Below, piece after piece: positions 1-64,000 of a stretch of 64,000 nt of DNA; within the stretch, counting starts at the first letter, position 1, and every line of letters begins with the position of its first letter. A program made the translations under genes and the position numbers. This DNA comes from Halogeometricum sp. S1BR25-6 (GTDB lineage Archaea; Halobacteriota; Halobacteria; Halobacteriales; Haloferacaceae): NCBI RefSeq assembly GCF_031624495.1, contig NZ_JAMQOP010000002.1, forward strand, positions 372,001 to 436,000, given 5' to 3'. The notes under the pieces are model-generated. The model was given only the letters and a program-made list of their open reading frames with translations. It ran no database searches and was not told the origin of the DNA.

Positions 1-76
1 TTTCGTTCTCCTGCTCCCCGTGAGCAACCGCGCCGAAACCGTCAGAGGTACCGGGGCAGACGCCGTAGACGGCGAC

Positions 77-658
77 ATGACCGAGCAGAACGCTTCAGCG
101 GACGTCGACCCCGAGTCGTACGCCGACGAACTGCGGCGCAAGCGCGAGGAGAAGAACGACTTCTTCGGGTCGCACCCGCAGTCGCCGATTCCCCCCGAGG
201 AGCGCGACGCCTTCGACGGACTGGACTACTTCGACCCGAACCCGGACGCGCGCGTCGAGGCGACGGTCAGCGTTCACGAGGACCCCGAACCCGTACCGAT
301 GGAGACGACGGCGGGCAACGAGGTGCGGTACCTCCGGCTGGTCACCTTCTCTTTCGAACTCCGCGGCGAGGCGGTCGAACTGCACGGCTACCAGCAGGAA
401 CGCGAGGACGACGAGGCGGTGTTCGTCCCCTTCCGCGACAAGACGACCGGTCAGCAGAGCTACCGGAACGGGCGGTACATCGAACTCCACCCCGACGAAC
501 CGCTCGCGGACGGCGAGACGATCGTCCTCGATTTCAACCTCGCCTACACGCCGTTCTGCGCGTACAGCGAGACGTTCGCCTGCCCGCTCCCGCCCGAGGA
601 GAACTGGCTCGACGTGGCCGTCGCCGCGGGCGAACGCGACTGGAACAGTACCAATTAA
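77..658 (+). CDS. DUF1684 family protein
   Basis: The 193-residue product matches the DUF1684 family. A central block around residues 115-130 has the pattern F-R-D-x-T-x-G-x-x-x-Y-x-x-G-R. It is followed by DFNLAYTPFCAYSETFACPL and a PPEENWLDV segment, the hallmark C-terminal half of the family. The function of DUF1684 is unknown; the conserved Cys/Pro/Asn cluster suggests a compact soluble domain. I chose the ATG at 77. A GTG at 20 is in frame, but its extra 19 residues are low-complexity and the family normally starts near the ESYADELRRKREEKNDFF segment. It lies at the window edge, so its upstream neighbour is unseen. Confidence 0.85.
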   Translation: MTEQNASADVDPESYADELRRKREEKNDFFGSHPQSPIPPEERDAFDGLDYFDPNPDARVEATVSVHEDPEPVPMETTAGNEVRYLRLVTFSFELRGEAVELHGYQQEREDDEAVFVPFRDKTTGQQSYRNGRYIELHPDEPLADGETIVLDFNLAYTPFCAYSETFACPLPPEENWLDVAVAAGERDWNSTN

Positions 659-720
659 TAGTCCTAGAATCGGGAGACGAAAGCGCAATACACATATTCG
701 GCGCCTCCGCAGGGACAGCC

Positions 721-909
721 ATGGGACTGCTCAGTAGCAAGAAAGCGCTCGTCGGTCTGGTGCTGATGGTCGTCGGTACGCTCGCATTCTTCCCGAGCCT
801 CATGGCGAACGCCGGCAACGTTTCGGTGTACCTGCTGGCGGTGGCCGCCGTCGTCCTCACGGCGGGGACGTATCTGCTCGGTACCTCCGGCGACGGCCGT
901 CCGGTCTAA
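721..909 (+). CDS. small two-helix membrane protein
   Basis: This 62-residue protein has two hydrophobic segments, about residues 8-28 and 35-53, separated by a short polar loop. It looks like an integral membrane mini-protein. It starts at an ATG, shows the high third-position GC of its neighbours, and follows the DUF1684 gene by 62 bases on the same strand. No function can be assigned. The AT-richer stretch just before it (TAATAGTCC, then CACATATTC near 690) could hold its own promoter. Confidence 0.65.
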   Translation: MGLLSSKKALVGLVLMVVGTLAFFPSLMANAGNVSVYLLAVAAVVLTAGTYLLGTSGDGRPV

Positions 910-1028
910 GAATCGTCGTTCGATTTTCGGATTCCGACAGCAGGCTCTGAGCTGTTGCTGTGAAGTTCGGATTCCGTAGTGCTGTCGCTCGGCGATGTTG
1001 CGTCAATAAAGGAAAGGGACGGTCGCGG

Positions 1029-1517
1029 TTAGTTGCTCGGCGCGGTGTACTCCGACAGCGTGGCGGAGCTTTCGCCGGTCTCTGCGTTCCAGACGACGCG
1101 GAACGTCCCACCCTTGAGGTCGCTCCCTTCAGCGATGAGCGTGTCGCCCGCGCTGACGCTCGCGCCCTCGCTGAACGCATCGGTATCAGTGAACGCTTCG
1201 GACTGGGTTACGTTGTCGCCAGTCTCGGCAGCGCTTCCCGGAAGGTACACGTCAACACCAACATCGGTCTTTAAGCTGAGTTGATCGGCCGGAATCGTGG
1301 CACCAGTTTCGTGAGTGATGGTGACGTTATCCGTCGTGCCATCCTCAAAGTTGAATCCGAACGACGCTTGCGGCGTCGTCTGGGAGACGCTTCCCCCCAG
1401 ATTCAGGACGAACGTGCCGATGACGGCGGCCAGTATGACGGTGATAGCGACCATCAGGATAACCCCAATGACCGGCGACACCGCGGAATCGTCCGTGAAC
1501 AGTTGTTTCAGTTTCAT
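1029..1517 (-). CDS. type IV pilin-like protein (archaeal PilA class), second of pair
   Basis: This 162-residue prepilin has a short charged leader (MKLKQLFTDDSA), then a hydrophobic helix beginning VSPVIGVILMVAITVI at about residues 13-40. That is the conserved haloarchaeal PilA H-domain, cleaved by the prepilin peptidase PibD and packed in the pilus core. The first 55 residues are identical to those of the pilin just upstream, whereas the middle (about residues 56-135) is unrelated in sequence. The C-terminus returns to similarity (TFRVVW, SATLSE, TAPSN). It follows the other pilin by 8 bases, so the two are probably co-transcribed. The likely role is a surface adhesion or motility-regulating pilus subunit. 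Confidence 0.88.
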   Translation of the reverse strand: MKLKQLFTDDSAVSPVIGVILMVAITVILAAVIGTFVLNLGGSVSQTTPQASFGFNFEDGTTDNVTITHETGATIPADQLSLKTDVGVDVYLPGSAAETGDNVTQSEAFTDTDAFSEGASVSAGDTLIAEGSDLKGGTFRVVWNAETGESSATLSEYTAPSN

Positions 1518-1525
1518 TTGCGGTT

Positions 1526-1954
1526 TTAGTTACTGGGAGCCGTACTCTCGCTCAGCGTCGCGGAGTTCTCGTTGTTCTCGGAACTCCAGACGACACGGAC
1601 GGTCTCGCCGGACCAGCCGTCAGAGTTTTGGAGGTTCACAGAGTCTCCAGCACTGACACTCTGGTCAGAGTAGGTTTCGTTCCAATCTTGACCAGTGACT
1701 GAGAATCCTTTCGTAGTAAGGCGGTCGCTCTCGATAGAGCTACCCGATTCGTGGGTGATAGTGACGTTTCCATTTGACGTATTGTAGTCAAACCCGAACG
1801 ATGCCTGCGGCGTTGTTTGCGATACGCTTCCCCCCAGATTCAGGACGAACGTGCCGATAACTGCGGCCAGAATAACGGTGATGGCGACCATCAGGATGAC
1901 CCCGATGACCGGCGACACCGCGGAGTCGTCCGTGAACAGTTGTTTCAGTTTCAT
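1526..1954 (-). CDS. type IV pilin-like protein (archaeal PilA class), first of pair
   Basis: This 142-residue pilin precursor shares its first 55 residues exactly with its downstream neighbour, including the PibD-type leader and H-domain. I chose the ATG at 1954 because it reproduces the MKLKQLF start of the second gene; an upstream ATG in the same frame would add 42 unconserved residues. The variable middle (about residues 56-115) is less GC-rich than surrounding genes. The tail again reads VRVVW, SATLSE, TAPSN. The two genes differ in the conserved 5' part only by synonymous bases, so the amino acid sequence is under selection. It probably encodes a minor or major pilin of an adhesion pilus. 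Confidence 0.88.
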   Translation of the reverse strand: MKLKQLFTDDSAVSPVIGVILMVAITVILAAVIGTFVLNLGGSVSQTTPQASFGFDYNTSNGNVTITHESGSSIESDRLTTKGFSVTGQDWNETYSDQSVSAGDSVNLQNSDGWSGETVRVVWSSENNENSATLSESTAPSN

Positions 1955-2465
1955 GGTTGGTTGTTCGGACACACTCCGACGACAGAAGAGTCGGCGGCTC
2001 TCGTATTTCCCCCCGGCGACCGACCGGATGCGGGCGGCCACCAATCCCATCCCTGTCGCGGCGTGTCTACCAGTCTCCACTCACTACAGTAACTTAAATC
2101 TAAAGGTCTCCATAACAAAACAGTCATATACGAGTTAGTGGCTTAATATCCCGTTTAAATAGTGTTTAAGATGGGGTAGTCGTTCGCTCGACGGCGACGG
2201 GAAGGCTAGACAGAACCTATCGAACAAACCGGCCGCGGCGAACGGAAGGTAAAGGTCCTCGCGCGTGCGTCTCGGTGTCGGCGGTCGACTCGTCGCGGCG
2301 GCCTCCGGGGACGGTCGTTCGGTACGACGGGTACCGCCGTGCTGCGCCCGTGCGCGTTAGTACCGAGCGTATTTTCCTCCCGAAACCGGGGCCGAAGCAC
2401 GGAGACGGGGACCTGCCGGTGTCCGGTGCCGGAATACTTACCGGGCGATGCGTTTACGTAGAACT
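1955..2465. other. gene-free stretch upstream of the pilin pair
   Basis: About 510 bases lie without a convincing gene between the divergent pilin pair and the next membrane protein. The part from 2090 to 2175 is clearly AT-rich and holds several TATA-like elements readable on the minus strand (2093-2104 and around 2143-2166). It is probably the pilin promoter region, with a leader of more than 100 bases if those boxes are used. The remainder (2176-2465) is GC-rich with only shadow frames. No RNA gene was recognised. Confidence 0.5.
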
Positions 2466-2864
2466 ATGCCACTCACGGATTCGGTCCCCGGAATGCGAGT
2501 GGAGTCGCCCGTTCGGAACGCCCTGCTCGCCGTCGCGTATCTGGGCCTCCTTCCGATCGCGATCACCTTCCTTCCGGCCACGCTCGCGGTGGTCGTCGGC
2601 CTCAACGTTGGCGGGGCGGCCGACCGACTGTCCGGCCTCCCGGGAGTCGGCGAGGGCGGCGTCGTCGCCGCCGCCGTCGGCGCCGCGTTCGGGTTCGCTC
2701 TCCTGGCCGCCCTCGACGTGATCTTCCCGGACGAACGGGAGCGGAACCAGCGGGAGATACCGGGCGCGGCCGTCTTCGAGTCGCGTCCGACGGTATCGTC
2801 GACGTCGCCCGCGGAGGATGATTCGGCGGTCGGGACCAAATCCAACCCCGAGACGCGAGCCTGA
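2466..2864 (+). CDS. small integral membrane protein, acidic tail
   Basis: The 132-residue protein has three hydrophobic helices, at roughly residues 14-30, 32-48 and 66-88. A hydrophilic tail of about 40 residues follows. The ATG at 2466 was preferred to one at 2448 because it gives a clean start, MPLTDSVPGMRVESPVRNALL, directly before the first helix. No known family was recognised. It stands alone: minus-strand pilins lie upstream and the minus-strand tRNA-Met lies downstream. Confidence 0.65.
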   Translation: MPLTDSVPGMRVESPVRNALLAVAYLGLLPIAITFLPATLAVVVGLNVGGAADRLSGLPGVGEGGVVAAAVGAAFGFALLAALDVIFPDERERNQREIPGAAVFESRPTVSSTSPAEDDSAVGTKSNPETRA

Positions 2865-2969
2865 AGAACTGACTGACTGTTTCGGCGAGTTCTCGAAGCG
2901 GATCGAAGAACGTTCGGCGAGCGGCGTCGCTGCAAACTCGTACCGTCCGTGTTCGGAAAATTTGAGGAA

Positions 2970-3124
2970 TGCCCGGGGTGGGCTCCGAACCCACGATCTC
3001 CGCATGTCCCAGGTCTGAGGCTCGGCGGGCCTCTTCGGGAGCGGGCGGAGGCTTCCAAGGCGTACCGCACCGAATCTCAGAAACCCTATGAGTGCGGCGC
3101 TATGTCCAGCTAAGCCACCCGGGC
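2970..3124 (-). tRNA. elongator tRNA-Met (CAT) with 81-nt intron
   Basis: Read on the minus strand, the acceptor stem GCCCGGG (3124-3118) pairs with CCCGGGC (2977-2971), with discriminator A at 2970. CCA is not encoded. The anticodon stem is CCGCA/TGCGG with anticodon CAT. The T arm is GTGGG-TTCGGAG-CCCAC. The exons are 3087-3124 and 2970-3005. The intron, 3006-3086, sits directly after the base following the anticodon, the standard archaeal position cut by the bulge-helix-bulge endonuclease. Haloferax elongator tRNA-Met has a similar-size intron at this site, which supports elongator rather than initiator identity. Confidence 0.95.
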
Positions 3125-3150
3125 TCGTTCTTTCGTAGTCCGATGAAGTT

Positions 3151-3156
3151 CTTTAA
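3151..3156 (-). promoter_or_regulatory. TATA box of the tRNA-Met gene
   Basis: On the minus strand the sequence reads AAGGTTAAAGAAC. Its TTAAAG core is centred about 29 bases before the first base of the tRNA, the normal distance for an archaeal TATA element. Confidence 0.6.
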
Positions 3157-3255
3157 CCTTCTCATCTGAACCGGCCGACAGATATGCCACCACGCGGCAC
3201 GGGAGAGGTTCGAACCCACCCGCGGATTTATCAGCTAAGACGAATACTTCCCCGT

Positions 3256-4434
3256 ATGAGTCAACCGCAGATGGTCCAGTCCGCCCTCGACGGCGAACCC
3301 GTGGTCGCTCGGGTCGCCCTCGGCGGGGAGGACGAACTGTACGTCACCCCGACCCGAACTCTCGTCTACCGCTCCGAGGGGCTGCTCTCCGACGAGACGG
3401 TCGAGGAGTACCCGCACGAAGCCGAACGGGTCGCCCTCTCCGAGGGCCGGCGGAAGACGAAGGTCGCGCTCGATTACGGTCTCGACGGCGAGCGGACGGT
3501 CGCGCTCTCCAACAAGCATCTCGCTCGGGCACTCCAGCCGATGCTCGAAGGCGTCCTAAAGGCCAACGGCATCCTCGCGGACGACGAGGCGGTCGAACGG
3601 CTGTTCCGCTTCAGCGAACTCACGCTGGTCGTCGCCGGCGGGCGCGTCGTCAAGCACATCGGCGCGTCGCTGTGGGACGAGGACTTCGAGGAGTACCGCT
3701 TCGACGACGTGACCGACCTCCAGTTCGAGGGCGGCAGCGTCGCCACGTCGGTCGTGCTGACCGTCGACGGCCGACAGGAGCGGTTCAAGGCGCCCAACGA
3801 GGACGCTCGACAGCTCCGCGAGACGCTCGAATCGGCGCTCCTCGCCCACCGCGGGGTCGACTCGCTCGACGAACTCCGCGCCGCGGCCGAACCGGAAGCG
3901 GAGACGACGGCGACGGACGGGGAGTCGGCGGACGCGAAGAACGTCTCGTTCGGCGACGGCCCCGAACCGCTGAGCGCCAATCCGGCCGAACTGACCGACG
4001 CTCCAGCGAACGCCACGCGCACCGGACCGTCCGAATCGGCCGAATCGGTCGAGGCCGCCGCCGAGCTTTCGGCGGACGCGAGCGGCGTCGCCCGACCGGT
4101 CGAGGCGCCGATTCGGGCGGCGTCGGCACCCGCCGCCGGGTCCGGCGACGCCTCGGAGACCGCCGCCGCGTCGGTCGGCGAGGGAGTCGGCGTCGACACC
4201 GAACCCGAACTCGAACCCGACCGCGAGTCCGACGCCGACCGCGACGAAGCCGCCGGTGCCGGCGAGGACGGCTTCGAAGGGTCGGGGTTTCAGTCGGCCG
4301 CCGCCGACGCGAACGAGCGGGTCGCGCAGGAACTCGCCGAACTGCGCGCGACCGTCGAGCGGCAGGGCGAGGAGATACGCGAACAGCGGGCGCTCGTCGA
4401 GCAACTCATCGAGGAACTGCGTCGCGGTCGCTAA
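3256..4434 (+). CDS. haloarchaeal protein with PH-like N-terminal region and C-terminal coiled coil
   Basis: The 392-residue protein has two parts. Residues 1 to about 200 look like tandem compact beta domains resembling haloarchaeal DUF7115-type proteins (segments such as LYVTPTRTLVYRSEG and LWDEDFEEYRFDDVTDLQFEG). A long acidic, Ala/Ser/Glu-rich linker follows to about residue 345. The last 45 residues form a heptad-like coiled coil (VAQELAELRATVERQGEEIR). The ATG at 3256 is favoured over an upstream one because a TTTATC box lies 27 bases before it, the leaderless spacing. No enzymatic motif was seen. A scaffold or membrane-surface role is possible but unproven. Confidence 0.75.
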   Translation: MSQPQMVQSALDGEPVVARVALGGEDELYVTPTRTLVYRSEGLLSDETVEEYPHEAERVALSEGRRKTKVALDYGLDGERTVALSNKHLARALQPMLEGVLKANGILADDEAVERLFRFSELTLVVAGGRVVKHIGASLWDEDFEEYRFDDVTDLQFEGGSVATSVVLTVDGRQERFKAPNEDARQLRETLESALLAHRGVDSLDELRAAAEPEAETTATDGESADAKNVSFGDGPEPLSANPAELTDAPANATRTGPSESAESVEAAAELSADASGVARPVEAPIRAASAPAAGSGDASETAAASVGEGVGVDTEPELEPDRESDADRDEAAGAGEDGFEGSGFQSAAADANERVAQELAELRATVERQGEEIREQRALVEQLIEELRRGR

Positions 4435-4486
4435 GTCGCGGTCGCTGGACCGCCGTCGGGGACGCGCCCGAACCCGGTGTCGCCCG

Positions 4487-5023
4487 TTACGACCGGCCGA
4501 GCACTTTCTCGATGCACGAGGAGCCGAACGGCCCGAGTTCGCCCGACTCGAAGCGGACGAAGTGGCCCGTCGAGAGGCCGGCGCCGCAGCGCCGGCAGGT
4601 GAACTCCCCCTCGCGGCGGACGACTTGGCTGTCGAAGCGGACGAACGTCCCACCGCGGCGGGTCAAGATGCGACCCTCCTCGCGTTCGATGACCCCTCGG
4701 AGTTCCGCGGCGTCGAGAATCTCCCTCGTGAGCGTCGGGTTCGTCGTCACCGTCTCGATGCGGTCGACGGCTTCGGCGACGGAGAGTTCGTCGGCTTCGA
4801 GATGCGCGAGCAGGTCGACGCCGAGTTCGATTCGCTCGCTCCGGTCCAACTCGGCGACCGGCGGGGCCGACTCGGAGGAACGGCGCTCGGCCGCCTCGTC
4901 ATTCTCCCCTTCAGTCTCACCCTCGCTTTCGCCTCCGTTTCCGTGTCCGCGTTCGTCGCCGGCGGAGCCGCCGCTCCCGGCGTAGGCGGACAGATCCGAC
5001 TGCGTCTCTCGGTCGTTCCCCAC
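4487..5023 (-). CDS. DUF5830-type haloarchaeal zinc-finger protein
   Basis: The 178-residue product resembles haloarchaeal DUF5830 proteins. An acidic low-complexity N-terminus of about 55 residues is followed by a helical region (ELGVDLLAHLEADELSVAEA). After it comes a beta-rich module ending in FTCRRCGAGLSTGHFVRF and FGSSCIEKVLGR. The C-x-x-C plus a third Cys suggests metal binding, though a full four-ligand set is not obvious. The start is uncertain: no ATG fits, so I chose the GTG at 5023, where acidic coding character begins. A GTG at 5038 is an alternative. It is convergent with the gene at 3256. Confidence 0.7.
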   Translation of the reverse strand: MGNDRETQSDLSAYAGSGGSAGDERGHGNGGESEGETEGENDEAAERRSSESAPPVAELDRSERIELGVDLLAHLEADELSVAEAVDRIETVTTNPTLTREILDAAELRGVIEREEGRILTRRGGTFVRFDSQVVRREGEFTCRRCGAGLSTGHFVRFESGELGPFGSSCIEKVLGRS

Positions 5024-5145
5024 GGCGTTCGCCCGCACGTGCGCGGCGCACCGACAAAAACGCACCGCGGTCGAATCGCTTTGTCGAGACCGTCGACGTC
5101 CGCGGGGCACAAGGCGTATAGCCCCGCGTGCGAGAGTGGCGTGCG

Positions 5146-5811
5146 ATGAAGCGACCTCGCGTCGACTCCCGCGTCGCGGTCGGCCTCGCGTTCGCCGTCG
5201 TCGCCGCCGCCGCGGTCCTCCTCTCGCCCGACGCGGCGCTCTCGCACGCGGCGTGGGTCGTCGCCGACCCCGTCCGCCTCGTCGCCGCGACGCTCGCACT
5301 CGCCGTCGTCCGGCCGTTCCTCGCGTGGCCGACGACGCTTCTCGCCGTCGTCGTCGGCTTCGGATTCGGTCTCGCCGGTCTCCCCTTCGCCCTCGCGCTC
5401 ATCGTTCTGACCTCGGTTCCGCCGTACCTCTTCGCCCGACGCTACGGTCGGACGGGCCGCCTCGCGGCGGCGGGCGAGTCGTTCGTCGAGCGAACCGGCG
5501 ACGTGCGGAGCGTCGTCCTCAGCCGTCTGGTTCCCGCCCCCTCGGACGTCGTCTCCGTGGGCGCCGGCGTGGCGGGCGTCCCCCTCGGCGCCTTCGCCTT
5601 CGGGACGGCCATCGGGGAGGTTCCGTGGGCCGTCGCGGGCGTCCTCGCCGGCGCGTCCGCCGAAACGCTCGCCGCCGGCGACCTCGGGGGCGTCGTCGAC
5701 GTCCGTCTCGTCGCCGCCGCCCTCCTCGCCGCGGCGCTGTTGGCGGCGCCGGTGCTGTACGAGTGGTACGACGAACGGGGAGAACGAGTCGACGACGGCG
5801 ACGCGGTCTGA
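5146..5811 (+). CDS. TVP38/TMEM64-type (VTT/DedA-like) membrane protein
   Basis: The 221-residue protein has five to six hydrophobic segments. The signature loop is SRLVPAPSDVVSVGAGVAGV followed by FAFGTAIGEVPWA. This corresponds to the VTT domain motif F/S-R-x-x-P with small-residue turns and a re-entrant helix. Bacterial and eukaryotic relatives act as phospholipid scramblases or in membrane homeostasis; the archaeal role is unknown. The ATG at 5146 is supported by a GTATAG element 28 bases upstream. It ends 10 bases before the convergent gpmI gene. Confidence 0.82.
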   Translation: MKRPRVDSRVAVGLAFAVVAAAAVLLSPDAALSHAAWVVADPVRLVAATLALAVVRPFLAWPTTLLAVVVGFGFGLAGLPFALALIVLTSVPPYLFARRYGRTGRLAAAGESFVERTGDVRSVVLSRLVPAPSDVVSVGAGVAGVPLGAFAFGTAIGEVPWAVAGVLAGASAETLAAGDLGGVVDVRLVAAALLAAALLAAPVLYEWYDERGERVDDGDAV

Positions 5812-5821
5812 GCGCGGTCCC

Positions 5822-7336
5822 CTATTCGAGTAGCGACCGCCCGGTCATCGCCTCGGGTTGCTCGACGCCCATCAGTTCGAGAATCGTCGGCGCGATATCG
5901 CAGAGCGACCCGCCCGAGCGAACGATTCGACCCCCGTCGTCGCCGTCGGGCGTGAGGTACACGAGCGGCACGGGGTTGGTCGTGTGCGCGGTGTGCGGCG
6001 ACTCGGGCGTTCCCATGTCGTCGGCGTTGCCGTGGTCGGCCGTGAGGAGGACGTGCCCGCCCGCGTTCTGCACCGACTCGACCAGGCGACCGAGTTGCGC
6101 GTCCACCGCTTCGACGGCGGCGACGGCGGCGTCGAAGACGCCGGTGTGCCCGACCATGTCCGGGTTGGCGTAGTTCAGCACCATCGCGTCGGGGTCCTCG
6201 GACTCGACGAGTTCGATAGCGGTGTCGGTGAGTTCCTCGGCGCTCATCGCCGGCTTCAGGTCGTACGTCGGTACGTCCGGACTCTCGACTATCTTCCGGA
6301 TCTCGCCCTCGAACTCCACCTCGCGGCCGCCGTTGAGGAAGTACGTCACGTGCGCGTACTTCTCCGACTCCGCGAGGCGGAGTTGCGTCTTTCCGGCCGT
6401 CGACAGCGTCTCGCCGAGGGTATCCTGCGGTTCGTGCGGGGGGAACGCGACTGGGAACGGGAACGTCTCGTCGTACTCGGTCATCGTCACGAGGCGAATC
6501 TCCGGCGCGTTCGTGTCGAACTCCCACTCGGGTTCGGTGTTCGTGAGCATCCGACAGAGTTGTCGCGCCCGGTCCGGTCGGAAGTTGAAGAAGACCACGG
6601 CGTCGCCGTCGTGGAGGGCAGGTCCCCCTTCGACGAGCGTCGGTTCGACGAACTCATCGGTGTCGCTGCGGGCGTAGGAGTCGGTGACGGCGTCGACGGC
6701 CGAGGCGACTTCGTGGTCGGCCTCGCGGTTCACGATGGCGTCGTAGGCGAGGCGCGTGCGCTCCCAGTTTCGGTCTCTGTCCATCGCGTAGTACCGCCCC
6801 GACACCGTCGCCACGTCGCCCGTGCCGTGGTCGTCGACGACGGATTCCAGTTCCGCGAGGTAGTCCTCGCCGCCGTGCGGGTCGGTGTCGCGCCCGTCCA
6901 TGAACGCGTGCGTGACGGCCTCGACGCCCCGGTCGGCCGCCATCTCGACGAGCGTGTGGAGGTGGCCCTGCTCGGAGTGGACGCCGCCGTCGCTGACGAG
7001 ACCCATGAAGTGGACGCGGCCGCCCGTCCCCTCGACGTGGTCGAACGCGGACTCCAAGGCGTCGTTCTCGAAGAAGGAGCCGTCGGCGATGGCGTCCTCT
7101 ATTCGCGTGTACGCTTGCTTGACGACGCGACCCGCGCCGATGTTGAGGTGCCCCACCTCGCTGTTGCCCATCTGCCCCTCGGGGAGACCGACCTTCCGCC
7201 CCGACACGTCGAGCGTCCCGTACGCGCCGGCCGCCGCGAAGCGGTCGAAGTTCGGCGTGTCCGCCGCCTTCACCGCGTCGCGTCTGTCGTGGTCTCCGAG
7301 TCCCCAACCGTCGAGGATGACGAGCGCAGCCTGCAT
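5822..7336 (-). CDS. gpmI: 2,3-bisphosphoglycerate-independent phosphoglycerate mutase
   Basis: The 504-residue enzyme interconverts 3-phosphoglycerate and 2-phosphoglycerate in glycolysis and gluconeogenesis. All landmarks of the two-metal (Mn) enzyme are visible. They are LDGWG at residues 8-12, the GNSEVGHLNIGAGR block with nucleophile Ser at residue 59, DGRDTDP, the substrate loop GRYYAMDRDRNWER, NYANPDMVGHTG, and ADHGNADDMG near the C-terminus. The length is normal for GpmI. The only start fitting the family is the ATG at 7336. It is monocistronic as far as can be seen, divergent from a DUF1405 gene. Confidence 0.97.
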   Translation of the reverse strand: MQAALVILDGWGLGDHDRRDAVKAADTPNFDRFAAAGAYGTLDVSGRKVGLPEGQMGNSEVGHLNIGAGRVVKQAYTRIEDAIADGSFFENDALESAFDHVEGTGGRVHFMGLVSDGGVHSEQGHLHTLVEMAADRGVEAVTHAFMDGRDTDPHGGEDYLAELESVVDDHGTGDVATVSGRYYAMDRDRNWERTRLAYDAIVNREADHEVASAVDAVTDSYARSDTDEFVEPTLVEGGPALHDGDAVVFFNFRPDRARQLCRMLTNTEPEWEFDTNAPEIRLVTMTEYDETFPFPVAFPPHEPQDTLGETLSTAGKTQLRLAESEKYAHVTYFLNGGREVEFEGEIRKIVESPDVPTYDLKPAMSAEELTDTAIELVESEDPDAMVLNYANPDMVGHTGVFDAAVAAVEAVDAQLGRLVESVQNAGGHVLLTADHGNADDMGTPESPHTAHTTNPVPLVYLTPDGDDGGRIVRSGGSLCDIAPTILELMGVEQPEAMTGRSLLE

Positions 7337-7430
7337 GTCCGGGGCGACGGCCGCGAGCGGTAACTAGGCTTCGTTTGGCGCGGACGGTCGGTCACGGTCG
7401 TTCGGGCGGGTCTCGACCGCAGCCTTCGGG

Positions 7431-7465
7431 TCGCGGTTCGCGGTTCGCGGCTCGCAGCTCGCAGA
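7431..7465. repeat. short 7-base tandem repeat
   Basis: Five adjacent 7-base units of the form TCGCGGT / TCGCGGC / TCGCAGC / TCGCAGA lie in the shared upstream region of gpmI and the DUF1405 gene. It is probably a slippage-prone microsatellite; no function is evident. Confidence 0.6.
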
Positions 7466-7527
7466 CGGCGGACGGTGGAACGGCGAACGCGACACCTTCT
7501 TTCGACCCCCCGTCGTGGGAGGAGACG

Positions 7528-8226
7528 ATGGCCGACGGCTCCTCGCGACGGACGCTCAAACGCCCCGTCCCCGACCGCTGGGTGCAGTACTACCTCGGCA
7601 ACGGACCCAGCCTCGGGTGGCTCCTCCTCGTCAACGCCTCGGCGTTTTTCCTCGGCGTCAGCTTCTACGTCCACTCCGACCCGTCGCTCGCGGACGTCAG
7701 CTCTCTGTTGTACCCCCTGTTCGGCGACTCGCCGACGGCGCTGGCGCTGGCGACGCTCTCGTTCGTCACGCTCGCCCCGCGCGTCGGCCGGCGCGTGACC
7801 GACGCGCCGACGAACGACCTGCTCGCCGTCATCCACACGCTGGCGTTCGTCTGGTTGGTGAAGTACGGCGTCTGGACCGCTGTGGCGCTCAACCTCCGCC
7901 CGGACCTCTACTTCGGCTTCACGCCGGACCTGCTGTGGGAGTACTGGGGCATCATGCTGACGCACCTGTTCTTCCTCGTCGAGGCGGTGGCCATCCCCTA
8001 CTACGGGAAAACGACGACGGGCGCGCTGGCGTTGGCGCTGGCGCTGGCACTCGTCAACGACGTGTACGACTACGGCTTCGGCTTTTACCCGCCGCTCCGC
8101 TACGAGGCCGGGGCGCTGCTGGCGGGCATTACTATCGCATTATCGTTCGGGTCGGTGGCGCTGGCCGCGTGGATGTTCGACCGAGCGGACGAGGGGGCGT
8201 CGGCGGGCGCGACGGCCGAGCGGTGA
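7528..8226 (+). CDS. DUF1405 family membrane protein
   Basis: The 232-residue multi-pass membrane protein has six or so helices and the characteristic DUF1405 segments SFYVHSDPSLADVSSLLYPL, FGDSPTALALATLSF, YGVWTAV and WEYWGIMLTHLFFLVEA. The conserved aromatic and His residues in these loops are typical of the family, whose function is not known. The ATG at 7528 begins just before the conserved RWVQYYLGNGPSLGWLL helix; the frame stays open upstream, but that part is repetitive and unconserved. It is followed after 60 bases by a regulator gene on the same strand. Confidence 0.85.
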   Translation: MADGSSRRTLKRPVPDRWVQYYLGNGPSLGWLLLVNASAFFLGVSFYVHSDPSLADVSSLLYPLFGDSPTALALATLSFVTLAPRVGRRVTDAPTNDLLAVIHTLAFVWLVKYGVWTAVALNLRPDLYFGFTPDLLWEYWGIMLTHLFFLVEAVAIPYYGKTTTGALALALALALVNDVYDYGFGFYPPLRYEAGALLAGITIALSFGSVALAAWMFDRADEGASAGATAER

Positions 8227-8259
8227 GGCCGATTCCGGGCCGGCCAGTCAGTAAACCTC

Positions 8260-8274
8260 ATCACGTCCCGTGAT
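8260..8274. promoter_or_regulatory. inverted repeat, candidate operator of the ArsR-type gene
   Basis: A perfect 6-base inverted repeat (ATCACG, three-base spacer TCC, CGTGAT) ends 12 bases before the ATG of the regulator at 8287. A GTAAAC element lies just before it. This position, between the TATA region and the start codon, suits autorepression by a dimeric winged-helix protein. Confidence 0.45.
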
Positions 8275-8286
8275 TTACCTGTGGTT

Positions 8287-8958
8287 ATGGACTCCGCGGT
8301 ACTGTTAGACCTACTCGGTAACGAGAACCGGCGGCGCATCCTCCGGTTGCTGTCGCACAAGCCCTGCTACGTCACCGAGATAAGCGAGTACCTCGGAGTG
8401 AGTCCGAAGGCGGTCATCGACCACCTGCGGAAACTGGAGGAAGCCGGTCTCATCGACAGCCGAACCGACGACCAGCGACGCAAGTACTTCCGCATCACGC
8501 GAAACCTGCGCTTGGAGGTGAACGTCTCCCCGTACGGCTTCGGGGCGAAGAGCGCCTACCCCGCGAGCCCGAACCTCGACATGAGCGGCCGGTGTCCGCA
8601 TCTCTCCTTCGACATCCCGGCCGAGGACGCGCAGGACCTCGACGAACTCGCGCGAGAACTCGGCCACCTCGACGACTTGGAGAACGAACTCTCCCTCGCG
8701 CAACGCTGGGTGCACGGTCGCATCACGAGCGTCCTCGACCGCCTGAACGACCGCATCGGCGCCGACGCCGACAGCCGCTTCCACGCGGAAGCGCTCGCGG
8801 CCGTCGCTCGCGGCGAAGGAACCGTCGAGGGCGTCGCGCGCGAACTCAACGCCCCCTACGAGGCCGTCGACGATGCGGTGCACCGACTCGCCGAGCGCGG
8901 ACTCCTCGTCCGCGAGGAGGGCGAGGGCTGGGTCGTCGCCGGCGGCACCGTGGCGTAG
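8287..8958 (+). CDS. ArsR-type winged-helix transcriptional regulator
   Basis: The 223-residue protein begins with an ArsR-like winged-helix domain (about residues 1-75). It contains LLDLLGNENRRRILRLLS, TEISEYLGVSPKAVIDHLRKL as helix-turn-helix, and a wing ending RRKYFRI. The C-terminal half is predicted helical, with a second small winged-helix-like stretch near residues 165-210. No metal-binding cysteines of classical ArsR sensors stand out, so the ligand is unknown. The ATG at 8287 is preferred to a GTG two codons earlier. The palindrome at 8260-8274 may be its own operator. Confidence 0.82.
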   Translation: MDSAVLLDLLGNENRRRILRLLSHKPCYVTEISEYLGVSPKAVIDHLRKLEEAGLIDSRTDDQRRKYFRITRNLRLEVNVSPYGFGAKSAYPASPNLDMSGRCPHLSFDIPAEDAQDLDELARELGHLDDLENELSLAQRWVHGRITSVLDRLNDRIGADADSRFHAEALAAVARGEGTVEGVARELNAPYEAVDDAVHRLAERGLLVREEGEGWVVAGGTVA

Positions 8959-8968
8959 CGGACGAGGC

Positions 8969-9466
8969 TCAGATTTCCCGCGTCAGTCCGTCGCGCAGGT
9001 CCCGGCCGAGGTAGTGGCCGAGGACCGACGCGAGGAGACCCGCGCCCGCCCCGGCGCCGGCGATGGCCGGTCCGTACTGCGCCACGAGGTCGATGGCGAA
9101 CGGCACGAAAAAGGAGAACATCGTGCTCAGCACCAACAGGAGGCCGGAGACGAGCGCCCCGGCCGCTCCGACTTCGAGGTACCGGCGCTCGCTCGCGAGG
9201 AGGCCGACACCGAACCCGACGGCGAGCAGACCGAGGAGACCGCCGAAGAGACCGATGACCGGGATGCCGTTTCCGAGGACTGCGGCGGCGGCCGACGCGA
9301 GGAGGACCCCGAGGAACAGTTTCGGCGAGAACACCCCGCCCAGGCGGCCCGACGAGGAGCGCGAATCGGCCTCCGGTGCCGACGCTCCGCCGGTCCACCC
9401 GTCGTCGGACTCGGCGTCGAGCGAGAACTCGGCGGCGTCTCGTTCCCTCTCGTCGGTCCGTTGCAT
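8969..9466 (-). CDS. haloarchaeal four-helix membrane protein
   Basis: The 165-residue protein has a hydrophilic acidic N-terminus of about 45 residues. Four hydrophobic helices follow, at about residues 50-65, 68-90, 96-118 and 122-145, and a short charged tail ends with DLRDGLTREI. The ATG at 9466 is the first start outside the antisense of gatD. It is convergent with the regulator upstream and divergent from gatD. No known family was identified with confidence; Gly/Ala-rich helices suggest a small transporter-like or glycine-zipper membrane protein. Confidence 0.7.
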   Translation of the reverse strand: MQRTDERERDAAEFSLDAESDDGWTGGASAPEADSRSSSGRLGGVFSPKLFLGVLLASAAAAVLGNGIPVIGLFGGLLGLLAVGFGVGLLASERRYLEVGAAGALVSGLLLVLSTMFSFFVPFAIDLVAQYGPAIAGAGAGAGLLASVLGHYLGRDLRDGLTREI

Positions 9467-9565
9467 GGCTACGAGTGCGCGCGCCGAGGGTATGGGTCTT
9501 GCGCCGCCCTCCGACGCTCCCGACGAAAGGGAGATTTCAAGTCCGGTCCGGCGGTACCTCGCGGT

Positions 9566-10819
9566 ATGAACCCAGGGGACCGCGTCCGCGTCGACCGCGC
9601 GGGCGTCACGAACGAGGGCGTCCTGATGCCGTCGTCGACGCCGGAGCATCTCGTCGTCAAACTCGACGGCGGTTACAACGTCGGTATCGACCGCGCGGAC
9701 GCCGAGGTAGACGTGTTGGAGACCGGCGTGTACGACGTCGAGGAGGCCCAGTCGGAGTCGAGCACCTCCGAAATCGCCTTCGACGACGACCTGCCGACCG
9801 TCTCGCTCATCTCGACGGGCGGGACCATCGCCTCCACCGTCGACTACCGCACGGGCGCGGTGACCGCACAGTTCGACGCCGAGGACGTACTCCGGGCCGT
9901 CCCGGACCTCGCCGGACGGGCGAACTACCGCGGGCGCGTCGTCGCCAACATCCTGTCCGAAAACATGACGCCCGACGTGTGGCGCGACCTCGCCGAGGCC
10001 ATCGAGGACGAAATCGAGGCCGGCACGGACGGCATCGTCGTCATGCACGGCACCGACACGATGCAGTTCACGGCGGCGGCGATGTCGTTCGTGGTCGACA
10101 CGCCCGTCCCGGTCGTGTTCACGGGTAGTCAGCGCTCGGCGGACCGTCCCTCCTCGGACAACGTGATGAACGCCGTCTGCGCCGTCGAGGCGGCGACGGC
10201 CGACTGCGCGGAGGTGATGGTGTGCATGCACGGCTCCGAGTCCGACGACGTCTGCGCCCTCCACCGCGGCACGCGCGTGCGCAAGAACCACACCTCCCGC
10301 CGGGACGCCTTCGAGACGGTCGGCGCGAACCCGCTGGGCGAGGTGGACTACGAGTCCGAGAAAGTCACCTTCCGCCGTGACCACGCCGAACGCGGCGCGA
10401 CCGAGTTCTCCCTCGCACCGAACCTGAACGAGAACGTCGACCTCCTGAAGTTCACGCCCGGTATGGACCTCGACGCCTACGCCGAGTTCCTCCGCGGGCG
10501 GGACCTCGACGGCCTCGTCGTCGAGGGGACCGGCCTCGGCCACGTCCACACCGACTTCGTGCCCGTGCTCGAAGAACTGGTCGAGTCGGGTACCGTCGTG
10601 GCGATGACGACCCAGTGCATCGAGGGTCGCGTCTGCGACCGGGTGTACGACACCGGTCGGGACCTCCTCGACGCCGGCGTCGTCGAGGCGGGCGACACCC
10701 TACCCGGCACCGCGAAGGTGAAACTCATGTGGGCGCTGGCGAACCTCGCGGACCCCGCCGAGGCGATGGAGCGGTCCCTCGCCGGCGAACTGACGCAGCG
10801 GTCGGTACCGTGGGAGTAG
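9566..10819 (+). CDS. gatD: Glu-tRNA(Gln) amidotransferase subunit D
   Basis: The 417-residue protein is the asparaginase-like subunit of archaeal GatDE. GatDE amidates misacylated Glu-tRNA(Gln) to Gln-tRNA(Gln), and GatD releases ammonia from the amide donor. Residues 1 to about 75 form the small beta N-domain specific to GatD. The asparaginase domain then carries STGGTIAST with the first catalytic Thr and VMHGTDTM with the second Thr-Asp pair, plus GSQRSADRPSSDN. This separates it from plain asparaginase. A TTTCAA box lies 29 bases before the ATG, so a leaderless transcript is likely. GatE is not in the window. Confidence 0.95.
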   Translation: MNPGDRVRVDRAGVTNEGVLMPSSTPEHLVVKLDGGYNVGIDRADAEVDVLETGVYDVEEAQSESSTSEIAFDDDLPTVSLISTGGTIASTVDYRTGAVTAQFDAEDVLRAVPDLAGRANYRGRVVANILSENMTPDVWRDLAEAIEDEIEAGTDGIVVMHGTDTMQFTAAAMSFVVDTPVPVVFTGSQRSADRPSSDNVMNAVCAVEAATADCAEVMVCMHGSESDDVCALHRGTRVRKNHTSRRDAFETVGANPLGEVDYESEKVTFRRDHAERGATEFSLAPNLNENVDLLKFTPGMDLDAYAEFLRGRDLDGLVVEGTGLGHVHTDFVPVLEELVESGTVVAMTTQCIEGRVCDRVYDTGRDLLDAGVVEAGDTLPGTAKVKLMWALANLADPAEAMERSLAGELTQRSVPWE

Positions 10820-10973
10820 CGTTCGACCGTTTCGAGGCTCTTCGCGTCCCTCCGGCGCTCTTCTCGTCCGCCTTCCCCGTGCCACCGCGGCACAACGTTT
10901 AGCCGCCGCCGGTCCGAACGGCGGCCGTGAACGCCGAAGCCAACGAACCGAAGCCGACGACGGAGTTCGACGG

Positions 10974-11930
10974 GTGACGGACGAGATTCGAATCAGGGAG
11001 GCCCGACTCGACGACGCCGCGGCGGTCGCCGACTTCACCAGCGACACTTGGAGCGGTCACGGCCGCGAGGACTACCTCCCGCGGGTGTTCGAGGAGTGGG
11101 TTCGGGCGAACGACGAGCGGCGACGGACGTTCGTCGCGTGCGACGAGAGCGACGCCGCCGTCGGCCTCAGCCAGATCGTCATGCTCACCGACGACGAGGC
11201 GTGGGGACAGGGGCTACGCGTCGCTCCGCGAGTGCGCGACCGGAACGTCGGGTCGAAGCTGAGTCGGGCGGGGTTCGAGTGGGCCCGCGAACGCGGCGCG
11301 ACCGTCGCTCGGGGGATGGTGTTCAGCTGGAACGTGATGGGGCTGGGTCACGCCCGCGCCAACGGTTTCGACCCCGCGACCGAGTTCCGGTTCGTCCACC
11401 CCGAACCGGACGCCGGCGCAGCCCCCGACCTCCCGGTCCACGACGACCCGACGGCCGCGTGGCGCTACTGGACCGACAGCGACGCCCGGTCGCGCCTCCG
11501 CGGCCTGGCGATGTCGCCGGTCGAGTCGTGGGCGCTCTCGGAACTCGCCCGCGAGACGCTCCGGGAGGCGGCGAGCGCGGACGGCCTGTTCGTCGTTGAC
11601 GACGGCGGGACCTGCGGGATGGCGTTCAGGGTGCGGGAGTACGAGACGGGCGGGGAATCGGCAGAGCGGGTGGCGGTCTACGGCGTCGGCGAGTGGGACG
11701 ACCGCGCCGCCTGTCGGTCGCTCCTCGACGCCGTCGCCCGCGACGCGGGGGCGCGGGGCGTCGACTCAACCCGCCTGCTGGTCCCCGAGACACCCCGCCA
11801 CGTCAGCGACGTCGCGGAGGTGCGCACCGAAATCGCCGACGGTCCGGACTTCGTGATGGCGGCGGACCTGACCGACGAGTCGCTGGCGAACCCCGAGCAG
11901 CGGACGGGGCGTCGGGACGGCCGTCGGTAG
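10974..11930 (+). CDS. GNAT family N-acetyltransferase
   Basis: The 318-residue protein starts with a GNAT fold: IRIREARLDDAAAVADFT as beta1-alpha1, then the acetyl-CoA loop in LRVAPRVRDRNVGSKLSRAGFEWA, where R-x-x-x-x-G is recognisable as RDRNVGS, followed by NVMGLGHARANGF. The second half (about residues 160-310) resembles a degenerate second GNAT-like unit, as in other double-GNAT proteins. The substrate is unknown. The start is a GTG at 10974, since no ATG precedes the first beta strand. It follows gatD by about 155 bases, probably as a separate transcript. Confidence 0.82.
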   Translation: MTDEIRIREARLDDAAAVADFTSDTWSGHGREDYLPRVFEEWVRANDERRRTFVACDESDAAVGLSQIVMLTDDEAWGQGLRVAPRVRDRNVGSKLSRAGFEWARERGATVARGMVFSWNVMGLGHARANGFDPATEFRFVHPEPDAGAAPDLPVHDDPTAAWRYWTDSDARSRLRGLAMSPVESWALSELARETLREAASADGLFVVDDGGTCGMAFRVREYETGGESAERVAVYGVGEWDDRAACRSLLDAVARDAGARGVDSTRLLVPETPRHVSDVAEVRTEIADGPDFVMAADLTDESLANPEQRTGRRDGRR

Positions 11931-11983
11931 TTCGCCGACGGCGGAAGACCGACCGTCGACGCGGGAGGACGGACCGTCCGGCT

Positions 11984-12952
11984 TCAGAACTCCACCGTCT
12001 CCTCGATAGCGGCCGCGATCCGCGGCGGCTGGGGCGGGTAGTAGTCCTCCATCGAGAGCAGCGGGACGGGGACGTCGAAGCCGGTCACCCGTCGGAGCGG
12101 CGCTTCGAGGTAGAGGAGGGCGTCCTCCGCCACGGTTGCGGCGACCTCGGCCCCGAACCCGCCCGACTTCGCCGCCTCGTGGACCACCACGCAGCGGCCG
12201 GTCTTCCTCACCGACGCGAGCAGCGTCTCGCGGTCGAGCGGCGAAATCGACCGGAGGTCGACTACCTCGGCGTCGACGCCCAGTTTGTCGACGGCTTCCA
12301 GGGTCGGGTGCATCATCGCTCCCCACGAGACGACAGTCACGTCGGCTCCCTCCCGGCGAACGGCGGCCTCGCCGAGCGGAACGGTGTGTTCGCCGTCGGG
12401 GACCTCCTCGCGGAACGACCGGTACACCCGCTTCGGTTCCATGAAGAGGACGGGATCGGGGTCGCGGATGGCCGAGGTGAGCAATCCCTTGGCGTCGGCG
12501 GGCGTCGAGGGGATGGCGACCTTCAGCCCCGGGACGTGGGCGTACGCCGCTTCGAGGCTCTCGGAGTGGTGTTCGAGCGCCCGGACGCCCGCCCCGTACG
12601 GCGTCCGCACGACCATCGGCGCGGTGAGTCGTCCGCGGGTTCGCCAGCGGATGCGGCTCGCGTTCGAGACGAGTTGGTCGAACGCCGGCGGGAGGAAGCC
12701 GGAGAACTGGATCTCCACAATCGGGCGGTAGCCGTGGGTCGCGAGGCCGACGGCCGCCCCGACGATGGCGATTTCCGACAGCGGCGTGTCGCGCACCCGT
12801 TCCTCGCCGAACGCCTCCAACAGACCGTCGGTCGCCCGGAAGACGCCGCCCGAACGGGCGACGTCCTCGCCGAAGACGAGCGTCCGGTCGTCCGCCGCCA
12901 TCTCGGTGTGGAGCGCGTCGTTGACCGCCTGAACGATGGTTTCGCGGGGCAT
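11984..12952 (-). CDS. 2-oxoacid dehydrogenase E1 component, beta subunit
   Basis: The 322-residue protein is the transketolase-like beta half of a thiamine-diphosphate E1. Visible motifs are NDALHTEMAADDRTLVFGEDV, RDTPLSEIAIVGAAVGLA, the EIQFSGF segment that carries the Glu activating thiamine, and PTPEA-type C-terminal elements (VVHEAAKSGGFGAEVAA, RVTGFDVPVPL). It lies 2 bases downstream of the alpha-subunit gene, so the two are translated from one message. No lipoyl E2 or E3 gene is nearby, so the partner acyltransferase, if any, is encoded elsewhere. The substrate could be pyruvate, a branched-chain 2-oxoacid or acetoin. Confidence 0.92.
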   Translation of the reverse strand: MPRETIVQAVNDALHTEMAADDRTLVFGEDVARSGGVFRATDGLLEAFGEERVRDTPLSEIAIVGAAVGLATHGYRPIVEIQFSGFLPPAFDQLVSNASRIRWRTRGRLTAPMVVRTPYGAGVRALEHHSESLEAAYAHVPGLKVAIPSTPADAKGLLTSAIRDPDPVLFMEPKRVYRSFREEVPDGEHTVPLGEAAVRREGADVTVVSWGAMMHPTLEAVDKLGVDAEVVDLRSISPLDRETLLASVRKTGRCVVVHEAAKSGGFGAEVAATVAEDALLYLEAPLRRVTGFDVPVPLLSMEDYYPPQPPRIAAAIEETVEF

Positions 12953-12954
12953 CG

Positions 12955-14118
12955 TCACCCGCGCTCCCGCTGGTGGACGTACTCGTCCATCTCCGGATGG
13001 TCGTCGAGGAAGTCGCGATACCACTCCATCTGTCGGGCCAGTTCGGGCGTCGGCTCCTCGTAGAGGTGGACAAACATCTCGTCGACGTCGCGGTGCGGGT
13101 AGTCGTCGGCGGCCGCGACCGCCTCGTCGAACATCTCGTCGACCTCCTCGCGGACGGCCGCTTCGTCGACGTCGTCGAGCAGGTCGCGGTCCGCGAGGAA
13201 GGTGCGGTAGCGGTCGACCGGGTCGCGGGCCGCCCACGACTCGACCTCCTCCTCCTCTCGGTACCGCGTGGGGTCGTCGCTGGTCGTGTGCGCCCCGCGG
13301 CGGTAGGTGACGCTCTCGACGAGGACGGGGCGTCCGTCGCGGGCGCGCGCTCGAGCCGTCGACATCGCGTTGTAGACGGCGAGAACGTCGTTGCCGTCGA
13401 CTCGAACGCCGTCGACGCCGTACGCGAGCGCCTTCTGGGCCACCGTGTCGGCGGCGGTCTGCTCGGAGAACGGGAGGGAGATGGCGTACTGGTTGTTCTG
13501 ACAGTAGAATACTGCCGGGACCCCAAGGACGCCCGCGAAGTTGACCCCCTCGTGGAACGCCCCGGTCGACGTCGCCCCGTCGCCGAAGTAGCCGACGGCG
13601 ACCGCGTCGTCTCCGGCCAGTTGCATGCCCCACGCCTTCCCGGTGACCATCGGCATCTGCGACCCGATGGCGATGGCGACGCCGAAGACGTTCGCCCCCT
13701 CCATCCGCGAGGCGTCCTCGACGCCGCGCCAGTACAGCAGGAGGTCGCGCATCGACACGCCGTGCATGAGCAGCGCCGCGGCCTCTCGCCCCGCGGGGAA
13801 GATCCAGTCGTCGTCCGCGAGGGCGAAGGCGCTCCCGACGATGCTCGCCTCCTGTCCCCGGCCGGAGGCGTACGTTCCCAACTGTCCCCGGCGCTGGAGC
13901 TTCGTCGCCCGCTCGTCGAACGTTCGCTGGAGCACCAGCCACCGGTAGAGGTCGCGGAACTGCGCGTCCGTCAGGTCGGGGACGCGCGACGCCTCGACCG
14001 TCCCCTCCGCGGTCACGACCTGATGGGTCTCGACCCGCAGGTCGGCCTGCGAGAGGTGTTCGACGCCCGCCGCCGTGTTCACCCGCGGCGGCGGGCGGGA
14101 CGGGGGCTCACCGTCCAT
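12955..14118 (-). CDS. 2-oxoacid dehydrogenase E1 component, alpha subunit
   Basis: The 387-residue protein contains the thiamine-diphosphate motif, beginning GDGATSTGAFHEGVNFAG and ending CQNN (about residues 179-208). Earlier it has GRGQEASIVGSAFAL and later the regulatory-loop-like region with YRRGAHTTSDDPTRYR. It has an N-terminal extension of about 45 residues before the conserved LYRWLVLQRTFDERATKLQRRGQ start. Its ATG directly abuts the stop codon of the crotonase-fold gene upstream. The three genes therefore form one operon: crotonase-like, E1-alpha, E1-beta. Branched-chain or aliphatic 2-oxoacids are the usual substrates of this subfamily, but the haloarchaeal complexes are poorly defined. 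Confidence 0.92.
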   Translation of the reverse strand: MDGEPPSRPPPRVNTAAGVEHLSQADLRVETHQVVTAEGTVEASRVPDLTDAQFRDLYRWLVLQRTFDERATKLQRRGQLGTYASGRGQEASIVGSAFALADDDWIFPAGREAAALLMHGVSMRDLLLYWRGVEDASRMEGANVFGVAIAIGSQMPMVTGKAWGMQLAGDDAVAVGYFGDGATSTGAFHEGVNFAGVLGVPAVFYCQNNQYAISLPFSEQTAADTVAQKALAYGVDGVRVDGNDVLAVYNAMSTARARARDGRPVLVESVTYRRGAHTTSDDPTRYREEEEVESWAARDPVDRYRTFLADRDLLDDVDEAAVREEVDEMFDEAVAAADDYPHRDVDEMFVHLYEEPTPELARQMEWYRDFLDDHPEMDEYVHQRERG

Positions 14119-14889
14119 CTACGACCACTCCGGCTCCCGGTCCTCCGCGTATGCGCTGGTCGCTTCCTCGAAGTCCTCGCCCGTCATCGCCTCTGTCTGG
14201 AGGTCGAGATAGCGGTCGAGGAAGGCGTCGAAATCCTGGTCGAAACAGGTCAGCATCGCCTGCTTCGAGAGGCGCGCCCCCTGTGAGTTGACCCGCGTGT
14301 AGCGGTCGACCAGTTCCTCGAACTCCTCGTGCATTTCGTCCGCCGAGACGAGGTGGTCGACGAGGCCGATTCGTTCGGCCTCCTCGCCGTCGACGTTCTC
14401 GCCGAGGATGACCATCCGCTTCGCCCGCCCGAGGCCGATGTACCGGGGGAGACGGAACGTCCCGAGCCCGGGGATGATACTCTCGTTGATGGCCGGGAGG
14501 CCCAGTTTCGCGTCGGGCGTGCAGGCGCGGATGTCGCACGAGAGCGCGAGCTGTAAGCCGCCGCCCAGCGCGTAGCCGTGAATCAGACAGAGGACGAGCG
14601 GCTCCATCGTCTCGAAGCGACGCAGCGCTCGCTCCCACGGGGGATGGTAGCCCATGTCGATCTCGTCGGCCGAGAGGTCTTTGAGGTCGATGCCAGTACA
14701 GAACGCTCGGCCGGCCCCCTCGATGGTGACCAACCGGAGGTCCTGGTCGCTGGCCAGCAACTGGGAGACGGCGTCCAGGTCGCGCACCGCGTCGTAGTGG
14801 AAGGCGTTCAGCCGTTGGGTCCGGTCGAGGGTGATCCGGGCGATACTCCCCTCTTTCTCGACGGACAGGTGGTCGAATTCGACGTGCAT
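14119..14889 (-). CDS. crotonase-fold (enoyl-CoA hydratase/isomerase family) protein, atypical active site
   Basis: The 256-residue protein has the crotonase fold, with the first oxyanion-hole segment FCTGIDLKDL (residues 63-72) and the second HGYALGGGLQLALSCDIR. Aligned by eye to rat mitochondrial hydratase, the position of the first catalytic Glu is Ala133 (LPAINESIIPG) and that of the second is Arg158 (GRAKRMVILG). A simple hydratase activity is therefore doubtful; an isomerase, decarboxylase or thioesterase-like role is equally possible. It is the first gene of an operon with E1-alpha and E1-beta, suggesting action on an acyl-CoA linked to 2-oxoacid breakdown. TATA-like elements lie 20-35 bases upstream. 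Confidence 0.87.
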   Translation of the reverse strand: MHVEFDHLSVEKEGSIARITLDRTQRLNAFHYDAVRDLDAVSQLLASDQDLRLVTIEGAGRAFCTGIDLKDLSADEIDMGYHPPWERALRRFETMEPLVLCLIHGYALGGGLQLALSCDIRACTPDAKLGLPAINESIIPGLGTFRLPRYIGLGRAKRMVILGENVDGEEAERIGLVDHLVSADEMHEEFEELVDRYTRVNSQGARLSKQAMLTCFDQDFDAFLDRYLDLQTEAMTGEDFEEATSAYAEDREPEWS

Positions 14890-15084
14890 GGCTGTGGTTC
14901 GACTGTTCTAAACGACACGTTTTACCATGAATGTATAGGGTGGTAGCAGGAACTGGAACCGACGTACCGTGTACGAATCCGCGCGCTGGTGTGGGAGACT
15001 GTCCGTTAGGGGGGAGAAATCGTCCTCGAAAATCAAAACGCGGGACTGCGCCGCGGACGGCGTCTCAGCCGAGGGAGACGACCC

Positions 15085-16164
15085 TCAGTCCGAGGCGGCG
15101 ACTCGTGTCCCGCCCTCGCCGGCGTCGACGCCGGCCATACCGAGGACGTCGTCGAAGAAGTCAAGCGAGTCGTTGGGACCGGGGTGGGCCTCGGGGTGGT
15201 ACTGACGGGTGATGACGTTCAGGTCGTCGTTCTCCAGTCCTTCGGCGGTGTCGTCGTTGACGTTGACCTGCGTGACGTTCAGGTCTCCGGGTTCGTCGAC
15301 GGTGTAGCCGTGGTTCTGGGTGGTCATGACGACCTTGCCGGTGTTCAGGTCGCGGACGGGTTGGTTGACGCCGCGGTGGCCGAACGCCATCTTTTCGGTG
15401 GTGCCGCCGAGGGCGCGCGCGATGACCTGCTGGCCGAGGCAGATGCCCGCGAGGGGAACCTCGCCGACGAACTCCTCGACGAGCGCCTGTGCCTGCGTGA
15501 AGTTCGCCGGGTCGCCCGGCCCGTTCGAGAGGAACAGCACGTCAGGGTCGAGTTCCTCGACCGTCTCGGCGTCGGTGTCGTGCGGCAGGACGTGGACGTC
15601 GGCGCCGCGTGCGGTCAGCGAGTCGACGATGGACATCTTCGCGCCGCAGTCGATGAGCGCGACGTCCGTTTTGCCACCTCCCTCGTAGGTTTCGTGCTCG
15701 ACGGTGCTGACCTGCGCGCCGATTTCGGTGTGCTCGCTCATGCCCTTGCACTGCGCGAGTTCCTCCTTCGCGTCCTCGGGCGTCGCGTCGTCACCGACGG
15801 CGATACCGCACTTCATCGCACCCTCCTCGCGCACGGCGGTCACGAGGTCGCGGGTGTCGATGTGGTCGATGGCGGGCACGTCTTCCGATTCGAACCACTC
15901 GACGACGTCCTCGGTGAACTCGCGGGCGATGGCGGCGCGGGGGTGAATCCGGTCGGACTCGAACCGCTCCTCTCGGACGCCGTAGTTTCCGATGAGGGGG
16001 TACGAGAAGGTGAGGACCTGCTCCTCGTAGGAGGGGTCTGTGAGACTCTCTTCGTATCCCGTGTACGCGGTCGTGAACACCAGTTCGCCACGTGTGCGTC
16101 CCGGAGCGCGACCGCGCGCTTCGATGACGCGGCCGTCCTCCAGAGCCAAGTAGGCGTCCGACAT
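15085..16164 (-). CDS. carA: carbamoyl-phosphate synthase small (glutaminase) subunit
   Basis: The 359-residue subunit supplies ammonia from glutamine to CarB for carbamoyl phosphate, the precursor of arginine and pyrimidines. The N-terminal domain has the usual ARG-x-x-x-GELVF and TGYEESLTDPSYEEQVLTFSYP segments. The C-terminal class I amidotransferase domain has the nucleophile Cys in GICLGQQVIARALGG and the catalytic His/Glu in QYHPEAHPGPNDS. The ATG at 16164 fits a TATA box 27-30 bases upstream; an ATG four codons further out is not consistent with leaderless initiation. carB is not adjacent. It is divergent from an Lrp regulator, with which it shares a 97-base control region. Confidence 0.96.
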   Translation of the reverse strand: MSDAYLALEDGRVIEARGRAPGRTRGELVFTTAYTGYEESLTDPSYEEQVLTFSYPLIGNYGVREERFESDRIHPRAAIAREFTEDVVEWFESEDVPAIDHIDTRDLVTAVREEGAMKCGIAVGDDATPEDAKEELAQCKGMSEHTEIGAQVSTVEHETYEGGGKTDVALIDCGAKMSIVDSLTARGADVHVLPHDTDAETVEELDPDVLFLSNGPGDPANFTQAQALVEEFVGEVPLAGICLGQQVIARALGGTTEKMAFGHRGVNQPVRDLNTGKVVMTTQNHGYTVDEPGDLNVTQVNVNDDTAEGLENDDLNVITRQYHPEAHPGPNDSLDFFDDVLGMAGVDAGEGGTRVAASD

Positions 16165-16190
16165 TACGAGAAACACACGGAAGCCGGGTC

Positions 16191-16196
16191 TATAAA
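16191..16196 (-). promoter_or_regulatory. TATA box of carA
   Basis: On the minus strand the region reads AACATTTATAGACC. The TTTATA core is 27-32 bases before the carA ATG, ideal for a leaderless archaeal promoter. Confidence 0.7.
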
Positions 16197-16215
16197 TGTT
16201 GCTTTCGAAGCTGAG

Positions 16216-16230
16216 TTACGAATTTCGTAA
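16216..16230. promoter_or_regulatory. perfect palindrome in the carA / Lrp intergenic region
   Basis: The inverted repeat TTACGAA-T-TTCGTAA (7+1+7) lies between the divergent carA and Lrp genes. It is about 20 bases upstream of the carA TATA box and sits where the Lrp gene's own TATA/BRE should be (32-46 bases before its ATG). It is a strong candidate binding site for the adjacent Lrp protein. Confidence 0.6.
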
Positions 16231-16261
16231 TCGGTAAGTCCGTGCGGGCGGCAGTGGAGAC

Positions 16262-16684
16262 ATGGACGAGTTGGACCGACGGATTCTCGACATCCTCCGG
16301 CGGGACGCGCGGACCCCGTACACAGAGATAGCCGAGCAGGTCGAAACGTCCGAGGGGACGGTGCGAAACCGGGTCGAACGCCTGATGAGCGACGGCGTCA
16401 TCGAGCGATTCACCGTCTCCACCCGCACGGGCAACATCAAAGCGATGATCGAGGTGTCGGTCAAGGTGGACGTCGACACGACGAAGATTTCCGAACTGAT
16501 GGCCGAGTGGGACGAGGTGGACTTCGTCTGGCAGGTATCGGGCGAGGAAGACGTGGTGCTCGTCGTCGACGCCGCGGACACGCGCGCGGTGAACGAACTC
16601 ATCACGCAAGCCCGCGAACTCGACGAGGTCAAGAGCACGAAGACGCGGCTGATTCTCGACGAGCGACTCGGACGCAGTCCGTAG
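16262..16684 (+). CDS. Lrp/AsnC family transcriptional regulator
   Basis: The 140-residue protein has an AsnC-type helix-turn-helix (LDRRILDILRRDARTPYTEI then VETSEGTVRNRVERL) in residues 1-55. A RAM ligand-binding domain (about residues 60-135) includes the G-x-x-D-type turn VSGEEDVVLVVDA. Such proteins sense amino acids and act as dimers or octamers. It is transcribed away from carA, and the 15-base palindrome between them suggests control of both itself and carA, possibly in response to glutamine, arginine or another amino acid. The ATG at 16262 is unambiguous. Confidence 0.93.
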   Translation: MDELDRRILDILRRDARTPYTEIAEQVETSEGTVRNRVERLMSDGVIERFTVSTRTGNIKAMIEVSVKVDVDTTKISELMAEWDEVDFVWQVSGEEDVVLVVDAADTRAVNELITQARELDEVKSTKTRLILDERLGRSP

Positions 16685-16726
16685 CGGCAGAACAGTTGTC
16701 GAGCCGTCAGTTCTAGCGTCTCGCCG

Positions 16727-17395
16727 CTACTGCGGACTCGACCCGCCGTCCATCGCGCCCTTCGCGTGGTGGATGCGGGTGTACGCCCGGTCGAGTTCCT
16801 CCTCGAACCGGTTGAGGTTCACCACGGCCTCCGTCTCGCCCGAACGGATGGCGTCGGCGACGGCGGCGGGCGTGAGTTCGTCGGCGTCAATGAGCGTGTA
16901 CGCCCGTCCGATCTCGAACGGGTAGTGCGCGTCGCTGCCGCCGGTCAACGGCAGGTCGAGTCGTTCCGCGAGTTCACGCGTCTGGACCACGTGCTCGGGG
17001 TTCTTTCCGTTCAGTTCGACGGCGTCGAAGTCGGCCTCGGTGTCCCGGAGGCTGCTGTTGCGGTAGGGGTGGGCGACGACGGCCGCACAGCCCCGGTCGT
17101 GCGCCTCGTCGACGACCTCTGCGGGCGTCAACTCCCCCGCTCGCGTCCGACTCGGCGGGTCGGGGCCGACGACGAGGAGGTGTCCCATCGTCGTCGACAC
17201 CTCGATACCCGGAATCGTCGGAAACCGCCGCTGTGAGGCGTAGGCGTAGTCGTGGTTCGTTACGGCGACGGCGTCCAGTCCGCGCAGGCGGCCCGCGATA
17301 GCGGACAGCGAGAGACCGACCGGGTCGAAGCGCGTCGGCCGGCCGGGCGACCAGTGGAAGAACCGAGAGTGGGTGTGAAGGTCGACGGCGAACAC
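16727..17395 (-). CDS. PHP domain metal-dependent phosphoesterase
   Basis: The 222-residue protein contains the PHP metal ligands in order: DLHTHSRF, TNHDYAY, PGIEVSTTMGHLLVVG, VVAHPYRN and TGGSDAHYPFEIG, then a PHP-C-like tail. Members hydrolyse phosphomonoesters or nucleotides; the substrate here is not evident. The start is taken as the GTG at 17395, which places the first His motif at residues 7-9 as usual; the frame is open for 16 more codons. It is divergent from the lipid-kinase-like gene with only 53 bases between, so their promoters must overlap. Confidence 0.87.
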   Translation of the reverse strand: MFAVDLHTHSRFFHWSPGRPTRFDPVGLSLSAIAGRLRGLDAVAVTNHDYAYASQRRFPTIPGIEVSTTMGHLLVVGPDPPSRTRAGELTPAEVVDEAHDRGCAAVVAHPYRNSSLRDTEADFDAVELNGKNPEHVVQTRELAERLDLPLTGGSDAHYPFEIGRAYTLIDADELTPAAVADAIRSGETEAVVNLNRFEEELDRAYTRIHHAKGAMDGGSSPQ

Positions 17396-17448
17396 GACCC
17401 GTTCGAGGGGGCGGTACGACTTTGTTCTTCTGCCCCGGAGCACCGGCC

Positions 17449-18417
17449 GTGACCGACCGAATCCTCGTGTTCAACCCGCGGAGCGGCGACGGCAAACGAA
17501 GCGCCTGCGCGCGGGCGATAGCCGAGGAGCGCGGCTACGACGTGCGGGAGAGCAGGGAGAAGGGAGACACGCTCGAACTCGCGCGCGAGGCGGCCCGCGA
17601 GGGAGCGTCGGTTATCGCGGCCGCGGGCGGCGACGGCACGCTGAACGAAGTCGTCCGAGGGGTCGACGCGGAGGGGGGACTCGACGAGACGACGCTCGGC
17701 GTCGTTCCCTGCGGGACGGGCAACGACTTCGCCGACAACGTGGGCGTCCGCGGCGTCGAACACGCCTTCGACGTGCTCAAAAACGGACGCCGCCGGGGGC
17801 TGGACCTCGGGAGCGTCCGCTGGACCGCCGAGGAGTCGGCCGACTCGCTGGCCGGGACGCCCGCGCGCCCGTTCTTGAACTCCTGCGCCTGCGGACTCAC
17901 AGCCGAGGCCAGCGCCGGGGCGACCCGCGAGGCGAAGCGCCGACTCGGCGTTCTCGCCTACGTGCTCTCGACGCTCCAGCGCACGCGGACGTTCCAGGGG
18001 TTACAGTTGGACGTCCGTGCCGGGCCGCAGAACGACCCCGTCTGGACGGGCGAGGCGCTGATGCTCCTCGTCGGCAACGGCCGCCGGTTCCCCGGCGAGC
18101 GGATGCGGCAGGCGAACATGGAGGACGGCCTGCTGAACGTCGTCGTCGTTCGGAACCGGCCGGCCCTAAACTATCTCACCGAGGGGGCGGCCGACCGACT
18201 CCTGCGCCGGGGAGCCTCGCATCTCACGCGCCTGAAGGTCGACCATCTCGAAGTCGACGCCAGCGTCCCGCGGCAGTTCAGTCTCGACGGCGAGTTCGTC
18301 GAGGGGCGGCACCTGCGGGCCGACGCTCGCCCCGGCGCGGTGCGGTTCGCTGTCGGCGAGGGGTACGACCCGTCGCCGGTCGACCCGACTCGACCCGGCC
18401 GACCCGACGACGCCTGA
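17449..18417 (+). CDS. diacylglycerol kinase catalytic-domain protein (YegS/BmrU type)
   Basis: The 322-residue protein has the DAGK catalytic signature: FNPRSGDGKR at the N-terminus, then AAAGGDGTLNEVVRG as nucleotide-binding loop, then VPCGTGNDFADNVGV. The C-terminal beta-sandwich domain is complete (LVGNGRRFPGERM, DGLLNVVVV, SLDGEF). These enzymes phosphorylate lipids such as diacylglycerol or sphingosine analogues. In archaea the acceptor may be archaeol-type lipid, but this is inference. The start is a GTG at 17449, just before the first motif. It lies 71 bases before the Idi-like gene on the same strand. Confidence 0.9.
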   Translation: MTDRILVFNPRSGDGKRSACARAIAEERGYDVRESREKGDTLELAREAAREGASVIAAAGGDGTLNEVVRGVDAEGGLDETTLGVVPCGTGNDFADNVGVRGVEHAFDVLKNGRRRGLDLGSVRWTAEESADSLAGTPARPFLNSCACGLTAEASAGATREAKRRLGVLAYVLSTLQRTRTFQGLQLDVRAGPQNDPVWTGEALMLLVGNGRRFPGERMRQANMEDGLLNVVVVRNRPALNYLTEGAADRLLRRGASHLTRLKVDHLEVDASVPRQFSLDGEFVEGRHLRADARPGAVRFAVGEGYDPSPVDPTRPGRPDDA

Positions 18418-18488
18418 ACCCGAACCAAGCCCCCCTCGGCCGCCGCGCATCGAAGACTCCTTGACCCACCTCTCCCTTGGTCCACGGT

Positions 18489-19115
18489 ATGAGTACGGAC
18501 GAGGGGGCCAGTTCCGCCGCGGACGCCGCGGAGGAGGGCGAACTCCACAAGAACGCCGCACAGGACGTCATCGCCGTCGACGCCGACGACAACGAGCAGG
18601 GGCTGGTCAACCGTCTCGACGCCCACACCGGGGACGGGACGCGGCACCGCGCGTTCACCTGTCTCGTCTTCGACGGGGAGGGGCGCCTGCTTCTCGCACA
18701 GCGCGCGCCGAACAAGCGTCTGTGGGACACCTCCTGGGACGGCACCGTCGCCTCTCACCCGGTGGAGGGGCAAAGTCAGGTCGACGCGACGGCGCAGCGT
18801 CTCGAAGAGGAACTCGGAATCAGCCCCGACCAGTACGGCGACCTGCGCGTGACGGACAAGTTCGAGTACAAGCGCTACTACGAGAACGCCGGCTTGGAGT
18901 GGGAGGTCTGTGCCGTCCTCAAGGTGACGCTGGAGGATACAACGCTGGACCCCGACGAGGAGGAGATAGCCGGCCTGCTGTGGGTGGACTACGAACACCT
19001 CCACGAGCACCCGCAGTGGTATCGACAACTCCGTCTGTGCCCGTGGTTCGAGATAGCGATGCGCCGTGACTTCGACGAGGAACCCGCCGACGAACCGAGT
19101 CAGCCTCGCAACTGA
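18489..19115 (+). CDS. idi: type I isopentenyl-diphosphate isomerase family (Nudix) protein, catalytic Cys replaced
   Basis: The 208-residue protein has the Idi1 fold: HRAFTCLVFD, LLLAQRAPNKRLWD, the Nudix-like box in QSQVDATAQRLEEELGIS, and EWEVCAVL. IDI interconverts IPP and DMAPP, needed for archaeal isoprenoid lipids. In E. coli IDI the catalytic Cys67 lies in SVCGHP; here the matching segment is TVASHP, with Ala88 in its place. The partner Glu (E139 in WEVC) is kept. Activity as a normal IDI is therefore uncertain; it might be a Nudix hydrolase or a variant isomerase. The ATG at 18489 is the natural start. Its end overlaps the JAMM gene by 50 bases. Confidence 0.82.
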   Translation: MSTDEGASSAADAAEEGELHKNAAQDVIAVDADDNEQGLVNRLDAHTGDGTRHRAFTCLVFDGEGRLLLAQRAPNKRLWDTSWDGTVASHPVEGQSQVDATAQRLEEELGISPDQYGDLRVTDKFEYKRYYENAGLEWEVCAVLKVTLEDTTLDPDEEEIAGLLWVDYEHLHEHPQWYRQLRLCPWFEIAMRRDFDEEPADEPSQPRN

Positions 19116-19521
19116 CGCGCGAGCCGCGATTCTCGCCCGCGCTCGCGACGGCGCGTCAGGCTCGGTCCCGCGCGAGGTGTGCGGCGTCCTCGCGGGTCAC
19201 CGGGCCGACGAGTCGAGCGGTGCCGACGTCGTCGAGAGAGCCGACCCGGTACCGAACGTCGCCGCCGACCCCCGGACGGAGTACGAACTCGACCCGGCGA
19301 CGACGGTGGAGACCATCGACGCCCTCGAAGCCGAGGGGCTGGACGTCGTCGGCTTCTACCACAGTCATCCCGAGAGCGACCCGACTCCGAGTCCGACGGA
19401 CGAGGCGCGGGCGGGGTGGGTCGGCTACGTCTACCTCCTCTGTCACCCGGACGGCCGCCTGAACGCCTACCGCTGGACCGGCGAGCGGTTCGAGGAACTC
19501 CGGGTCGCGCGGCGCGGGTGA
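19066..19521 (+). CDS. JAMM/MPN+ metalloprotease, desampylase-like (HvJAMM1 type)
   Basis: The 151-residue protein carries the full JAMM zinc signature: Glu in EVCGVLAG (about residue 38) and HSHPESDPTPSPTD with the two His, Ser and Asp ligands. Haloferax HvJAMM1 removes ubiquitin-like SAMP modifiers from proteins and from the E1-bound precursors. The same gene neighbourhood (carA, Lrp, JAMM) supports orthology. The start is uncertain: the only start codon before the conserved region is a GTG at 19066, which overlaps the Idi-like gene by 50 bases. Translation is probably coupled to the upstream gene. Confidence 0.87.
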   Translation: MTSTRNPPTNRVSLATDARAAILARARDGASGSVPREVCGVLAGHRADESSGADVVERADPVPNVAADPRTEYELDPATTVETIDALEAEGLDVVGFYHSHPESDPTPSPTDEARAGWVGYVYLLCHPDGRLNAYRWTGERFEELRVARRG

Positions 19522-19577
19522 GTCGGCGCCGACCGAGAACGCAACCCCCTTGCGGCGCCGGTCCCTCTCCCGACGCG

Positions 19578-20291
19578 ATGAGTGAGGACGTTCCGGACCC
19601 CGACGTGTACGACTCCCTGGAGGGACAGGTCGCCCTCGTCACGGGCGCGAACCGCGGCCTCGGCCGCGAGATAGCCGAACAACTGCACGACCTGGGCGCG
19701 ACGGTGTTCGCCGCGACGCGGAGCATCACCCACGAGATACCCGACGAGTGGACCCATCTCCTCGTCGACGTGACGCAGGAGGGCGACGTCTCGCAGGCCG
19801 CCGACGACGTCTTCTCCGCCGCGGGCCGCCTCGATATCGTCGTCAACAACGCGGGCGTCTCCGGCGGCGACGGGGACATCGTCGCGGAGTCGACCGACGA
19901 CATCGACCGCACGCTGTCGACGAACCTCCGCGGGCCGATGCTCGTCTGCAAGCACACCGTTCCCCTCCTCCTGCAGGACGAAGGCGGGCGCGTCGTCAAC
20001 GTCTCCTCGGGGATGGGGGCGCTGAACGAGGAGCAGTCGGGCGGGTCGCCCGCCTACCGCGTCTCGAAGTCGGGACTCAACGGACTCACGAGGTACCTCG
20101 ACGGCGAGTACGGCGACGAGGGCCTCATCGCCAACGCCGTCTGTCCGGGGTGGGTGCGAACCGACATGGGCGGCGAGGAGGCCAATCGGTCGATAGAACG
20201 CGGCGCGGAGACGCCCGTGTGGCTCTCGCGGTTCGAGACCGGAGCGCCGTCGGGGTACTTCTGGCGCGACAAGGAAGTCATCGACTGGTAA
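19578..20291 (+). CDS. short-chain dehydrogenase/reductase
   Basis: The 237-residue classical SDR has the cofactor motif TGANRGLG near residue 21, NNAG around residue 94, a Ser in VNVSSGMG, and the catalytic YRVSK. The C-terminus ends SGYFWRDKEVIDW, as in bacterial and plant carbonyl-reductase-like SDRs. The substrate is unknown; an NADP-dependent carbonyl reductase role is plausible. The ATG at 19578 fits the family. It follows the JAMM gene by 56 bases on the same strand and converges on kynureninase. Confidence 0.9.
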   Translation: MSEDVPDPDVYDSLEGQVALVTGANRGLGREIAEQLHDLGATVFAATRSITHEIPDEWTHLLVDVTQEGDVSQAADDVFSAAGRLDIVVNNAGVSGGDGDIVAESTDDIDRTLSTNLRGPMLVCKHTVPLLLQDEGGRVVNVSSGMGALNEEQSGGSPAYRVSKSGLNGLTRYLDGEYGDEGLIANAVCPGWVRTDMGGEEANRSIERGAETPVWLSRFETGAPSGYFWRDKEVIDW

Positions 20292-20296
20292 CCGAA

Positions 20297-21580
20297 TCAG
20301 GTCACTCCGCCGCCGCGCGTCTCGTAGCGTTCGTACTCTCCTTCGTCCAGAATTTCCCGGAACGCGTCGACGACGTCGTACACCTCCTCGAAGCCGACGT
20401 AGTACGGCGAGGGACAGATTCGAACCACGTTCGGCGGTCGGAAGTCGGCGACGACGCCGCGTTCTTTCAGCGCCTCCGAGATGCGATACGCCTCGGGGTG
20501 TTCGACGGCGACGTGGCCGCCGCGGCGCGACGCCTCGCGGGGCGTTCCCACCTCGCAGTCGCGGAGTCGGTCGTCGACGAGGGCGACGAGGAAGTCGGTG
20601 AGCGCCAGCGACTTCTCGCGGAGAGCGTCGATGCCGGCGTCCTCGGTCACGTCGAGGGCGCCGTCGAGGGGCGCGGCCGAGAGAATCGGCGGCGTGCCTA
20701 TCTGGAACGCGCCCGCGGAGTCGGCCGGCGTGTAGGTGTGTCGCATCTCGAACTGCGTCTCCTTCTCGTGACCCCACCACCCCGCGAGGGTCGGCGTGAC
20801 GCCGAAGTGGCGCTCGTTGACGTACAGTCCCGCGAGCGCGCCGGGACCGGCGTTGAGATACTTGTAGTGACACCAGACGGCGAAATCGACCCCGTGTTCG
20901 GAGAGGTCGTGCGGCACGACGCCGACGGAGTGCGCGAGGTCGAATCCGGCGAGGGCGCCCGCGTCGTGGGCCGCGCGGGTGATGCGCTCGACGTCAAGCA
21001 GTTGCCCGCTGCGGTACAGCACCGAGGGGAGAAAGACCATCCCCACGTCGTCGTCGACGGCGGCGACGATATCGTCCTCCTCAATCGTTCTCCCGTCGCG
21101 ACTCTCGACCACCCGGAGACACTCGTCGGGGTCGCGGCCCGCCGCCCGGAGTTGCGCGCGAATCGCGTAGTGGTCGGTCGGGAAATCGAGGCTGTTCACG
21201 ACGATTTTCTCCCCGCGGTCGGGGTCGTAGAACGTCCCGACCAGGGTGTGGATGTTCACCGTCGTCGAGTTGCCGACGACGACTTCCTCCTCCGCGGCGC
21301 CGACGAGGGGGGCGAGTCGGGCGCCGAGGCGTTCGCCGTAGGTGAACCACTCGGGGTCGGCGTCCGTCCACCCGCGGACGGCGAGCGTCTTCCACTCTTC
21401 GACCGCTCGGTCGAGGGCCGCCGCCGCGTCCGCGGAGCAGAGTCCCAGCGAGTTGCCGTCCACGTACGCCTCGTCCTCGGGGAGGAAGAAGCGCTCTCGG
21501 AGGTCCGACAGCGGGTCCGCGCGGTCGAGTTCGCGGGCGTCGGCGCGCGTCGGCGGGCCGGCGGCGTCTGCGTCGTCCAT
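20297..21580 (-). CDS. kynU: kynureninase
   Basis: The 427-residue PLP enzyme cleaves kynurenine (or 3-hydroxykynurenine) to anthranilate (or hydroxyanthranilate) plus alanine in tryptophan breakdown. Diagnostic segments are YVDGNSLGLCS near the N-terminus, the VGNSTTVNIHTL phosphate-binding stretch, DFPTDHYAI, AGFDLAHSVGVVPHDL, and the Schiff-base Lys in WCHYKYLNAGPG. The arginine-containing C-terminal substrate region (FRPPNVVRICPSPYY) is present. No other kynurenine pathway gene is nearby. The ATG at 21580 is clear. Confidence 0.94.
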   Translation of the reverse strand: MDDADAAGPPTRADARELDRADPLSDLRERFFLPEDEAYVDGNSLGLCSADAAAALDRAVEEWKTLAVRGWTDADPEWFTYGERLGARLAPLVGAAEEEVVVGNSTTVNIHTLVGTFYDPDRGEKIVVNSLDFPTDHYAIRAQLRAAGRDPDECLRVVESRDGRTIEEDDIVAAVDDDVGMVFLPSVLYRSGQLLDVERITRAAHDAGALAGFDLAHSVGVVPHDLSEHGVDFAVWCHYKYLNAGPGALAGLYVNERHFGVTPTLAGWWGHEKETQFEMRHTYTPADSAGAFQIGTPPILSAAPLDGALDVTEDAGIDALREKSLALTDFLVALVDDRLRDCEVGTPREASRRGGHVAVEHPEAYRISEALKERGVVADFRPPNVVRICPSPYYVGFEEVYDVVDAFREILDEGEYERYETRGGGVT

Positions 21581-21681
21581 GCCGCCCGGTTCGTCCGCCG
21601 TCGCAAAGACCTTCGCCTCCCGTCACCCCCCGTTCGCCGCCGTCCGGTCGGTTTTTTCCGCGCGCCGCGCGGCCCTCGGGT

Positions 21682-22656
21682 ATGGAGCGACGCGCCCCCG
21701 AGGTGGACCCGCAGGTCCGAGACGCGGTGGAGCGATTCGAGCGCGAGGGACTGCCGCCGTGGCACGCGCTGTCGGTCGAGAGCGCCCGGACCGTCGAGGA
21801 CGAGGCGTTCGCGGCGACGGACCCGCCGGCGGTCGAACGGGTCGGGGAGTTCTCGATAGCGGGGCCGCGCGGACCGGTTCCGCTCCGGACGTACCACCCC
21901 GCACCCGAGGAGACCCGAGGGGTTCTCGTCTTCTACCACGGCGGCGGGTGGACCCTCGGAACCCTCGACTCCGCGGCCGGCATCTGCCGCCGACTCGCCG
22001 ACCGGTCGGGGCGACTCGTCGTCAGCGTCGACTACCGCCTCGCGCCCGAACACCCGTTTCCGGAACCGCTGGACGACGCCGTCGCCGCCTACGAGTGGGT
22101 CCGCGGGCACGCCGGGTCGCTCGGCGGCGACCCCGAGAGCGTCGTCGTCGGGGGAACGAGCGCCGGCGGCAACCTCGCCGCCGCCGTCTCCCTCCGCGCC
22201 GCCGCCGAGAGTGAGGGGGTGCGAGAGGTTCCGACGCCGGCGGGGCAACTCCTCCTCTACCCGATTCTCGCGCAGACGTTCGACACCGACTCCTACGAAG
22301 AAAACGCCGACGGACCGCTGCTCTCGCGGGCCGACATGGCGTGGTTCCGCGGCCACTACCTCCGGAGCGACGTCGACCGGTACAACCCGTTCGCCGCGCC
22401 GGTTCGCGCGGACGAGGAACGCCTCGCCGAGACGCCGCCGGCGTGCGTCGTGACGGGCGGGTTCGACCCCCTGCGGGACGAGGGGACGCGCTACGCCGCG
22501 CGACTTCGGGAGGCGGGCGTCGCCGTCGTCCACCAACACTACCCCGCGATGGCCCACGGTTTCCTCAGCCTCGCCGCGGACGTCGACGCCGCCGACGAGG
22601 CGTTCGACCGGGTCGCAGAACGGCTCGCGGAGTTCGATAGTAGCGTTCGCAACTGA
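21682..22656 (+). CDS. alpha/beta hydrolase, hormone-sensitive-lipase-type esterase
   Basis: The 324-residue enzyme has the HSL-family oxyanion motif YHGGGWTLG near residue 80. The nucleophile elbow is GTSAGGN, the acid lies in FDPLRDEGTRYAARL and the His in AHGFLSLA. Such enzymes hydrolyse short acyl esters in the cytoplasm. It is divergent from kynU, with 101 bases between them. The start at 21682 gives the usual cap-domain length. Confidence 0.9.
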   Translation: MERRAPEVDPQVRDAVERFEREGLPPWHALSVESARTVEDEAFAATDPPAVERVGEFSIAGPRGPVPLRTYHPAPEETRGVLVFYHGGGWTLGTLDSAAGICRRLADRSGRLVVSVDYRLAPEHPFPEPLDDAVAAYEWVRGHAGSLGGDPESVVVGGTSAGGNLAAAVSLRAAAESEGVREVPTPAGQLLLYPILAQTFDTDSYEENADGPLLSRADMAWFRGHYLRSDVDRYNPFAAPVRADEERLAETPPACVVTGGFDPLRDEGTRYAARLREAGVAVVHQHYPAMAHGFLSLAADVDAADEAFDRVAERLAEFDSSVRN

Positions 22657-22665
22657 TTAGATTGC

Positions 22666-22875
22666 TCACTCGATGCGCCGGACGCCGACCCACGAGAGGG
22701 CGGCGCGGACGAAGAGATAGGAGACGAGGAGCGCCGCGAGAAGCATCGTCGGCGCCGAGAGCAGTTGCGCGGTCCGGTAGGGGAGCGCGATGCGCGAGAG
22801 GCCGAGAATCACGAAACTCAGGAGGATGAGTCCGAACGCGAGGAACGCGAGCCTCACGAAGTCGGAGCGGTTCAC
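22666..22875 (-). CDS. two-helix membrane mini-protein
   Basis: The 69-residue protein begins at a GTG (NRSDFVRLAFLAFG) and has two hydrophobic segments, about residues 6-27 and 33-60. It ends with VGVRRIE. It lies 7 bases after the stop of the AIR-synthase-like gene and is surely co-transcribed with it. No family was identified. The frame extends upstream inside the previous gene, but only in its shadow. Confidence 0.65.
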   Translation of the reverse strand: MNRSDFVRLAFLAFGLILLSFVILGLSRIALPYRTAQLLSAPTMLLAALLVSYLFVRAALSWVGVRRIE

Positions 22876-22882
22876 GGGTCGC

Positions 22883-23899
22883 TCACTCCTCCGCGCGCCG
22901 CGCCAACTCCTCGTAGGCCGCCCACGACGAGTCGACGTCCGGATGGGGAACCGACTCGCCGTCGACGACGACGCCGGAACCCTCGCGCACCGTCCCGGCG
23001 ACGCCGACGGGCGTGCCCTCGGATTCGAGCGCCGAGACGACCCGGTCGGTCGCATCGGGGTCGACGGCGAGCACGAGCGTTCCGCCCGTCGTCGCCGTCC
23101 ACGGGTCGATGTCCAGGTAGTCGCACACCTCGCGGACGCTCGGTCGGAACGGGATGGCGTCGGTGGCGACGTCGAGGCGGACGCCCGCGCCGTCGGCGAC
23201 TTCGTTGAGCGCCCCGAACAGGCCGCACTCCGTCGCGTCGTGCATGGCGTGGACGCCGCCGGCGGCCGCGGCGGCCATCGCGTCGCGGACGCAGTCGGTC
23301 TCGTCCACCTGCGACTGCGCCGCAGAGAGCGTCCCGGGCGGGAGGTCGAACTGCTCGGGAAACAGCGTCGTGAGCAGTCCCGTCGCCTCCACGGCCGGTC
23401 CCTTCGTGACCAGTACGTCGTCGCCGACGCGGGCGCCGTCCGGGCGGACGACGTCCGACGGGTCGCCGACGGCGAGGGCGGTGGCGCCCCCGACCCACGG
23501 GAACGAGCACTCGGCGTAGCGGGCGGTGTGACCGGCGACGATGCTGACGCCCAGCGCCTCGGCCTCCTCGTGCATCGCGGTCCACAACTCCCCGAACGCC
23601 TCGTCGGAGAACTCGGACGGGAGCGTGAACGAGACGGCGAGGTGCGACGGCGGCAGCCCCGAGACGGCGACGTCCGCGAGGACGAAGTCGAGGGCGAACC
23701 GGCCGGCGCGGGCGAGGCCGAGACCCGGCAGGACGGAGACGGGGTCGGTGGCGACGGCGACGGCCGTGCCGTCGAGGTTCAGGAGGCCGAAGTCGACGCC
23801 GTGGGTCGGGCCGACGGCGACGTCGTCGCGGTCGGCGCCGAGGTTCGAGAAGACGTACCGGTCGAAGAACGCTCGGTCGGCCTTTCCGAGGTCGGTCAT
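22883..23899 (-). CDS. AIR synthase-related protein (HypE/SelD/ThiL superfamily)
   Basis: The 338-residue protein has the two-domain AIR-synthase architecture. The N-terminal ATP-binding half contains ATDPVSVLPGLG and FVLADVAVSGLPPSHLAVS with the acidic metal-binding cluster. The C-terminal half contains VTKGPAVEATGLL, MHDATECGLFGALNEVA and TGGTLVLAVDP. The MHDATEGG-like motif is closest to HypE-like and archaeal AIR-related proteins. The small molecule it phosphorylates or dehydrates is unknown, and no hydrogenase or selenium genes are nearby. The ATG at 23899 is followed by the expected DRAFFDRYVFSNLG. Confidence 0.87.
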   Translation of the reverse strand: MTDLGKADRAFFDRYVFSNLGADRDDVAVGPTHGVDFGLLNLDGTAVAVATDPVSVLPGLGLARAGRFALDFVLADVAVSGLPPSHLAVSFTLPSEFSDEAFGELWTAMHEEAEALGVSIVAGHTARYAECSFPWVGGATALAVGDPSDVVRPDGARVGDDVLVTKGPAVEATGLLTTLFPEQFDLPPGTLSAAQSQVDETDCVRDAMAAAAAGGVHAMHDATECGLFGALNEVADGAGVRLDVATDAIPFRPSVREVCDYLDIDPWTATTGGTLVLAVDPDATDRVVSALESEGTPVGVAGTVREGSGVVVDGESVPHPDVDSSWAAYEELARRAEE

Positions 23900-24121
23900 A
23901 TCGGAAAGACAGCGGCGTGCGGTTTCAACGTGCCGTTGGAGCGCAGGAGCAGCCGTAACATATAGGGTACGATGTTTCCTCGGTACGACCAATTCGATGC
24001 CCTTCGGATGCGGACCGGGCGCCTCGGTTCCCGGCGCTTCGACGAACAGTCGGAGACGACGGCCCCGGGCGCCGCCCATCGACGGTAGTGTTCGACCGCA
24101 CCCGCTCACGGGGGAGACACC

Positions 24122-25210
24122 GTGAGCGACGACGGGACCATCTCGGAAATCGGCCCCGCCGCCGAGGAGCGCAGCGACGACGACTACCGAAAACTCATCG
24201 AACGGGTCGTCGACGCGGCGGTCGTCCTCCTCGACGCCGACGGCGACGTGACCACGTGGAACGCGAGCGCTCGCCGACTCACGGGGTACGACCGGACGAG
24301 CGCCCGCGGGGCCGACTTCGACGTCGTCCTCAATGCCGACATCCCGGCGACCACGCTGCTCGAAGAGGCCGACGCGGCGGGTCGGGTCGAAGTCGACTGC
24401 GTCGCCCACGACGCCGACGGCGAGGCGTACGACGCCCACGTCGCGGTCACGTCGCTCGAACCCGACGAGAGCGCTCCTGGGATACCGATGTCGCCGAGCG
24501 TGACCGACGACGAGGGCTACGCCACCGTCGTCCGCGACGTGACCGACTACCGCTCGGAGACGCGGTCGCTCGAACGGCGCAACGAGCGGCTGACGGCCTT
24601 CGCGAGCAGCGTCTCCCACGACCTCCGGAACCCCTTGAGCGCCGCCCTCGCGCAACTCGACGTCGCCCGCGCGCGCTATCCCGACGAGACGCACCCCCAC
24701 CTCGACACCGCCTACCAGTCGCTCCTCCGGATGAACGACCGCATCGACGAGGCGCTGACGCTCGCTCGGGAGGGTGCCCGCGGCGTCGAGCGGACGCCGG
24801 TTTCGCTCCGGGAGACCGCAGAGCGGGCGTGGCGGGTGGCCGGTCCCGAAAGGGGGACGCTGCGGTTCGACGACCCGCCGGAGACGGTGTCGGCCGACGA
24901 GGAGGGGCTCTGTCGACTCTTCGAGAACCTCTTCGACAACGCCGAGACGCACGCCGGCGACGACGCGGCGGTCGAAATCGGCGGCACCGGCGAGGGGTTC
25001 TACGTCGCGGACGACGGCCCCGGCATCGCGCCGGACCGCCGCGACTCGGTGTTCGAGTACGGCGTCACCGGCAGCGCAGACGGCACCGGGCTCGGTCTCG
25101 CCATCGTCACCGCCGTCGCCGACGCGCACGATTGGCGGGTCGGCGTCGACGAGAGCGAGACGGGCGGCGCGCGCTTCGACGTCGTCTTCGACCGCGCGGC
25201 GAACCGGTAG
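24122..25210 (+). CDS. PAS-domain sensor histidine kinase
   Basis: The 362-residue soluble kinase has a PAS domain at about residues 22-140 (VVLLDADGDVTTWNASARRLTGYDR). A HisKA dimerisation helix follows with phospho-acceptor His near residue 166 in SVSHDLRNPLSAA. The HATPase domain has an N-box ENLFDNAETHAG, then VADDGPGIAP and GTGLGLAIV. No membrane segment is seen, so the cue is cytoplasmic, perhaps redox or light. No response regulator is adjacent. The start is a GTG at 24122. An AT-rich spot near 23955 may be a distant promoter. Confidence 0.9.
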   Translation: MSDDGTISEIGPAAEERSDDDYRKLIERVVDAAVVLLDADGDVTTWNASARRLTGYDRTSARGADFDVVLNADIPATTLLEEADAAGRVEVDCVAHDADGEAYDAHVAVTSLEPDESAPGIPMSPSVTDDEGYATVVRDVTDYRSETRSLERRNERLTAFASSVSHDLRNPLSAALAQLDVARARYPDETHPHLDTAYQSLLRMNDRIDEALTLAREGARGVERTPVSLRETAERAWRVAGPERGTLRFDDPPETVSADEEGLCRLFENLFDNAETHAGDDAAVEIGGTGEGFYVADDGPGIAPDRRDSVFEYGVTGSADGTGLGLAIVTAVADAHDWRVGVDESETGGARFDVVFDRAANR

Positions 25211-25469
25211 CCGGGAACCGGTCGTCGAAATCGACGGTCGCGAGCGCCGCCGCTCGGAGCGGAGAAAAGCTCCCGGTCGCACGGGGCGCGACCGGTCGGC
25301 TCATGAAGGAGACGCGAACGAGGTAGTATCGTGCGGGGTCATCCAGTCCCGGGAACGCGACCTCGGTTCCGCCTCGACTGTACGTATTTCGTCATGGGTT
25401 AAGTAAGTCGCTAAGTCGACTCGGTGATGGTATATAGACTCACGCACGTCTGCGGCGGTCCCGACCGAA

Positions 25470-26387
25470 TCACTCCGGGTGCGACCGGAAGTGGTCGGTG
25501 AGTTCGCGGCGAACGCGGACGGGTTCTTCGTGTTGAATCCAGTGGGTCGCCTCGTCGAGGACGACGAGGTGGCTCCGCTCGCAGTACTCGACGCTCTCCA
25601 AGGCGAGCGAGCGGGTGAGGAAGGCGTCTTTCGCCCCCCACAGCACGAGCGTCGGCACCTCGACGCGTTCGGTCCGCGGGCGGGGATTCGTCCGGGCGAT
25701 GGCGCGGTACCAGTTGAGCATCGACCGGTAGGCCCCCGGTTGCGACCACGCCGCGCGGTAGCAGTCGAAGTCGGCGGCGTTGAACGTGCCCGGTTGGCTG
25801 GTCCGACGCATCATGTCGCAGACGCCGCGGTACCCGCCGACGCTCGCCAGCGCCTCGGGGAGTTTCGGCAGTTGGAAGAACAGGACGTACCAGCTTTTGA
25901 ACCGCTGCTCCCAGTCGTTTCTGAGCGCCCGGCGGAACGCCGTCGGGTGGGGGACGTTCGCCGCCGACAGCGTCCGGACGCGCTCGGGGTGGTGGAGGCT
26001 CATCCACCACGCGACGAAGGCGCCCCAGTCGTGGCCGACGAGGTGCGCCGCAGAGAGGTCGAGGGCGTCGAGGAGTCCGAGCACGTCGCCCGTGAGTTCC
26101 TCCGGCCGGTAGGCGGAGACGGCCTCGGGTTTCCCGCTCAGGTGGTAGCCGCGCTGGTCGGGGACGACGACGCGGTAGCCCTCGTTCGCGAGCGGTTCGA
26201 CGTACTCGTGCCAGCCGTACCAGAACTCGGGGAAGCCGTGGAGGAGCACGACCGGTTCGCCGTCTTCCGGACCGGCGGTGACGACGTGCAGGTCCACGTC
26301 GCCGACGTCGACGAACGTCGACTCGCCGCGCAGTCCCAGCACCTCAGGCGTGACGCCGCCGTCGACGGCGGAGTCTGTCGATTCCAT
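25470..26387 (-). CDS. alpha/beta hydrolase, epoxide hydrolase-like
   Basis: The 305-residue enzyme has HGFPEFWYGWHEYVEPL (oxyanion HGFP and WYGW motif) and VGHDWGAFVAW with Asp as nucleophile. It also has a cap-domain region and a C-terminal His in DEATHWIQHEEP. The Asp nucleophile and HGFP motif indicate soluble epoxide hydrolase or haloalkane dehalogenase relatives rather than a lipase. The substrate is unknown. The ATG at 26387 is well placed. It is convergent with the histidine kinase, with 259 bases without a gene between them. Confidence 0.9.
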   Translation of the reverse strand: MESTDSAVDGGVTPEVLGLRGESTFVDVGDVDLHVVTAGPEDGEPVVLLHGFPEFWYGWHEYVEPLANEGYRVVVPDQRGYHLSGKPEAVSAYRPEELTGDVLGLLDALDLSAAHLVGHDWGAFVAWWMSLHHPERVRTLSAANVPHPTAFRRALRNDWEQRFKSWYVLFFQLPKLPEALASVGGYRGVCDMMRRTSQPGTFNAADFDCYRAAWSQPGAYRSMLNWYRAIARTNPRPRTERVEVPTLVLWGAKDAFLTRSLALESVEYCERSHLVVLDEATHWIQHEEPVRVRRELTDHFRSHPE

Positions 26388-26459
26388 GGGCGAGGTACGG
26401 CGTGCGCAGGGAAATACTCTCCCGCGGTGCGGGGGTATCGGGTCGGGTCCCGCCGCGGT

Positions 26460-28697
26460 TCACTTCCGGCCGAACAGTCGCTCGCGGAGCGAACGCGTGC
26501 GCGCCCGTTCGGCCAGGAGCACCGAGCAGTCCACCTCGTTGAGGACGTCGAGGACGAGCGTCCCGCGGACGAGGCGGGAGAGCAAGCCGCGTTCGGTGGC
26601 GCCGATGACGAGCATCGTCGCGTCCCGCGCGTGGCGTTCGATACACGCCTCCACGTCGTCGGACTCCTCGACGATGAGTTCGGCGTCGGAGAGGCCGTGG
26701 CCCTCGGCCCACTCGCTGAGGAACCGTTCGCCCTCGGCGGCGTCGTCGGCGACGTGGAGGAGAGCGACCGTCGAGTCGTACCGGTCGCGGAGCGTCGCCG
26801 CGACGGCCGCCGAGAGGTCCGAGTCCGGGCCGCCGGCCGTCGGCACCAGGATGCGCGAGGCGTCGAACCCCCTGTCGCGCAGGACGAGGAAGTCGCAGGG
26901 GAGCGAACTGGCGAGTTCGTCGATGGCCGACTCGGCGCGTCCGGGGGCGCCGTGGGAGTCCGGACCCCACCCCATGACGGTGACGTCGGCGTCGTACGTC
27001 CGCGCCGCGTCGAACACCTCCTCGAACGAGCGGTGCGAGAGGATGGTGTGCGTCTCTATCGGGACGTCGAACGTCTCGGCGTTGTCGCGGGCGCGTTCGA
27101 GGATTTCGTGCGCCTCCGCGAAGTCCCCGCGTTCGCGGGCGGATTCGAGCGCCGTCTGGTCGGGTACCTGCTCGATGTGGACGGCGACGACGGTGCCGTC
27201 GCGGGCCTTCGCGAGGGCGCTGGCGAGCGTGATGAGGTCCGTCTCGTTCGCCGGATTCGCGAGGGGGACCATCACGCGGTAGGTGCCGCCGTCGGGTTGG
27301 ACCGAGGAGGCGGCCGAGACGGCGGCGTCGGGGACCTCCTCGCGGCGGCTCAGGATGTACTGTCCGAGGATACCCTGCTTCGTGGCCCGCGAACGGGCGT
27401 AACCGAGGTACCACACCGCCGCGAACACCGTGAAGCCGACGGCGAGGAGGATGACGTCGCTCGCGAAGAAGTAGATGAGCGCGAACGAGGTTATCATTCC
27501 GAGAATCGGGGTGAAGGGGTAGAGCGGAACCGTGTAGTCCGGTTGGTACTCCTTGGGGTCCGCCGTCCGCATCACGATGAGCGCGATGTTGAGCAGGCCG
27601 TAGATGATGAGGTGGAGGACGCTCCCGGCGGTCGCGAGCGTCTCCACGTCGGCTAGCAGGATGAACGCGAAGATGAACCCGCCCGTGATGGCGATAGAGC
27701 GGTAGGGCGTCCCGAACCGCGGGTGAATTTCGTTGAGTTCCGTGCTGACGATCTGGTCTCGCCCCATCGCGAAGTTGATGCGCGAGGAGGCGAGGATGGA
27801 GGCGTTGGCGCTGGAGGCGGTCGCGAGGAGGCCGCCGAACAGCATCGCGGCGGCGCCGACCGGTCCGATGAGCATCCGCGCCACGTCGACGACGGCGGTG
27901 TCGTTGTTGGCGACGACGCTGTTCGGAACCGCCGCGAGGACGGTCACGAGGACCAGCGCGTACACCGTCGTGACGATGAGGACGCTCCCGATGACGGCCC
28001 GCGGGAGGTTCTTGCCCGGTTCCTGAATCTCTTCGGCGACCGACGTGATCTGGACGAAGCCGAGATACGAGACGAACACCAGACCCGTCACCGGAAGCAG
28101 CGGGGAGATGCCCTTGTCCGGCGGGACGATGGGTCGGAGCGACGAGAGGTCCGCGCTCATCGCGCCGAACGCCGTGAACACGGCGAGGATGGCGACCAGG
28201 GTGACGACGATGTAGTTCTGGAGTTTGCCCGTCTCCTTCGCGCCGACGTAGTTGACGAAGACGAACAGCGCCGCGCCCGCGAGGGCGACGAGTTTCACCG
28301 CCGATATCGTGACGAACCCGAGCGACAGGTCGGGGACGGGCAGGAACGTCGTGACGTACTGCCCGAACCCGGTCATGTAGAACGCCGAGGCGAACGCCAG
28401 CCCCATCCAGTTGGCCCATCCGGCGACGCTGCCGAAGAGGGGGCCGAGGGCGTGGTTGACGTAGTAGTACGCTCCGCCGGACTTCGGCATCGCCGTGCCG
28501 AGTTCGGAGGCCGAGAGCGCGGTCAACAGGGCGATGCCACCGCCGAGAACGAACGCCGCGGCGGCGAGGGGGCCGGCCTGCGCGACGGCGGGACCGGGCA
28601 GCACGAAGATGCCCGCGCCGATCATCGTCCCGACGCCGATGGTCAGGGCGGCGAGGGGGCCGAGGTCCTTCGCGAGTTCTTCGTCGCCGCCGCTCAC
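26460..28697 (-). CDS. APC-family amino acid permease fused to two universal stress domains
   Basis: The 745-residue membrane transporter has about 12 helices in residues 12-440, starting with the APC signature LTIGVGTMIGAGIFVLPGP. Two UspA-like domains follow, at about residues 468-615 (RVMVPLANPANETDL) and 620-735 (ILVPTAGGPDSDL, VIGATERGLLSRLVRGT with a nucleotide-binding G-rich loop). APC-Usp fusions are known in haloarchaea and usually import cationic or other amino acids, with Usp domains sensing ATP or AMP. The start is a GTG at 28697. It follows a free Usp gene by 52 bases. Confidence 0.92.
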   Translation of the reverse strand: MSGGDEELAKDLGPLAALTIGVGTMIGAGIFVLPGPAVAQAGPLAAAAFVLGGGIALLTALSASELGTAMPKSGGAYYYVNHALGPLFGSVAGWANWMGLAFASAFYMTGFGQYVTTFLPVPDLSLGFVTISAVKLVALAGAALFVFVNYVGAKETGKLQNYIVVTLVAILAVFTAFGAMSADLSSLRPIVPPDKGISPLLPVTGLVFVSYLGFVQITSVAEEIQEPGKNLPRAVIGSVLIVTTVYALVLVTVLAAVPNSVVANNDTAVVDVARMLIGPVGAAAMLFGGLLATASSANASILASSRINFAMGRDQIVSTELNEIHPRFGTPYRSIAITGGFIFAFILLADVETLATAGSVLHLIIYGLLNIALIVMRTADPKEYQPDYTVPLYPFTPILGMITSFALIYFFASDVILLAVGFTVFAAVWYLGYARSRATKQGILGQYILSRREEVPDAAVSAASSVQPDGGTYRVMVPLANPANETDLITLASALAKARDGTVVAVHIEQVPDQTALESARERGDFAEAHEILERARDNAETFDVPIETHTILSHRSFEEVFDAARTYDADVTVMGWGPDSHGAPGRAESAIDELASSLPCDFLVLRDRGFDASRILVPTAGGPDSDLSAAVAATLRDRYDSTVALLHVADDAAEGERFLSEWAEGHGLSDAELIVEESDDVEACIERHARDATMLVIGATERGLLSRLVRGTLVLDVLNEVDCSVLLAERARTRSLRERLFGRK

Positions 28698-28749
28698 GCC
28701 CCGTCACCTCCGCGCGGCGCGGGCGCGAGTCGCTGGAAACGACCGCCGT

Positions 28750-29241
28750 TCACGTGTCGGGGCCCTCCTCGCGTACGTCCGGGAGAACGACCACCGGCAG
28801 GTCGCTCTCGGTCACGAGCGATTCGCGGACGTCGCCCGAGAAGAGGTCCCACCACTTGCTGCCGCCGCGCGGGGTGAACGCGATGCACGTCGCGTCCGCG
28901 TCGTGCGCGGCGTCGACGATGGTCTCGGCGACGTCGGTGCCGTAGCGGAGTTCGGTCTCCGCGTCGACGCCGGCGTCCGCGGCCGCCGCTTCGAGGTGCT
29001 CGAACATCTCGGCGGCGAGTTCCTCGCGCTGTTCGACGGAGGCCTTGTCGGGCGCGCCGCCGGCCTTCTCGATGACGTGGACGAACACCGCCCGGCCGCC
29101 GACGGCGGCGACGCGCGGGAGGAGTGCGCTGGCGGTCGCCGCGGCGTCGTCCGCCCCCGCGACGGGGACGAGCGGTCGGGCGAACAGGGAGGGTGTGGCG
29201 GGTGCGGCGGGGTCGTCTCCGGTCGCGGGGTCCTCAACCAT
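28750..29241 (-). CDS. universal stress protein family protein
   Basis: The 163-residue single-domain Usp-like protein contains LFARPLVPVAGADDAAATAS at the first strand and HVIEKAGG. The end reads GDVRESLVTESDLPVVVLPD. The region equivalent to the ATP-binding loop reads FTPRGGSKWWDLFSGD and lacks the canonical G-2x-G-9x-G-S/T, so nucleotide binding is doubtful. The ATG at 29241 gives the family start; a longer frame upstream is basic and unconserved. It precedes the APC-Usp permease on the same strand and probably regulates it. Confidence 0.85.
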   Translation of the reverse strand: MVEDPATGDDPAAPATPSLFARPLVPVAGADDAAATASALLPRVAAVGGRAVFVHVIEKAGGAPDKASVEQREELAAEMFEHLEAAAADAGVDAETELRYGTDVAETIVDAAHDADATCIAFTPRGGSKWWDLFSGDVRESLVTESDLPVVVLPDVREEGPDT

Positions 29242-29495
29242 GCTGACCACCGCCGTCGGCGCCGCTCGCGGGGCGGCCGAGCGCCGTCGATGGAGATGAA
29301 GGAGACGGGAACACTCCCGAGTCATCGCCGCCGAGGCGGAATCCTCCGGGCGTTCGGTTCGGTTCGCTCGGACGGGGCGTGCGTGAACGGGTGTGCCGTA
29401 CGGTCATAGTTGAGACGTTCTCCCGCATCGACTTTAGGGGTTCGCAAACCGCTGGCGCCCCGACGCCCCGCCCGAACGCTTCGAGACCCGCCGAT

Positions 29496-29894
29496 TCAGA
29501 CGGCGGCGACCCACGCGCGGTAGTCGTCGTCGCGGCCGTACACCTCGCGGAAGGCCCGGTCGACGAACGCCGCGAGGCGGTTCGCGTCCGACCGCGCGGT
29601 GACGCGGAGGTTCGTCCCCTCGGACTCCTCGGGCGACTCCATCCGGTCGATGCGGAACTCGGGGAACTCCGAGAGCAGCGACTTCGCGCGTTCGAGTTCC
29701 TCGTCGGTCACGTCCAGGTTGAACGTCCCGTCGGCGAACTGCACCCACGGCGCGGGCGCGTCCTCGCCGTCTACCTCGGGGTTGGCGTCGACTTCGACGG
29801 TGAAGAACGGACTCGCGCGCTCGCGGTGGGCGGTCACCGCCTCGGCGAACAGCTTTCGTCGCTCCGTCGGGTCGGCGGCGTCGAATCTGGTCAT
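29496..29894 (-). CDS. conserved haloarchaeal protein of unknown function
   Basis: The 132-residue soluble alpha/beta protein has a start of TRFDAADPTERRKLFAEAV, a central strand set (PWVQFADGTFNLDVTDEE), and the ending VYGRDDDYRAWVAAV. It is acidic, with no Cys and no known catalytic motif. A T-rich element (GTTTTTCT on the minus strand, near 29920) lies 26 bases before the ATG, indicating a leaderless message. It stands between the Usp/APC operon and the YeiH-type transporter, all on the minus strand. Confidence 0.75.
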   Translation of the reverse strand: MTRFDAADPTERRKLFAEAVTAHRERASPFFTVEVDANPEVDGEDAPAPWVQFADGTFNLDVTDEELERAKSLLSEFPEFRIDRMESPEESEGTNLRVTARSDANRLAAFVDRAFREVYGRDDDYRAWVAAV

Positions 29895-29949
29895 GGGGGA
29901 CGTACGTCGCCGTCCGTAGAAAAACGGTCGGGCGACGGGGTCGCGGCGT

Positions 29950-30945
29950 TCACAGGAGCGTCACCACGGCGAACAGGGCGAGGACGGAGACGACGACGAG
30001 CGAGACGGACAGCACCGCCACCGGCGCGAGGCCGGCCTCGCGCATCGCGCCGAGGCGGACGTCGAGTCCGAGGCCGGCGAACGCGAGGGCGAACAGGGCG
30101 TCGCTCGTCGTTTCGAGGACGGCGAGCACCGCCGGGGAGAGCAACCCGGCGTTCGCGGCGAGGGCGACGAACGCGAACCCGGCGAGGAAGTTCGGCACGC
30201 CGTTCAGCAGCGACCGCACGCCCGACTCCGCGGAGGGGTCGGCGTAGCGGAACGCGTACCAGAGGGCGACGACGCCGAGCAGCGAGTTCCGCGCCAGTTT
30301 CGTCACCGTCGCCCACTGTCCGGCCGCGGCCGAGTGGGCGAACCCCGCGGCGGTGACCGGGCCGGTGCTGTACATGCTCAGTCCGGCCCAGACGCCGAAC
30401 TGCCGGGCGGAGAGGTTCAGCAGGTCGCCGGCGACGGGGAACGCGAGCAGCGTCACCGCGTCGAACAGCAGGATGGCGGCGACGACGTGCGCCAGCGACT
30501 CCCCGTCGGCGTCGATGGTGCCCGCGATGGCCGTCGCGGCGGAGACGCCGCAGACGCTGGCGCCCGCGGCGAGCAGCGACGCCGTCTTGTGCTGCAGGTT
30601 GAACAGCCGCCGGGCGAGCGACTCAACGAACGCGACGCCGAAGACGACGGCCGCGACGGCGAGGCCGAGCACGACGGGACCGGTCGCGACGAGTTCGGCG
30701 AACGCGACGCGCGCGCCGAGCAGGACGATGCCGGCTTCGAGGAGGACGCCGCGGAACCGAACCCCGTCGGCGGCCCGTTCGGGAAGGCCGACGGTGTTCG
30801 CGACGAGCGCACCGAACGCGACGGCGAGGAGGAGCGCGTTCAGGCCGGGTACCGCGCCGGCGACGAGGAAGGCGAGGCCGGCCAGCGCCGCGAGGAGGAG
30901 GAGCCCCGGAACGGCGGCGGCGGTCGGAAACGTCGCGTTCGGCAT
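29950..30945 (-). CDS. YeiH-type putative sulfate exporter family transporter
   Basis: The 331-residue integral membrane protein has 9-11 helices of the YeiH/conserved hypothetical 698 family. Marker segments are [17 protein letters not shown], the highly conserved [30 protein letters not shown], and [14 protein letters not shown]. The family is annotated as putative sulfate or sulfonate-related exporters, but substrate proof is scarce. It is divergent from adk. The ATG at 30945 was chosen because it starts the first helix. Confidence 0.9.
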
Positions 30946-31082
30946 CTGTCCGGACGTCGTTCGCGCGGGACCCTGACTGTGTTGATTCGGGCGCTCGCTC
31001 GGCGCCCGCCCGGGGGCGCGCGGAACGCGAAAGGACGGACGCTTTCTTCAACGTTATACCGACGGCCCGGGATGGGTCGAAC

Positions 31083-31724
31083 ATGGGTACGCACATCCTG
31101 CTGCTCGGCGCCCCCGGCGCCGGGAAGGGAACGCAATCGAAGCGACTCGCCGACGAGTTCGACCTCGAACACGTGACGACCGGCGACGCCCTCCGGGCGA
31201 ACAAGGAGATGGACATCAGCCACCTCGACTTCGAGTACGACACGCCGCGGGAGTACATGGACGCGGGCGAACTCGTCCCGGACGACGTGGTCAACGAAAT
31301 CGTGAAGACCGCGCTACAGGATTCGGACGGTTACGTTCTGGACGGCTACCCGCGGAACCTCGACCAGGCCGAGTACCTCTCGGAGATAACCGACCTCGAC
31401 GTCGTCGTCTACCTCGACGTGAGCGAGGAGGAACTCGTCGACCGACTCACGGGCCGCCGAATCTGTCCCGACTGCGGCGCGAACTACCACGTCGAGTTCG
31501 CCCCGCCCGAGGAGGCGGGCGTCTGCGACGAGTGCGGGTCGCCGCTCGTCCAGCGGGAAGACGACACCGAGGAAACGGTCCGCGAGCGCCTGAGCGTCTA
31601 CCACGAGAACACCGAACCCGTCGTCGACCACTACCGCGAGGAGGGCGTCCTCGAAGAGGTGGACGGCGAGCAGACCCCCGACGAGGTGTTCGAGGACGTG
31701 GCGGCCGTCGTCGAAGACGCGTAG
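31083..31724 (+). CDS. adk: adenylate kinase
   Basis: The 213-residue enzyme (ATP + AMP = 2 ADP) has the P-loop [13 protein letters not shown] near residues 6-18, [24 protein letters not shown], and a zinc-type LID domain with CPDCGANYH and CDECG. Unlike the short archaeal trimeric kinases, this is the bacterial-type long-LID form common in haloarchaea. A TTATAC box 27 bases before the ATG indicates a leaderless transcript. It heads the block adk, DUF106, cmk, cbf5, a cluster that in many archaea follows secY and the ribosomal protein genes. Confidence 0.97.
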
Positions 31725-31834
31725 ACGGGCCGCAGAGGCGACGGTGCGGCTTCCGAAACGCGGATTTTCTCGCCGGGCCAGACGCAGACGGAGAGTAAAA
31801 GCTTGATAACCGGTGAGTAACTACTCTCTCGGCA

Positions 31835-32761
31835 ATGGCACGAATCGAAGCGAAGGTGCGGGACCTCGTCTCCTCGGACCCGGAGATGCGGAGCGCCGTC
31901 AAGACCGTCCTCGAACGGTCCGACGGCGGCGACGTCCGGTGGGTCGACGTGAAAGGAGACATCACGAGCGGCCACTGGGGTCGCCTCATCGAGAAGGGCG
32001 TCCTCGTCGACGGCGACGAGGGCTTCGAACTCGCCGACCCCGAGGCGACGCGCGCCGGCCTGGAAGAGGCCTCGGCGTCGTCGGGGTCGAGTTCGGCGTC
32101 GACGTCCTCCTCGGTCGATATCGACGACGAGGACTCCTCGTGGTCGAAGTACGACAAGATGGCGGCTGTGGTCACGGTGGGCCTGTTCGCCGCCTACGGC
32201 TGGAAGCCCCTCCGCGACGTCATCGGCACCGCGATGGACGTCTTCCTCGGACCGCTGACGGAACTGCTCCCGTTCTACGCGGTCATCATGGTCATCGCGC
32301 TGGCGACGGGGCTGTACTCGACGCTGCTGCAGGCGAACCTCATGAACATGGAGAAGATGGGTGCCTACCAAGAGCGGATGAAGGACATCCAGAAGCGGCA
32401 GAAGGAGGCCCGCGAGGCGGGCGACGACGAGGCGCTTGACGCCATCCAGGAGGAGCAGATGGAGGCGATGGGCGACCAGTTGGGGATGTTCAAAGAGCAG
32501 TTCCGCCCGATGGTGTGGATCATGTTCATCACCATCCCGGCGTTCCTCTGGATGTACTGGGCCATCGGCGTCGGCGGCGGCGCCGAGGCGCAGGTCACGA
32601 TGGGGAACATCGTCCTGCCGCTGGTCGGCGAGGTGGCGTGGACCGAGGGCGTCCTCGGCCCGATGCAGGCGTGGATCATCTGGTACTTCCTCTGCTCGAT
32701 GGGGTTCACCCAGATCATCCGAAAGAGTCTCAATATCGACATCTCGCCGTCGGCGTCGTAA
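31835..32761 (+). CDS. DUF106 family membrane insertase (archaeal YidC/EMC3-like)
   Basis: The 308-residue protein has an N-terminal helical region of about 70 residues resembling a winged helix (MARIEAKVRDLVSSDPEMRS) and a Ser-rich acidic linker. Three to four transmembrane helices follow, with a cytosolic coiled coil between the first pair (MKDIQKRQKEAREAGDDEAL, MEAMGDQLGMFKEQFRPM). This is the Oxa1/YidC/EMC3 layout of archaeal DUF106 proteins that insert membrane proteins. A GCTTGATAA element lies about 30 bases upstream of the ATG. The position between adk and cmk is the conserved archaeal context. Confidence 0.92.
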   Translation: MARIEAKVRDLVSSDPEMRSAVKTVLERSDGGDVRWVDVKGDITSGHWGRLIEKGVLVDGDEGFELADPEATRAGLEEASASSGSSSASTSSSVDIDDEDSSWSKYDKMAAVVTVGLFAAYGWKPLRDVIGTAMDVFLGPLTELLPFYAVIMVIALATGLYSTLLQANLMNMEKMGAYQERMKDIQKRQKEAREAGDDEALDAIQEEQMEAMGDQLGMFKEQFRPMVWIMFITIPAFLWMYWAIGVGGGAEAQVTMGNIVLPLVGEVAWTEGVLGPMQAWIIWYFLCSMGFTQIIRKSLNIDISPSAS

Positions 32762-32875
32762 TCGGAGTCGGAGTCGGGCCCGCACCGCTCGATTCGTCCG
32801 ACGCGGCGTTCGACACGGGGCGACACACCCGTCGGCAAAGACAACCTCTTTTAGCGGGACCGTCCGAGAGTCTCT

Positions 32876-33454
32876 ATGTTGCTCACCGTCTCCGGTCCGC
32901 CGGGCGCCGGAAAAAGTACGACCGCCGAAACGCTCGCCGAGGCGTTCGACCTCGAACACATCTCCGGCGGCGACATCTTTCGTCAACTCGCCGCCGAACG
33001 GGGAATGACGGCGGTCGAGTTCAACAAACTCGCCGAGAAGGACGGACAGATCGACCGCGATTTGGACCGCCGCCTCCGGAGCATCGCCGTCGAACGCGAC
33101 GACGTGCTGTTGGAGTCGCGGCTCGCCGGGTGGTTGGCCGGCGACGCCGCCGACGTTCGCCTGTGGTTGGACGCGCCGCTGGACGTCCGCGCCACCCGCA
33201 TCGCCGACCGGGAGGGGAAGTCGGTCGAACGCGCCCGCGAGGAGACGGCCGCGCGCGCCCAGAGCGAGGCGCTTCGCTACAAGGAGTACTACAACATCGA
33301 CATCACCAACCTCGCTATCTACGACGTGACGCTCAACACCGCCCGGTGGAGCCAAGAGGACGTCCCGGATATCCTGAAAGCCGCCGTCGACGCCTACGAC
33401 CCCGAGGACGACGAGGGGAAGTTCCCCGTCGAGGGTGTCGAGTACGACTTCTGA
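32876..33454 (+). CDS. cmk: cytidylate kinase
   Basis: The 192-residue enzyme phosphorylates CMP/dCMP. It has the P-loop [16 protein letters not shown] and [15 protein letters not shown], which marks archaeal-type Cmk, then [12 protein letters not shown] and [20 protein letters not shown] box lies about 25 bases before the ATG. It is followed after 3 bases by cbf5, so the two are co-transcribed. Confidence 0.95.
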
Positions 33455-33457
33455 CCC

Positions 33458-34330
33458 GTGACTGACCTTCGCGGCCCCCCCGACGACCGCTCCGTCGACG
33501 ACCTGCTGTCGTTCGGCGTCGTCAACCTCGACAAGCCGCCCGGCCCCTCGGCGCACCAGGTCGCCGCGTGGGTGCGGGACATGACGGACGTCGAACGGGC
33601 GGCCCACGCCGGTACGCTCGACCCCAAGGTGACGGGCTGTCTCCCGACGCTCCTCGGCGACGCGACCCGGATGGCGCAGGTGTTCCTCGAAGGCACGAAG
33701 GAGTACGTCTCCGTGCTGGAACTGCACGGACCCGTCCCCTCGGACTTCGACGCCGTCGTCGCCGAGTTCGAGGGCGAGGTGTACCAGAAGCCGCCCAGAA
33801 AGAGCGCCGTCTCGCGCCGCCTGCGCTCCCGCGAGGTGTACGACCTCGACGTATTGGAGGTTCGAGACCGGCAGGCCCTGCTCCGCATCCGCTGTGAGAG
33901 CGGCACCTACGTCAGAAAGCTCTGTCACGACATCGGCCTCGCGGCCGGGACGGGCGCGCACATGGGCCATCTCCGCCGCACCGCGACCGACCCGTTCGAC
34001 GACACGTCGCTCTCGACGCTGTACGACCTCTCGGACGCCCTCGCGTTCGCCGAGGAGGGTGACGAGTCGGTCCTGCGCGAGGTGGTCGCGCCGGCCGAAC
34101 GCGCCCTCTCGCACCTGCCGCACGTCACTATCGCGTACTCGGCGGCCGAGCAGGTGGCCGAGGGCGCGCCGGTGTACGCGCCGGGCGTGTTCGACGCAGA
34201 CGACGCCGACCGCGGGTCGCTCGTCGCCTGCGTCACGCCGGACGACGCCGCCGTCTGCCTCGGCCACCTCGTCGGCGACCCCGACGCCGACTCGGGCGAG
34301 GTCGTCTCGCTGGAACGCGTGCTGATCTGA
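33458..34330 (+). CDS. cbf5: Cbf5, pseudouridine synthase of H/ACA RNPs (TruB family)
   Basis: The 290-residue catalytic subunit of archaeal H/ACA guide RNPs also makes Psi55 in tRNA. The catalytic Asp is residue 55 in HAGTLDPKVTGCLP. YQKPPRKSAVSRRLR and CESGTYVRKLCHDIG follow, then a PUA domain (about residues 205-290) for guide RNA binding. It is short for the family because the N-terminal extension is minimal. The start is a GTG at 33458, 3 bases after cmk. Confidence 0.96.
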   Translation: MTDLRGPPDDRSVDDLLSFGVVNLDKPPGPSAHQVAAWVRDMTDVERAAHAGTLDPKVTGCLPTLLGDATRMAQVFLEGTKEYVSVLELHGPVPSDFDAVVAEFEGEVYQKPPRKSAVSRRLRSREVYDLDVLEVRDRQALLRIRCESGTYVRKLCHDIGLAAGTGAHMGHLRRTATDPFDDTSLSTLYDLSDALAFAEEGDESVLREVVAPAERALSHLPHVTIAYSAAEQVAEGAPVYAPGVFDADDADRGSLVACVTPDDAAVCLGHLVGDPDADSGEVVSLERVLI

Positions 34331-34383
34331 CTGCGTTTCTCCGCGACCCGACCGTTTTTCTCCGCCGACCGTGACGCCGGGGT

Positions 34384-35478
34384 ATGAAGCTCGGAACCGT
34401 CGAATCCGAACCCGGAGCGGTCGTTGGCGGCTGGTTCGAGGCGACGGACCTCCCGACCGGCGGGGCGGAGCGTCTCCCACTCGTGGTCGCCGAGGGCGAG
34501 TCCGCGGGGCCGACGCTGTGGCTCACCGGCGGCGTCCACGGCGACGAAGCGACCGGGGTCGCCGTCGCGCAGGACGCGATGCGCGCGGACCTCCCCGCGA
34601 ACCTCTCGGGTACCGTCGTCTGCGTGCCCGTCGTCAACCCCGCGGGCCTCCGCCGCAACGCCCGGCAGTCCTACTACGGCGACGACGACCCGAACCGCTA
34701 CTTCCCGGACCCCGAGTCGGCGTCCTCGCGCCCGCCGGGCGTGCAGGAGCGAATCGACGAGCGACTGTACGAGGCGTTCGCCGAGTCAGCGGACGCCCTC
34801 GTCGACCTGCACACCGCCCAGGTGGGGTCGATGCCGTTTCTCATCCGCGACCGGGTGCTGTACGGCGAGCGTCGCGGGCGGGAGGAAGCCGAAGAACTCG
34901 CCGCCGACCTGGACCGCCTCGCCTCCGCGTTCGGCTTTCCGACCCTCACGGAGTACCCCGCCGCCGAGTACGTCGAGCAGGCGCTCCAGCGCTCGACGGC
35001 TGGCGCGGCGCTGAACGCCGCCGGCGTCCCCGCGGTCACCGTCGAACTCGGCGGGCACAGCGTCGTCGAGGAGGACGTCCGCGCGGCCGGCGTCGCAGGC
35101 GTCTACAGCGTGCTGGTCGAACTCGGGATGCTCGACTCGGCGGACGTCCCCGAGGACGTGGGCGACCCCGGCGTCGGCGTCCCCGACGCGCCCGTCGACT
35201 ATCCGGTCCGGCGCGCCGTCCACCCGCGGACGGAGACGGCCGGTCTGATTCGCCACCGCGTCGAACCCGGCGACGTCGTCGAGTCGGGGGACGTCGTCGC
35301 CGACGTGGTGACGCCGCAGGGCGAAGGCGTCGACACGGTCGAGACGGACCACGACGGCTACGTCGTCGCCCGCCGCGAGGGGTTGGTCGCCTACGAGGGC
35401 GACCCCGTGTTGAGCACGGCCGTCCGCGACGACGGCGACCTCGTGGTCCCCCGGGACCCGGACGCCGAGTCGGAGTAA
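34384..35478 (+). CDS. succinylglutamate desuccinylase/aspartoacylase family protein
   Basis: The 364-residue zinc carboxypeptidase-fold protein has GGVHGDEATGVAVAQ (His and Glu zinc ligands), PVVNPAGLRRNARQSYYGDDDPNRYFP, and VDLHTAQVG with the second His. A C-terminal beta domain (about residues 240-350) resembles a lipoyl-like barrel (AGLIRHRVEPGDVVESGDVV). AstE/aspartoacylase relatives remove acyl groups from amino acids or other amines. The true substrate is not evident. It ends 94 bases before tRNA-Pro. Confidence 0.9.
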   Translation: MKLGTVESEPGAVVGGWFEATDLPTGGAERLPLVVAEGESAGPTLWLTGGVHGDEATGVAVAQDAMRADLPANLSGTVVCVPVVNPAGLRRNARQSYYGDDDPNRYFPDPESASSRPPGVQERIDERLYEAFAESADALVDLHTAQVGSMPFLIRDRVLYGERRGREEAEELAADLDRLASAFGFPTLTEYPAAEYVEQALQRSTAGAALNAAGVPAVTVELGGHSVVEEDVRAAGVAGVYSVLVELGMLDSADVPEDVGDPGVGVPDAPVDYPVRRAVHPRTETAGLIRHRVEPGDVVESGDVVADVVTPQGEGVDTVETDHDGYVVARREGLVAYEGDPVLSTAVRDDGDLVVPRDPDAESE

Positions 35479-35572
35479 CCGTCGACCGGTCCGCCGGCGT
35501 GCCATTCCGTACCGGCGTCGACTCGAAGCGAAGCACTTAACGGTCACACGCGCATTCTCTCGAATACACCCT

Positions 35573-35643
35573 GGGACCGTGGGGTAGTGGTATCCTCTGC
35601 CGATGGGGTCGGTAGGACCTGAGTTCGACTCTCAGCGGTCCCA
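35573..35643 (+). tRNA. tRNA-Pro (GGG)
   Basis: The acceptor stem GGGACCG pairs with CGGTCCC, with discriminator A at 35643. The anticodon stem is TGCCG/CGGTA with loop ATGGGGT, giving anticodon GGG. The T arm is CTGAG-TTCGACT-CTCAG. No intron and no encoded CCA are present. A CTTAAC element about 34 bases upstream may be its TATA box. The last 20 bases of the T arm and acceptor (35621-35640) recur exactly downstream. Confidence 0.93.
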
Positions 35644-35730
35644 TATCCGTTTTCGAGGCGCTACGCGACGAGCGAAGCGAGTCACCCGCGCCGACTAACG
35701 ATGTGTACATCGGTGAGAGTCGGACGAATC

Positions 35731-35750
35731 GAGTTCGACTCTCAGCGGTC
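35731..35750 (+). repeat. exact copy of the tRNA-Pro 3' segment
   Basis: Twenty bases identical to 35621-35640 (T arm plus start of the acceptor strand) recur 110 bases downstream, followed by a hairpin rather than the final CCC. A third partial copy, beginning CTCTCAGCGGTCCC, is at 35794-35808. Such tail copies are what repeated integration at a tRNA gene would leave, but no integrase is present. Confidence 0.75.
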
Positions 35751-35772
35751 ACGGGTTCCTCCGGAACCCGTG
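35750..35772. repeat. perfect hairpin, 10-bp stem, loop TCC
   Basis: Stem CACGGGTTCC pairs with GGAACCCGTG across the three-base loop TCC. It begins on the last base of the copied tRNA-Pro segment. Confidence 0.8.
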
Positions 35773-35779
35773 AGCAAGG

Positions 35780-35796
35780 GAGACGCTCCGCGTCTC
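35780..35796. repeat. perfect hairpin, 7-bp stem, loop TCC
   Basis: Stem GAGACGC pairs with GCGTCTC across the loop TCC. It runs directly into the third tRNA-Pro tail copy at 35794-35808. Confidence 0.75.
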
Positions 35797-35895
35797 TCAG
35801 CGGTCCCACTCCACCTTTTTACTTCGTCGGGTTCGCTCTTTGAGCGAACCGCTCCTCGCAAAAAACTGTCTCGCTGAGCGGAGCGAAGCGAGGCT

Positions 35896-35918
35896 CGATG
35901 GGCGCGAAGCGCCCATCG
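35896..35918. repeat. perfect hairpin, 10-bp stem, loop GAA
   Basis: Stem CGATGGGCGC pairs with GCGCCCATCG across the three-base loop GAA. It lies 250 bases after tRNA-Pro in the same gene-free stretch. Confidence 0.8.
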
Positions 35919-36054
35919 GTGGACCAAAAAGAGTCCGCGAGGGCTCGCTTCGCTCGCCTCGCGGTACGACTGCTCGGCTCATTAACCGCTCCGCGCGGTA
36001 CGACTCCTTCGTCACCGTCGACCGCCGCAAAAAAGCTCGTTCGTGCGCGCGCGC

Positions 36055-36279
36055 TCAGTCCTCTTTCCGCTGCTCTTTCGCCATATCAAGCGACCAGAAG
36101 AACCCGAAGTACGCCGCCACACCGGCGACCATGAACAGGTAGTAGGCCCACTGCGGCCCCTGCACGAAGTCGAAGAACAGCGAGACGGCCACCACCCACG
36201 CGATGGCGAAGGTGAGGTCCGCGAGCATCCCCGACCCGTGCTCTCTGAGGGCGCCGACCGGGCCGGACGAGGAGTTCAC
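36055..36279 (-). CDS. small two-helix membrane protein of the symporter operon
   Basis: The 74-residue protein has hydrophobic segments at about residues 22-40 and 45-65, separated by FVQGPQWAYY, and a charged tail LDMAKEQRKED. Its GTG start overlaps the stop of the upstream Usp gene by 3 bases, so it is translationally coupled. It is the last gene of the operon DUF4212, SSS symporter, Usp, this protein. The function is unknown; an accessory to the symporter is a reasonable guess. Confidence 0.75.
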   Translation of the reverse strand: MNSSSGPVGALREHGSGMLADLTFAIAWVVAVSLFFDFVQGPQWAYYLFMVAGVAAYFGFFWSLDMAKEQRKED

Positions 36280-36749
36280 GCCTCGGCCTCCGCTCCGTCG
36301 TTACTGTCGACGACGAGTACCGGTACTCTGGTCCGACGGAGCACCTTCTCGGCGACGCTGCCGAGGACGACGCGCGAGAGACCCGAGCGCCCGTGCGACC
36401 CCATGACGACGAGGTCGATGTCGTTCTCGTCGACGAACTTCCGAATGGCGCGGGCGGGTTCGCCCGCGGTGACGTGTTCTTCGACGGAGACGCCGCGTTC
36501 GCGGGCCGCGTCGGCGACGTAGCCGGTGGCCTTCTCCGCCGCGTCCGTCACCTCGGGCATCTCGTCGAGGTGGCCGCTTCGGATGCGGTCGACCTGTTCG
36601 GCGCCGAGCGAGTAACTCGTCGCGTCCACGTCGACGACGTAGAGCGCGTGGACCGTCGCGTCGTACTTCTCGGCGATGTCGACCGCCTGGTCGACCGCCT
36701 GTCGCGACGTATCGCTTCCGTCTGTCGGCACGAGTATGTGTTCGTACAT
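36276..36749 (-). CDS. universal stress protein (UspA family)
   Basis: The 157-residue protein has a complete UspA fold: MYEHILVPTDGSDTSRQAVD at the start, AEKYDATVHALYVVD, and the ATP-binding loop GSHGRSGLSRVVLGS near the C-terminus. This indicates an ATP-binding, dimeric stress or regulatory protein. It follows the symporter gene by 6 bases in one operon and probably modulates the transporter in response to energy status. Confidence 0.92.
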   Translation of the reverse strand: MYEHILVPTDGSDTSRQAVDQAVDIAEKYDATVHALYVVDVDATSYSLGAEQVDRIRSGHLDEMPEVTDAAEKATGYVADAARERGVSVEEHVTAGEPARAIRKFVDENDIDLVVMGSHGRSGLSRVVLGSVAEKVLRRTRVPVLVVDSNDGAEAEA

Positions 36750-36755
36750 TGTTAA

Positions 36756-38456
36756 TCAGTCGTCCGCGGGAGTCCCGCCGCTGCCGTCGTTGCCCACGAC
36801 GTCCTCGGCGGTCTGTTGCTGCCCCATGGGTTCGGGGCTGTGACACTGTCTGACCATCCGCTTGGTCTCCAGCGGCGGTTCGTCGGTGACGAGGGAGACG
36901 CCGATGGTGACGGCGAACACGACGGGCACGGCGACGAGCGCCGACCCGATGGCCGGCAGCCACTGCGCGAGGGCGGGGAAGATGACGCCGTCGGCGCCGG
37001 CCGCGCCCGCGAACAGTCCGTAACTCGGCAGCACCTCGTTCACGATGGGGGTGAACCAGATGAGGAGGCCGGTGGTCATCCCGGCCAGCGCGCCCTGCCG
37101 GTTCGTGTTCTCCCACCAGAGGCCGAGGAAGAACATCGGGAAGAGGACGGCGCCGGCGAGCGAGAACGCGTAGGAGACCAGCGCGGCGATGGGCGCCGCG
37201 GGGTCGAGGGCGGCCAGCGTGGTGAACGCGCCCAAGGCGACGATGCTGAGGCGACCGACGAGCACCTGCTGGCGCTGGGTCGCGTCCTCGTTGATGATGT
37301 TGACGTAAATGTCGTGTGCGATAGCCGAGGAACCGGCGATGAACAGGCCGGCCGTGGTGGCGATGGCGGCGGCGATGCCGCCGGCGGCGACGAGGCCGAC
37401 GAACCACGTCGGGAGGTTCGCCAGTTGCGCCGCCAGCACGACGATGACGTCGCCCGCGGCGCTGGTCATGCCGGGGTCGCCGTACACCGCGCCGATGTTC
37501 TTCGCGTAGAGGTCCGTCCCGAACGCCGCGAACGCGGGCGCGCTCAGGTACAGGAGGAGGATGAATCCGAGTCCCCACACCGTCGACCAGCGGGCGGTCC
37601 GCTCGCTCTCGACGGTGTAGAACCGGACGAGCACGTGCGGAAGCCCGCAGGTACCGACGACTAAGGAGAACGCCGTCGCGATCCAGAGGTAGTAGCTCTC
37701 GTTGACGAACGGTTCGCTGAACTCGGTCCCGAGTTGGGATATCAGCGCGCCGTACTCTATCTGCGGGAGCACCGTCGAGTAGCCCTGCGTGAAGCCGACG
37801 ACGTACAGACCCGCGAGGAACGCGACGATGAGGATGACGTACTGAACGGCCATGTTCTTCGTCGCGCCGAGCATCCCCGACAGCGTCAGGTAGCCGACGG
37901 TGATGGCCATCATGGCGACGACCATCGATTGGTAGCCGCTGAGCCCCGGGATGCCGATGTCGCCGAAGATGTAGACGCCGACGAGACCCATGCCGCGGGC
38001 CTGCCCGATGGCGTAGACGAATCCGATGAGGAACGTCGTCACCGCGGCGATGGCGCGGGCGCCGTCGGAGTTGAAGCGGTCGCCGACGAAGTCCGGCGCG
38101 GTGTACTTCCCGAACCGCCGCATCTGCGCCGCCATGAAGATGAGGAGGATGAAGTAGCCCGCCGACCAGCCGACGATGAACGCCAGCCCGTAGAACCCCG
38201 AGAGCGCGATGAGCGCCGCCATTCCGAGATACGACGCTGCAGACATCCAGTTGGCCCCGATTGCCATCCCGTTCTCGACGTTGCCGATGGACCGGCCGCC
38301 GACCCACATCCCCTCCGTGTCGGCCACTTTGAAGACGTAGCCGATGGCGAGAAACAGCAGAAGCATCGCCGTGACCATGATGGCCGGGACGAGTTTGAAC
38401 GAGACGTTCAACCCCTCGGGAAGCAGACCGCTCTGCAGGAGAAGCGGTCCCGTCAT
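36756..38456 (-). CDS. sodium:solute symporter, large subunit (DUF4212-associated SSS family)
   Basis: The 566-residue transporter has about 13 membrane helices. Family markers include WVGGRSIGNVENGMAIGANW, SAASYLGMAALIALSGFYGL, TCGLPHVLVRFYT, AAGGIAAAIATTAGLFIAGS and SYAFSLAGAVLFPMFFLGLWW. It belongs to the acetate/solute symporter branch that works with a small DUF4212 subunit. Its ATG overlaps the DUF4212 stop by 4 bases, so the two subunits are co-translated. The solute is not certain; short organic acids such as acetate are likely. Confidence 0.92.
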   Translation of the reverse strand: MTGPLLLQSGLLPEGLNVSFKLVPAIMVTAMLLLFLAIGYVFKVADTEGMWVGGRSIGNVENGMAIGANWMSAASYLGMAALIALSGFYGLAFIVGWSAGYFILLIFMAAQMRRFGKYTAPDFVGDRFNSDGARAIAAVTTFLIGFVYAIGQARGMGLVGVYIFGDIGIPGLSGYQSMVVAMMAITVGYLTLSGMLGATKNMAVQYVILIVAFLAGLYVVGFTQGYSTVLPQIEYGALISQLGTEFSEPFVNESYYLWIATAFSLVVGTCGLPHVLVRFYTVESERTARWSTVWGLGFILLLYLSAPAFAAFGTDLYAKNIGAVYGDPGMTSAAGDVIVVLAAQLANLPTWFVGLVAAGGIAAAIATTAGLFIAGSSAIAHDIYVNIINEDATQRQQVLVGRLSIVALGAFTTLAALDPAAPIAALVSYAFSLAGAVLFPMFFLGLWWENTNRQGALAGMTTGLLIWFTPIVNEVLPSYGLFAGAAGADGVIFPALAQWLPAIGSALVAVPVVFAVTIGVSLVTDEPPLETKRMVRQCHSPEPMGQQQTAEDVVGNDGSGGTPADD

Positions 38457-38902
38457 TCGGTCCGCCCTCCGTCGGTGGCCGTTCTCTCGGGTGTCCCCTC
38501 GGGTCCGTCGGCGGTCGTTCCGTGCGTGATTCCGTACTCCTCGTCGAGGGCGTCGCGCTTGCGAGCGTACCAGAACGCCAGGAGGAGCGCACCGAGCGGC
38601 GCCCCGATGGCGACGAGGAAGTAGTGTAGCGGGAAGCCGATGACGGGCATCGGCGTCGTCATCACGCCCGGCGCGACGGCGGTCAGCGTCACCGGACCGA
38701 AGACGACGAGCGCCCACGCGGCGAATCCGGTCCAGATGATGCGCAGGTGGTCCCGCATGAACGGCGTGCTCGGACGGAGGAGGTTCACCTCCCTGTCGAG
38801 GTAATCGACGTCTCGGTGATTCCGACTCCCGGAAGCGGCGACGCCACCGTCGGGTTTCACCGTCGGTTCGTCGGCTGGTTCGCGTGTACTGTCGTCTGAC
38901 AT
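38453..38902 (-). CDS. DUF4212 small subunit of sodium:solute symporter
   Basis: The 149-residue protein has an acidic N-terminal tail of about 30 residues. The DUF4212 core has two transmembrane helices (IWTGFAAWALVVFGPVTL and FPLHYFLVAIGAPLGALLLA) and the conserved end LLAFWYARKRDALDEEYG. It is always found with a large SSS subunit, which follows here with a 4-base overlap. First gene of its operon. No obvious TATA box lies 25-30 bases upstream, so a longer leader from the AT-rich spot near 39130-39170 is possible. Confidence 0.92.
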   Translation of the reverse strand: MSDDSTREPADEPTVKPDGGVAASGSRNHRDVDYLDREVNLLRPSTPFMRDHLRIIWTGFAAWALVVFGPVTLTAVAPGVMTTPMPVIGFPLHYFLVAIGAPLGALLLAFWYARKRDALDEEYGITHGTTADGPEGTPERTATDGGRTE

Positions 38903-39144
38903 AGTTGTAACTGGCGCGTCCGGCGGTCCGTTCGGCGTGGAAACCCGTTAGCCGTCCCCGACTCGACGCTTCTCTCGGTGCTGCGTGAATAGGTCGCCTC
39001 GGGTCTGTTCTCCGCGCCGCGTCCCGGAGGGACGGCAAGGCGCGGAGGTACGGACCGAGGGCGGCGTCAATCGTGGGACGGCCGGGAGTTCACCCATCGA
39101 CCGTCGTCAACCGGACACGATTTCTCAAACCCGCTCCTCTACTA

Positions 39145-39156
39145 TAACAATTGTTA
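39145..39156. promoter_or_regulatory. 12-base palindrome TAACAATTGTTA in an AT-rich island
   Basis: The perfect palindrome lies in the most AT-rich part of the region upstream of the symporter operon, about 245 bases before the DUF4212 ATG. On the minus strand it overlaps a TTATAGTAG TATA-like element. It could be an operator or promoter element for the symporter operon with a long leader. Confidence 0.4.
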
Positions 39157-39250
39157 ATCATAGGGAATAATTAGCAGTTCCGCAGAGACTATGAGCCCCC
39201 CTTCGAATCGACCGCCAGAGGTGCCTTCCAACCTTTTATTCGCTCACGTC

Positions 39251-39326
39251 CGCTCGCTCGAAAAACTGGACCAAAAGAAATCGGGGCGTTACCGCTTCGC
39301 GCCGGGGTTCGTCACCGCTCCGTTCC
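39251..39326. repeat. degenerate duplicate of the ilvD 3' end
   Basis: This segment matches 39400-39473 (the end of ilvD plus about 40 bases of downstream sequence) at roughly four of five positions, offset by about 149 bases. On the minus strand it still reads the NGAV-NPGAKR-type tail and stop of IlvD. It is a partial tail duplication, not a gene. Confidence 0.7.
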
Positions 39327-39346
39327 TCCTTTTCCTCGCTCACTCT

Positions 39347-39365
39347 GGGAGAACTCCGTTCTCCC
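39347..39365. repeat. perfect hairpin, 8-bp stem, loop TCC
   Basis: Stem GGGAGAAC pairs with GTTCTCCC across the loop TCC. It stands between the two copies of the ilvD tail and has the same loop as hairpins after tRNA-Pro. Confidence 0.75.
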
Positions 39366-39437
39366 GTGTTCCCGTTCGCCTTCGACTCACGGGAAACGTC
39401 GTTCGCTCGAAAAGCTGGACCAAAAAAGACCGAGCCG

Positions 39438-41186
39438 TTACCGCTTCGCGCCCGGATTCGTCACCGCGCCGTTCGCGGCGGAGCCGAAATCGCTGCCGTA
39501 CTTCGCCAGCACGCCCGTCGTGTACTGGGGTTCGCGCGGTTCCCACTCCTCCCGTCGCGCGTCGAGTTCCTCCTCGGAGAGGTCGACCGACAGTTCGCGG
39601 TTCTGGATGTCGACGGTCACCGTGTCGCCGTCTTCGAGGAGGGCGATGGGGCCGCCGTCGGCCGCCTCAGGGGCGACGTGCCCGACCATCGGGCCGCGCG
39701 TCGCACCGGAGAACCGACCGTCGGTCAGGAGGGCAACGTCGTCCTCGTGGCCCTGCCCGACGACGGCGGCGGTGACGCCGAGCATCTCGCGCATGCCGGG
39801 GCCGCCCTTCGGACCTTCGTTGCGGATGGCGAGAACCTCGCCCGACTCGATGTGCCCCTCCTGCACGTAGCGCATCGTCTCCTCCTCGTTCTCGAAGACG
39901 CGTACGGGGCCGGTGTGGTGGAACTTGTCGTCGCCGGTCACCTTCAGGACGGCGCCGTCGGGCGCGAGGTTGCCGGTGAGAATCTTGATGGCCCCCTCCT
40001 CCTGGTAGGGGTCGTCGACGGTGTAGATGAAGTCGCCGCCGACCTCCTCGTCGCTCGGCAGGTCGAGTCGCTCCAGTTCCTCCGCGATGGTGCGGCCGGT
40101 GACGGTCATCGCGTCCCCGTGGAACAGGCCGGCGTCGAGGAGTCGGCGGATGACGACGGGAACGCCGCCCTCCTCGTGCAGGTCGTTCATGACGCGCGTG
40201 CCGCCGGGTTGGAGGTTCGCAATCTTCGGCGTCCGGCGCGATATCTCGTCGAACTCCTCGATGGAGAGGTCGATGCCCGCCTCCGCCGCGAGAGCCAGCA
40301 GGTGGAGGACGGCGTTCGTCGACCCGCCGACGGCCACCTGCAGGGCGATGGCGTTCTCGAAGGACTCCTTCGAGAGGATTTCGGAGGGGCGCAGGTCGTT
40401 CTCGACGGCTTCGAGGACGGCCTCGCCGGCGCGGCGGGCCACGTCGTAGCGTTCCTCGGATTCCGCGGGCGCGGAGGCCGAACCGAGCGGCGCGAGTCCG
40501 AGCGCCTCGGAGATAGAGGCCATCGTGTTCGCGGTGAACATCCCGCCGCAGGACCCCGCACCGGGGCAGGCGTTGCGCTCCAGTTCGTCGAGTTCGTCGG
40601 CGCTCATGTCCCCCTCGGCGTAGGTGCCGACGCCCTCGAAGACGCTCTGGACGGTCACCTCGCGGCCCTGATGCTCGCCGGGCATGATGGACCCGCCGTA
40701 GAGGAACACCGACGGGAGGTCGGTGCGGATGGCGGCCATCATCATGCCGGGGAGGTTCTTGTCGCACCCGGCGACGGTGACCAAGGCGTCCATCCGTTCG
40801 CCGAACGAGACGAGTTCGACGGAGTCGGCGATGACCTCCCGGGAGATGAGCGACGCCTTCATCCCCTCGGTTCCCATCGAGATGGCGTCGGAGATGGTGA
40901 TGGTGCCGAATTCGATGGGCATCCCGCCCGCCGCGTCGACGCCCTCGACGGCGGCGTCGGCCACGTCGTCGAGGTGCGCGTTACACGGCGTGATGTCTGC
41001 GGCGGGGTTGGCGACGCCGACCATCGGCGACCCGAGGTCCTCGTCGTCGAACCCCATCGCTCGGAACATCGCGCGGTGTGGGGCCTTGTCGGGCCCCTCC
41101 GTGACCTCCGTGCTGCGGAGGCGTTCGTCCTTCCCGCTGGAGAATCGCTCGTCGTCGTCCTCCTCGCGGGGCTTCTGACTGCTCAT
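39438..41186 (-). CDS. ilvD: dihydroxy-acid dehydratase
   Basis: The 582-residue Fe-S enzyme converts dihydroxy-acids to 2-keto acids in isoleucine/valine synthesis. Cluster cysteines are seen in [15 protein letters not shown] and [17 protein letters not shown]. The catalytic region includes [15 protein letters not shown] near the C-terminus. The ATG at 41186 gives an N-terminal extension of about 28 acidic residues before the conserved [15 protein letters not shown], usual in haloarchaea. Other ilv genes are not nearby. Its 3' end is partly duplicated downstream. Confidence 0.96.
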
Positions 41187-41281
41187 AGCTGGTCGTATCC
41201 GGTCCTGCGTCTTAAACTACCGCACCGGGACAGAAATCGCGGGTTCGTCGCGGTGACACCGCGGGTCCGCCGACCCCGACC

Positions 41282-41917
41282 TCACTCCCTGCTCGCCAAC
41301 CCCGCCAGATGCGGCGCCTCGGGAACCAGAATCTCCTCGGCGCCGAGGCGGGCGGCGTTCTCGCTGCCGGGGAGACAGAACACCGGCGTGTGGTCGGCGA
41401 TGCCGGCCGTCGTCCGGGTGCCGACGACGCGCGTCCCTATCTCGTCGTAGGAGAGCCGACGGAACAGTTCGCCGAACCCGGGTAGCGTCTTGTGCATCAG
41501 GTCGGTGACGGCCTCTACGGTCACGTCGTCGGGCGTCACGCCCGTTCCGCCCGTCGTGACGACGATGTCGACGTCGTCGCGGCCGACGAGGCGGTTCACG
41601 GTCGATTGGACGCCGTCGAAGCTGTCGTCGATGAGTTCGCGGACGGTCACCTGGTGACCGCTGTCCTCGAACGCGTCGCGGATGGCGTCGCCCGCCGGGT
41701 CGTCCTCGATGGACCGGGAGGTGGAGACGGTGACGACGCCGACGCCGAGGTCGGATACGTCGTGGTCGTGGTGGTCGTGGTCGTGCGCCTCGCCGCCCGC
41801 GTCTTCGCCGCTTCCGCTCTCGTCCTCGCCCGCCCCCGTCCGCTGGCCGTCGTGGTGCTCTCGGTGGTTGTGCGAGTCGCCGGCGCTCCCGATTCCGTCG
41901 TGTCCGTGTTCGCTCAC
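41282..41917 (-). CDS. moaB: MoaB/MogA-type molybdopterin adenylyltransferase with His-rich N-terminus
   Basis: The 211-residue protein has a MoaB domain from about residue 55: GVGVVTVSTSRSIEDDPAGD, TTGGTGVTPDDVTVEA, and LPGSENAARLGAEEI. MoaB-type proteins adenylylate molybdopterin before Mo or W insertion. The first 54 residues are low-complexity and unusually rich in His, Asp and Glu (HDHDHHDHD near residues 45-53), which could bind metal ions. The ATG at 41917 is the only fitting start. No other moa or moe gene is adjacent. Confidence 0.9.
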   Translation of the reverse strand: MSEHGHDGIGSAGDSHNHREHHDGQRTGAGEDESGSGEDAGGEAHDHDHHDHDVSDLGVGVVTVSTSRSIEDDPAGDAIRDAFEDSGHQVTVRELIDDSFDGVQSTVNRLVGRDDVDIVVTTGGTGVTPDDVTVEAVTDLMHKTLPGFGELFRRLSYDEIGTRVVGTRTTAGIADHTPVFCLPGSENAARLGAEEILVPEAPHLAGLASRE

Positions 41918-41963
41918 GACTCATCGGTTCGCCCCGGCGGGACAAAGTTCTCGCGCCCCGCCC

Positions 41964-42752
41964 TCAGTCGTCGGTCGCGATACCGGACGCGGTGAGCCGC
42001 TGAGCCTCCGCGGAGAGCGTCTCGAATATTGTCTCGGCCCACGCGCACGCCTCGGCGTCGTCGTTGATGATGACGCCGCGGACGCCCGTGTCGCTGTAGA
42101 CCACGACGCCGGCCTCCGCCTCGGTGAGCCACAGACCGAACGAGAACGGAACCTCGCCGCGCAGGATAGTCACTCGCTCTTTGCGGAGTTGTGCGAGGAG
42201 GGTCTCTCGGGTGCTGGCCGTGGCGACGAGACTGTCGAGGACGTCGGCGTCGATGAGCATCTCGACGCGGGCGTCGTTCGACCGCGCGGCCTCGTAGAAC
42301 CCGTTCAGGTGTCCGGAGAGGGCGACGGGGGCGATGCCGCGGAGGTGCGTCGCCGCCTCCACGCTGTCGAACAGACGCTCGACGACGCCGTCGGGCATCT
42401 CCGGCGTCGCCACGTGCACGTCGGCGCCGGCGAGAAAATCCGGGTTGATGGGCTCGTCCGGCCCGAGGTGCGAGAGCACGCCCGCCGCGGATTCGACCCC
42501 GTGCATCCGGTCGTGGAACGCCTCGACGGCGTCGAGCGCCGACCGACCGGCCAGCGTCGCCTCGTACCGCCCGTCGGCGCGCCCCACCAGACCGGCGTCG
42601 ACGAGTTCGCGTATCGCCCGGTCGACGGTGGAGCGGGAACTGTCCACCGCCTCTGTCAGTTCGGGCTTGTTCAGCGGTCCCCGGACGAGCGCTCGAAGTA
42701 TCGGCTCGCGGTTCGTCACCATGGCTTCGAGCGACCGTCCGGAGACAGTCAT
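41964..42752 (-). CDS. winged-helix regulator with FilR1-like (DUF1724) domain
   Basis: The 262-residue protein has an N-terminal winged helix (REPILRALVRGPLNKPELTE then SRSTVDRAIRELVDAGLV). A C-terminal domain of about 150 residues is like the one in archaeal FilR1 regulators (VVERLFDSVEAATHLRGIAP, ARVEMLIDADVLDSL, YSDTGVRGVIINDD). The ATG at 42752 was preferred over one 19 codons upstream. It is divergent from an MDR oxidoreductase, and a palindrome lies between them (42786-42801), so self-control and control of the neighbour are likely. Confidence 0.82.
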   Translation of the reverse strand: MTVSGRSLEAMVTNREPILRALVRGPLNKPELTEAVDSSRSTVDRAIRELVDAGLVGRADGRYEATLAGRSALDAVEAFHDRMHGVESAAGVLSHLGPDEPINPDFLAGADVHVATPEMPDGVVERLFDSVEAATHLRGIAPVALSGHLNGFYEAARSNDARVEMLIDADVLDSLVATASTRETLLAQLRKERVTILRGEVPFSFGLWLTEAEAGVVVYSDTGVRGVIINDDAEACAWAETIFETLSAEAQRLTASGIATDD

Positions 42753-42785
42753 CGTGCGAACGTCAGACAGGATTGTAATGAGTGT

Positions 42786-42801
42786 TGTGACTCCCGTCAC
42801 A
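42786..42801. promoter_or_regulatory. inverted repeat between the FilR1-like regulator and MDR gene
   Basis: TGTGAC, spacer TCCC, GTCACA form a perfect 6-base inverted repeat, 34 bases upstream of the regulator start (42752), where its TATA box should lie. It is a candidate operator. Confidence 0.5.
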
Positions 42802-42947
42802 GCATTCACCCATCGGTCGGCGTTCCGGAATCGGACGGCCGGGAGTTGAACGCAGCCGCCCCCTCCCTATATTCGTTGATTGTCGATATAGAGGTATGAT
42901 GTTCGTCGAAACGCGGGCTTTTGCCGGTGCCGTGCGACGGCTTGACC

Positions 42948-43988
42948 ATGCAGGCTGTCCAATTCGCGGAACACGGCGACCGAGACGTCATCGAGTACGG
43001 CGACTTCCCGGACCCGGAGGCGGGGCGCGGCGAAGTCGTGGTCGACGTGAAGGCGGCGGCGTTGAACCACCTCGACATCTGGACGCGGCGAGGGATGCCC
43101 GGCATCGACCTGGAGATGCCGCACATTCCGGGCAGCGACATGGCGGGCGTCGTCCACGAAGTCGGCGAGGGCGTCACGCGCTTCGAACCCGGCGACCGAG
43201 TGGCGCTCATCGCGGGCGTCGCCGGCGAGAACACCGAGTTCTCCCGGAAGGGCGACCCGACGCTCTCCTACGACTTCCACATCATCGGCGAACACGTCCG
43301 CGGCGTCCACTCCGAGTACGCGGCCGTCCCCGCCGCGAACCTCGTCCCCGTCCCGGAAGGCGTCGACTGGGAGGTGGCCGGGTCGGCGTCGCTGGTGTTT
43401 CAGACCGCCTGGCGGATGCTCCGCGACCGCGGCGAACTCCGCTCGGGCGAGTCCGTCCTCGTCCTCGGCGCGTCCGGCGGCGTCGGGCACGCAGCGGTCC
43501 AGATAGCCGACCACGCCGGTGCGGAGGTGTTCGCGACGGCGTCGACGGACGAGAAACTGGAGTACGCCCGCGAGTGCGGCGCGGACCACGTCATCAACTA
43601 CGACGAGGACGACTTCGCCGACGTCGTCAGCGAGAAGACCGGTCGGCGCGGCGTCGACATGGTCGTCGACCACGTCGGCGCGGACACGTATCAGGACTCC
43701 CTGAAGAGTCTCCGGAAGGGCGGCCGCGTCGTCACCTGCGGGGCGACGACGGGTCCGAACCCCGACGCCGGTCTCAACCGCATCTTCTGGAATCAGCTCT
43801 CGGTCATCGGGTCGACGATGGCGACGCCCGGGCAGGCCGACGAGGCCCTCCAGCACGTCTGGAACGGCACCTTCGAACCCCGCATCCGCGAAGTGCTCCC
43901 GATGAGCGAGGCGGCGCGCGCCCACGAGATGATAGAGAACCGTGAGGGCTTTGGCAAGGTGGTGGTAATCCCAGACAGTGAGCTCTGA
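42948..43988 (+). CDS. MDR-family NADPH:quinone oxidoreductase/alcohol dehydrogenase-like protein
   Basis: The 346-residue medium-chain reductase has AALNHLDIWTRRGMPG and IPGSDMAGVVHEVGEGV, and the nucleotide-binding motif GASGGVGHAAVQIADHAGA. The tail contains AHEMIENREGFGKVVV. The catalytic zinc Cys of alcohol dehydrogenases is replaced by Asn-His in the first motif, favouring the quinone-oxidoreductase branch. The substrate is unknown. The ATG at 42948 fits. It is divergent from a regulator that may control it, and it overlaps the next small membrane gene. Confidence 0.9.
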   Translation: MQAVQFAEHGDRDVIEYGDFPDPEAGRGEVVVDVKAAALNHLDIWTRRGMPGIDLEMPHIPGSDMAGVVHEVGEGVTRFEPGDRVALIAGVAGENTEFSRKGDPTLSYDFHIIGEHVRGVHSEYAAVPAANLVPVPEGVDWEVAGSASLVFQTAWRMLRDRGELRSGESVLVLGASGGVGHAAVQIADHAGAEVFATASTDEKLEYARECGADHVINYDEDDFADVVSEKTGRRGVDMVVDHVGADTYQDSLKSLRKGGRVVTCGATTGPNPDAGLNRIFWNQLSVIGSTMATPGQADEALQHVWNGTFEPRIREVLPMSEAARAHEMIENREGFGKVVVIPDSEL

Positions 43989-44286
43989 GGACGACGACTC
44001 GGGCGGATACGTCCACCGACCCGGCGGCGCGCCCGGAACCGAGACGACCCGCGAGGAACCCGAGGCGGTCGGGTTCGGGACGAGGGGCTGGGGTCTCGTC
44101 GCCGTCTTGGTGCTCTGCACGCTGGTCGTGCCGGGCATCATCTACCTCGACCCGTCGGTGTTCGCGGCCGTGGGCATCCCCTACACCGTCGCCCTCCTCA
44201 TCCTGCCCCTCGTGCCGGCCGGGGTGCTCGGCCTCACGGCCGTCTGGTCGATGACCGGCGCGACACGGGGCGAACGGGAGGACTGA
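43978..44286 (+). CDS. small two-helix membrane protein overlapping the MDR gene
   Basis: The 102-residue protein starts at a GTG within the last codons of the MDR gene (11-base overlap). It has an acidic N-terminus of about 35 residues and two hydrophobic helices (LVAVLVLCTLVVPGIIYL and YTVALLILPLVPAGVLGLTA). It is probably translated by coupling. No known family was seen. Confidence 0.75.
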   Translation: MSSEDDDSGGYVHRPGGAPGTETTREEPEAVGFGTRGWGLVAVLVLCTLVVPGIIYLDPSVFAAVGIPYTVALLILPLVPAGVLGLTAVWSMTGATRGERED

Positions 44287-44386
44287 CCTCCCGACCGCGC
44301 CCGGTTTCGGCTCGCCGACCGCTCTGTTTGCGCGACGGTATGTATCTTGGCGACAAAGCTTATGTTCTACCCTGTGTGAGATTCAC

Positions 44387-44743
44387 ATGCACAGAATGTT
44401 CGAACAGTTTTCCAGCGGTTACTACTTGGGTCGCCTGTACGTCGAACCGTACGACGGCGACGTTCCCGCGATACACCGAACCGACCACACGCACGTCAAC
44501 GAACGCCTGTACGCCGAGGCGGACCTCGTCCGACTCGACGTACCCCTCGTGATGAAACTCGACACCGGGCACTTCCCCGTCGTCGGCGACGAGGGCGTCC
44601 CGTCGGGGACACTCGCCCTCCCCCGAGACTTCGCGGAGTCGGACCTCCCGGACGACAGGGACGTGCTCCTCGCGAAACCCGCGCGGGCGAACGAACTCCT
44701 GCGCTACGCGGGATACGATTTCGACGACGCCGCGATGGCCTGA
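44387..44743 (+). CDS. DUF5802 family haloarchaeal protein
   Basis: The 118-residue protein matches haloarchaeal DUF5802: FEQFSSGYYLGRLYVEPYDG at the start, then PLVMKLDTGHFPVVGDEGVP, and LLAKPARANELLRYAGYD. The function is unknown. A GCTTATG element is centred about 26 bases before the first ATG (44387), which supports that start for a leaderless message; an ATG three codons later (44396) is the alternative used by many relatives. Confidence 0.85.
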   Translation: MHRMFEQFSSGYYLGRLYVEPYDGDVPAIHRTDHTHVNERLYAEADLVRLDVPLVMKLDTGHFPVVGDEGVPSGTLALPRDFAESDLPDDRDVLLAKPARANELLRYAGYDFDDAAMA

Positions 44744-44860
44744 GTTCGGCGGAAAACGCCGGCTGGCCTCCGATTTTTCGACGCCGCGAGCGACGGACTC
44801 GAAACGTGGTTCCGAAGAGGAGCACGTTCAAGTGCGCCGCGCGCCCGGTTCGTACACGAC

Positions 44861-45757
44861 ATGCTGGACGAGTTGCTGGGACGGGCCGAACTCAAGGCGC
44901 GCATCGAGGAGTTAGAGGAGGAGAATCGACACCTCGAACGCCGCGCCGAGGCCGAGGAGGAGCGCCGCTCCGAGGCGGCCAGCGAGCGTCAACGGGCCGA
45001 GGAGGAGGTCAACCGCCTCGAAGACCGGGTCACGGAGTTGGAGGACCGAGTCAGCAGACTCGGCGGCGACGAGGAGGCGGAACTCGATTTCCGCGGAACG
45101 GAGGACCTCCGCGGAGAGCGTCTGTCCGAGGTCCTCGCCCGTCTCGAATCCGTCGCCACCGGTCCCGAGGGAGCGTTCTCGGCCGTCGTCTCCGAGGACG
45201 TTCCTGACGAGGTGGAAGACGCGTTCGGCGAGCGGTCGGCGCTCATCCGCCGCGCCGGCCCGTGCGTCTGTCTCACCGACGACGCCGGCGTCGTCTCCGT
45301 CGCCCTCGACGCCCCGACGCCGCCCGACCCGTTCGCGGAGTGGAACGAGGCGTTCCGACTGGAGCGCTCGTGGTTCGTCCCGACCGAACCCGTCCGCGTC
45401 GCCCTCGTCCGCTCGGACCTGTTCGCCCTCGGCGTCTACGACGGCGACTCCCTGACGCTCGTCGACGAGGTGGAGTCCGACGTAATGAACGCCCACTCGA
45501 AGGGCGGGTTCTCGCAGGCGCGCTTCGAGCGACGGCGCGACGAGCAGGTGGACAACCACCTCGACAGGGCGACGGAGGCGCTGGCGGCGCACGAGAACGC
45601 CGCGGAGGGACTCGTCGTCCTCGGCGAGCGGACGGTTCTGGGCGACTTTCGAGCGACGGCCGACCGGGTGGCGACGGTGGACGCCTCGGGCGACCCCGAG
45701 GAGGCGCTTCGCGAGGCGGTCAGGGAGTTCTGGACGACGCGGCTGTACCGTCTTTGA
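44861..45757 (+). CDS. Vms1/Ankzf1-type release factor-like protein (VLRF1 domain)
   Basis: The 298-residue protein has an N-terminal coiled coil (about residues 8-70) and then an eRF1-like domain. Its catalytic-loop region reads SKGGFSQARFERRRDEQVDN near residue 210, with the Gln in a G-G-x-S-Q motif typical of Vms1-like release factors. Yeast Vms1 cleaves the CCA end of peptidyl-tRNA on stalled large subunits. This archaeal form lacks zinc-finger or ankyrin parts. It probably acts in ribosome rescue. The short context has DUF5802 upstream and a convergent membrane gene. The start at 44861 begins the coiled coil. Confidence 0.85.
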   Translation: MLDELLGRAELKARIEELEEENRHLERRAEAEEERRSEAASERQRAEEEVNRLEDRVTELEDRVSRLGGDEEAELDFRGTEDLRGERLSEVLARLESVATGPEGAFSAVVSEDVPDEVEDAFGERSALIRRAGPCVCLTDDAGVVSVALDAPTPPDPFAEWNEAFRLERSWFVPTEPVRVALVRSDLFALGVYDGDSLTLVDEVESDVMNAHSKGGFSQARFERRRDEQVDNHLDRATEALAAHENAAEGLVVLGERTVLGDFRATADRVATVDASGDPEEALREAVREFWTTRLYRL

Positions 45758-45772
45758 ATCTCGACCGAACCG

Positions 45773-46162
45773 TCAGATTCCCGGCGGCACGCCGATGGCT
45801 TGGAACGAACTGTAGCCGAAGTACGCGGCCGCGTAGAGGATGGCGAACGAGACGGTCCACGTGCCGATCGAGATGGCGACGGCCTGTCCGAGTCCGTTCT
45901 CGTAGAGCAGGTCGACCGCCAGGATGTACGCGACGACGGCGAGGGCGGGGCCGGCCGCGACGGCGTAGCCGCCGACGCCCACGACGCCCGATATCAGGTA
46001 CGTCACGCCGAACCAGACGACCGACGTGATGCCGGCCGTGAACAGCGAGTACACGACGCTCGACCCGTCGCTCAGGAGACTGGTAGTGACGTACGTCGCC
46101 GCGGTGACGACGAGGAAACTCAACACCGTACCGAGGAGACTCGCGGTGATAGTCACCGACAT
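45773..46162 (-). CDS. four-helix membrane protein, haloarchaeal
   Basis: The 129-residue protein is nearly all membrane helices: TITASLLGTVLSFLVVTAAT, SLFTAGITSVVWFGVTYLI, AVAAGPALAVVAYILAVDLL and ISIGTWTVSFAILYAAAYFG. The ATG at 46162 is supported by a CATAAG element about 31 bases upstream; a longer frame reaching 46270 is not needed. It is convergent with the Vms1-like gene and divergent from the 7TM kinase. Function unknown. Confidence 0.8.
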   Translation of the reverse strand: MSVTITASLLGTVLSFLVVTAATYVTTSLLSDGSSVVYSLFTAGITSVVWFGVTYLISGVVGVGGYAVAAGPALAVVAYILAVDLLYENGLGQAVAISIGTWTVSFAILYAAAYFGYSSFQAIGVPPGI

Positions 46163-46295
46163 ATCGGTGTCGAGAACGGACGTGAGCCCCTTATGCGGTG
46201 GGGCCGGAACGACCGAGAGCTCTCTCCCTCGCTGACACCAACTCTGATAACGGACGCGTACACTTATCACCTTCAGAATATATCATATCCACACA

Positions 46296-48125
46296 ATGAA
46301 TGCGGGTGGAGTCACCGGGTTCGGTCTCGCGGTCCTAGTCGGCGTCTCCCTCGGCGCCGGCATCAACTTCTGGATCGCGGCGGCCGCCGACCGCCGGAAC
46401 GAACCGGTCGCGCGCGTGTACCGGTGGCTGGCACTCGCGACGGCGATGCTCTGCGTCGCCTCGGTCGGGATGTACCTCGGACCGACCCCGACGACCGTCT
46501 TCGGGGCGTACGCGCTCTACAGCCTCTTCAACGTCTCCGGCGCCGCCCTGTTCGTGCTGTTCACGGTCGTGTACACCGGGAACCGCGACTGGCTGACTCG
46601 CCGCCGGGTCGCGCTTCTCGCGGTCGAACCCGCCGCGTACCTCCTGCTACTGGTCACGAACCCGCTCCACGGTCTGGTTCTGGTCGACGTCCACGTCGTC
46701 CCGTTTGAGGGGCTGGCCACGCTCCGCGCCCAGCCGACAGCTCTCACGGCGGTGCATATCCTGTACACGCTCGTACTGACTACGACCGGATACGCCCTGT
46801 TCGTCCGGTTCTACTTCCGGGCGCGGAACGTCTACCGCACGCAGACCGGCGTGATATTCCTCAGCAGCCTCCTCATCCCGACGGGGGCGTTCCTCTACGC
46901 GGGTGGGGTCACGCCGGTCGATCTGACCCCTTTCGCGCTCGTGGTCAACGGCGTTGTCGTCTGGGTCGCGCTGTTCCGGTACGACTTCCTCGACGTCACC
47001 CCGCTCGCCGCCGACCTCCTCATCGAGGAGATGGAGGATTCGGTCGTCGTGACGGGTCCGAACGGGAGGATTCTCGACGTCAACGGGGCGGCCGGGGGGC
47101 TTCTGGCCTCCGGGCGCGGGTCGGCGTCGAGCGAGAGCCCGGTCGGGCGGTCGCTGGCCGACGTCTCGCCGTCGCTGGTCGAGGCGGCGGACGGAGGCGA
47201 ACTCTTCGTCCGTTCGACGGGAGACGGCGCGCACGCGCGGATATTCGACCCGAGCGTGACGACGATTCGCGACCAGTTCGACATCGAGCGCGGAACGCTG
47301 CTGGTCCTGCGCGACGTCACCGAGCAGGTGCGCCGACGGGAGGAACTGGAGCGGCAAAACGAGCGTCTGGACGAGTTCGTGAGCGTGGTCAGCCACGACC
47401 TGCGCAACCCGCTCGCTATCGCGGAGGGGTACGTCGACTTGGCGCGCGGCGAACGTGACTCGGCCCACTTGGACCGAGCGGCCGACGCCGTCGAGCGGAT
47501 GAACGTGCTCGTCGAGGACCTCCTGACGCTCGCTCGCGACGGTCGGTCGGTGGACGAGGTCGAACGGGTGTCGCTCGCGTCGGTCGTCGACGAGGCGTGG
47601 CAGAACGTCGACGGGGACGCGACGCTCGTCAACGAGGCGGAGGGAACCGTCGAGGCGGACGCCCGGCGCCTCCAGCAGATGTTCGAGAACCTGTTTCGGA
47701 ACAGTGTGGAACACAGTTCCACGAGCAGTCGGGCGAAGCCCGACGACGCTGTCGAGCACGGCGCTCGACAGGCCTCCGGTCGCTCCGCTCCCGGAAACAG
47801 TGTGGAGCATGGCTCCGCGAGCAGTGAGACTACGTCTCGCGACGTCGGCGAACGCGCCGAACCGGGCGTGACGATTCGGGTCGGGTGCGAGGGCGATGGG
47901 TTCTTCGTGGAGGACGACGGCCCGGGAATTCCGGCGGCGGACCGCGACCGGGTCTTCGAACACGGTTACACCTCGTCGGCGTCGGGGACCGGGTTCGGAC
48001 TCGCGATAGTTCGAACTATCGCCGAGGCCCACGGGTGGTCCGTCCGTTCGGTCGAGGGCCGAGACGGCGGCGCGCGCTTCGAGTTTTCGGGTGTGACCCC
48101 GTTCCGACCCGTCGACGCTCGGTAG
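46296..48125 (+). CDS. sensor histidine kinase with 7TM N-terminus and PAS domain
   Basis: The 609-residue kinase has seven membrane helices in residues 1-230 of the histidine-kinase-N 7TM type. A PAS fold follows at about residues 240-355 (EEMEDSVVVTGPNGRILDVNG). A HisKA helix has phospho-acceptor His367 in VVSHDLRNPLAIAEGY. The HATPase domain has N-box QMFENLFRNSVEH, VEDDGPGIPAADRDRVF and GTGFGLAIVRTI. The N-box is followed by an unusual Ser/Glu/His-rich insertion (about residues 469-520) made of a repeated N-S-V-E-H unit. A CTTATC box is about 30 bases upstream of the ATG. No response regulator is adjacent. Confidence 0.92.
   Translation: MNAGGVTGFGLAVLVGVSLGAGINFWIAAAADRRNEPVARVYRWLALATAMLCVASVGMYLGPTPTTVFGAYALYSLFNVSGAALFVLFTVVYTGNRDWLTRRRVALLAVEPAAYLLLLVTNPLHGLVLVDVHVVPFEGLATLRAQPTALTAVHILYTLVLTTTGYALFVRFYFRARNVYRTQTGVIFLSSLLIPTGAFLYAGGVTPVDLTPFALVVNGVVVWVALFRYDFLDVTPLAADLLIEEMEDSVVVTGPNGRILDVNGAAGGLLASGRGSASSESPVGRSLADVSPSLVEAADGGELFVRSTGDGAHARIFDPSVTTIRDQFDIERGTLLVLRDVTEQVRRREELERQNERLDEFVSVVSHDLRNPLAIAEGYVDLARGERDSAHLDRAADAVERMNVLVEDLLTLARDGRSVDEVERVSLASVVDEAWQNVDGDATLVNEAEGTVEADARRLQQMFENLFRNSVEHSSTSSRAKPDDAVEHGARQASGRSAPGNSVEHGSASSETTSRDVGERAEPGVTIRVGCEGDGFFVEDDGPGIPAADRDRVFEHGYTSSASGTGFGLAIVRTIAEAHGWSVRSVEGRDGGARFEFSGVTPFRPVDAR
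47700..47825 (+). repeat. in-frame duplication with hairpins inside the kinase N-box
   Basis: The 30 bases at 47700-47729 recur with changes at 47796-47825, 96 bases (32 codons) later, both encoding an N-S-V-E-H-x-S-x-S-S unit. Between them lie three hairpins: GTCGGGC-GAA-GCCCGAC (47728-47744), CTGTCGAGC with GCTCGACAG (47749-47771), and an imperfect one with loop TCC (47776-47794). The reading frame is kept throughout. Confidence 0.8.
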
Positions 48126-48197
48126 ACCGGCGGTTCGGCGCGGCGCAGGCTACCGAAACACCCGAAATTAAGCCCTTCGTCGTCGTCGTCTCCGGAT

Positions 48198-49241
48198 ATG
48201 ACCGCAGGAACAGGCGGCGACTCCCGCCGAGTCGTCGTCCTCGCGCACGAGAAGTTCCCCGACCGAGCGAAGACGGCGACGGGCGTCCTCAAGTACGCCG
48301 ACTACGACGTGGTCGCCGTCCTCGACCGAGACAACCCCGGCACCTCCGCGCGGGACCACCGCGCGGACCTGCCGGACGTGCCCATCGTCGCCTCGATGGA
48401 CGACGCGCCGGAGGCGGACGCCCTCCTCGTCGGCATCGCCCCTATCGGCGGCGGGTTCGACGAGTCCTGGCGCGACGACGTCCGGACCGCAATCGAACGC
48501 GGCTGTGACCTCATCTCGGGGCTCCACTACTTCTTGAACGACGACGAGGAGTTCGCCGAACTCGCCGCCGAACGCGGCGTCGAGATAAACGACGTGCGGA
48601 AACCGCACGAGGACCTCTCGGTGTCGCAGGGCCGCGCCGCCGACGTGGACGCCGATATCGTCCTCACCGTCGGCACCGACTGCTCGGTGGGGAAGATGAC
48701 CGTCTCCCTGGAACTGCTGGAGGCGGCGCGGGAACGCGGCGTCGACGCCGGATTCATCCCGACGGGCCAGACGGGCATCATGATATCGGGGTGGGGCAAC
48801 CCCGTCGACCGCGTCGTCTCCGATTTCACCGCCGGCGCCGTCGAGGAGATGATTCTGGAGGTCGGCGACGACTACGACGTGCTGTTCGTCGAGGGGCAGG
48901 GGAGCATCGTCCACCCCGCCTACTCCGCGGTCACCTGCGGCATCCTCCACGGCGCGATGCCCGACGCGATGGTGCTGTGTCACGCCGCGGGCCGCGAGGC
49001 CATCCACGGCTACGAGTCGTTCGAGATGCCGCCGATACCGGAGTACGTCGACCTCTACGAGTCGCTGTCGGCGCCCGTCAGCGAGTCGAGCGTCGTCGCC
49101 GGCGCGTTGAACACCTCGCACCTTGACGACGGGGCGGCCCGCGACGCCGTCGACGACTACGCGGCCGAACTCGACGCGCCCGCCGCGGATATCGTCCGCT
49201 TCGACGCCGACGAGGTGCTCGACGCGGTGTTGGGGGAGTAA
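48198..49241 (+). CDS. dgcN: DgcN-like (DUF1611) protein, putative D-glutamate N-acetyltransferase
   Basis: The 347-residue DUF1611 protein has an N-terminal Rossmann-like half. The C-terminal half has a P-loop-like motif GTDCSVGKMTVSLELLEAA, then SGWGNPVDRVVSDFTAGAVE and VEGQGSIVHPAYSAVTCGIL. In some bacteria DUF1611 proteins (DgcN) sit beside the enolase-superfamily enzyme DgcA, and together they use D-glutamate via an N-acetyl intermediate. The same pairing is present here, with the next gene starting 1 base after this stop. The biochemical role in archaea is inferred from this context only. The ATG at 48198 is clear. Confidence 0.85.
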   Translation: MTAGTGGDSRRVVVLAHEKFPDRAKTATGVLKYADYDVVAVLDRDNPGTSARDHRADLPDVPIVASMDDAPEADALLVGIAPIGGGFDESWRDDVRTAIERGCDLISGLHYFLNDDEEFAELAAERGVEINDVRKPHEDLSVSQGRAADVDADIVLTVGTDCSVGKMTVSLELLEAARERGVDAGFIPTGQTGIMISGWGNPVDRVVSDFTAGAVEEMILEVGDDYDVLFVEGQGSIVHPAYSAVTCGILHGAMPDAMVLCHAAGREAIHGYESFEMPPIPEYVDLYESLSAPVSESSVVAGALNTSHLDDGAARDAVDDYAAELDAPAADIVRFDADEVLDAVLGE

Positions 49242-49242
49242 C

Positions 49243-50286
49243 GTGCTGTTGACGACGGAGTTCGAGCGGGTGTCGTACCCGCTCGCCGACGAGTTCACCA
49301 TCTCGCGGCACACCCAGACCGAGGCGGAGAACGTCGTCGTGCGCGTCACCGACGACGGCGGGATGACCGGCGTCGGCGCGGCGGCCCCCTCCGCGCACTA
49401 CGGCGAGACGGCCGACACTGTCGAAGCCGTGCTCCCGGACCTCTTGGAAGTGGTCGAGTCGGTCGGCGACCCGCACGGCATCGCCCGCATCGAGCGGCGG
49501 ATGCGTGACCGCGTCGCCGACAACCCGGCCGCCCGCGCGGGCGTCGAAATCGCGCTCCACGACCTCGCCTCGAAGCGACTGGGCGTCCCGCTCTACCGCC
49601 AGTGGGGGCTCGACCCCGCCGAGGCGCCGCCGACGTCGTTCACCGTCGGACTCGACGAGACGGAGGCGATGCGGCAGAAGACCGAGGAGGCGGTCGACTC
49701 GGGCTATCCGGTGTTGAAGGTGAAACTCGGCACCGACCGCGACGAGGAGATAATCGAGGCCGTGCGCGAGGCGGCGCCCGACGCTGCGATTCGCGTCGAC
49801 GCCAACGAGGCGTGGACGCCCCGCGAGGCCGTCCGGATGTCCGAGACGCTCGCCGAGTACGACGTGGAGTTCGTCGAACAGCCGGTTCCGGCGTCGAATC
49901 CGGAGGGACTACAGTTCGTCTACGAGCGCTCGGCGCTCCCGGTGGCGGCCGACGAGTCCTGCGTCACCCTCGCCGACGTGCCGCGCGTCGCCGACCGCGT
50001 CGACATCGTGAACCTGAAGCTGATGAAGTGTGGCGGCCTCGCGGAGGCGACGCGGATGATACACGCCGCACGGGCGCACGGGTTGGAGGTGATGCTCGGC
50101 TGTATGATCGAGTCGAACGCCGCCATCGCCGCCGCCTGCCACCTCGCGCCCCTCCTCGACTACGCGGACCTCGACGGCGCGCTCCTCCTCGAATCGGACG
50201 ACTACGAGGGCGTTCCCATCGAAGACGGCGAGATACGCCTGCGCGAGTCGAACCGGAGCGGAACCGGCGCGCGCCGAACGGACTAG
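49243..50286 (+). CDS. dgcA: DgcA-like / dipeptide epimerase of the enolase superfamily
   Basis: The 347-residue enolase-superfamily enzyme has the catalytic KVKLG (K-x-K) in the barrel and the metal ligands in RVDANEAWT, EQPVP and AADESC. The second catalytic Lys is in NLKLMKCGGLAEA. This is the muconate-lactonizing/dipeptide-epimerase subgroup, which includes L-Ala-D/L-Glu epimerases and the N-acetyl-D-glutamate racemase DgcA. Its pairing with dgcN supports the last. The start is a GTG at 49243, one base after the dgcN stop; the frame is open further upstream but only inside dgcN. Confidence 0.88.
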   Translation: MLLTTEFERVSYPLADEFTISRHTQTEAENVVVRVTDDGGMTGVGAAAPSAHYGETADTVEAVLPDLLEVVESVGDPHGIARIERRMRDRVADNPAARAGVEIALHDLASKRLGVPLYRQWGLDPAEAPPTSFTVGLDETEAMRQKTEEAVDSGYPVLKVKLGTDRDEEIIEAVREAAPDAAIRVDANEAWTPREAVRMSETLAEYDVEFVEQPVPASNPEGLQFVYERSALPVAADESCVTLADVPRVADRVDIVNLKLMKCGGLAEATRMIHAARAHGLEVMLGCMIESNAAIAAACHLAPLLDYADLDGALLLESDDYEGVPIEDGEIRLRESNRSGTGARRTD

Positions 50287-50312
50287 CTCCCCCGTCGGCG
50301 CGCCGTCCCCGC

Positions 50313-51524
50313 TCACTCCCAGTCTAAGTCCTCGCTCCGACTCGCCGAGCGCAGGATGAACGGTCCGATGGAGAGCGTCCGCTTGGCGACGGTGGCGATG
50401 CGGAGCATGATGGAGAAGAGGACGGCGAACGGCAGCAGCGACACGGCCGCGGCGAAGGCGACGACGTAGACGAGGTTGTGGACGCCGAACGTCGTCCCGA
50501 CGATGCTGTCGGGATTGTCCAGAAAGAGGATGGCCGAGGTGGCGACGGTCAGCGAGGGGATGGCCGCGTACAGCATCGCCCGCGAGAGGTTGATGAGTTC
50601 CCACTGGAAGTACAGCGTCTTGAAGTGCTCCCGCGCGGGGCCGAAGTAGGTGAGCGTGTTCACCACGTCGTCGAGGGCTTCGCGCGCGTCCTCGCTCAGA
50701 CCGTCGTAGAACTCGTGTTTCAGCCGCCGGGCCTCGTATATTTTCCACGAGTAGTTGAAGTCCAAGGCGGCGAACAGCACGTCGAACGTCCCGAACTGCT
50801 CGTCTTCGAGTTCCTCGGAGACGGTGCGGGCGTGCGCGACGAGGCCGTCGACGTACGCCGAGACCCCCTCTTCGGTCTCCCCGTTCTCGCCGGCCGCCTC
50901 GCGCAGGTCCTCCGCTCGGTTCTGGGCCGCCTCGACGAGGGCGCGGAGGAACGCCGATGGTTCCGGCGGCGCGGCGGGCACCTCCAGGTCCTCCTCGACG
51001 TCCGCGCGGAACGCCATCGCCCCCTCCATCCGGTCCCGTTGGTCACCGAGCGGTCCGAGTTCCTGCGAGAGCACGAGGGAGTTGATGGAGACGACGAGCG
51101 TCACGCCGGTGATGGTCGCGGTGACGAACGCCTGAAACAGCGTCTCGATGGGGTCGCCAGACTCGACGGCCAACACCAGCGGCGCCGGGTCGAGGACGCC
51201 GAAGACGACGACGGCGACGAACACCACCGACAGGGGCAGGACGGCGATGAACCACCGGTTCGCGTCGAGGAGTAACCACAGTTTGATGCGGTTCTCCCCC
51301 GCGCGTTCGCGCATCGTGTCGCTCGGTTCCTCGTCGCGGCGGTCCTCGTCGGAGCGGGAATCCTCGTCGTCTCGCTGTTCGCCTCCGTCCTCGGACCGGG
51401 CGTCCCCGCCGTCGGGTCGGACGTCCGCCGCCTCGGAGCCGTCGGCCGTCGCGGGCGACCGCTCGCCCGCGGGACCGCTGCGTTCGCCGTCACCGGCCTC
51501 CGCCGTCGCCTCGTCGTCGGGCAT
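50313..51524 (-). CDS. membrane protein of unknown function with acidic N-terminal tail
   Basis: The 403-residue protein has a disordered, strongly acidic N-terminus of about 75 residues. A pair of membrane helices follows (about residues 88-115 and 128-152), then a long soluble helical domain (about residues 160-300). Two more helices close it (about residues 320-340 and 350-375), before the tail RSASRSEDLDWE. No known motif was recognised; the layout recalls bestrophin-like or mechanosensitive scaffolds, but nothing decisive is visible. It is downstream of pspA on the same strand (about 100 bases apart), possibly linked to membrane stress. Confidence 0.75.
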   Translation of the reverse strand: MPDDEATAEAGDGERSGPAGERSPATADGSEAADVRPDGGDARSEDGGEQRDDEDSRSDEDRRDEEPSDTMRERAGENRIKLWLLLDANRWFIAVLPLSVVFVAVVVFGVLDPAPLVLAVESGDPIETLFQAFVTATITGVTLVVSINSLVLSQELGPLGDQRDRMEGAMAFRADVEEDLEVPAAPPEPSAFLRALVEAAQNRAEDLREAAGENGETEEGVSAYVDGLVAHARTVSEELEDEQFGTFDVLFAALDFNYSWKIYEARRLKHEFYDGLSEDAREALDDVVNTLTYFGPAREHFKTLYFQWELINLSRAMLYAAIPSLTVATSAILFLDNPDSIVGTTFGVHNLVYVVAFAAAVSLLPFAVLFSIMLRIATVAKRTLSIGPFILRSASRSEDLDWE

Positions 51525-51623
51525 CGCTTACACCTCCCTTCCGAGAGGCGGCATAAAGGCCTCGCGGTCGCTCGCGGACGCGGCGACGCGGGAAAAGCGG
51601 GGACCGGCGGCGGTCAGTCCGAC

Positions 51624-52466
51624 TCAGTTGTCCTCTTCGTTCTTCAGTTCCTCCAGTTCGGCCTCCACGTCCTCGTCGGAGACGTCCATCTCCTCGAGTT
51701 CCGCGTCGGCGTCGGCGTCGCTCGTCGTCTCGGCCTCGTCCGACTCGTCGCTCCCGGCGTCCGCCGAGGACTTACCCATCTCGGCCTTCAGCGTCTCCAG
51801 TTCGGTGTTCACCTCGGCGTTCGAGCGGCCGGAGTCCAGTTCGCGGTCGATGGCGTCCTTGTCGGACATCGCGTCGTCGAACGCGCCCGTATCGACGAGT
51901 TCGTCCATCGCCGCCGACCGCGCCTCCATCTCGTCGGTCTGGTCCTCGGCGCGTTCGAGGGCGCGAGAGACGTCGCCCATCTCGTCGCCGACGCCCGACA
52001 TCGCCTCGGAAACCCGAGACGAAGCCTCCGCCGCCTCGTAGCGGGCCTTCATCGTCTCCTTCTTTGTGCGGAACTCCTCGATGCGGTTCTGGAGTTGGTT
52101 CTTCTTGTCGACGAGGTCGTCCTGCGTCTCTTGGAGGTTGGCTATCTGCGTCTCCAACTCCTCTATCTGGTTCATCTTCGCCTGCTTTTTCTCCAAGGCG
52201 CGGGAGGCCAGGTCGTCGCGGTCCTGTCGGACCGCCTCGCGGGCCTGCTCGTTGTGCTTCTCGACGTTCTCTTCGAGGCGACGTTTCTGTATCTCTAGTC
52301 GCTTCTTCTGGGTCGTCAGGTCCGCGATGCCCTGCTTGACCTGCTGGAGTTCGTCGCGCATCTTCTCGTAGGAGTAATCCAGCGTCTCCCGCGGGTCCTC
52401 CGACCGGTTGAGGACGGCGTTTATCTTCGAGCGGATAACGTAGGAGGTGCGTGAGAGGATTCCCAT
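51624..52466 (-). CDS. pspA: PspA/IM30 (ESCRT-III-like) family protein
   Basis: The 280-residue protein has the PspA signature at the start: GILSRTSYVIRSKINAVLN, then RSEDPRETLDYSYEKMRDEL. It continues as a long coiled coil to about residue 200, followed by an acidic tail that is longer than in bacterial PspA. PspA/IM30 proteins polymerise on membranes and maintain integrity under stress. A TTTTAA box 27 bases before the ATG indicates strong leaderless transcription. It is divergent from an alpha/beta hydrolase with only 52 bases between. Confidence 0.92.
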   Translation of the reverse strand: MGILSRTSYVIRSKINAVLNRSEDPRETLDYSYEKMRDELQQVKQGIADLTTQKKRLEIQKRRLEENVEKHNEQAREAVRQDRDDLASRALEKKQAKMNQIEELETQIANLQETQDDLVDKKNQLQNRIEEFRTKKETMKARYEAAEASSRVSEAMSGVGDEMGDVSRALERAEDQTDEMEARSAAMDELVDTGAFDDAMSDKDAIDRELDSGRSNAEVNTELETLKAEMGKSSADAGSDESDEAETTSDADADAELEEMDVSDEDVEAELEELKNEEDN

Positions 52467-52490
52467 GGGCCTAAATTAGTCACGCCGGCC

Positions 52491-52496
52491 TTAAAA
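52491..52496 (-). promoter_or_regulatory. TATA box of pspA
   Basis: The minus strand reads GAGGTTTTAAGGCC. The TTTTAA core is about 27 bases before the pspA ATG, so the mRNA should start at or next to the start codon. Confidence 0.65.
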
Positions 52497-52518
52497 CCTC
52501 ACGCGGCCAAGGAGTGGC

Positions 52519-53139
52519 GTGAGTGAGACGATTCATGTCCCCGGCGGCCGCGACGTGCGTGGAACGCTGGAGACGGCTGATTCCGATGCGGACTCGGACG
52601 CCGTCGTCGTCGCGTGCCCCCCGCACCCTCAACAGGGCGGCCACCGCGGAGACGAACGCCTCGTGGCCGTCGCGGACGAACTGACCGACCGGGGGGTCGA
52701 CTGCCTGCGGTTCGACTACGGTCCGTGGGACGAGGGACGCGGCGAACGCGGCGACGCCGCCCGCGCCGTCGAGTGGGCCGTCGAGCGGTACGACCGCGCG
52801 GGCCTGTTCGGGTTCAGTTTCGGCGGAGCGGTCGCGCTTCTGACCGCGGCCGAGGGCGCCGACGTCGAGGCCGTCTCGGCGCTCGCGCCGGCGAGCGGAC
52901 TCCCGGACGGGTCCGACGTGACGGCCGCCTTCGAGGAGATACCCGTCCCGGTGCAGGTGGTGTACGGGACGCGCGACGACGTCGCCGACGCCGCGGCGGT
53001 GGCCGACCGCGCCCGCGAGTTCGAACAGGTCGTCGTCGAACTCGACGCGGACCACTTCTTCGTCGGGCAGGCCGGGAAGGTGGCCGAACGAGTCGCCGAC
53101 TTCCTCGTCCCGTGGGTTCGACCGGACGACTCTCGGTGA
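52519..53139 (+). CDS. alpha/beta hydrolase (dienelactone-hydrolase-like)
   Basis: The 206-residue small hydrolase has the N-terminal CPPHPQQGGHRGDERLVAVA (oxyanion region), RFDYGPWDEGRG, and nucleophile elbow GFSFGG. The catalytic Asp is in YGTRDDVADAA and the His in DADHFFVG. Homologues in other archaea and bacteria are annotated as dienelactone hydrolases or esterases. The start is a GTG at 52519. It is divergent from pspA over a very short shared promoter region. Confidence 0.87.
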   Translation: MSETIHVPGGRDVRGTLETADSDADSDAVVVACPPHPQQGGHRGDERLVAVADELTDRGVDCLRFDYGPWDEGRGERGDAARAVEWAVERYDRAGLFGFSFGGAVALLTAAEGADVEAVSALAPASGLPDGSDVTAAFEEIPVPVQVVYGTRDDVADAAAVADRAREFEQVVVELDADHFFVGQAGKVAERVADFLVPWVRPDDSR

Positions 53140-53281
53140 CCGACCGCTCGGGCGCCCGAACGGTCGGGGTCGACGAGGTGGCGGAGGCGGCAGAACAGGT
53201 GGTCGAAGCGACGAACGACAGACGATAACCGGCAAACGACAAACGGTGAACCCCGGGACCGGGGTCGGCGGAACGACGGAG

Positions 53282-53620
53282 TCAGTCCTCGTCGCCGAGA
53301 CCGTCGTTCGGGAAGCACTCCCCGAGGTCGTGGATCATGTCGATGGTCTCCGTCTTCGTCTCGGGGTCGATGTCGTCGATGGTCTCTATCTCGTCGAGTG
53401 CGCGCTTCAGGAGGGGGAGGCTCAGTCGCTGGTCGACGTGGCAGACGGGAAGTTCGAGGTCCTCGAAGCCCTCCGGGGGAATGCCGGACGTGGAGAGGAG
53501 GTAGTAGTCGTCGATGTCGGCGAGGTCGTCCATCGGGAAGTCGTTCTCCTCGTAGGGCATGTTGGGTGCCTCGGTGGTCGCACCGCGGATCGACGGCACG
53601 TGCAGGGTGTATTCAGGCAT
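53282..53620 (-). CDS. conserved haloarchaeal protein, unknown function
   Basis: The 112-residue acidic protein starts MPEYTLHVPSIRG. The middle segment is MDDLADIDDYYLLSTSGIPP, and it ends GECFPNDGLGDED. It is soluble with no Cys pairs and no known motif. The ATG at 53620 was chosen because upstream codons in frame look non-coding. Its promoter is probably the AT-rich element near 53722-53728, which would leave a leader of about 75 bases. It is divergent from the GH5-like gene over 280 bases. Confidence 0.75.
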   Translation of the reverse strand: MPEYTLHVPSIRGATTEAPNMPYEENDFPMDDLADIDDYYLLSTSGIPPEGFEDLELPVCHVDQRLSLPLLKRALDEIETIDDIDPETKTETIDMIHDLGECFPNDGLGDED

Positions 53621-53728
53621 ACTGTTCGACGCTCGACCGGACGGGTCAAATGCCTTGTTGCCACGTCTCTCCGCCGGATTTCGGTACTCTCTTGTGTCCC
53701 CCGCCCAGGCGAACCGCACCGAAATATT

Positions 53729-53744
53729 AGTAAGCAAACTTACT
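53729..53744. promoter_or_regulatory. inverted repeat AGTAAG-CAAA-CTTACT
   Basis: A perfect 6-base inverted repeat with a 4-base spacer lies beside a CTAATATTTC TATA-like element (minus strand) in the divergent region before the genes at 53620 and 53901. It looks like a regulator binding site for the minus-strand gene. Confidence 0.45.
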
Positions 53745-53900
53745 TGTACTCGCGGCGCTTCGACGGAGATACGAGTCGGCGGTCGGGAGGGGTCGAGAGC
53801 GTCGCCGACGAATACTACCTATACAGCTAGCCGATGGCTCGCGAGGCTGCGATGTGGCTAGCGTGCGCCGCCTTACAACCGGAGTGCGGTTCGTCATTCG

Positions 53901-55103
53901 ATGGACGACACAGAGGGGATATCGCGCCGGGGGGTCCTCGCGACCCTCGGCGCCGGGGGAATCGCGGCACTCGGGGGATGTGCCGGGTCGACCGGGGGCG
54001 ACGCTATCGTCGCCGCCGCGACGGAAGAACCGTCGGGTGCGGCGCCGTCCGAGGGGACGGCGACGGCTCGCGAATCCGAGACCGAAACGGAGACGCCCGT
54101 GCAGACGATGACGGAACAGCCGTCGCCGCCGCTGACGGGGGACGGTCTCTCGAACGTCCGGGGGGCGGTGTACCTGCCCTACCGCGTCTTCAACCACTAC
54201 CAGATGTGGGACCGCTACGCGCCGGCGGAAATCGAGCGCGACCTGACGTTCGCGAGCAACCTCGGGCTGAACTCGCTCCGGGTGTTCGCCAGTTACACCG
54301 TCTGGCGGGAGGACCCCGCGGCGTTCCGCGAGCGGTTCGACCACTTCCTCGGTGCGGCCGCCGACCGCGGCATCGCCGTGCTCCCGATGCTGTTCGAGAG
54401 CATCGGCGCCGACCCGACGCCGGCGAACGTCGCCCGAGACATCCCGGTTCGGTCGCCCGGCGGCGCGGTGCTCCGCGACCGCGGGCGCTGGAACGAGACG
54501 GCGGCGTTCGTCCGGTGGTTCGCAGCGCGGTACGGCGACCACGAGGGCCTCCTCGCGCTCGAACTCATGAACGAACCCGGCGAACTCGACCACCGCGTCG
54601 CGTTCGTGCGGGAGATGCTCCGCGTCGCGCGCGAGGTGCACCCGACGGTGCCGCTCACCGTCGGTTGTAAGACCCTCGACCTCAACCGCCAGTACGCCGA
54701 CGCTATCGACGTGCTGCAGTTCCACCACAACCTGCCGCCGACGGCCGACCAGATGCGGGAGCTACTCCGAGAGGCGTCGGACCTCTCCGCGGAGGTGGGC
54801 AAACCCGTCTGGTTGACCGAGTGGCAGCGGACGCGGGTGGGACCGCCGGACAAGATGCTGCCGAACTACGACTCGTTGGCCGACGTCGTCCGCGACAGCG
54901 ACATCGATGGCGAGTTCTTCTGGCAGCTAATGCTCAACCCGGCGTACAACCTCAAGGTGCGGTCGATGGGTCGCATCAACGGCGTCTTCACCGAGGACGG
55001 CGGCGTCTACTCGCTGGAAGGGGCGCGGGCGCTCGCGGGGTCCGCCGAGTGGGAGGCGCCGGAGGTTCGACCCGAGTGGACGGAGAGCGTCGGGTCCGAA
55101 TAA
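53901..55103 (+). CDS. Tat-exported GH5-like glycoside hydrolase lipoprotein
   Basis: The 400-residue protein has a Tat signal (SRRGVLATLGAGGIAALGG) with a lipobox Cys at residue 27 in GGCAG, so it should be a surface-anchored lipoprotein. A Ser/Thr/Glu-rich linker follows. From about residue 75 there is a TIM-barrel cellulase-type domain: LGLNSLRVFASYTVWREDP, the acid/base Glu in LELMNEPGE, and the nucleophile Glu in VWLTEWQRT. The segments fit clan GH-A/GH5. The glycan substrate is unknown. A TTACAA element about 28 bases before the ATG suggests a leaderless message. Confidence 0.87.
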   Translation: MDDTEGISRRGVLATLGAGGIAALGGCAGSTGGDAIVAAATEEPSGAAPSEGTATARESETETETPVQTMTEQPSPPLTGDGLSNVRGAVYLPYRVFNHYQMWDRYAPAEIERDLTFASNLGLNSLRVFASYTVWREDPAAFRERFDHFLGAAADRGIAVLPMLFESIGADPTPANVARDIPVRSPGGAVLRDRGRWNETAAFVRWFAARYGDHEGLLALELMNEPGELDHRVAFVREMLRVAREVHPTVPLTVGCKTLDLNRQYADAIDVLQFHHNLPPTADQMRELLREASDLSAEVGKPVWLTEWQRTRVGPPDKMLPNYDSLADVVRDSDIDGEFFWQLMLNPAYNLKVRSMGRINGVFTEDGGVYSLEGARALAGSAEWEAPEVRPEWTESVGSE

Positions 55104-55109
55104 AAGGCG

Positions 55110-55433
55110 TCAGTTGTAACCGCGCCACCGCCGCCCGCAGTTCTTACATTTGAAGAAGCGCGTCGGCGGTTCGTCGGCCGAGCCGGTCTGTTTTATGGTG
55201 TACCACGCCTCGCCGTGTCCGCACTCCTCGCAGGTCACGTCGGTGGCGGTGGGTTTCCCCTCGAAGTCCGCGCCCTCTTCGGTTTCGATGACGTCCGAGT
55301 CGTCCTGCGCCTCGGTGGAGACGAACTCCGCGGCGCGGTCGGTGTCCTGCTCCTGTGTCGCGCCGCAGCTCGAACACACCATCTCGCCGTCCCTGTTGTG
55401 CATCATCGAACCGCACTCCTCGCAGAACTGCAT
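55110..55433 (-). CDS. tfs: transcription factor S (TFIIS/RPA12-like)
   Basis: The 107-residue protein has an N-terminal zinc ribbon (CEECG and CSSCG), an acidic linker and a C-terminal TFIIS-type zinc ribbon (CEECGHGEAWYTIKQ then FKCKNCGRRWRGYN). The hairpin keeps the essential acidic pair in SADEPPTRFF, which stimulates transcript cleavage by RNA polymerase. This makes it a true TFS rather than a degenerate paralogue. It is convergent with the GH5-like gene and ends 6 bases after it. Confidence 0.95.
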   Translation of the reverse strand: MQFCEECGSMMHNRDGEMVCSSCGATQEQDTDRAAEFVSTEAQDDSDVIETEEGADFEGKPTATDVTCEECGHGEAWYTIKQTGSADEPPTRFFKCKNCGRRWRGYN

Positions 55434-55490
55434 GCGTTCGCGTAGTCGCCTCGGATACTAATGTCGCACGCCTCGTCGCGGGGCGACCTG

Positions 55491-55928
55491 CTACCGTCGG
55501 TCCTTCGAGTTAGTCCCGGAGTCCGCCCCCGAGTCGGCCTCCGCATCGCGGGCCACGGGGCAGTTCCGCACCCGGAACCGGTCGGCGTCGACGACTTCGA
55601 CAATCTCCGTACCCGCGCGGGTGCAGGCGAACGCCGGCGGGGTCGCGAAGTGCAGACAGGACTGACAGAACGACCGCTTGGGGACGACGTGGTCGGCCTC
55701 CCCCGACGCGCCCTCGACCGCTTCGGCGCGACCGGCGGCGCCGGCGGCCGCGGCGTCGGTGTCGGCGTCCGCCAACTCCGCCCAGAGCGTCTCGGGGTCC
55801 ACCGACTCGACGGCCATCGACTCGAACGGCGACGCTTCGGACGACTCGTCCGCGTCCGCGTCCGCCCCCTGCCGTCCGACGCGGTCGGCGAGGTCCGACA
55901 AGGGGTCGTCGCGGTCGGCGTCTCCCAT
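55491..55928 (-). CDS. acidic protein with a C-terminal Cys cluster
   Basis: The 145-residue protein has a disordered acidic N-terminus of about 85 residues. A compact segment follows: FCQSCLHFATPPAFACTRAG and then DADRFRVRNCPVA. The C-x-x-C, Cys and Cys could bind zinc. It lies 3 bases after the coiled-coil zinc-ribbon gene and is surely co-transcribed. No function could be assigned. Confidence 0.75.
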   Translation of the reverse strand: MGDADRDDPLSDLADRVGRQGADADADESSEASPFESMAVESVDPETLWAELADADTDAAAAGAAGRAEAVEGASGEADHVVPKRSFCQSCLHFATPPAFACTRAGTEIVEVVDADRFRVRNCPVARDAEADSGADSGTNSKDRR

Positions 55929-55931
55929 CGG

Positions 55932-56885
55932 TCAGTCTCCACCCGCCTCGGGCGGGTCCGCCGCCTCGCGTCGCGCGCGCGACGCCGCTTCTGACGACGC
56001 ACCCGACGTCGTCTCCTCGTCGTCGGAGTCGTTCCGGACGAACGGCGCCTCGAAGGGGTCCGCCGCGGTCTCCGCGGTTTCGGCGAGTTCGGCCGAGTCG
56101 GTAGATTCGGCGGTCTCCCCGGGCCGTTCTAGCGCCGGCCGCCGACCGGTCGTGAGCGTCGCCGACCCGAACGGGAGCAGACCGCCCCTCGCGCGGACGC
56201 CGTCGAACGTCTCCCCGCAGTGCGGACAGTACGGCGCCGTCAGAAGGGCGACGGCGACCGATTCGCCGCAGGCCTCGCAGTCGGCGCGAGCGACGCCCTC
56301 GCGGTTCGCCGTTCGCTTGAGTTCGGCCGACGCGGACCGCTCAGCGTCGGCGCGTTCCCGTTCCGAGAGCCGTCGACGCAGGTCGACGACCGCGGTGGCC
56401 ACCGCGTCGAGTTTCTCGTCGCTCTCCTCGGCGGCGTCGACGAGGTACTCTACGACCTCCTCGTAGTTCTCGAACCCGCCCTCGACGCGCGACTCCAACG
56501 CCGATAGCGACTCCCCGAGGTCCGCGACGGCGTCGGGCGCCTCCGCGGGCCCCGCGCCCTCGGCGTCGGAGCGGTCGTCGCTCGACGCGGCGCGCCGGTC
56601 CGCCTCGCGTTTGACCTGGATGACTCGCTCGCGCAGGTCCGTCACCTTCTCGTCGAGGTCGGCTTCGAGGTCGGACACCCTGCTGTCGAGGTCGTCGAGT
56701 TCGGTTTCGAGGCCGTCCACCTCGTCGCTCCGTAGGGCGTCTCCGTCCGCGTCGAGCACGCGGTACGCCGCGAGAGCGCGGTCGACCACCTCGGCGCGGT
56801 CGACGTCCAGTTCCGCCGCCTTCCGGTCGACCCACCGTTCCAGTTCTTTCCCCTCCGGTCCCGTCTCCGCTTGTTCCCCTCCCAT
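55932..56885 (-). CDS. coiled-coil protein with central zinc ribbon
   Basis: The 317-residue protein starts with a helix-turn region (WVDRKAAELDVDRAEVVDRA) like a ribbon-helix-helix or small dimerisation motif. A coiled coil follows (about residues 55-95). Another helical region is at 120-180. A zinc-ribbon-like CEACGESV and CPHCGETF lies near residues 205-235. The tail is acidic and disordered. A TTTAAG box 28 bases before the ATG suggests leaderless expression. It is the first gene of a two-gene operon with the Cys-cluster protein. No known family was recognised. Confidence 0.78.
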   Translation of the reverse strand: MGGEQAETGPEGKELERWVDRKAAELDVDRAEVVDRALAAYRVLDADGDALRSDEVDGLETELDDLDSRVSDLEADLDEKVTDLRERVIQVKREADRRAASSDDRSDAEGAGPAEAPDAVADLGESLSALESRVEGGFENYEEVVEYLVDAAEESDEKLDAVATAVVDLRRRLSERERADAERSASAELKRTANREGVARADCEACGESVAVALLTAPYCPHCGETFDGVRARGGLLPFGSATLTTGRRPALERPGETAESTDSAELAETAETAADPFEAPFVRNDSDDEETTSGASSEAASRARREAADPPEAGGD

Positions 56886-56994
56886 GCGTCGAAATCTGAC
56901 GCTATGCGACCTTAAACGTTGCCGATATATTTGTTTTTAATCCTATACGACGGCGGCCAGTCGGCTTTTCGGTGGACTCGCCTTAAGGGGGAGG

Positions 56995-57804
56995 ATGGCA
57001 GACGAAGACGAAGTCAGAACGCAGGAATCGGTCCGCGAACTATCGAGCGTCGCCGGCGAGACGGCCGTCGTCACGGGCGGGTCGAGCGGAATCGGCCGCG
57101 CAGTCGCCGAGACGTTCGTCGCGGACGGCGCGGACGTAGTCATCTGCTCGCGCACGCGCGACGACGTGGAGACAGTCGCGGAGGAACTGAACGCGGCGGA
57201 CGTTCCCGGGTCGGTCCTCCCCGTCGAGTGCGACGTGACCGACCGCGACTCGGTCGCGGCCCTCGCGGAGGCCACCGTCGAGGAGTTCGGCGGGGTCGAC
57301 CTCCTCGTGAACAACGCGGGGGGCGCGGGGTCGGGCGGACCGCTACACGAGGTGGAGAGCGACGGATGGGACGGGGTCATCGACGTGAACCTCACCGGCG
57401 TCTACACCGTCACGACGGCCTTCTCGGAGGCCCTCCGCGAGGACGGCGGCGCGGTGGTCAACACCGCCAGCATGGCCGGCCGCTACGGCGTCGCCGGCAT
57501 GGGGCCGTACAGCGCCGCGAAGGCCGGCGTCAGCGCCCTCACGCGGACACTCGCCGACGAGTGGGCCGCGGACGACGTGCGCGTGAACGCGGTCGAACCC
57601 GGGTTCGTCGCCACGCCGCCCGTCCGCGAGAAACTCGGCCTCGACGAGGTACCCGAACGCGCCGGCGCCGACCGGCGGGTCGGCCGGCCGGAGGAGATAG
57701 CCGACGCGATTCGCTTCCTCGCCAGCGACGCCGCCTCGTTCGTCACCGGACAGACCATCGCCCCGACCGGTCCGCCGAACACCTTCGAACCGCCCGAGGT
57801 CTGA
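56995..57804 (+). CDS. short-chain dehydrogenase/reductase
   Basis: The 269-residue SDR has TGGSSGIGRAVAETF, NNAGGAGSGGP, the catalytic Ser in NTASMAGRYG, YSAAKAG with Tyr and Lys, and the C-terminal SDAASFVTGQTI of FabG-like enzymes. It is probably an NAD(P)-dependent alcohol or ketone dehydrogenase. The start at 56995 includes a 20-residue polar N-terminus. It is divergent from the coiled-coil operon over about 110 AT-rich bases. Confidence 0.92.
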   Translation: MADEDEVRTQESVRELSSVAGETAVVTGGSSGIGRAVAETFVADGADVVICSRTRDDVETVAEELNAADVPGSVLPVECDVTDRDSVAALAEATVEEFGGVDLLVNNAGGAGSGGPLHEVESDGWDGVIDVNLTGVYTVTTAFSEALREDGGAVVNTASMAGRYGVAGMGPYSAAKAGVSALTRTLADEWAADDVRVNAVEPGFVATPPVREKLGLDEVPERAGADRRVGRPEEIADAIRFLASDAASFVTGQTIAPTGPPNTFEPPEV

Positions 57805-57853
57805 GGGTTCGGTCGGAACTCCGCCGGCGGTCCGGCCCGGCGGGGTGGACCGC

Positions 57854-58690
57854 TCAGCGGATCTTCCGCACGTCGCTCACGTCGAAACCGCCGTCGTGAA
57901 TCTGCGTCTCGAACCGGACGATGTCCTCGGATTCGAGGCGCGAGAGGACGCCGCGGAACTCCTGGACGACGAGCGTCCGCGCCCGCTTGGAACCGCCGGT
58001 GTCCCACTGGAACTGGAGCGTCCCGTCGACGGCGTCCATGAGGTGCCCGAGGTCGGTCCGCGCGAGGGTGTCGCGGCCGACGAGGGCGAGGATGAGGCCG
58101 CCCCACCGGTGTGCCGCCTTGCTGATTCCCCGCATCACCATCGAGATGTCGTGGAACGACATCTCGTCGGAGATGGCCGCGACGAGGTCCGTCAGCGAAT
58201 CGATGACGACGAGGTTGCCGGCGGCGTGGTCGCTCAGGTAGTTGCCGAGGGCGGTGAGGACGGGGACCCGGTTGTGTCGTTCCCCGAGGTCCTGCAGCGT
58301 CGTCGCCTCCCCGGCGTACCACTCGTGGGGGATGGGACTGGGGCGGAAGTACTCCGCGGAGAAGTCGTGGAATCGGATACCCTCCGTTGCGGCGTCGACG
58401 AGCGACTCCTCGAACACGTACGACATCTCGCGTCGGAGGTTCGCCTCGTCGGCGGTGAAGGAGAGATAGTGGACCTCCGGCGGCGGCGTCGACCCGCCGT
58501 GCAGGTCGCCGTAGTAGAGTTCGAAGAGGTCGCCGTCGATGCGGTTGACGGCGTTCATCGTCGCGCTGGTGAACATGAACTCGCGGGCGCCGGCGCCGGG
58601 TTCGCCGACGAGGAGGACGACCGAACCGGGCGGTGCGCCGCCGCCGACGATGCGGTCGAAGCGGGAGACGCCGAACGGGATGCTATTCAT
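57854..58690 (-). CDS. RAD55/KaiC-like protein with degenerate P-loop
   Basis: The 278-residue protein has the RecA-like layout of archaeal KaiC/RAD55 proteins: SRFDRIVGGGAPPGSVVLL, then a Walker A position reading GEPGAGAREF, and Walker B in LVVIDSLTDLV. The Walker Lys and Thr are replaced by Ala and Arg, so ATP hydrolysis is doubtful. Similar haloarchaeal HTR-like proteins exist and may be signalling adaptors. The ATG at 58690 is supported by a TTAA element about 29 bases upstream. It is convergent with the SDR. Confidence 0.82.
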   Translation of the reverse strand: MNSIPFGVSRFDRIVGGGAPPGSVVLLVGEPGAGAREFMFTSATMNAVNRIDGDLFELYYGDLHGGSTPPPEVHYLSFTADEANLRREMSYVFEESLVDAATEGIRFHDFSAEYFRPSPIPHEWYAGEATTLQDLGERHNRVPVLTALGNYLSDHAAGNLVVIDSLTDLVAAISDEMSFHDISMVMRGISKAAHRWGGLILALVGRDTLARTDLGHLMDAVDGTLQFQWDTGGSKRARTLVVQEFRGVLSRLESEDIVRFETQIHDGGFDVSDVRKIR

Positions 58691-58753
58691 CTTCGATACA
58701 GACACATTCACATCTGTTAATCCTTTCGCCGGCTCGACTCGCGTCTCCTCGCC

Positions 58754-59731
58754 TCACGACTCCTCGGACACGTCGGCGCCGACGTTCCGCCCGCGGACGA
58801 CGCGCACGTCGCCGTCGACGCTCGCCGAGTCGAGCGCCGCCGCCCCCGCCGCCCGGGCCTCGTCGGCGTGGTCGGCGTCGGTGACGGCGTACACGGCCGG
58901 CCCCCACGAGGACTGCCCGGCGCCGTAGCAGGCGGGGTCGTCTTCGAGCGCCGCGACGAGTTCGCCGACCGGGGGGCGGTAGACGCCCCCTTGCTCGTCG
59001 GCGTACCACGCGCCGTTGAGACGGCCGATTTCGGACACCGCCTCTCCGAAGCGCGCGGCGCTCCCGTCGGCGACGGCCGGGAGGAGGCGTCTGGAGAGCA
59101 CGCCCGAGATGCGGTCGGCCACGCCGGGGTCGGCGCGTTCGACGGCGGCGCGCATCCCCTCGTCCTCCTCCTCGCCGCTCCGACCGGGGTCGGCGTCCGG
59201 GACGACGAGGAGGAAGCGCCACTCCTCGGGCACGTCGTGGCGGACGGCGACGGCCGGGACGGTCCACTCGCCGTCGGCGGGTCGGTCGGTGGTGAAACGC
59301 GCCGTGGGGTGGCCGGCGTCGACGAGGACGCCGCCTCGCTCGAACGTCGCCACGCCGATACCCGACCGGCCGCCGCGGCCGAGGCGAGGGGCGGCCGACC
59401 GGACCGAGGGGTGGCGGTCGTGGGCGCGGGCGACGGCCGCGTAGACGGCCAGCGCGAGTTGCGTGCCGCTCCCGAGGCCGACGTGCCGCGGGAGCGACGA
59501 CTCCACCGAGACGGCGGCGCCGGGGACGTCGAGGAGGGCGACGGATCGTTCGGCGTACCGGCGGGCGTCCGGGTCCGCGCAGTCGACGTCGTCGGCCGGT
59601 TCGGCGGCGACGACGGCTCTGGGTTCGTCGAGTCCGACGCCGAGTCCGCCGTACAGTCGCTGGTGGGCGAGACTCAGGTTGAGAAAGCCGAAGTGCAGGC
59701 GGGCGCCGGTCGAGACGCGGACGCGACTCAT
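58754..59731 (-). CDS. GHMP-kinase family, beta-RFAP synthase-like protein
   Basis: The 325-residue protein resembles beta-ribofuranosylaminobenzene 5'-phosphate synthase: RVSTGARLHFGFLNLS at the start, the GHMP loop PRHVGLGSGTQLALAVYA, RSGIGVATFERGG, and AGQSSWGPAVYAV near the end. In methanogens this enzyme condenses PRPP with p-aminobenzoate for methanopterin. Haloarchaea use folate-type carriers, so the exact product here is uncertain. The ATG at 59731 gives the family start. It is preceded by an 820-base gene-free segment. Confidence 0.85.
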   Translation of the reverse strand: MSRVRVSTGARLHFGFLNLSLAHQRLYGGLGVGLDEPRAVVAAEPADDVDCADPDARRYAERSVALLDVPGAAVSVESSLPRHVGLGSGTQLALAVYAAVARAHDRHPSVRSAAPRLGRGGRSGIGVATFERGGVLVDAGHPTARFTTDRPADGEWTVPAVAVRHDVPEEWRFLLVVPDADPGRSGEEEDEGMRAAVERADPGVADRISGVLSRRLLPAVADGSAARFGEAVSEIGRLNGAWYADEQGGVYRPPVGELVAALEDDPACYGAGQSSWGPAVYAVTDADHADEARAAGAAALDSASVDGDVRVVRGRNVGADVSEES

Positions 59732-60551
59732 CGGGCGAACTACCGGACCGGCGGAGTATGTCGGTTTCGACGGTGGCAAGCGGAACCGGCGTCGGTGCCG
59801 GGGTGAAGCTATCTGGGTCGCTCGTCCGTCGCGGGTCTGGCGAACCCGAGCGGCCGCGAATCGGGGGCCGAAGTCGGAACGAGCGGGGGTGGGGTGGGGT
59901 GGGGTGGGGGCCGTGGGTCGAGTGGGGGTTGGTGGGTGCCTCGGTCTGCCTGTAGCGCCGTCGAACCGCGCGGGCCGGGGTCGATGTGAGCCCGGTCGCG
60001 GTTCGGTGCGCGTGCGCGGGTTCGTCGCTCCGCGGGGGAGCGCAATCGCGCCCGGAGCCGGAACTGATGAGAGCGCGCGTTCGAGTTGGCCGCGCGCCGA
60101 CCGCCGCGACTCGCTGCGGGCCGCGGGGTCGCGTGTCACCGTCCGACTGCGGTGAAGTGCGTTTCGGGAGCGCGGGTGTGACGGCCGTCGCACCGTCGCG
60201 CGGGACAGGCCGACGGTGCGACGCGTCGGAACGCTCCTCGGTCACCGCGTTTCTCGCTTGGGCGGGGAAGTACTTCAACCGGGGAGACCCTGAACCCGGA
60301 TTCAACCGCATATTGTCCCAAAGATACGATTAACTGTGGTTTAATTCGCCGAGTCGTCTGACGGGCGTCGTGCACGCGTCGTCTCGACCGCGGTTTCCGC
60401 TCATTCCGCCCCGTCCGTTCCGTCGGCCCGAAGCGACAGTGCGGTCGGGTCCTGTGCCGCGAGTGCGTCGACCAACGACGACGCGCCGCACTCGAACTGG
60501 ACGGAAACCGACGCCGACGAACCGGTCGTCGACAAGTACGACCCGGGACCG
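59732..60551. other. 820-base GC-rich region without a recognised gene
   Basis: No convincing protein frame or tRNA was found here on either strand. The region contains a G-run tract (59885-59910), GC palindromes such as CGCTCC/GGAGCG near 60015, and an AT-richer island around 60300-60345 that could be a promoter. From about 60470 the plus frame acquires acidic coding character that leads into the gene at 60552. A structured RNA gene in 59950-60300 is possible, but I could not match it to RNase P RNA or SRP RNA. Confidence 0.5.
59885..59910 (+). repeat. G-quadruplex-prone tract
   Basis: Five runs of four or five G separated by single T occupy 26 bases, followed within 40 bases by further G3-G5 runs. 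This is an ideal sequence for an intramolecular G-quadruplex. It lies about 155 bases upstream of the GHMP-kinase-family gene, with the G-rich strand being the template for that gene. Confidence 0.85.
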
Positions 60552-60839
60552 GTGACGCAGTACGAACGAGCGTCGGGCCCGTCGCTGTGGCTCCGACCAA
60601 ACCGAACCGAACCGAACGCGCAGCACACCGAGACCGACCGGTACGGAGTCTCGGTCGTCCGCGACGTTGAGGAAGAGTGCACCCCGTTCGCGCACGCCAA
60701 GGGGTTCGAGGACGCCCGGCGCGTCGCCGACGCGTTCATCGGGGCGTACGAGGACGCCGCTGGCGGAAGCGGAGACCCGATAGAAGCGGGGCGGGAAGCG
60801 GCGCAGTCGGCCGAGGTGGCCGAGACCGCCTCGCGCTGA
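60552..60839 (+). CDS. small haloarchaeal protein, unknown function, start uncertain
   Basis: The 95-residue product from a GTG at 60552 has a conserved-looking stretch, VTQYERASGPSLWLRPNRTE, then RYGVSVVRDVEEECTPFAHA and KGFEDARRVADAFIGAYEDA. It ends in a charged helix. The same frame upstream (60460-60551) also has typical acidic coding content (NDDAPHSNWTETDADEP) but no ATG, GTG or TTG before the stop at 60342. So either the gene starts at 60552 or its 5' end is altered. No function is known. Confidence 0.6.
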   Translation: MTQYERASGPSLWLRPNRTEPNAQHTETDRYGVSVVRDVEEECTPFAHAKGFEDARRVADAFIGAYEDAAGGSGDPIEAGREAAQSAEVAETASR

Positions 60840-60913
60840 GCGGGCGGTTCGGGCGGTCGAACCGACGGTCGACGGTCGATAGTCGACGACCGGCCGTCGG
60901 CCGTATCGCTGTT

Positions 60914-61237
60914 TTACGCGCCGACCAGTTCCTCGGCGACTACCTCGGCCGCGAGGAGGTCGGGGTCGACGGCGAGGTCGGCCTGTCCGCGCGCGTACTC
61001 CGGCAGGGAGTCGCGCGAGTAGGCGACCACGCGGATGTCCGGGTTCGCCTCGCGCGCCACGGGGATGACCGAGGCGTCGTCCATGTCCGTGAGGACGAGG
61101 GTGTCCGCAGTGTCGACGCCCGCGTCGGCGATGGTGTCGCGGGTCGCGACGCCGTCGACGCGTACAACGTCGGCGCCGAGGTCGGAGAGCGCATCGCCGA
61201 GGCCGTCTGTGTCTGGTCCTGTGATGAGCACGGTCAT
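60914..61237 (-). CDS. small TrkA-N-like Rossmann protein (DUF7126 type)
   Basis: The 107-residue protein consists of one Rossmann-like domain: [40 protein letters not shown] and [16 protein letters not shown]. It resembles the NAD-binding half of TrkA potassium regulators but without a TrkA-C or transport gene nearby. Its ATG overlaps the guaA stop by 4 bases, so it is translated with GMP synthase. A nucleotide-sensing role in purine/pyrimidine metabolism is inference only. Confidence 0.85.
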
Positions 61238-62151
61238 TCGTACTCGATGGTGGCCGGCGGCTTGTGTGTTACGTCGTAGACGACCCGGGCCACGTTGTCG
61301 TTCTGTCCCGTGATGCGCGACTGAATACGCTGGAGGGTCTCCCACGACAGTTCCTGCGCCCGCGCCGTCATGCCGTCGCGCGACTCAACGGAGCGCACGG
61401 CGACGATCCAGCCGTGGACGCGGTTGTCGCCCTTCACGCCGGTCCCCTTGCCGACGACGGCGGCGAACGCCTGCCAGGGGTCGTACTCTTCTAACTCCTC
61501 CTCGACGACGTGGCACGCCTCGCGGGCCACTTCGACTTTCTCCCTCGTCACCTCGCCGACGACGCGGACGGCGAGTCCGGGGCCGGGGAACGGCATCCGC
61601 TCGGAGACGACCGATTCGAGACCGAGTTCGCGGGCCACCTCGCGCACCTCGTCTTTGTACAGGTCGCGGACGGGTTCGACGATGCCCTCGAAGTCCACCA
61701 CGTCGGGCAGACCGCCGACGTTGTGGTGGGACTTGATGTTCCCCTCCGACTCGATGCGGTCGGGGTAGATGGTTCCCTGCACGAGGTAGTCGGCGTCGGT
61801 GTCCTTCGCCTCGCGTTCGAACTCGCGGATGAACTGTCCGCCGATGACCTTCCGCTTCTCCTCGGGGTCGACGACTCCCTCGAGGGCGCCGAGGAAGCGC
61901 TCTTGTGCCTCGACCACCCTGAGGGAATCCATGTAGTCGAACGTCTCGCGGATGCCGTCAGTCTCTCCTTTCCGCATCAGACCGGTGTCGACGTAGACGG
62001 GCGTCAGTTGGTCGCCGATGGCGCGGTAGGCGAGGGCGGCGGCGACGGAGGAGTCCACGCCGCCCGAGAGGGCGATGATGGCGTGGGCGTCTCCCACCGT
62101 CTCGGCTATCTCCTCGGTGGCCTCCTCGATGAACGACTCTGCGTCGACCAT
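61234..62151 (-). CDS. guaAb: GMP synthase, ATP-pyrophosphatase subunit B
   Basis: The 305-residue subunit aminates XMP to GMP. It has the PP-loop [14 protein letters not shown] near residue 30, [35 protein letters not shown] and the dimerisation C-terminus ending [16 protein letters not shown]. In archaea the amidotransferase domain is a separate protein (GuaAa), which is not in this window. The start overlaps the pyrG stop by 1 base. The adjacent order pyrG, guaAb, TrkA-N protein forms one operon. Confidence 0.95.
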
Positions 62152-63812
62152 CAGGCCTGCACCTCCCGGTCGGCGACCAGTTCACGGGCGTCCAGTTCGC
62201 CGAGAACGGCCTCCACGAACCCGACGAACGGCGGACTCGCGCGGTCGGGCCGCGAGCGGAACTCGGGGTGGAACTGCGTGCCGAGGAAGTACGGGTGGTC
62301 GGTCCGCTCGACGATCTCCATGCGGTTGTTCGCCCGCCCGGAGAACGTCAAGGCGCCGTCCTCCAGGTCGTCGATGTACTCGGGGGCCACCTCGTAGCGG
62401 TGGCGGTGTCGCTCGGTGCAGACGGTGTCGCCGTAGACGTGGGCGGCGAGAGAGCCCTCCGAGATGTTCGTCTCGTGCGCGCCGAGGCGCATCGTCCCGC
62501 CCATCTCCTCCGTCTCGTACTGCTCGGGTAGCAGGTCGATGACCGGATAGGAGCTGTCGGGGTTCAGTTCCGCGGAGTGGGCGTCCTCGTGACCGAGGAC
62601 GTTGCGCGCGTGTTCGACGACCGCCATCTGGAAGCCGAGACAGAGACCGAGGAAGGGAACGTCGTGCTCGCGGCAGTACCGGATAGCCTCTATCTTCCCC
62701 GCCGTGCCGCGCGTCCCGAACCCGCCGGGGACGACGACGCCGTCGGCCTCCTTCAGCCGGTCCGTGTGTCTGTCGAGCATCTCGTCGGAGTCGACCCAGA
62801 GGATGTTTACGTCCGTCCGCGTCTCGATGCCCGCGTGCTTCAGCGCCTCGTGGACCGACATGTACGCGTCTTCGAGGTCGTACTTGCCGACGAGGGCGAC
62901 GTCTATTTCCTGCTGTCGGTCGCGCGTGACGAGTTCGCGCCACCGCTGGGAGCGCTCGGCCGGCGGGAGCGCCTCTTCTTCGAGGTCCAGACGCTCCATC
63001 ACGTACTCGTCGAGGCCCTCCTCTTCGACCATCAGCGGGACGTGGTAGATGTCCTCCACGTCGGGGTTCGAGAACACCGCCTCCGTGGGCACGTCGCAGA
63101 ACAGGGCTATCTTCTCTTTCGTCTCCGGGTCTAGTTTGTCCGGACTGCGGCCGACGAGGATGTCGGGTTGCAGGCCGATGCTCCGCAGTTCCTTCACGGA
63201 GTGCTGCGTCGGCTTCGTCTTCTGCTCGCCGTTCTTCGAGTAGGGGATGAGGGTGACGTGGGTGAACAGGATGTCGTCGTCCTCCTCCTCGTGGGCGAAC
63301 TGGCGGAGCGATTCGAGGAACGGCATCCCCTCGATGTCGCCGACGGTGCCCCCGACTTCGATGATGCAGACGTCGGACCCCTCCGCGGCCTCGCGGACGC
63401 GCCGCTTGATGTCGTCGGTGACGTGCGGGATTATTTGGACGGTCTTCCCGAGGTAGTCGCCGGCGCGTTCCTTCTGGATGACGTGCTGGTAGGTCTTGCC
63501 CGTCGTCACGTTGTGGTCCGACGTCATGTCGACGCCGAGGAAGCGCTCGTAGTTCCCCAAGTCGAGGTCCACCTCGCCGCCGTCTTTTAATACATAAACC
63601 TCCCCGTGTTGGTAGGGATTCATCGTCCCGGCGTCGACGTTCAGGTAGGGGTCTATCTTGACCGCCGTCACGTCGAACCCCGCGTTCGAGAGCAGACGCC
63701 CCGTACTCGCGGCGGTGATGCCCTTGCCCAACCCTGACATCACGCCTCCCGTCACGAAAATGAACTTCCGACCCAGCGACGGGTCGTACCCGGTTTCGGG
63801 TTCCTTCGGCAT
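62151..63812 (-). CDS. pyrG: CTP synthase
   Basis: The 553-residue enzyme converts UTP to CTP with glutamine. The N-terminal synthetase domain has [40 protein letters not shown] and [16 protein letters not shown]. The C-terminal class I amidotransferase domain has the nucleophile Cys in [10 protein letters not shown] and the His-Glu in TQFHPEF. The ATG at 63812 gives the conserved short N-terminus; a frame 19 codons longer is not conserved. A TTTTGA element about 26 bases upstream may be its TATA box. First gene of the pyrG operon. Confidence 0.97.
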
Positions 63813-64000
63813 ACCGACTGTGTGCCAGCGCAGTTCAAAACCGTTTCGGAGCGACCGATACGTTGCCACGATTCACCACGTTTCAACGGTTTTAGAGGTG
63901 ATTCGGAACTCCCGGTTTCGGGCGTTGCACCGCGGGTGCAGCGCCGCCGCCGCCGAATCGGACGACCGAAGCTACTACCGGCGGGACCCCGTAACATCGA

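Follow-up and report, generated by a model that had tools for sequence, protein, structure and literature searches.

The window analysed here is a stretch of 64 kb from the genome of Halogeometricum sp. S1BR25-6, in which the initial annotation had taken the open reading frame at 46296-48125 for a 7TM histidine kinase. The Pfam profiles agree with this reading (HisKA_7TM; HisKA, 52 bits; HATPase_c, 64 bits), and the H, N, G1 and G2 boxes share one frame, as in a histidine kinase. Its N-box, which reads NLFRNSVEH...NSVEH, contains an insert of 141 nt, or 47 codons (47703-47843), that starts directly 3′ of the N-box's second Asn codon (AAC at 47700-47702). The features of the locus are the following.

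44861..45757, forward strand: VLRF1/release-factor-like gene without a unit, the empty site for the homologues in genomes G037 and G011
46296..48125, forward strand: 7TM sensor histidine kinase gene, 609 aa (Pfam HisKA_7TM, weak PAS_4, HisKA, HATPase_c)
47688..47714, forward strand: N-box NLFRNSVEH, placed by alignment and by the AlphaFold2 helix of residues 117-135 (model of 47313-48122)
47703..47747, forward strand: unit 1, 45 nt, AGT-hairpin 1-GAGCA-hairpin 2-GAC (SVEHSSTSSRAKPDD), delimited by the unit consensus
47706..47722, forward strand: unit 1 hairpin 1, GTGGAAC-ACA-GTTCCAC
47728..47744, forward strand: unit 1 hairpin 2, GTCGGGC-GAA-GCCCGAC, a GNA triloop with C-G closing
47748..47798, forward strand: unit 2, 51-nt variant (AVEHGARQASGRSAPGN) that starts with GCT and ends with AAC
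47751..47769, forward strand: unit 2 hairpin 1, GTCGAGC-ACGGC-GCTCGAC
47775..47795, forward strand: unit 2 hairpin 2, TCCGG-TCGCTCCGCTC-CCGGA
47799..47843, forward strand: unit 3, 45 nt, AGT-hairpin 1-GAGCA-hairpin 2-GAC (SVEHGSASSETTSRD), stems slightly decayed
47802..47818, forward strand: unit 3 hairpin 1, GTGGAGC-ATG-GCTCCGC, one T.G pair
47824..47840, forward strand: unit 3 hairpin 2, GTGAGAC-TAC-GTCTCGC, one T.G pair
47844..47858, forward strand: VGERA segment 3′ of the array, placed by alignment and inference

Three units, of 45, 51 and 45 nt, follow one another in tandem in this insert; each is formed by two small hairpins and a short spacer (GAGCA in both 45-nt units) and is bounded by Asp or Asn codons (RAC ... 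GAC). The boundary of the repeat block falls at the Asn codon itself (AAC^AGT...GAC), and the block therefore starts within the N-box rather than 3′ of it, the final N-box codons AGT GTG GAA CAC coming from unit 1. An in-frame repeat insertion at the N-box had been proposed from the letters alone, and it is real and lies exactly there: NSVEH occurs twice, 32 codons apart (starts at 47700 and 47796), 25 bases of the 30-base duplication are identical, and the reading frame and the other kinase motifs are retained. That description, however, saw only units 1 and 3 and missed the middle copy (DAVEH, 47745-47759), carried by the 51-nt unit. Hairpins are indeed present between the repeats, but each unit is itself a pair of hairpins. 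The 30-nt repeat was not returned by a repeat search at default settings. The VGERA segment that follows the array is probably, judging from the alignment, a decayed remnant of the original (A)VEH of this kinase, whose divergence would have been free once unit 1 had supplied SVEH.

When folded as single-stranded DNA, the insert was matched by none of 200 shuffled sequences (z = -3.9); folded as RNA, it gave z = -3.25. A perfect double hairpin (7-bp stem, 3-nt loop, 5 nt, and again 7-bp stem and 3-nt loop) occurs once in the window, at 47706, and in none of 40 codon-shuffled windows. Only this perfect version discriminates, the mismatch-tolerant scan being uninformative with approximately 65 matches per strand in a codon-shuffled window. 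A cluster of strong hairpins with an AGCA-type spacer (e.g., TCACGGGTTCCTCCGGAACCCGTGAGCAAGGGAGACGCTCCGCGTCTC) was also observed at 35752-35900 of the window and is possibly another palindromic repeat class. A search of four congeneric genomes retrieved no close orthologue of the kinase at E<=1e-60, suggesting that this gene is probably a lineage-specific gain; two of these four genomes retain its VLRF1-like neighbour.

The region 47313-48122 was modelled with AlphaFold2 from 32 sequences of the fetched loci, and Foldseek matched the modelled fold to ZraS, CpxA and HK853. In this model, the N-box helix spans residues 117-135, the insert is coil with pLDDT of approximately 45-56, and the next strand starts at residue 186. 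The insert thus exits the domain after the N-box helix and before this strand, away from the ATP lid; a location in the lid, as first suggested, was rejected on both the alignment and the model. Similarly, the idea that either NSVEH copy could be used is not supported, as only the first directly continues the NLFRN helix, whose completing SVEH is supplied by the first unit, and the later copies fall in low-confidence coil. In the predicted kinase structure, the insert is a disordered loop, which would be flexible and tolerated.

Units in other kinases and in unrelated genes

Full units occupy the same position of the N-box in four other kinases of this genome (L008, L018, L019 and L028), the 51-nt unit 2 being common to the first three at approximately 90% DNA identity, and three further kinases (L004, L005 and L021) carry none. 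Using a DNA pattern for VEH[GS]STS in which the synonymous positions were left free, matches were found in 65 of the 148 genomes of the family and in 184 of the 391 genomes of the class, distributed over 52 of 86 genera, against 2 matches of the reversed control. Approximately 200 fetched loci are kinase N-boxes, belonging to two H-box classes and bearing 1 to 5 tandem copies. A longer pattern searched against 84,980 species genomes retrieved 85 stretches, all haloarchaeal by their titles (one being only “uncultured archaeon A07HN63”). No match was obtained in IMG/VR or in phages, and viral carriage of the units was rejected for this reason. The number of units varies from 0 to 4 or more between kinases, so that the variable length proposed initially is supported and a fixed insert, conserved in all orthologues, is not what is found. 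In contrast, the idea that the tail of the N-box had recently been duplicated within its own gene was rejected, since the same units are present in other kinases of the genome, throughout the class and in unrelated genes.

The frame of the repeat is not always that of the kinase. In L118 and L123, the unit DNA is read partly in another frame: from 687 and 759 (minus strand), respectively, the 48-nt repeat runs in a different frame over several units (VGACSDEPSLADAREDA), after which the kinase frame resumes. In another kinase, L332, a small indel in the first unit around 688 (minus strand; GGCTCGAGACGAGCC) produces an apparent frame break between the N-box and the array, this gene being apparently a pseudogene or a sequencing error.

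The pattern of the hairpin-2 core alone was found in 136 of 391 genomes and 45 genera, with no match of the control. Thirty of these loci are divided in approximate thirds between kinase N-boxes, other protein genes and positions outside conserved ORFs, the latter mostly in terminal palindromes adjoining TnpB-like ORFs (TnpB was recognised by eye). At L457, the segment 1338-1511, beside a unit in the end of a TnpB element, matches Rfam sot0042 (TnpB-overlapping RNA) with 69 bits, below the gathering score, and this unit may lie inside the TnpB guide RNA scaffold. In a Halocatena plasmid (L425, around 1501-1600), a unit is followed by more hairpins (ACCGAGC-GAA-GCTCGGT, CCAGAAGCC...GGCTTCTGG), which suggests other related hairpin families outside genes.

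The genes other than kinases that contain units, usually in frame, include those for MenD, a TrxB-like reductase, ValRS, LeuRS, PolX, PheA, Usp, Cgi121, CbiE and a VLRF1-like protein. Two sister species have exactly 45 extra nt in MenD, absent from ten other MenD genes, and two species (G037 and G011) have 48 extra nt in the VLRF1-like gene, absent from a congener and from the neighbour gene in the window. The TrxB-like reductase site (...GAG GAC^GGC...) holds exactly 45 nt in three species and none in others, and the G315 genome encodes this reductase in both forms, one filled and one empty. At TnpB ends, the site CCTCCGCGCCGTRAAC^GGCGCGG is likewise both filled and empty within the same genomes. 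In-frame units restricted to a single species were found in Usp, prephenate dehydratase, the LeuRS editing domain, Cgi121 and an alpha/beta hydrolase; PolX has one in two species, and a class I tRNA synthetase (ValRS by eye) has two. Plasmid genes are also concerned, namely those for CbiE, an MBL hydrolase (two units), a CNNM-type protein and the end of an ArsR regulator. A Halomicrobium mukohataei MBL-fold hydrolase (L424) shows two separate 48-nt-type units, at 1501-1552 and approximately 100 nt downstream. The units are shown to be present in several kinds of genomic site and to be structure-conserved (see below), and the gene insertions correspond to the empty homologue plus exactly one unit.

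Within one genome, units from different genes differ by 0.176, compared with 0.247 when genome labels are permuted (minimum 0.221) and with approximately 0.165 for tandem copies. This same-genome likeness was not seen in the 48 nt upstream of the N-box (0.318 vs 0.329 permuted). The units of one genome are therefore homogenised between different genes.

Base pairing in the units

The commonest unit has 45 nt and lies 3′ of a RAC trinucleotide, with the consensus 5′-AGN-[hairpin 1: 7 bp, 3-nt loop]-RRGCA-[hairpin 2: 7 bp, GNA-rich loop]-GAC-3′; the 48- and 51-nt forms have a larger hairpin-2 loop. The left flank is nearly always RAC and the right end GAC, and the hairpins, with stems of 7-8 bp and 3-nt loops, have their centres 22-23 nt apart. 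Units of the 48-nt class show covariation of stem positions 24-27/38-41 and conservation of the 10-nt loop, TCGCANRCTC. Of the insert DNA, 31.8% lies in perfect 7-bp stems, compared with 2.6-3.8% after synonymous recoding and 1.4% of the upstream kinase DNA. The pairing extends to synonymous positions: the third bases of Val and Ser (V3-S3) are paired in 86% of cases vs 42% in shuffled sequences, with all four types (GC, CG, AT and TA) represented, and those of Glu and Gly (Glu3-Gly3) in 85% vs 48%. At control VEHG sites, which lack the repeat, pairing was not significant (51% vs 40% expected, inside the shuffle range).

Pairing is also strong where it changes the protein. Among 114 distinct 45-nt units, the pair 28-34 of hairpin 2, in which both members are first codon bases, is Watson-Crick in 93% vs 33% expected, the resulting residues being Thr..Ser (40), Pro..Ala (26) and Ala..Pro (18). 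Likewise, the Ser codon AGT accompanies Asp and AGC accompanies Gly. In an unbiased set of 128 listed hairpin-2 cores, the free pair obeys Watson-Crick pairing in 95% vs 35% expected, and 40 of these listed cores have T as the N of the GNA loop and would thereby put a TAG stop codon into the frame of a kinase. The amino acids of the insert thus look to be dictated largely by the DNA hairpins and not by the protein. The Thr..Ser, Pro..Ala and Ala..Pro covariation, which stems from DNA base pairing, would mislead structure prediction based on coevolution.

These data bear on the idea of a Ser/Glu/His-rich flexible linker acting at the protein level, sized by selection to tune kinase output. The in-frame retention of the insert, its place beside the ATP-binding helix and its variable length would all suit a linker; nevertheless, we consider it very improbable, as synonymous positions covary, the hairpins are lost on synonymous recoding, amino-acid pairs track base pairing, the DNA repeat runs on in a different frame in L118 and L123, and the unit also turns up in unrelated enzymes and, close to TnpB, outside genes.

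The level at which pairing is constrained can be approached from its exceptions. The 70 mismatched stem cells comprise 49 A.C and 21 G.U, and these mismatches are strand-symmetric. G-U is not preferred over A-C, and the constraint therefore appears to be exerted on DNA; it looks, from these sequence comparisons, as if it acts at the DNA rather than the RNA level. Hairpins acting in the mRNA, in translation pausing, stability or processing, would be in agreement with the strong RNA fold of the insert and with the compensatory pairs. Such a role is nonetheless highly unlikely in our view, given the lack of G-U preference, on which mRNA structure was rejected as the conserved feature, together with the stable copies outside genes and the fixed RAC...GAC boundary, unexpected for an RNA regulator.

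Origin of the units and comparison with known elements

Very probably, the three tandem units of the insert are copies of a mobile palindromic element that is transposase-free and specific to haloarchaea. The element could land 3′ of GAC or AAC as a hairpin-bearing single strand or via a hairpin-templated replication switch, and further units of an array would pile up by recombination. Since GAC and AAC codons are abundant and in frame in the acidic haloarchaeal proteins, and since the lengths are 45, 48 or 51 nt, the copies would share one reading frame. The Asn codon of the N-box, where (A/S)VEH comes next, would be a hot spot because hairpin-1 arms of the VEH type restore the N-box tail.

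The insertion sites do not all look alike. Direct repeats of 7-14 nt flank the unit at the MenD, VLRF1-like, CbiE, Usp and CNNM sites, with 12-14 nt of homology at the VLRF1-like and CbiE sites, and at some insertions they resemble the element's own end; homology-mediated transfer instead of true transposition is therefore possible at those sites. At the canonical sites (TnpB ends, TrxB-like and hydrolase), nothing beyond AC/GAC is duplicated. An origin without any mobility, by local slippage and fold-back template switching (quasi-palindrome correction) followed by passage between paralogues through homologous recombination or gene conversion, would explain the tandem arrays, the homology at the VLRF1-like and CbiE sites, the strand-symmetric mismatches and the fact that the native VEH codons of the N-box are the left arm of hairpin 1. 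We hold it to be rather unlikely, however, because exact single-unit insertions occur in MenD, the TrxB-like reductase and TnpB ends, where the empty sites lack the hairpin-1 arm, and because the GNA loop, RRGCA spacer and end triplets are conserved at unrelated sites. The same three empty sites, without a left arm, led us to drop the idea that the right arm of hairpin 1 is copied from each target. Nevertheless, recombination and fold-back template switching probably have a part, and may have a large one, in the growth of the arrays and in keeping the two arms of each stem complementary.

The mobile element itself could be a derivative of the IS200/IS605 type (PATE), moved as single-stranded DNA by TnpA. 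In the 45-nt unit, 3 nt separate the hairpins from either end, and insertion 3′ of RAC with hairpins near both ends recalls single-strand transposition. The fixed 5′ flank triplet, the canonical sites without clear target duplication and the copies within TnpB-element ends point in the same direction. In contrast, the Y1 (IS200-type) transposase (PF01797) showed no association with the element, being present in 15 of 20 element-rich and 15 of 20 element-free genomes, so that co-occurrence does not point to IS200 TnpA as the mobiliser, and two near-complete, element-bearing genomes (G013 and G319) are without it; the enzyme may, however, have been lost or be a different one. This derivation is doubtful, if conceivable.

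More broadly, our judgement is evenly balanced on whether a previously undescribed 45-nt transposase-free family pervades Halobacteria, moving and being kept as single-stranded DNA hairpins and inserting 3′ of Asp or Asn codons, so that it would nearly always be tolerated in frame. The protein sequences of sensor kinases and core enzymes would have base pairing imposed on them, in the form of amino-acid changes that are coupled, and a haloarchaeal enzyme would have to recognise the element. Coding palindromic elements have been puzzling since the work on Rickettsia, regarding their mobiliser, their frame retention and the level of selection (DNA, RNA or protein). The hundreds of copies, the filled and empty homologous sites, the fixed boundary and the genetically tractable host class make these questions testable. 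For annotation, many haloarchaeal kinases, tRNA synthetases and metabolic enzymes would have to be considered as containing mobile-element peptides.

The Rickettsia palindromic elements (RPE) and Wolbachia palindromic elements are non-autonomous palindromes that lie within conserved protein genes without shifting the frame, and are found extragenically as well (review PMC2229807). The haloarchaeal unit is similarly palindromic DNA in frame in conserved genes with empty homologues (MenD, TrxB-like and VLRF1-like). Unlike RPE, which have 105-146 bp, one long stem-loop and terminal inverted repeats, it has 45, 48 or 51 nt and two short hairpins, forms tandem arrays, has a hot spot at the kinase N-box and is limited to Halobacteria. 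Protein-coding palindromic repeats reported in Methanocaldococcus jannaschii, known here from their citation in PMC2996958 alone, are likewise archaeal and in frame. The haloarchaeal unit shares with PARCEL the tandem palindromic coding repeats and the punctate distribution; however, PARCEL are imperfect palindromes of 75 nt encoding 25-residue amphipathic membrane or surface domains, whereas the units are short near-perfect hairpins in cytosolic enzymes and encode hydrophilic repeats of 15, 16 or 17 residues.

Within haloarchaea, the available part of PMC3119063 describes two kinds of Haloquadratum elements. The palindrome-associated transposable elements (PATEs) share their palindromes with IS605-type transposons, have a core-deleted form of 52 bp and make no target duplication. 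Like them, the unit lacks terminal inverted repeats, has palindromes near both ends and is too short for a transposase, and it agrees with most features of a PATE as given there, the likeness drawn here being one of architecture. It is, however, shorter, and the same part of that paper describes no in-frame coding insertion for PATEs. The small mobile repeats SMR-A, as presented there, have approximately 110 bp, prominent terminal inverted repeats, no target duplication and a mobiliser that is not known. The unit is also transposase-free and found within near-terminal palindromes of IS605/PATE elements (the filled and empty TnpB-end site above), but has 45-51 nt and ends that are not inverted repeats. 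In the open-access literature, to which the search was confined, no description of this double-hairpin element was found. By analogy, the unit would work like an RPE and resembles PATE and SMR-A elements, while being distinct from RPE and SMR-A in size and architecture.
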